Assembly: GCF_018854495.1 (NCBI RefSeq) | Contig: NZ_JABBDR010000176.1 | Span: forward strand, 1-15,873 | DNA from: Acidithiobacillus ferruginosus | GTDB taxonomy: Bacteria; Pseudomonadota; Gammaproteobacteria; Acidithiobacillales; Acidithiobacillaceae | Reading direction: 5' to 3' | Length of the DNA: 15,873 bases | Part shown: positions 1 through 15,873 of the stretch, one piece after another | Position numbering within the stretch: the stretch's first letter is position 1 | How the letters are laid out: the number at the start of each line of letters is the position of its first letter | Notes under the pieces: model-generated | Told to the model about the DNA's origin: nothing | The model's database searches: none | Seen by the model: the letters and a program-made list of their open reading frames with translations, nothing else | Position numbers and translations under genes: made by a program

Positions 1-266
1 ACATCCTCGACATCATCGAGATCGTGGAAGGGCAGCCGTTTGGTCAGGGCTGTGTACTCGGCCTCAAGGCGTGCGCGGATGAAACCGCCTGCCCCGTGCA
101 TACCCAGTGGAAGCCGCTCAAGGCCGAGGTAATCGACCTGCTCGGCAGGCAGACCATCGCCAGCATGGCGGAGGCCGTAATGGCCGGTCGTTATCGCATC
201 CACTTGGCGGGTGGGGCCCAATTGCATATTCGCCCGGCGCCGACATCCGGCAATGGCTTTTCCTGA
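1..266 (+). CDS. Rrf2-family transcriptional regulator, C-terminal part
   Basis: This reading frame is open from the window edge (first full codon at 3) and ends with TGA at 264-266; the winged-helix N-terminal half lies outside. The visible 87 residues match the C-terminal effector half of Rrf2 regulators. They contain the sequence CVLGLKACADETACPVH, with cysteines encoded at 51, 72 and 90 (C-x6-C-x5-C), then a Trp and a helix ending in MAEAVMAG. In IscR, NsrR and RsrR this cysteine cluster binds an Fe-S centre that senses iron-sulfur status, NO or redox. I infer a redox or Fe-S-responsive DNA-binding regulator, but its targets cannot be read here. It ends tail-to-tail with coq7, with a 4-base gap. 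The family call is firm; the exact subfamily is unknown. Confidence 0.8.
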   Translation, partial: ILDIIEIVEGQPFGQGCVLGLKACADETACPVHTQWKPLKAEVIDLLGRQTIASMAEAVMAGRYRIHLAGGAQLHIRPAPTSGNGFS

Positions 267-270
267 GCCG

Positions 271-897
271 TCAGATCCACAGCGCCCCCCGCGTCAGAAT
301 CTTGGAAAAAACCCCCATGGCCAGGCGGATGGGCATGGGGAGTTCTTCCGCGCCCAGTTCTTCCGCTTTTGCGGCATGCCCGACTTCGTCATCGCGCATC
401 TGCGCCACGATGGCGCGACTGCGGTCATCGTCGGCAGGGAGTTCATCCAGATGGCTGTTGAGATGTTCTTCCACCTGGTTTTCTACCGCGACGACCAGGC
501 CAAGATTGCTGGCGCGGCCGCGCCGGGCGGCGAGAAAGCCCATGCTCCAGCCCGCGCCGTACCAGAGCGGAGCGAGTAGACTCGGGCGGCTGTCCAGCTC
601 CCGCAGGCGGGCCTCACACCAGCGCAGATGGTCTTCTTCCTCGGTTCGCGCTCGCTGCAGTTGCTCCTGTAATTCAGGGTCATCGGTGCCGGTTGCCTGG
701 CCGGTATAGAGTGCCTGCGCCATGATCTCACCCGCATGGTTGACCCGCATCATGCGTCCGGCCCGCTGTCGCTCCCAGGGGCGCAGGAGGGTATCGGGAA
801 TATCCCTGGCCGGATAGGGTCGATCACTGCCCACCTGCTGTCCGGTCAGGGTACGCAAGGCGTTATCGATATTGGCAATGACTTGATCGCTGAACAT
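271..897 (-). CDS. coq7: Coq7 diiron 5-demethoxyubiquinol hydroxylase
   Basis: This 208-residue protein is the Coq7/CAT5-type hydroxylase of aerobic ubiquinone synthesis. It hydroxylates 2-polyprenyl-3-methyl-6-methoxy-1,4-benzoquinol at the membrane face using O2. The carboxylate-bridged diiron ligands are visible in two ExxH-type repeats: E57 in NHAGE, E87xxH90 in EEEDH, E139 or E144 around VENQVEEH, and E171xxH174 in DEVGH. A moderately hydrophobic helix near residues 108-124 may dip into the membrane. Length is normal for bacterial Coq7 and there is no damage. The ATG at 897-895 has GGAGGT (906-901) only 3 bases upstream, which is close but strong. It is divergent from the ferredoxin-like gene and convergent with the Rrf2 gene, so it is probably monocistronic. 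Confidence 0.95.
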   Translation of the reverse strand: MFSDQVIANIDNALRTLTGQQVGSDRPYPARDIPDTLLRPWERQRAGRMMRVNHAGEIMAQALYTGQATGTDDPELQEQLQRARTEEEDHLRWCEARLRELDSRPSLLAPLWYGAGWSMGFLAARRGRASNLGLVVAVENQVEEHLNSHLDELPADDDRSRAIVAQMRDDEVGHAAKAEELGAEELPMPIRLAMGVFSKILTRGALWI

Positions 898-911
898 GAC
901 ACCTCCGCACG

Positions 912-940
912 CTGTCAGTAAGGGTTAATTAGGGTATGAT
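912..940 (+). promoter_or_regulatory. Candidate sigma70 promoter for the ferredoxin-hydrolase-ABC operon
   Basis: CTGTCA (912-917, 4/6 to TTGACA), a 17-base spacer, then TATGAT (935-940, 5/6 to TATAAT). Transcription would start near 947. That would leave the ATG at 949 almost leaderless and favours the ATG at 970 for the gene below. Seen by eye only; weak -35. Confidence 0.45.
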
Positions 941-969
941 GTCCTTCTATGGATAGAGGGTCAACGCTT

Positions 970-1287
970 ATGGATGGTGCTTTTTATCAACGGCATCTGT
1001 TCGTTTGCCTGAATCAGCGCGAGAATGGCGAGCGCGCCTGCAATAACAGCGGCATCGCCGAAGAGGTGTTTCATGCGGCTAAGCAGCACGCCAAAGCGCT
1101 CGGCATTCACGGTGAAAAACAGGTACGCGTCAACCGCTGCGGCTGTCTGGGGCGCTGTGATGAGGGCCCGGTTGCCGTAGTCTACCCAGATGCCGTCTGG
1201 TACACCTACGTGGACGCCGACGATATTCGCGAGATCGTCGAGTCTCACCTGCGCGACGGCATACCCGTCGAACGGTTGCGGATCTGA
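970..1287 (+). CDS. Thioredoxin-like [2Fe-2S] ferredoxin domain protein
   Basis: This 105-residue protein belongs to the small thioredoxin-fold [2Fe-2S] family (Shethna-protein and NuoE-like). The cluster ligands appear as an early FVCLNQR segment with a second Cys in GERACNN, and a later pair in VNRCGCLGRCDEGP. The sequence then runs into the typical VVYP...VWYTYVD strand. It is likely a soluble electron carrier whose partner is unknown. I chose the ATG at 970 because AGAGGG (955-960) sits 9 bases upstream; an in-frame ATG at 949 would add seven residues but lies at the predicted transcription start. The stop overlaps the next start by one base (TGATG at 1285-1289), so it is coupled to the hydrolase. 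Confidence 0.85.
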   Translation: MDGAFYQRHLFVCLNQRENGERACNNSGIAEEVFHAAKQHAKALGIHGEKQVRVNRCGCLGRCDEGPVAVVYPDAVWYTYVDADDIREIVESHLRDGIPVERLRI

Positions 1288-2015
1288 TGCTGCCCATCGA
1301 CCGAAGTCATCTCTATGATGGTGGTGAACTCGCCAGCCCGGAATGTGTGGGCGAGCGGGTCGTCATTCCGGGTCCGGCGGGTGTGTTGGAGGGTGTCACG
1401 GCCTGCCCCGACAAAGAGACACGCGGTGCGGTGGCGGTCATTCTCCATCCACACCCCCTTTACGGCGGTACCTTGAACAACAAGGTCGTGTATTATCTCA
1501 GCAAAACCTGCAACCAGCTGGGCATCCCGTCGCTGCGCTTCAATTTTCGCGGGGTGGGCGGGAGTACGGGCGTCTATGATGATGGCCGTGGTGAAACCGA
1601 GGATTGCCTGGCGGTGCTCGACTGGGTGCAGGAGCGCCGCCCCGGCTTCGATATCTGGCTCGCCGGATTTTCTTTCGGGGCCTATGTCGCCTATCGCAGC
1701 GTGCACCGTCATCCGCGCATCAGCCGTCTGCTGACCGTCGCCCCGCCCGTCAATCTCTTTGATTTCACTGTACTGCCAGCACCTTCCTGCCCGTGGACCC
1801 TGATTCAGGGCGAACTGGACGAACTGGTACCCGCCGCGAGCGTAGAAAACTGGGTTGATACACTGCCCGTCCAGCCCAGGCAAATTTTGCTTCCCGCAGA
1901 CCACTTCTTTCATGGTCAGCTCAATGCGCTGCAAGGGGCATTGTTGGCGTCCCTCAGTGAAGAAGTCAGCGAGATGGGAGTCGGCAGCCCCTGTCGTGAA
2001 TCCAGCCTTTCTTGA
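1287..2015 (+). CDS. Alpha/beta hydrolase (COG2945-like)
   Basis: A complete 242-residue serine hydrolase of the dienelactone-hydrolase-like alpha/beta group. Visible features are the conserved HPHPLYGGTLNNKVV segment (residues 54-68) that forms part of the oxyanion region, the strand and turn RFNFRGVGGSTG (84-95), the nucleophile elbow GFSFG with S129, the acid in GELDE (D178) and the base in the DHFFHG segment (H206 or H209). No signal peptide is present, so it is cytoplasmic. The substrate is unknown; such proteins usually act as small ester or thioester hydrolases. It starts one base inside the preceding stop codon, and its last 20 bases overlap the GTG start of the ABC ATPase, so translation of all four operon genes is probably linked. 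Confidence 0.85.
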   Translation: MLPIDRSHLYDGGELASPECVGERVVIPGPAGVLEGVTACPDKETRGAVAVILHPHPLYGGTLNNKVVYYLSKTCNQLGIPSLRFNFRGVGGSTGVYDDGRGETEDCLAVLDWVQERRPGFDIWLAGFSFGAYVAYRSVHRHPRISRLLTVAPPVNLFDFTVLPAPSCPWTLIQGELDELVPAASVENWVDTLPVQPRQILLPADHFFHGQLNALQGALLASLSEEVSEMGVGSPCRESSLS

Positions 2016-2925
2016 ACTACGGGCGCTGCATAAGCGTTATGGTGGGCGCGAGGTGCTGCGCGGGGTAGACCTCGCCGTCGCCGCCGGGGAATGCTTTGCC
2101 CTGGTCGGCCCCAACGGGGCGGGTAAAAGCACTACGGTACGGGCGATCCAGGGGCTGACGCCAACCGATGGCGGAGAGATTCGCATCGGTGGCCGGACGC
2201 TCGCAGAAATGGGGCGCACGGCGCGGGCAGACATGGGGGTGGTGCCCCAGACGGATAACCTGGACCCCGATTTTACCGTACAGGAAAACCTCTGGACCTA
2301 TGGCCGCTACTTCGGCCTGCCGAAAGCGCTGATCCGCCAGCGCAGCGCCGAGTTACTGGAGTTCATGGCCCTCAGCGGCTACGCCACTCAACCGATCCAT
2401 GCCCTGTCCGGTGGTATGCAGCGCCGCCTGACCATCGCCCGCGCCCTGATCAACGCCCCCAAGTTGTTGCTGCTGGACGAGCCCACCACCGGACTCGACC
2501 CCCAGGCCCGTCATCTCATCTGGCAGCGTCTGCGCGAATTACGGCGACAGGGCACCACCCTGTTGCTGACCACGCATTATATGGACGAAGCGGAACGTCT
2601 GGCGGACCGGGTCGGGATCATCGACCATGGCCGAATTCTGGCGGAAGATAGCCCGCGCGGCCTGATCGCCACCCATATCCCCGGGGGCGTCGTCGAGTTG
2701 CGCCGGGTGGACGGTGAACTGCCGGACCCGCAGGATCTGCATCGCCAGTGGGTGAGCCTCAGTGAGCGCGTGGGCGATACCCTGATCTGCTACGGGTCGG
2801 ATCTAAGTCCGCTGCTGGCGCACTTTGGCGATGATCCGGCCTATCGCTGGATACAGCGTCCCGCCAGCCTGGAGGATGTGTTCCTGCGCCTGACGGGACG
2901 CGATCTGCGGGAGGAAACCGAATAA
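1996..2925 (+). CDS. ABC transporter ATP-binding protein (NodI/DrrA type)
   Basis: Nucleotide-binding subunit of an ABC-2 exporter. It has Walker A GPNGAGKSTT, a Q-loop in VVPQTDNLDPDFTVQENL, the signature LSGGMQRRLTIARAL, Walker B LLLLDEPTTGLDP and the H-loop histidine in TTHYMDEAERLADR. The C-terminal 70 residues form the regulatory extension seen in NodI/DrrA proteins. The frame is open upstream to 1855, but the upstream codons would lie deep inside the hydrolase gene and lack similarity. GTG at 1996 gives 309 residues, the usual family length, with GGGAG at 1976-1980 as a rather distant ribosome site. ATG 1924 is a less likely alternative. It overlaps the permease by one base (TAATG). Substrate not predictable. 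Confidence 0.92.
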   Translation: MNPAFLELRALHKRYGGREVLRGVDLAVAAGECFALVGPNGAGKSTTVRAIQGLTPTDGGEIRIGGRTLAEMGRTARADMGVVPQTDNLDPDFTVQENLWTYGRYFGLPKALIRQRSAELLEFMALSGYATQPIHALSGGMQRRLTIARALINAPKLLLLDEPTTGLDPQARHLIWQRLRELRRQGTTLLLTTHYMDEAERLADRVGIIDHGRILAEDSPRGLIATHIPGGVVELRRVDGELPDPQDLHRQWVSLSERVGDTLICYGSDLSPLLAHFGDDPAYRWIQRPASLEDVFLRLTGRDLREETE

Positions 2926-3701
2926 TGCCGATACGTGACGCCTTGCCAGGGGCTGGGGCGCTGGCCGTCCTGCAGCGCAACTTCGGTGTCTGGCGCAAGT
3001 TGCTGGTGCCGAGCCTGCTCGGCAACTTCGGCGACCCGCTTCTTTACCTGCTGGCGCTGGGTTACGGCCTGGGACACTTCGTCGGGCAGATGGACGGAAT
3101 GCCCTATATCACCTTCATCGCCTCCGGCATCGTCGCCAGCAGCGTGATGAACACCGCGAGCTTCGAGGGTCTGTACTCGGCCTTTACCCGGATGAGCGCC
3201 CAGCACACTTACGCAGCGATGCTGGCCACCCCCTTGCGGGTCAGCGACATCCTCGCCGGTGAGGTGGCCTGGTGCGCCGTCAAAGGCCTGATCAGTGCCG
3301 TGGCCATCCTCATCGTCGCCAGTTTTTTTGGCGCCATACAGGGCCCCTGGGTGATCCTGGCGCTGCCGGTCATTTTGCTCGCGGGGCTGAGCTTCGGCGG
3401 GGTGGCGCTGGTCATCACGGCACTGGCGCGCAGTTATGATTTCTTCATGTATTATTTCACTCTGGCGGTGACGCCGATGTTTCTTTTTTGCGGCGTTTTC
3501 TACCCCCTCCAATCGTTGCCGCCCTTCGCTCAGGACATTGCAGAGGTGCTGCCGCTGACCCATGCGGTGGCCCTGCTGCGACCGCTACTGACCGGGCATC
3601 TGCCCCATGAGGCGCTGTACCACACGGGCGTGCTGCTGCTGTACACCCTGGCGGCCTATGTGCTTGGGTGGCGTCTGCTCAGTCGCCGGTTGCTGCGCTG
3701 A
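2925..3701 (+). CDS. ABC-2 type transporter permease (NodJ/DrrB type)
   Basis: This 258-residue integral membrane partner of the preceding ATPase has about six hydrophobic segments (around residues 30-50, 60-80, 108-135, 140-165, 172-195 and 232-252) and a short cytoplasmic N-terminus. Family hallmarks of NodJ-like permeases are the FLFCGVFYP stretch and LPLTHAVALLRPL before the final helices. Translation begins in the stop codon of the ATPase, as expected for a two-subunit exporter that works as a 2+2 complex in the inner membrane. It is the last gene of the operon; only the tRNA promoter follows, and I see no clear intrinsic terminator before it. Confidence 0.92.
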   Translation: MPIRDALPGAGALAVLQRNFGVWRKLLVPSLLGNFGDPLLYLLALGYGLGHFVGQMDGMPYITFIASGIVASSVMNTASFEGLYSAFTRMSAQHTYAAMLATPLRVSDILAGEVAWCAVKGLISAVAILIVASFFGAIQGPWVILALPVILLAGLSFGGVALVITALARSYDFFMYYFTLAVTPMFLFCGVFYPLQSLPPFAQDIAEVLPLTHAVALLRPLLTGHLPHEALYHTGVLLLYTLAAYVLGWRLLSRRLLR

Positions 3702-3733
3702 CGATGAATGGGCGAATTGCCGCGCCGCCGCCC

Positions 3734-3762
3734 TTGACAGGCGCACAGGTTAGGGCTTTAAT
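3734..3762 (+). promoter_or_regulatory. Strong sigma70 promoter of the tRNA gene
   Basis: A perfect TTGACA (3734-3739), a 17-base spacer and TTTAAT (3757-3762, 5/6) are followed by a GC-rich discriminator just before the tRNA at 3774. Such a G/C discriminator is typical of stringently controlled stable-RNA promoters. Confidence 0.8.
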
Positions 3763-3773
3763 TTGCGCCTCAC

Positions 3774-3850
3774 GGCGCTTTAGCTCAGCTGGTTAGAGCA
3801 GCGGAATCATAATCCGCGTGTCCGGGGTTCGAGTCCCTGAAGCGCCACCA
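3774..3850 (+). tRNA. tRNA with anticodon CAT (probably elongator tRNA-Met)
   Basis: A 77-base tRNA with encoded CCA. The acceptor stem GGCGCTT pairs with AAGCGCC, the D-stem GCTC pairs with GAGC, and the anticodon stem GCGGA/TCCGC closes the loop ATCATAA, giving anticodon CAT. The T-arm contains GGTTCGAGTCC. The first acceptor pair is G-C, unlike the mismatched initiator tRNA, so it is elongator Met. A lysidine-modified tRNA-Ile(CAU) is the alternative and cannot be fully excluded by eye. It marks the junction between the housekeeping flank and the restriction-modification block. Confidence 0.93.
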
Positions 3851-3858
3851 AATAAATC

Positions 3859-3890
3859 AAGCACTTAGGCGAATGTCTGGGTGCTTTTTT
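3859..3890 (+). terminator. Intrinsic terminator of the tRNA transcript
   Basis: Arms 3859-3869 and 3876-3886 pair over 11 positions (AAGCACTTAGG with TCTGGGTGCTT, including three G-T pairs) around a 6-base loop. The second arm runs into a tract of six T (3885-3890). It lies 9 bases after the tRNA CCA end. Confidence 0.85.
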
Positions 3891-4130
3891 ATTGCCCGTG
3901 GGGGACATTGGGGGGAATCGTTCCCAGCGCCAACCGACAACCTGCAACCATCCGACTATATAATCAATAGAATAGAAAATATGATTGATCAGGACAAATG
4001 AGGTGGCACCGGTAGAACTGTAAGCACCCAAGCCATTATTGTAGGAACGGCTTTACTGCATGTTGACAATCACGATCTGGCCGCCTACGATGGTGGTTAT
4101 GTTGGATGACGTAACGGAGTTATTGCAGAT
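3891..4130. other. Non-coding, AT-rich junction between tRNA and R-M operon
   Basis: No credible gene lies here; the only long frame (3807-4031, minus) reads through the tRNA and terminator and is spurious. Visible features are a G-rich direct repeat, GGGGGACATT then GGGGGGAATC, around 3900-3920; an AT-rich stretch (3961-4020 has 22 G/C in 60 by my count) with a TATATAAT box at 3957-3964; and a hairpin at 4030-4053 (AAGCCATT/AACGGCTT, one mismatch, 8-base loop). The operon promoter at 4063-4091 closes the segment. Its position against a tRNA 3' end resembles the attachment side of an integrated element, but no integrase or second tRNA end is seen. Confidence 0.5.
4063..4091 (+). promoter_or_regulatory. 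Sigma70 promoter of the restriction-modification operon
   Basis: TTGACA (4063-4068, 6/6), a 17-base spacer and TACGAT (4086-4091, 4/6). Transcription would begin near 4098, giving a leader of about 33 bases before the ATG at 4131. It is the only good promoter I see before the long overlapping gene chain. I found no clear palindromic operator over it. Confidence 0.65.
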
Positions 4131-4712
4131 ATGGATCTGGGCAAGTTAGCCGATGTGCAGATGGGCTACCCCTTCCGGTCGCGCCTCGAGCACGACCCGC
4201 AGGGCGATGTCGCGGTGATCCAGATGAAAGACATCGACGATGTCAATCTGGTGCATACCGATGAAGCCATCAAGGTTACGTTGCCGAGGGGCAAAGAGCA
4301 TCATCTGCTGCGTGCGGGTGATCTGCTGTTTCGCTCGCGTGGTCGCAGCAACGGGGCAGCACTGGTGTCTGGCGATGTTGGAACAGCGGTCCTGTCAGCT
4401 CCGTTGCTGTTGATCCGCCCTCATGGCGTATTGCCCGACTATCTGTGTTGGTTCATCAATACGCCGGCCACTCAGGCACAGCTTGCAGCGCTGTCTGAGG
4501 GTACCTCGGTGCGGATGATCAGCGCCGAGGCACTGAAAGCGCTCGATATTCCGCTACCTACTGCGGCAGCACAGCAACGTATTGCGCAAGCCGCCGCTCT
4601 CGCTGAAAGAGAACGGTCGTTGATGGCTCAGATTGCCGCCCAGCGCCAACGATTAACGACCCACATCCTGATGCTGTACGCCCATCACATCCCGAAAAAG
4701 GCTCACCCATGA
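4131..4712 (+). CDS. Half-length type I specificity subunit (HsdS-like, one TRD)
   Basis: This 193-residue protein has a single target-recognition domain followed by one spacer helix, about half of a normal HsdS. Supporting features are the opening LGKLADVQMGYPFRSR, then IQMKDID, the HLLRAGDLLFRSRGRSNGA core strand segment, MISAEALKALDIPLPT, and a C-terminal coiled-coil-like helix from about residue 147 (AAQQRIAQAAALAERERSLM). Half-S proteins can dimerise to rebuild a bipartite recognition unit. It is clearly different in sequence from the full HsdS encoded at 7332. GGAG at 4116-4119 is 11 bases upstream of the ATG, and a stop at 4107-4109 excludes a longer gene. It overlaps hsdM by four bases (ATGA at 4709-4712), so the two are translationally coupled. 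Confidence 0.78.
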   Translation: MDLGKLADVQMGYPFRSRLEHDPQGDVAVIQMKDIDDVNLVHTDEAIKVTLPRGKEHHLLRAGDLLFRSRGRSNGAALVSGDVGTAVLSAPLLLIRPHGVLPDYLCWFINTPATQAQLAALSEGTSVRMISAEALKALDIPLPTAAAQQRIAQAAALAERERSLMAQIAAQRQRLTTHILMLYAHHIPKKAHP

Positions 4713-6268
4713 CCGACCAGCTCACCCAACAAGACGTCAACAACACCGCCTGGGCCGCCTGCGACACCTTTCGTGGCGTCATCGATCCCGCACAGTACAA
4801 GGACTACATCCTGGTGATGCTATTCCTCAAGTACATCAGCGACCAGTGGGCCGACCACTATGCCGAGTACCGGAAGGAATACGGCGACGACGAGGAGCGC
4901 ATCCGCCGCCGGCTGGCGCGCGAGCGCTTCCTCCTACCCTATGTCGAGTTCAGGGACGAGAAAACCGGCGCGGTCACCGACCGTTTCCTCGCCGACTTCC
5001 ACGCCCTGTACGAGCGGCGCAAGGCGGCCAACCTCGGCGAGCTGATCAACATCGTGCTCGACCACATCGAGGAGGCCAACAAGGCCAAGCTCGAAGGCGT
5101 GTTCCGCAACATCGACTTCAATTCCGAAGCCAACCTCGGCAAGACCAAGGACCGCAACCGCCGCCTGGAAAACCTGCTGGGCGACTTCGCCAAGCTCGAT
5201 CTGCGCCCCTCGCGCGTCTCCGAGGACGTGATCGGCGACACCTACATCTACCTGATCGAGCGCTTCGCCTCCGATGCCGGGAAGAAGGCCGGCGAATTCT
5301 ACACCCCCAAGCAGGTGTCGAAGCTGCTGGCGCAACTGGTCGCCCCCAAGCCCGGCGACCGTATCTGCGACCCCACCTGCGGCGCCGGCGGCCTGCTCAT
5401 CGAGGCGGCCGCGCTGGTGGAGCAGCAAGGCAGCCGCAACTTCGCCCTGTTCGGCCAGGAGGTCAACGGCAGTACCTGGGCGCTGGCGCGCATGAACATG
5501 TTCCTGCACGGCAAGGACGCGGCCCGCATCGAATGGGGCGACACCCTCAACAGTCCGGCGCTGGCGGAGGCCGACCGCCTGATGCGCTTCAACGTGGTGG
5601 TGGCCAATCCTCCCTTCAGCCTCGACAAATGGGGCGGCCAGGAAGTCGAGGCCGACCGTTACAGCCGCTTCTGGCGCGGCATGCCGCCCAAGTCCAAGGG
5701 TGACTACGCCTTCATCACCCACATGATCGAAACCGCGCTGCCGCAGGAGGGCCGCGTGGCCGTGGTGGTGCCCCATGGCGTGCTGTTCCGGGGCGGCGCC
5801 GAGGGCCGCATCCGAAGCAAACTGATCGAGGAGAACCTGCTCGACGCCGTCATCGGCCTGCCGGGCAATCTCTTTCCCACCACCTCCATCCCGGTCGCCA
5901 TCCTGGTGTTCGACCGTGCCCGCGAAAAGGGCGGCGCCCGCGAAGCCTGCCAGGACGTGCTGTTCATCGACGCCAGCCGCGACTACCAGTCCGGCAAGAA
6001 TCAGAACGCCCTGCTCGACGAGCACATGGCCAAGGTGCTGGCCACCTTCCGCGCCCGTGTGCCGGTGGACAAGTACGCCCATGTCGCCAGCCTGGGGGAA
6101 ATCACCGGCAACGATTTCAACCTCAACATCCAGCGCTACGTGGACACCTTCGAGGAGGAAGAAGAGATCGACGTCGCCGCCGTCGAGCAGGAGATCGAGC
6201 GCCTGGAGGGCGAGCTGGCCGAAGTGCGCCTGCGCATGAAGCAGTACCTCAAGGAGCTGGGGGTATGA
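4709..6268 (+). CDS. hsdM: Type I restriction-modification methyltransferase subunit HsdM
   Basis: This complete 519-residue N6-adenine methyltransferase subunit combines with HsdS to form the M2S modification enzyme. The helical N-terminal HsdM domain spans roughly residues 8-165. The catalytic domain follows with motif X GEFYTP (195-200), the AdoMet-binding motif I DPTCGAGGLL (221-230) and motif IV NPPF (300-303), the N6-adenine class signature. A charged C-terminal coiled coil (about 470-515, rich in E and L) probably contacts HsdS. All catalytic motifs are intact. The gene overlaps the half-S gene at its start and the RhuM gene at its end, each by four bases. A DUF1016/PglX-like methylase was considered, but length and motif order fit HsdM. 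Confidence 0.97.
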   Translation: MTDQLTQQDVNNTAWAACDTFRGVIDPAQYKDYILVMLFLKYISDQWADHYAEYRKEYGDDEERIRRRLARERFLLPYVEFRDEKTGAVTDRFLADFHALYERRKAANLGELINIVLDHIEEANKAKLEGVFRNIDFNSEANLGKTKDRNRRLENLLGDFAKLDLRPSRVSEDVIGDTYIYLIERFASDAGKKAGEFYTPKQVSKLLAQLVAPKPGDRICDPTCGAGGLLIEAAALVEQQGSRNFALFGQEVNGSTWALARMNMFLHGKDAARIEWGDTLNSPALAEADRLMRFNVVVANPPFSLDKWGGQEVEADRYSRFWRGMPPKSKGDYAFITHMIETALPQEGRVAVVVPHGVLFRGGAEGRIRSKLIEENLLDAVIGLPGNLFPTTSIPVAILVFDRAREKGGAREACQDVLFIDASRDYQSGKNQNALLDEHMAKVLATFRARVPVDKYAHVASLGEITGNDFNLNIQRYVDTFEEEEEIDVAAVEQEIERLEGELAEVRLRMKQYLKELGV

Positions 6269-7335
6269 AGAAGAAGCAGGAAATCTCTCCCGTCCGTTCA
6301 TCGGCGGCGGAGTACCTGACTTTTATCGCCGCCAGCGGCCAGGGTGGTGTGGAGGCCATTTATGCGGATACAAGCATCTGGCTGACCCAGAAGATGATGG
6401 GGGTTCTCTACGACGTGGAAACCCACACCATCAATTACCACCTGAAAAATGTGTTTGCAGACAGTGAGTTGGAGGAAGACTCAGTTATTCGAAAATTTCG
6501 AATAACCGCCGCCGATGGCAAGAGTTACCACACCCAGCACTACAACCTGGCTGCGATCATCGCTGTGGGCTACAAGGTCAACTCCGAGCGCGCGGTGCAG
6601 TTCCGCAAGTGGGCTACCGGTATCATCGAGGCGTTCACCATCAAGGCCTACGTGATGGATGACGAGCGCATCAAAAGCGGCGGCTCCATCCTTACCGAGC
6701 AGTATTTCGAAGAGCAGTTGCAGCGCATCCGGGAGATCCGCCTCTCGGAGCGCAAGTTCTACCAGAAGATCACCGACATCTACGCCACGGCGATCGACTA
6801 CGACGTGACGGCGCAGGCCACCAAGCGCTTTTTTGCCACCGTACAAAACAAGCTGCACTGGGCCATTCATGGCCAGACGGCGGCCGAGGTCATCTACCGG
6901 CGCGCCGATGCCGGCAAAGACAACATGGGGTTGACCACCTGGCAGGATGCGCCCAGCGGCAAGATTCAGAAATTCGATGTGGCGGTCGCCAAGAACTACC
7001 TGACCGAGCACGAAACGGCGCAACTCTCCCGCCTGGTCAACGCCTATCTGGATGTGGCCGAGGACATGGCCCAGCGCAAGATCCCCATGACTATGCAGGA
7101 TTGGGAAACCCGCCTGAACCGCTTCATCGAGGCCACCGACCGCAGCGTGTTGCAGGATGCGGGCAAGGTGACGGCGGAAATCGCCAGGGCACACGCTGAA
7201 AGCGAGTTCGAAAAATACCGCATCGTGCAGGACCGGCGGTTCGAGTCGGACTTTGACCGGGTGGTGAAGGCGGTTGGGAAGCTGGAGCAGACCGAGCGGC
7301 AGTTGGAAGGCCAGGGGCGGGGGAAGAAAAAATGA
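6265..7335 (+). CDS. RhuM-family protein
   Basis: This 356-residue protein matches the RhuM family, named from a Salmonella pathogenicity-island gene and frequently seen in restriction-modification loci. Its biochemical role is not established. The family core is visible as IWLTQKMMGVLYDVETHTINYHL near the N-terminus, the HYNLAAIIAVGYKVNSERAV block (about residues 93-112) followed by QFRKWAT, and a middle helical region with FYQKITDIYATAIDYD and NKLHWAIHGQTAAEVI. The C-terminal 60 residues are charged and helical. The first half resembles phage antirepressor-like, potentially DNA-interacting domains, which is an inference. No catalytic motif is recognised. AAGGAG (6251-6256) lies 8 bases before the ATG. 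It overlaps hsdM and hsdS by four bases at each end, so it is an integral member of the operon. Confidence 0.85.
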   Translation: MKKKQEISPVRSSAAEYLTFIAASGQGGVEAIYADTSIWLTQKMMGVLYDVETHTINYHLKNVFADSELEEDSVIRKFRITAADGKSYHTQHYNLAAIIAVGYKVNSERAVQFRKWATGIIEAFTIKAYVMDDERIKSGGSILTEQYFEEQLQRIREIRLSERKFYQKITDIYATAIDYDVTAQATKRFFATVQNKLHWAIHGQTAAEVIYRRADAGKDNMGLTTWQDAPSGKIQKFDVAVAKNYLTEHETAQLSRLVNAYLDVAEDMAQRKIPMTMQDWETRLNRFIEATDRSVLQDAGKVTAEIARAHAESEFEKYRIVQDRRFESDFDRVVKAVGKLEQTERQLEGQGRGKKK

Positions 7336-8528
7336 GCAAGGGCTACCCTCTAGTCCCCATTGCGTCCACCGGAGATGTTCAAGGTGGACGGCAACGATCT
7401 CCGCATATGACGGAAGGAAAGTTGGTTCCCTACCTGCGCGTCGCTAATGTCTTTGACGGATCTATAAATTTTTCAGATGTCAACGAAATGCCCTTTAAGT
7501 CGCAGGAGATTGACCGATTCCGATTAATCAAGGGCGACATACTCTTGAACGAAGGACAAAGCGTCGAACTTGTTGGTCGATGCGCGATGTTCATGGATGG
7601 ACCAGAAGACTGCTGTTATCAGAATACCTTGGTCAGGTATCGTGCTAGTCCAGAAACGGACCCTAATTTTGCTCTTCAGCTATTCCGATATTGTCAACTG
7701 ACCGGAGTCTTTTCGAAGATCGCTGTCAAGACTAATTCGATTGCGCATCTTGGTGTTTCGAGATTCGCTGAGCTTGAACTTCCCTTTCCGCCATACCAAG
7801 TCCAGAACAAGATTGCCGGGATTCTTGAGAGGTGGGACACCGCCATCCAGAAAACCGAGCAACTGATCGCGGCGAAGGAGCGGCATTACAGCCACGAACT
7901 GTCGCGCCTGATCAGCTTGGGCCAGTACCCGCATACCCATATTGGCGCCTTTGCCGAGGAAGTCTCCGCCCGCAATCGCGGCGGCAACGAGGCGCGCGTC
8001 CTGAGCGTGACCAACTCGCGCGGCTTCGTGCTGCCGGAAGACCAGTTCGAACGCCGCGTCGCCAGTGCTGACCTGTCCAATTACAAGGTCGTCCGCCGAG
8101 GGCAGTACGCCTACAACCCGTCGCGCATCAACGTCGGCTCCATCGCGCGCCTCGATGGCTGGGACCACGGCGTGCTCAGCCCCATGTATGTCGTGTTCCG
8201 GTTGGACGAGGCCAAGGTCGACTCCGACTACTTCCTGCACTGGCTGAACTCCCACGAGGCACGGCAGCGCATCAAGAACAGCGCCCAAGGCAGCGTCCGC
8301 GAGACCGTGTCCTTCTCGGAGTTCGCCGCGATCACGATTCCGCTGCTGGATAGAACCCGCCAGACTGCCGTCGCCCGCTACCTCAACGCCCTGCGCGAGG
8401 AAATCGACCTGCTCGGCCAATCCGTCGCGGCGCTCAAGACCCAGAAGCGCGGCCTGATGCAGAAGCTGCTCACCGGTCAGTGGCGGCTACATGTTTCTGA
8501 GACCGCAGAGGAGACCGCTCATGTCTAA
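7332..8528 (+). CDS. hsdS: Type I specificity subunit HsdS (two TRDs)
   Basis: This full-length 398-residue specificity subunit determines the bipartite DNA target of both methylase and nuclease. TRD1 covers about residues 1-150 (PYLRVANVFDG, IKGDILLNEGQS, HLGVSRFAELELPFPP). A central conserved helix follows (about 155-195, QNKIAGILERWDTAIQKTE). TRD2 covers about 200-345 (SPMYVVFRL, ETVSFSEFAAITIPL). The distal helix (345-390) ends in the common KRGLMQKLLTGQWR. The two halves differ in composition: 7441-7500 has 21 G/C in 60, against 37 in 60 at 8041-8100, with the change near the central helix. This suggests TRD1 was acquired by recombination. It starts within the RhuM stop (ATGA) and overlaps the HAD gene by 8 bases. 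Confidence 0.95.
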   Translation: MSKGYPLVPIASTGDVQGGRQRSPHMTEGKLVPYLRVANVFDGSINFSDVNEMPFKSQEIDRFRLIKGDILLNEGQSVELVGRCAMFMDGPEDCCYQNTLVRYRASPETDPNFALQLFRYCQLTGVFSKIAVKTNSIAHLGVSRFAELELPFPPYQVQNKIAGILERWDTAIQKTEQLIAAKERHYSHELSRLISLGQYPHTHIGAFAEEVSARNRGGNEARVLSVTNSRGFVLPEDQFERRVASADLSNYKVVRRGQYAYNPSRINVGSIARLDGWDHGVLSPMYVVFRLDEAKVDSDYFLHWLNSHEARQRIKNSAQGSVRETVSFSEFAAITIPLLDRTRQTAVARYLNALREEIDLLGQSVAALKTQKRGLMQKLLTGQWRLHVSETAEETAHV

Positions 8529-9351
8529 GAAGCTCATCCCCATAGCGATCGCCTACGACTTCGACGGTACGCTGGCGCCAGGAAACATGCAGGAATACGA
8601 CTTCATCCCCGCCTTGAACATGATGTCCAAGGAGTTCTGGAAGTCGGTTAACGAGATCGCCCAACAGCACGAAATGGATCAGATCCTCGCCTATATGTGG
8701 GCAATGCTCCGGCAAGCCGATAAAGCCGATATCCGCGTTCACAAATCAGACTTCAAGAACTTCGGGAAGAACATCACGCTGTTTCCTGGCGTTTCCGATT
8801 GGTTCAAGCGGATCAACGCCTATGCCAGGAGCAAGGGCGTCCGTCTTCAGCACTTCATTATTTCTTCCGGCATCCGCGAAATGGTCGAAGGCACACCGAT
8901 CAATAAGGAATTCAAGAAGGTCTATGCCTCCGGCTTCATGTTCGACCACAACGGCGTTGCATGCTGGCCCGCGCTAGCCGTGAACTACACCACCAAGACC
9001 CAGTACCTGTTCCGCATCAACAAGGGCAGCCTAGACGTGCATGACAACTCGGTCATCAACAAGTTCGTGCCCAAAGACCAGCGCCCTGTGCCTTTCGAGA
9101 ACATGATCTTCATCGGCGACGGTGAAACCGACATCCCGTGCATGCGGCTGGTCAAGGATCAGGGCGGTCACTCTATCGCGGTATACAACAGCAGCAAGCG
9201 CGGTGTGAAGAAGCACGCAGACCAGCTCGTCGAGAATGACAGGGCAACGCTGGCCGCACCGGCGGACTTTCAGGACGGCAGCACCATCGACGGTTGCGTT
9301 AAGGCGATTATCGACAAGGTGGAAGCTGCCGCCCGCATCCGGGGAGTATAA
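8521..9351 (+). CDS. HAD-superfamily phosphatase
   Basis: This 276-residue Rossmannoid HAD hydrolase has all core motifs: motif I YDFDGTL with nucleophile D13 and acid D15, motif II in FIISSG (S115/S116), a lysine such as K168 in RINKG as candidate motif III, and motif IV GDGETD (199-204). The insert between motifs I and II (about residues 20-88, helical) is a C1-type cap, as in phosphoserine-phosphatase-like members. Expected activity is phosphomonoester hydrolysis with Mg2+; the substrate is unknown. ATG 8521 is set by GAGGAG (8508-8513), 7 bases upstream. Its position inside a restriction-modification operon is unusual and suggests an accessory role, possibly in nucleotide or end processing (inference). 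No membrane or signal segment is present. Confidence 0.88.
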   Translation: MSKKLIPIAIAYDFDGTLAPGNMQEYDFIPALNMMSKEFWKSVNEIAQQHEMDQILAYMWAMLRQADKADIRVHKSDFKNFGKNITLFPGVSDWFKRINAYARSKGVRLQHFIISSGIREMVEGTPINKEFKKVYASGFMFDHNGVACWPALAVNYTTKTQYLFRINKGSLDVHDNSVINKFVPKDQRPVPFENMIFIGDGETDIPCMRLVKDQGGHSIAVYNSSKRGVKKHADQLVENDRATLAAPADFQDGSTIDGCVKAIIDKVEAAARIRGV

Positions 9352-9353
9352 CC

Positions 9354-9456
9354 ATGGACAGTTTCCGCTTCGACGAAAAATACCTCTCCCAGATCCCGGC
9401 TCTGCAGGTGCTGGTCAACCTGGGCTATCAATACCGGACGCCCGCCGAGGCACTGG
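9354..9456 (+). repeat. Direct repeat, copy 1 (hsdR start, upstream of fic)
   Basis: These 103 bases match 10251-10353 with 7 mismatches by hand alignment, about 93% identity. Six of the seven differences are at third codon positions. Similarity ends sharply after this stretch. Confidence 0.85.
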
Positions 9457-9506
9457 TCGGCGGGTGGCAGCAGCTTCTTGCTGAAGGAGATGATGAACAT
9501 GTCTGA
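9354..9506 (+). pseudogene. Truncated duplicate of the hsdR 5' end (50-codon ORF)
   Basis: The first 34 or so codons repeat the start of the full hsdR at 10251, with one visible amino-acid change (Arg for Leu at residue 28). The frame then runs into unrelated sequence and stops with TGA at 9504-9506, giving 50 residues. GGGGAG (9341-9346) is well placed 7 bases before the ATG, so the stub is probably translated and keeps what looks like the native hsdR ribosome site. It starts two bases after the HAD stop and overlaps the fic start by 8 bases. It therefore could relay ribosomes from HAD to fic. It is too short for nuclease activity. Remnant versus functional relay peptide cannot be decided here. 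Confidence 0.85.
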
Positions 9507-10251
9507 ACTCGACTCCCTCCTGGCGCAAATCGACGGCCTGAAAACCCGGCTCGATGCCGCCCGCCCCCTGACCAGCGAGCAGTTGCAGCAGGCGCTGGAC
9601 ATCGAATACACCTACGAGAGCAACCGCATCGAGGGCAATACGCTGACCCTGCGCGAGACCGATCTGGTGGTCAACAAGGGACTGACGGTTGGCGGCAAGT
9701 CCATGCGTGAGCATCTGGAGGCCATCAATCACTACGAGGCCATCCTGTATATCCGCGAGCTGGCAGCCAAGGGCGCGACGTTGGACGAACGCGAGGTGCG
9801 CAATGTTCATGCGCTGGTGCTGCGCGGCATCGACAGGGAAAACGCGGGACGCTACCGCAACTTGCCGGTGATGATCGCCGGCAGCCGTCATGTGCCGCCG
9901 CAGCCATGGGCCGTACCCAAGCTGATGGAGGACTACGGGCTGTGGCTCACCGGCGAGTCATTGAAACTGCACCCGGTGGTGCGCGCCGCCGAGGCGCATG
10001 AGCGGCTGGTGACGATACATCCGTTCATCGACGGCAATGGTCGCACGGCGCGACTGGTCATGAACCTGATCCTGCTGGCCAATGGCTATGTTATCGCCAA
10101 TATCCCCGGCGACACCGACAGCCGCCGTGCTTATTACGATGCGTTAGAAAGGGTCAATCTGGAGGGCGATAAGACAGACTTCATCAACCTCATCGCCGGG
10201 CATGTGCTGCACGCCATGCAAATCCTGCTGGAACGTCTCGGGGTGGCGTGA
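9499..10251 (+). CDS. fic: Fic-domain protein, class II (probable AMP-transferase)
   Basis: This complete 250-residue Fic enzyme has the catalytic loop HPFIDGNGRTAR (residues 174-185, H174), an exact match to HxFx(D/E)GNGRxxR, so it should transfer AMP from ATP to a protein hydroxyl. An N-terminal inhibitory helix is present as SNRIEG (S41 to E45-G46), matching (S/T)xxxE(G/N). This makes it a class II, self-inhibited Fic that needs no separate antitoxin. The N-terminal Fic_N region covers about residues 25-75. Start choice: ATG 9499 sits 9 bases after AAGGAG (9484-9489); ATG 9490 and 9493 are too close. Its stop overlaps the hsdR ATG by one base (TGATG). The target protein is unknown. Its place between the two hsdR starts indicates later insertion. 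Confidence 0.93.
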   Translation: MSELDSLLAQIDGLKTRLDAARPLTSEQLQQALDIEYTYESNRIEGNTLTLRETDLVVNKGLTVGGKSMREHLEAINHYEAILYIRELAAKGATLDEREVRNVHALVLRGIDRENAGRYRNLPVMIAGSRHVPPQPWAVPKLMEDYGLWLTGESLKLHPVVRAAEAHERLVTIHPFIDGNGRTARLVMNLILLANGYVIANIPGDTDSRRAYYDALERVNLEGDKTDFINLIAGHVLHAMQILLERLGVA

Positions 10252-10353
10252 TGGACAGCTTTCGCTTCGACGAAAAATACCTCTCCCAGATCCCGGCGCT
10301 GCAGGTGCTGGTCAACCTGGGCTACCAGTACCTGACGCCCGCCGAGGCGCTGG
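10251..10353 (+). repeat. Direct repeat, copy 2 (start of full hsdR)
   Basis: The partner of the repeat at 9354-9456. This copy continues into the intact hsdR frame. The two copies bracket the fic gene at a distance of 897 bases between their starts. Confidence 0.85.
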
Positions 10354-13300
10354 CCGCGCGGGGCGGCAAGGCGGGCAATGTGCTGCTGGACGAGATCCTG
10401 CGCGAGCAGTTGAAGAAGCTGAACCGCATCCAGCACAAAGGCGGCACCTACCTCTTCAGCGAGGAGAACATCCAGAGCGCCATCCAGCGGCTGAAGAACG
10501 TGAAGTACGACGGCCTGCTCAAGACCAACGAGGCGGTCTACGACCTGCTGACACTGGGCGTGGCGCTGGAGCAGTCCGTTGAGGGGGACCAGAAGAGCTT
10601 CACGCTGAATTACGTCGACTGGCGCAATCCACAGAACAACGTCTATCACGTGGCCGCCGAGTTCGCGGTGGAGCGCACCCGTAGCGTCGAGGCCTGCCGG
10701 CCCGACATCGTGCTGTTCGTCAACGGCATCCCTTTCGCGGTGATCGAGTGCAAGTCGCCCAAGGTTGAGGTGGCCCAGGCCATCTCCCAAACCATCCGCA
10801 ACCAGCGCGACGAGTACATCCCGCGCCTGTTCACCACCGTGCAGACTGTGCTGGCGGTGAACAAGAACGAGGCCCGTTACGCCACCACCGGCACCCCGGC
10901 CAAGTTCTGGTCGAAGTGGAAGGAGGACGTGGCGGACGCCGACCTGGCGCCCCTGCTGGAATGCCCGCTGCCGGAGTCGGTCAAGGCCTCGCTGTTCGAT
11001 TTGGCCTTTGCCGAGCTGGGCGTGCGCGAGGAGGTGGCGCCTTACCTGGTGGGCCGACAGGTGACCGAGCAGGACCGCGCGCTCTACGCCCTGTGCCGCC
11101 CGCAGCGCCTGCTGGAGATGGCCTGGGCCTTCACCGTGTTCGACGGCGGCGTGCGCAAGATCGCGCGCTACCAGCAGGTGTTCGCCATCCGCGAGGTGCT
11201 CGCCCGGGTCAAACAGACCGACGACAGCGGCAAGCGCCGGGGCGGCATCGTCTGGCACACCCAGGGCTCGGGCAAGTCGCTGACCATGGTGATGCTGGCG
11301 CGCGCGCTGGCGCTGGAGCCGGCCATCCGCAATCCACGCATCGTGCTGGTCACCGATCGGGTGGACCTGGACAAACAGCTCGGCAACACCTTCGCCGCCT
11401 GCGGCCTCTCGCCCGACCGGGCCGAGAGCGGCCGCCATCTGGTGGAACTGGTGGCCGACGGCAAGGCACACATCGTCACCACTCTGGTGCACAAGTTCGA
11501 CAAGGCGCTGGCCTACAAGAAGTTCAGCGATGTTTCGCCCGACATCTTCGTGCTGGTGGATGAGACCCAGCGCACCCAGTTGGGCGGCTACTCGGCGCGC
11601 ATGCGGCAGATGTTCCCCAATGCCTGCTACATCGGCTTCACCGGCACGCCGCTGCTGACCCGCGAGAAGAGCGACGTGGCCAAGTTCGGCGGCGTGATCC
11701 ACACCTATGCCATCGACCAGGCGGTGGCGGACGGCGCCATCGTGCCGCTGCTCTACGAAGGGCGCATGGTGGAGCTGGAGCAGAACCAGACGGCCATCGA
11801 CATCTGGTTCGAGCGCCACACCCAGGGACTGACCGACCAGCAGAAGGCCGACCTGAAAAAGAAGTACGCCCGCGCCGAGATGCTGAACAAGGCCGAGCAG
11901 GTGATCTACATGCGCGCCTTCGACATCAGCGAGCACTACCGCCAGAACTGGCAGGGCACCGGCTTCAAGGCGCAACTGGTGGCGCCCAACAAGGCGGCGG
12001 CGTTGCGCTACAAGGCGTTTCTGGACGAGCTGGGGGCGGTCACCAGCGAGGTGATCATCTCGCCGCCAGACGAGCGCGAGGGCTTCGACGAGATCGACGC
12101 CGAGGAATCCACCGATGCGGTGGTGGCCTTCTGGCAGCGCATGATGAAGCGCTACGGCTCGGAGGACGACTACAACAAGCAGGTCGTCAACGCCTTCAAG
12201 TTCGGTGACGAGCCCGAGATCCTGATCGTGGTGGACAAGCTGCTGACCGGCTTCGACGCGCCGCGCAACACGGTGCTCTACCTCGCGCGGCGGCTCAAGG
12301 ACCATACCTTGCTGCAGGCCATCGCCCGGGTAAACCGCCTGTACGAGGATGAGTCTGGTGCCAAGGTCAAGGACTTCGGCTTCGTCATCGACTACGTGGG
12401 CGTGCTGGGCGAGCTGGACCAGGCGCTGAGCACCTACAGTGCGCTGGAAGGCTTTGAAGCGGCGGATCTCGAGGCCGCGCTGACCTCGATTCACGAAGAG
12501 ACCAAAGCCCTGCCGCAGCGCCACGCCGAGCTGTGGGACCTGTTCAAGACGGTGAAGAACCGCCAGGACGAAGAGGCTTTCGAACAATTGCTGGCCGATG
12601 AGAAGCTGCGCGCCGGGTTCTACGAGCGGCTGTCGGCCTACGCCAAGACCCTGGCCATCGCGCTGTCCAGCGAACGCTTCATCACCGACACGCCCGAGCA
12701 GAAGCTGCGCGCCTACAAGAATGATCTCAAACGCTTCGTCAATCTCAAGGCGGCGGTGAAGCTGCGCTATGCGGAATCCGTGGACTACCGCGATTTTGAG
12801 CCGCGTATCCAAAAGCTGCTGGATACGCACATCTCGGCCTCCGAGGTGGTGCAGTTGAATACGCCGGTAAACATCTTCGACGAGGCCGCGTTCCAGAAGG
12901 TGGTGGAGGAGCAAGGCGCGGGCAGCGAGAAGACCCTGGGCGCCAAGGCCGACATGATCGCCCACGCCACCAAGCGCGCCATCAACGAACGGCTGGAGCA
13001 GGACCCGGCCTTCTACGAGAAGTTCTCCAGACTGATCCAGCAGGCCATCGACGACTATCGCGCCAAGCGCCTGTCCGATCTGGAGTACCTGCAGCGGGTC
13101 ACCGAGATCAAGGATGTGGTGGTCTCCCGCAAGGGCGATGACCTGCCGCCTCTGCTGGCCGAAGACGCTGACGCGGCCGCCGTCTATGGTCTGCTGCGCC
13201 CCTTCGTGGCGAGCCACCTGAGCGACGCCGAGCAGACACAGACGACCGCCGCCGAAGCCGCCAAGGCGGTGTGGGACATCTTCCGGCGCAACCGCAAGGT

Positions 13301-13466
13301 GGGCTACTGGGATGACCTCGACGCCCAGCGCCGGACGATGAACGAGATCGACGACTACCTCTATGACGAGGTGAAGAGCGCGCGGGGTATCGCGCTGTCC
13401 ACAGAAGAGATGGACGAGATCATCGAGAAGACGATGCAGCTCGCCCGCCACCGGATGGCAGGGTGA
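10251..13466 (+). CDS. hsdR: Type I restriction endonuclease subunit HsdR
   Basis: This full-length 1071-residue translocating nuclease subunit joins M2S to form the restriction complex. The nuclease domain carries PD-(D/E)xK residues as D152 (RPDIVLF) and E166-C-K168 (AVIECKSP). The SF2 motor follows: Walker A HTQGSGKS (336-343), motif II VDETQRTQ (D437-Q440), motif III FTGTP (463-467), motif V VVDKLLTGFDAPRNTVLYL (661-679) and motif VI QAIARVNR (689-696). A helical C-terminal region from about 740 binds the methylase core. Motif II reads DETQ, where many HsdR have DExH. Its ATG lies in the fic stop codon, without a good ribosome site of its own, so its translation may depend on fic. Confidence 0.97.
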   Translation: MDSFRFDEKYLSQIPALQVLVNLGYQYLTPAEALAARGGKAGNVLLDEILREQLKKLNRIQHKGGTYLFSEENIQSAIQRLKNVKYDGLLKTNEAVYDLLTLGVALEQSVEGDQKSFTLNYVDWRNPQNNVYHVAAEFAVERTRSVEACRPDIVLFVNGIPFAVIECKSPKVEVAQAISQTIRNQRDEYIPRLFTTVQTVLAVNKNEARYATTGTPAKFWSKWKEDVADADLAPLLECPLPESVKASLFDLAFAELGVREEVAPYLVGRQVTEQDRALYALCRPQRLLEMAWAFTVFDGGVRKIARYQQVFAIREVLARVKQTDDSGKRRGGIVWHTQGSGKSLTMVMLARALALEPAIRNPRIVLVTDRVDLDKQLGNTFAACGLSPDRAESGRHLVELVADGKAHIVTTLVHKFDKALAYKKFSDVSPDIFVLVDETQRTQLGGYSARMRQMFPNACYIGFTGTPLLTREKSDVAKFGGVIHTYAIDQAVADGAIVPLLYEGRMVELEQNQTAIDIWFERHTQGLTDQQKADLKKKYARAEMLNKAEQVIYMRAFDISEHYRQNWQGTGFKAQLVAPNKAAALRYKAFLDELGAVTSEVIISPPDEREGFDEIDAEESTDAVVAFWQRMMKRYGSEDDYNKQVVNAFKFGDEPEILIVVDKLLTGFDAPRNTVLYLARRLKDHTLLQAIARVNRLYEDESGAKVKDFGFVIDYVGVLGELDQALSTYSALEGFEAADLEAALTSIHEETKALPQRHAELWDLFKTVKNRQDEEAFEQLLADEKLRAGFYERLSAYAKTLAIALSSERFITDTPEQKLRAYKNDLKRFVNLKAAVKLRYAESVDYRDFEPRIQKLLDTHISASEVVQLNTPVNIFDEAAFQKVVEEQGAGSEKTLGAKADMIAHATKRAINERLEQDPAFYEKFSRLIQQAIDDYRAKRLSDLEYLQRVTEIKDVVVSRKGDDLPPLLAEDADAAAVYGLLRPFVASHLSDAEQTQTTAAEAAKAVWDIFRRNRKVGYWDDLDAQRRTMNEIDDYLYDEVKSARGIALSTEEMDEIIEKTMQLARHRMAG

Positions 13467-14173
13467 AGACGATGACCGGAACGCTGACCTACGGCACCGA
13501 CAATATCCGTTACGAGGTGCGCTTTCTGGCATCGCGGCAGACCCTGGCCATCGAGGTCCACCCCGACAGCCGCGTGTTGGTACGCGCGCCGGTCGATTGC
13601 CCGGAGGCATTGATTGCGGAGCGGGTGCAGAAGCGCGCTGCATGGATCAGCCGGCAACTGGCCGAGTTCGAGCGCTATCGCCCCCGCACTCCGGCGCGGC
13701 AGTACGTCAACGGCGAATCGCACCTATACCTCGGCCGGCAATATCGGCTGAAGCTGTTGCCGGGCGAAATGCCCAGCGTAACGCTCGCACGCGGCCGGCT
13801 TCTCGTCTGCCTGCCCGGCGAACCAGACCCGGAGCGCGTGAAGGCGCTGCTGCACCGCTGGTATCTCGACTGCGCCCGGGCTGTTTTCGGTGAGGTGTTG
13901 GAGGCCGGGCTGCTCCACTTCAAGGGTATCGAACACCCGCGCCTCATCGTGCGCGCCATGCGGTCGCGCTGGGGTAGCCTTTCCCGCGCCGGGACCATGA
14001 CCCTGAACGTCAACCTGGTGCGCGCGCCCCGCCCCTGCATCGAGTACGTGGTGATCCACGAGCTCTGCCATATCAAACACCGCGACCACGATGCGCGGTT
14101 TTTCAAGCTGCTGGGTCAGGTGATGCCCGATTGGGAGCAGCGCAAGCAGCGACTGGAAGCGGCGCTACTGTGA
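13463..14173 (+). CDS. YgjP/SprT-like zinc metallopeptidase (DUF45)
   Basis: A zinc-metallopeptidase-fold protein of 233-236 residues. The catalytic motif is HELCH (H196, E197, H200 when numbered from ATG 13472), followed by KHRDH with a likely third ligand H206, and the conserved MRSRWGSLSRAGTMTLN block (163-179) typical of YgjP/WLM-like proteins. The start is either GTG 13463, making a four-base overlap (GTGA) with hsdR in the style of this operon, or ATG 13472 with AGGGTGA 5 bases upstream. Such genes are often found next to hsdR, but their role in restriction is not established; proteolysis of DNA-bound restriction complexes is one possibility (inference). It is the last gene of the operon, ending 15 bases from the convergent SIMPL gene. 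Confidence 0.9.
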   Translation: MKTMTGTLTYGTDNIRYEVRFLASRQTLAIEVHPDSRVLVRAPVDCPEALIAERVQKRAAWISRQLAEFERYRPRTPARQYVNGESHLYLGRQYRLKLLPGEMPSVTLARGRLLVCLPGEPDPERVKALLHRWYLDCARAVFGEVLEAGLLHFKGIEHPRLIVRAMRSRWGSLSRAGTMTLNVNLVRAPRPCIEYVVIHELCHIKHRDHDARFFKLLGQVMPDWEQRKQRLEAALL

Positions 14174-14188
14174 CAACTGTCCCATACC

Positions 14189-14866
14189 TCACTTCTCGCA
14201 ATAAGCATTTCCTCCAACCACCACCCTGCCCCTTTCCGTCCCGCCCCGGCCGACTACGGGCCCAGGAACGACCCTTGCGGCTAACGCCATGGCTGGCATC
14301 GGCCGCGCCAATGGGACGACATTCGTATTGATGAACACCTGCCCCAGACGCGCGCCATGGTAGCCCAGTGCCGCGCAATTCTGCTGTGCTTGTTTCCGGT
14401 ACCGGCGCAGTCCCCGCAGCTCGGCAGTTCTCAGCGCCTTGTCTACGGCGGCGGAACGCGCTGCATATTGCATCCCGACCAAGTGTAACCGGGATTGCAG
14501 CGTGCCCATCAAGGGGAGCAACGCCGCCGGATCGGAGCTTTGCACGGCCAGATCTTCCCGTACCAGCCAGGGCGCAGCGGTCTGGCCTGTCGCCTGCGTC
14601 TGGTACCCGGCGCTACGCCAGGTAATCCCAGGCACCGATTGCAGCCGGGCTTTTGCCCAGGACACGTCCTGATTGACCATGGCGGCCAACTTCGCCGGGT
14701 TTCTCCCCGATGCCTCCGCCTGCAGGTCGGCATGCAATACCGTCCTGGGCACCCGATAATGCGTCGTTACATGAAAATTCACGCTGGTGAGGGTCGGCGT
14801 CGGCACTTTCGCCACCGCCAGGCCTGGCAACCCCAAAAGCAGCCACAGAATATGCGTGCGCCTCAT
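14189..14866 (-). CDS. SIMPL-domain (DUF541) exported protein
   Basis: A 225-residue protein with a clear signal peptide: positive MRRTH, hydrophobic LWLLLGLPGLAVA, and probable cleavage after AVA near residue 19. It is therefore periplasmic or secreted. The mature part shows the SIMPL pattern: repeated alpha/beta units, with VNQDVSWAKARLQSVPGI, an internal WRSAGYQTQATG strand and VDKALRTAELRGLRRYRKQA, the helix that carries conserved Ala and Arg in this family. The function of SIMPL proteins is poorly known; some are linked to oxidative stress or envelope assembly. The tail after about residue 180 is rich in Pro, Gly and Val and looks disordered. It is preceded by, and overlaps by four bases, a small PLD-like stub. 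Convergent with the metallopeptidase gene. Confidence 0.8.
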   Translation of the reverse strand: MRRTHILWLLLGLPGLAVAKVPTPTLTSVNFHVTTHYRVPRTVLHADLQAEASGRNPAKLAAMVNQDVSWAKARLQSVPGITWRSAGYQTQATGQTAAPWLVREDLAVQSSDPAALLPLMGTLQSRLHLVGMQYAARSAAVDKALRTAELRGLRRYRKQAQQNCAALGYHGARLGQVFINTNVVPLARPMPAMALAARVVPGPVVGRGGTERGRVVVGGNAYCEK

Positions 14867-14964
14867 GCCGCCCCCGCCGCCTTCCGGTTCCGTCCAACGC
14901 GCCGGGCGCTGGAGATGAGCTGGACGATGGGTGTCGGGCCGGTATACGGTTCAATGTAGAGCAT
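14863..14964 (-). pseudogene. 33-residue stub resembling the N-terminus of a phospholipase-D-like protein
   Basis: ATG at 14964-14962 follows AAGGAAG a few bases upstream. The peptide begins MLYIEPYTGPTPIVQLISSA, like the segment that opens many PLD-family proteins (a strand, EP, then a helix ending in SA(R/K)). After two arginines it departs into a basic tail and stops; no HxKxxxxD motif follows in any frame. Its TGA overlaps the SIMPL ATG as ATGA. It may be a decayed gene start now serving as a translational leader, or a small unrelated ORF. The similarity is judged from memory only. Confidence 0.35.
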
Positions 14965-15104
14965 GGCTTTCTTCCTTACTTGGACCATACCGGGTATCCG
15001 GGCTGGTATTTTCCGGGGCTTCCGGATTTTTATCCGGGAGAAGTAAATTCCGTGACTTAATTTTTAACACGATCGCCGGGCGGGCTCCAGATGGGCAGAT
15101 CCAT
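14965..15104. other. Intergenic region with clustered CCGG inverted repeats
   Basis: Between the pirin and the PLD-like stub, 14987-15037 holds ATACC-G-GGTAT (14987-14997), four TCCGG blocks (14997, 15012, 15021, 15033) and the perfect hairpin CCGGAT-TTTT-ATCCGG (15022-15037). On the minus strand no T-tract follows the hairpin, so it does not read as a normal terminator for pirin. It could be a leader structure or a binding site. No convincing promoter was found. Confidence 0.4.
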
Positions 15105-15873
15105 TTAGACGAACCGGCCTTCCTTCATATCTTCAAAAGCCTGATTTATTTCCTCCCGAGTATTCATGACAAATGGTCCATACTGGACAATGGGCTCATG
15201 CAACGGCCGGCCCGCAATCAGCAGTAAGCGTGCGCTCGTAAGAGCCTTGATATCCACACCATCGGTTTCTGGAGTATTCTCGAGTATGGCCATGCGCTGG
15301 ACAGACACCTGTGTGCCGACGATTTCCAGGGTTCCGCGATATGCATAAAGAAAGGCGTTGTAATCAGCAGGCAGTTGCTGCTTAAAATGTGTGCCTTCCG
15401 GCAATTGCAGGTCCAGGTAGAGCGGATGTGTGCTCTCCCGCGTTACCGCGCCAGTGACTCCATGACTCTCTCCGGCAATTACCGTGACGACGACCCCTTC
15501 CTGTGTCACAAAGCGCGGCAAATCTGCGGCAGAGAAATCGCGATACCACGGCGGTGCCATCTTGTCCTGGCTCGGCAGATTGAGCCAGAGCTGAAATCCC
15601 TCCATGACGCCTTTTTCCTGTTCCGGAATTTCCGAGTGAATCACGCCCCGCCCTGCGGTCATCCATTGCACGCCTCCGCTTTCGAGCAACCCTTCGTGTC
15701 CCGCACTGTCACGATGACGCATTTTGCCCGATATCATGTAGGTGATGGTCTCGAAGCCGCGGTGTGGATGATCGGGAAACCCGGCAATGTAGTCGCCTGG
15801 ATCGTCGCTACCGAAAGCGTCGAGCATCAGAAAGGGATCCAGCCGGTGCTGCAAGGATTGGTTTAAAACCCGG
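15105..15873 (-). CDS. Pirin-family bicupin protein, N-terminus outside window
   Basis: The frame is open to the right edge (it reads RVLNQSLQHRLDPF from 15872), so the few N-terminal residues are missing and the TTG at 15854 is not the start. The visible part is a pirin: FLMLDAFGSDDPGDYIAGFP, then the metal-binding cupin motif DHPHRGFETITYM, then MTAGRGVIHSEIPEQ, which supplies the third His and Glu ligand, then GFQLWLNLP and a second, degenerate cupin. Bacterial pirins bind Fe or other metals; some have quercetinase activity or modulate metabolic enzymes, so the role here is open. The stop is TAA at 15107-15105. About 140 bases separate it from the next minus-strand ORF. Confidence 0.92.
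   Translation of the reverse strand, partial: RVLNQSLQHRLDPFLMLDAFGSDDPGDYIAGFPDHPHRGFETITYMISGKMRHRDSAGHEGLLESGGVQWMTAGRGVIHSEIPEQEKGVMEGFQLWLNLPSQDKMAPPWYRDFSAADLPRFVTQEGVVVTVIAGESHGVTGAVTRESTHPLYLDLQLPEGTHFKQQLPADYNAFLYAYRGTLEIVGTQVSVQRMAILENTPETDGVDIKALTSARLLLIAGRPLHEPIVQYGPFVMNTREEINQAFEDMKEGRFV

Follow-up and report, generated by a model that had tools for sequence, protein, structure and literature searches.

A type I restriction-modification operon with two cargo slots and a probably chimeric mini-ORF behind a tRNA gene of Acidithiobacillus ferruginosus

The 15,873-nucleotide stretch of Acidithiobacillus ferruginosus DNA analysed here, hereafter the window, carries nine genes in a row on its plus strand. 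A half-length specificity gene (half-S, 4131–4712), which encodes a single-TRD specificity-like protein of 193 aa, is followed by hsdM for a type I N6-adenine methyltransferase (4709–6268), a RhuM-family gene (6265–7335), hsdS for a full-length specificity subunit with the C-terminus QKRGLMQKLLTGQWRL (7332–8528), a gene for a HAD-superfamily hydrolase (8521–9351), a mini-ORF of 50 aa that we call the stub (9354–9506), fic (9499–10251), hsdR for the restriction and translocation subunit (10251–13466) and a gene for a YgjP-like, M48-type metallopeptidase (13463–14173). This order is the one that an earlier note had read, and its junctions were confirmed as well: ATGA overlaps at 4709, 6265 and 7332, 8-base overlaps at 8521 and 9499, a 2-base gap at 9352, TGATG at 10249 and GTGA at 13463. 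We took 10251 as the start of hsdR, which the ORF listing begins at GTG 10248.

Pfam gave a domain name for every product except the stub: Methylase_S for half-S and HsdS, N6_Mtase and HsdM_N for HsdM, Virulence_RhuM, PF12710 for the HAD protein, a Fic domain, HSDR_N, SWI2_SNF2 and T1R_D3-like domains for HsdR, and YgjP-like for the metallopeptidase. PADLOC matched half-S to Specificity_I (PDLC03199) over residues 1–189 and HsdS over residues 25–387, and gave the stub a weak type I REase match (residues 7–35, 17.7 bits). Together, Pfam and PADLOC identify an HsdM with its N6-methylase, an HsdS and an HsdR with nuclease and SWI2/SNF2 motor, and both restriction and methylation activity are predicted. 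The accessory genes are nested in the type I R-M operon and coupled to it along the strand, as the earlier note had held, and all three are PADLOC defence candidates: PDC-S05 (RhuM), PDC-S34 (HAD) and SoFic/PDC-S04 (Fic).

The operon starts about 280 bases downstream of a tRNA-Met (CAT) gene called by ARAGORN at 3774–3850 on the plus strand. A sigma-70-like promoter candidate with 10/12 consensus matches does stand at 4063–4091 on the same strand, where the earlier note had placed its one good promoter; it is weak evidence, since three such sites occur over both strands, of which this is the coding-strand one, against 2.1 expected by shuffling. The nine genes are presumably co-transcribed. Two genomes of the same genus, G011 and G014, have both flanks in common with the window and differ in content (loci L294 and L295 were noted at the tRNA-Met site). 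From the ARAGORN call and this flank comparison, the tRNA gene is likely an island boundary. The site behind it is variable in the genus, with the window's operon here, a different type I R-M system in G011 and other genes in G014.

Half-S, hsdM, hsdS, hsdR and YgjP form a recurring type I R-M chassis with two variable slots, slot 1 between hsdM and hsdS (RhuM in the window) and slot 2 between hsdS and hsdR (HAD as first and fic as second cargo). A HAD profile built from six sequences matched at least 480 relatives across the genome collection, of which we kept the best 80, each with flanks of up to 10 kb; loci were annotated by longest-ORF calls with profile guidance, which makes the gaps between genes approximate. 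In 23 of these best 80 of at least 480 HAD loci, the hsdR of a type I operon lies no more than five genes downstream of HAD; L084 was left out because its R-M pieces are only 42 and 46 aa. YgjP follows hsdR in all 23, hsdM is on the contig in 20, and half-S lies upstream of hsdM in each of those 20 (labelled in 18 of the 23 layouts, found by tblastn in L052 and L066). Hosts include Gallionella, Chlorobiaceae, Pseudomonas, Geobacter, Nevskia, Verrucomicrobiales, Alphaproteobacteria and Bacteroidales. In a search anchored on hsdM, 14 of 398 genomes passed E 1e-150, the window's own included, and the 13 others were fetched. HAD was present in none of the 13 loci, and slot 2 was occupied in 10 of the 12 with an hsdS label (empty in L128 and L129; L133 has no such label and hence is outside the 12).

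The slots hold a broad range of genes. Slot 1 contains RhuM, Bro-N or ORF6N genes, with Fic in L092 and an unnamed gene in L070. For slot 2, Pfam matches above cut-off identified DUF3800 (L027, L092, L127, L134, L229, L246, L250), Abi_2 (L130, L135, L138 and, before hsdR, L133), SMODS (L070, L251), Shedu SduA (L058), OLD-like or other AAA genes (L090, L247, L250, L251), neighbours of fic (AAA and RloB-like in L131, DUF559 in L141) and single instances of DUF6119 (L126), DUF6161 (L035), DUF1016/YhcG (L137), UPF0149 (L132) and an IS200-like transposase (L028). RhuM itself was found in slot 2 in L028, L033, L035 and L136.

A SMODS nucleotidyltransferase gene lies between a HAD or AAA gene and hsdR in L070 (10954–12272) and L251 (1194–4428), and in L251 a weak SLATT_4 match beside it makes a CBASS-like pair nested in the R-M operon. 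In L131 (14289–16773), AAA_21 and RloB-like genes and fic precede hsdR; we take the AAA_21/RloB-like pair to resemble a PARIS-type pair, nested with Fic.

Rank correlations of pairwise distances with those of hsdM were 0.89 for hsdR (40 loci), 0.77 for YgjP (39), 0.64 for half-S (32), 0.57 for hsdS (39), 0.47 for HAD (22) and 0.39 for RhuM (22). The low values at the HAD and RhuM end are as expected under more exchange, and faster evolution would look similar. Judged by its sequence, half-S is a conserved chassis gene and no decayed hsdS, and it may provide a second methylation specificity. Half-S is 94% identical to its counterpart in L229 and 78% to that in L041, with only 60% and 34% for hsdS.

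The HAD protein carries the motifs DxDx(T/V) and GDGxxD, with D13/D15 and G199–D204 invariant in 32 sequences. Its structure model (pLDDT 92.8) has cytosolic 5'-nucleotidase III (cN-III) and SerB-type phosphatases as best Foldseek matches at TM ~0.5–0.57, which is why we consider it likely to be a small-molecule phosphatase; a nucleotide-depleting role is possible. The HAD profile had no match among sequences of solved structures, and none of 142 pattern-matching stretches in viral contigs was confirmed as HAD. By the labels used, 57 of the best 80 of at least 480 HAD loci lie outside such an R-M operon; R-M fragments or isolated R-M labels occur near HAD in L031, L047, L080, L081, L084 and L101. 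In L029 and L030 the neighbours of HAD look housekeeping-like by eye. The presence of the family among such genes outside R-M operons argues that it is not purely a defence family. Members outside R-M operons (L029, L030, L038 and others) reach identities of up to 71%.

Fic proteins share the consensus HxFx(D/E)GNGRxxR and, where an inhibitory N-terminal motif is present, (S/T)xxxE(G/N). The translation of the window's fic contains IHPFIDGNGRTARL and an N-terminal SNRIEGN. The closest solved relative is FICD (E 3.5e-38), to which both motifs align, with TVAIEG opposite SNRIEG, and the protein is probably a self-inhibited, FICD-like AMP-transferase. For fic, the 80 loci kept from viral contigs reach a best identity of 56%, all 42 plasmid records are below 60%, and the DNA of 9340–10520 has three partial fic matches in plasmids.

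That HAD and fic form a matched set was not supported. An intact fic (at least 200 aa) occupies slot 2 in 3 of 46 chassis layouts, those of the window, L131 and L141; the latter two have fic without HAD, slot 2 never contains an intact fic in the 23 other HAD loci linked to R-M, and the window is the only one of the 46 layouts with both. A search anchored on fic passed 7 of 369 genomes at E 1e-30, the window's own included, and of the six others only L141 is a chassis locus. We rejected HAD and fic as a conserved pair on these grounds and regard them as one combination from a menu. As for the recurrence of the whole gene set, the full set is intact in no other locus read, and the set minus fic does recur in L018 and L041. 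L028 has a 61-aa fic remnant (10848–11033, 24.8 bits) between HAD and RhuM, whose position suggests an earlier HAD-fic neighbourhood that was later displaced.

A near-identical operon lies at L229, in another genome of the same genus. Its DNA is 94.2% identical to the window over 3961–7335, 94.6% over 10259–14176 and 89.2% over 7833–8505. Its hsdS has no match to the window in the first TRD, and its slot 2 contains DUF3800 in place of HAD, stub and fic. In L041, from Nevskia, HsdR is 92% and HAD 88% identical to the window's proteins. There, as in L018, HAD lies directly upstream of hsdR, and the gap between them in L041 is the same two bases (CC) that separate HAD from the stub in the window. 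At positions that distinguish the stub from hsdR, the L041 codon is in some cases that of the stub and in others that of hsdR.

The stub has two parts, HsdR codons 1–34 (about 9354–9455) and an HsdS-like tail (about 9456–9503), and it ends over the start of fic (overlap 9499–9506). The name hsdR stub given by the earlier note fits its first 105 bases, 97 of which are identical to the hsdR start; with its HsdS-like tail, the ORF is no plain hsdR duplicate. Scored as an HsdS C-terminus, the tail itself reaches 0.9 bits, a value also reached by 2 of 50 shuffles, and it is not above zero in the profile test of 108 tails described below. We read its putative HsdS origin through relatives that share both ends with it (P0008, P0012–P0014, P0158).

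A protein database search with the stub yielded 31 short proteins. Fourteen of them (P0001–P0014) have the HsdR part in common, and their last residues are GDDEHV or GDDEHA; their N-termini fall into four kinds, namely MDSF or MDSI, MTDSDAH, MTNPNDHN and MSTPD. Two of these kinds also start intact hsdR genes, in L229 (HsdR N-terminus MTNPNDHNSEAAF) and in L246 (MSTPDASQ), so one tail stands behind several hsdR N-terminal variants. Chassis HsdS proteins typically end in LMQ(K/Q)LLTG and QWRL or similar. We scored 108 stub-type tails with a profile of chassis HsdS C-termini, taking as the line the score below which 99.5% of 21,600 shuffles fell, and 13 passed (P0008, P0012–P0014, P0018, P0025, P0026, P0152, P0156, P0158, P0160, P0169, P0222). 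P0024, P0153, P0163 and P0173 have HsdS-like tails by eye and are either below this line or outside the scored set. The join of an HsdR N-terminus to an HsdS C-terminal tail is clear in P0026, P0158, P0160, P0222 and others; in the first three, the HsdR part runs into KT(R/Q)K..LMQ. Relatives ending in GDDEHV carry GQWRLP, and P0158 carries KTRKRDLMQRRLTGQWR before GGNEHV. Such chimeras are found repeatedly in protein databases, with joins at several points and several variants of the hsdR N-terminus. P0171, P0177 and P0217 show another kind of seam, in which the HsdR N-terminus continues into a DUF3800 C-terminus of the type present in L229 (five-sequence set, E 6e-8 to 1e-9), and by eye P0019 and P0172 join an HsdR N-terminus to an HsdR C-terminus.

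P0001, which is identical to the window's stub, occurs on 13 contigs. The longest reaches 2.9 Mb, an argument against an assembly error. P0032 (a fic product, 93%), P0152 and P0158 each have a longest contig of 17454, and equal figures recur for P0014/P0045 (3647), P0028/P0034 (4268) and P0019/P0036 (1748); such proteins likely lie on shared contigs. The stub is present in 1 of the 46 chassis layouts, and its protein had no match in plasmids. As DNA, no second stub-fic locus was found among 31 genomes of the order, 369 and 312 of the class (overlapping draws) and 8 from the order of G674; in these searches the stronger matches, the ones followed, were hsdR starts. In the other chassis loci, tblastn and a motif scan revealed no additional HsdR start or HsdS end; the sole exception is L066, whose native hsdS end lies beneath a HAD call.

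We think it fairly likely that the stub is the seam of an unequal recombination that stacked HAD and fic in slot 2 of this chassis, a route that we infer from the anatomy. An allele hsdS-HAD-hsdR would have been joined, near hsdR codon 34, to the hsdS 3' end of a second allele hsdS-fic-hsdR, giving hsdS-HAD-[hsdR'::'hsdS]-fic-hsdR; in such seams the partner could also be the 3' end of another cargo gene. The join would leave an hsdR start after HAD and cover the start of fic with an end of the hsdS type, and chained translation would be preserved. This reading is supported by HAD between hsdS and hsdR in 23 of the best 80 of at least 480 HAD loci, all with YgjP, and by the slot-2 cargo of 10 of 12 hsdM-anchored loci. 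The swap of slot 2 in L229 inside flanks of 94.2% and 94.6%, together with the CC gap shared with L041, supports it as well, as do the 13 of 108 stub-type tails that pass as HsdS C-termini and the three HsdR-N/DUF3800 joins. Against it count the weak score of the window's own tail (0.9 bits) and the lack of a second stub in the other chassis loci read. No donor allele hsdS-fic-hsdR with closely similar sequence turned up, L131 and L141 being distant, and metagenome chimeras could mimic some of the joins. The 97 of 105 identical bases would also fit an hsdR start that was simply duplicated in tandem when fic inserted, followed by a tail from no specific source, and the tail in the window is only weakly HsdS-like; GQWRLP in the GDDEHV-ending relatives, and KTRKRDLMQRRLTGQWR before GGNEHV in P0158, make this explanation unlikely.

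Two further readings assign the parts a dedicated function. In one, the stub would work as a peptide: resembling the HsdR N-terminus, it could act as a decoy, compete for the M2S core and so delay restriction. In its favour, the HsdR part is highly conserved, and in 14 related stubs (P0001–P0014) the frame is open and the end is shared. We hold this to be very improbable, as only 1 of the 46 layouts read contains the stub, its tails and join points vary, and coupling alone accounts for the open frame. The other is the layered system proposed in the earlier note, in which R-M, HAD, Fic and RhuM would be a co-evolved unit made in fixed ratio, with restriction first and a Fic shutdown second. Continuous short overlaps between genes favour it, every accessory family is a PADLOC candidate, and the nested DarTG2 of the RRDM island shows that such combinations can protect (PMC12255303). 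However, HAD and fic occur apart in slot 2, slot content is swapped in the near-identical operon L229, and HAD tracks hsdM less (rho 0.47) than do hsdR (0.89) and YgjP (0.77), which leaves a co-evolved unit with little probability.

In the reading as a recombination seam, the R-M enzymes would methylate host DNA and cut unmodified DNA, the HAD protein is probably a small-molecule phosphatase, and Fic, probably a self-inhibited AMP-transferase, would act as a second layer of a putative phage defence. Speculatively, and with considerable doubt, type I R-M operons may be platforms for stacking cargo, in which hsdR 5' ends and hsdS (or cargo) 3' ends are recurrent joints that leave translated hsdR::hsdS mini-ORFs. 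The direct repeats of about 105 bases in stub and hsdR would then permit deletion or swap of fic by homologous recombination, making a defence layer switchable, and a free HsdR-N peptide might tune assembly of the restriction complex.

We know of no account of how several defence genes are stacked without breaking a tightly coupled R-M operon. Seam ORFs would record the stacking in the sequence itself and help to find further stacked loci, and because the window and L229 are nearly identical, the cargo swap can be tested directly on this pair. A 2024 preprint by Payne et al. is said, by its title, to concern new defences embedded inside known immune systems. In the literature searched, which mostly excludes subscription papers and preprints, we found no description of seam ORFs. 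The PADLOC families PDC-S34, PDC-S05 and PDC-S04/SoFic match the window's proteins strongly; they are single-gene candidates and silent on operon or seam.

A half-length specificity subunit also occurs in the type I system NgoAV, where the truncated HsdS results from a frameshift (PMC9577141); the operon of the window instead opens with half-S as a gene of its own and also has a full-length hsdS. The nearest known arrangement is the RRDM island of enteropathogenic E. coli, which comprises RptR, a type I R-M system, DarTG2 and an M48 gene and for which phage protection has been shown (PMC12255303, as for the following comparison). Its order, hsdM-hsdS-[darTG2]-hsdR-M48, matches the order hsdM-hsdS-[cargo]-hsdR-M48/YgjP of the window, with cargo between hsdS and hsdR, a junction that is called a potential recombination hotspot there. 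Defence genes nested at this position are already known. The RRDM island begins with RptR (79 aa), whereas half-S comes first here and no plus-strand ORF of at least 60 aa starts between the tRNA gene and half-S; its cargo is DarTG2, whereas the window has HAD and Fic, RhuM in a further slot and a chimeric seam ORF. Relative to that account, what is new at this locus is the half-S gene in first position, the stacking of HAD and Fic, and the proposed seam ORF.
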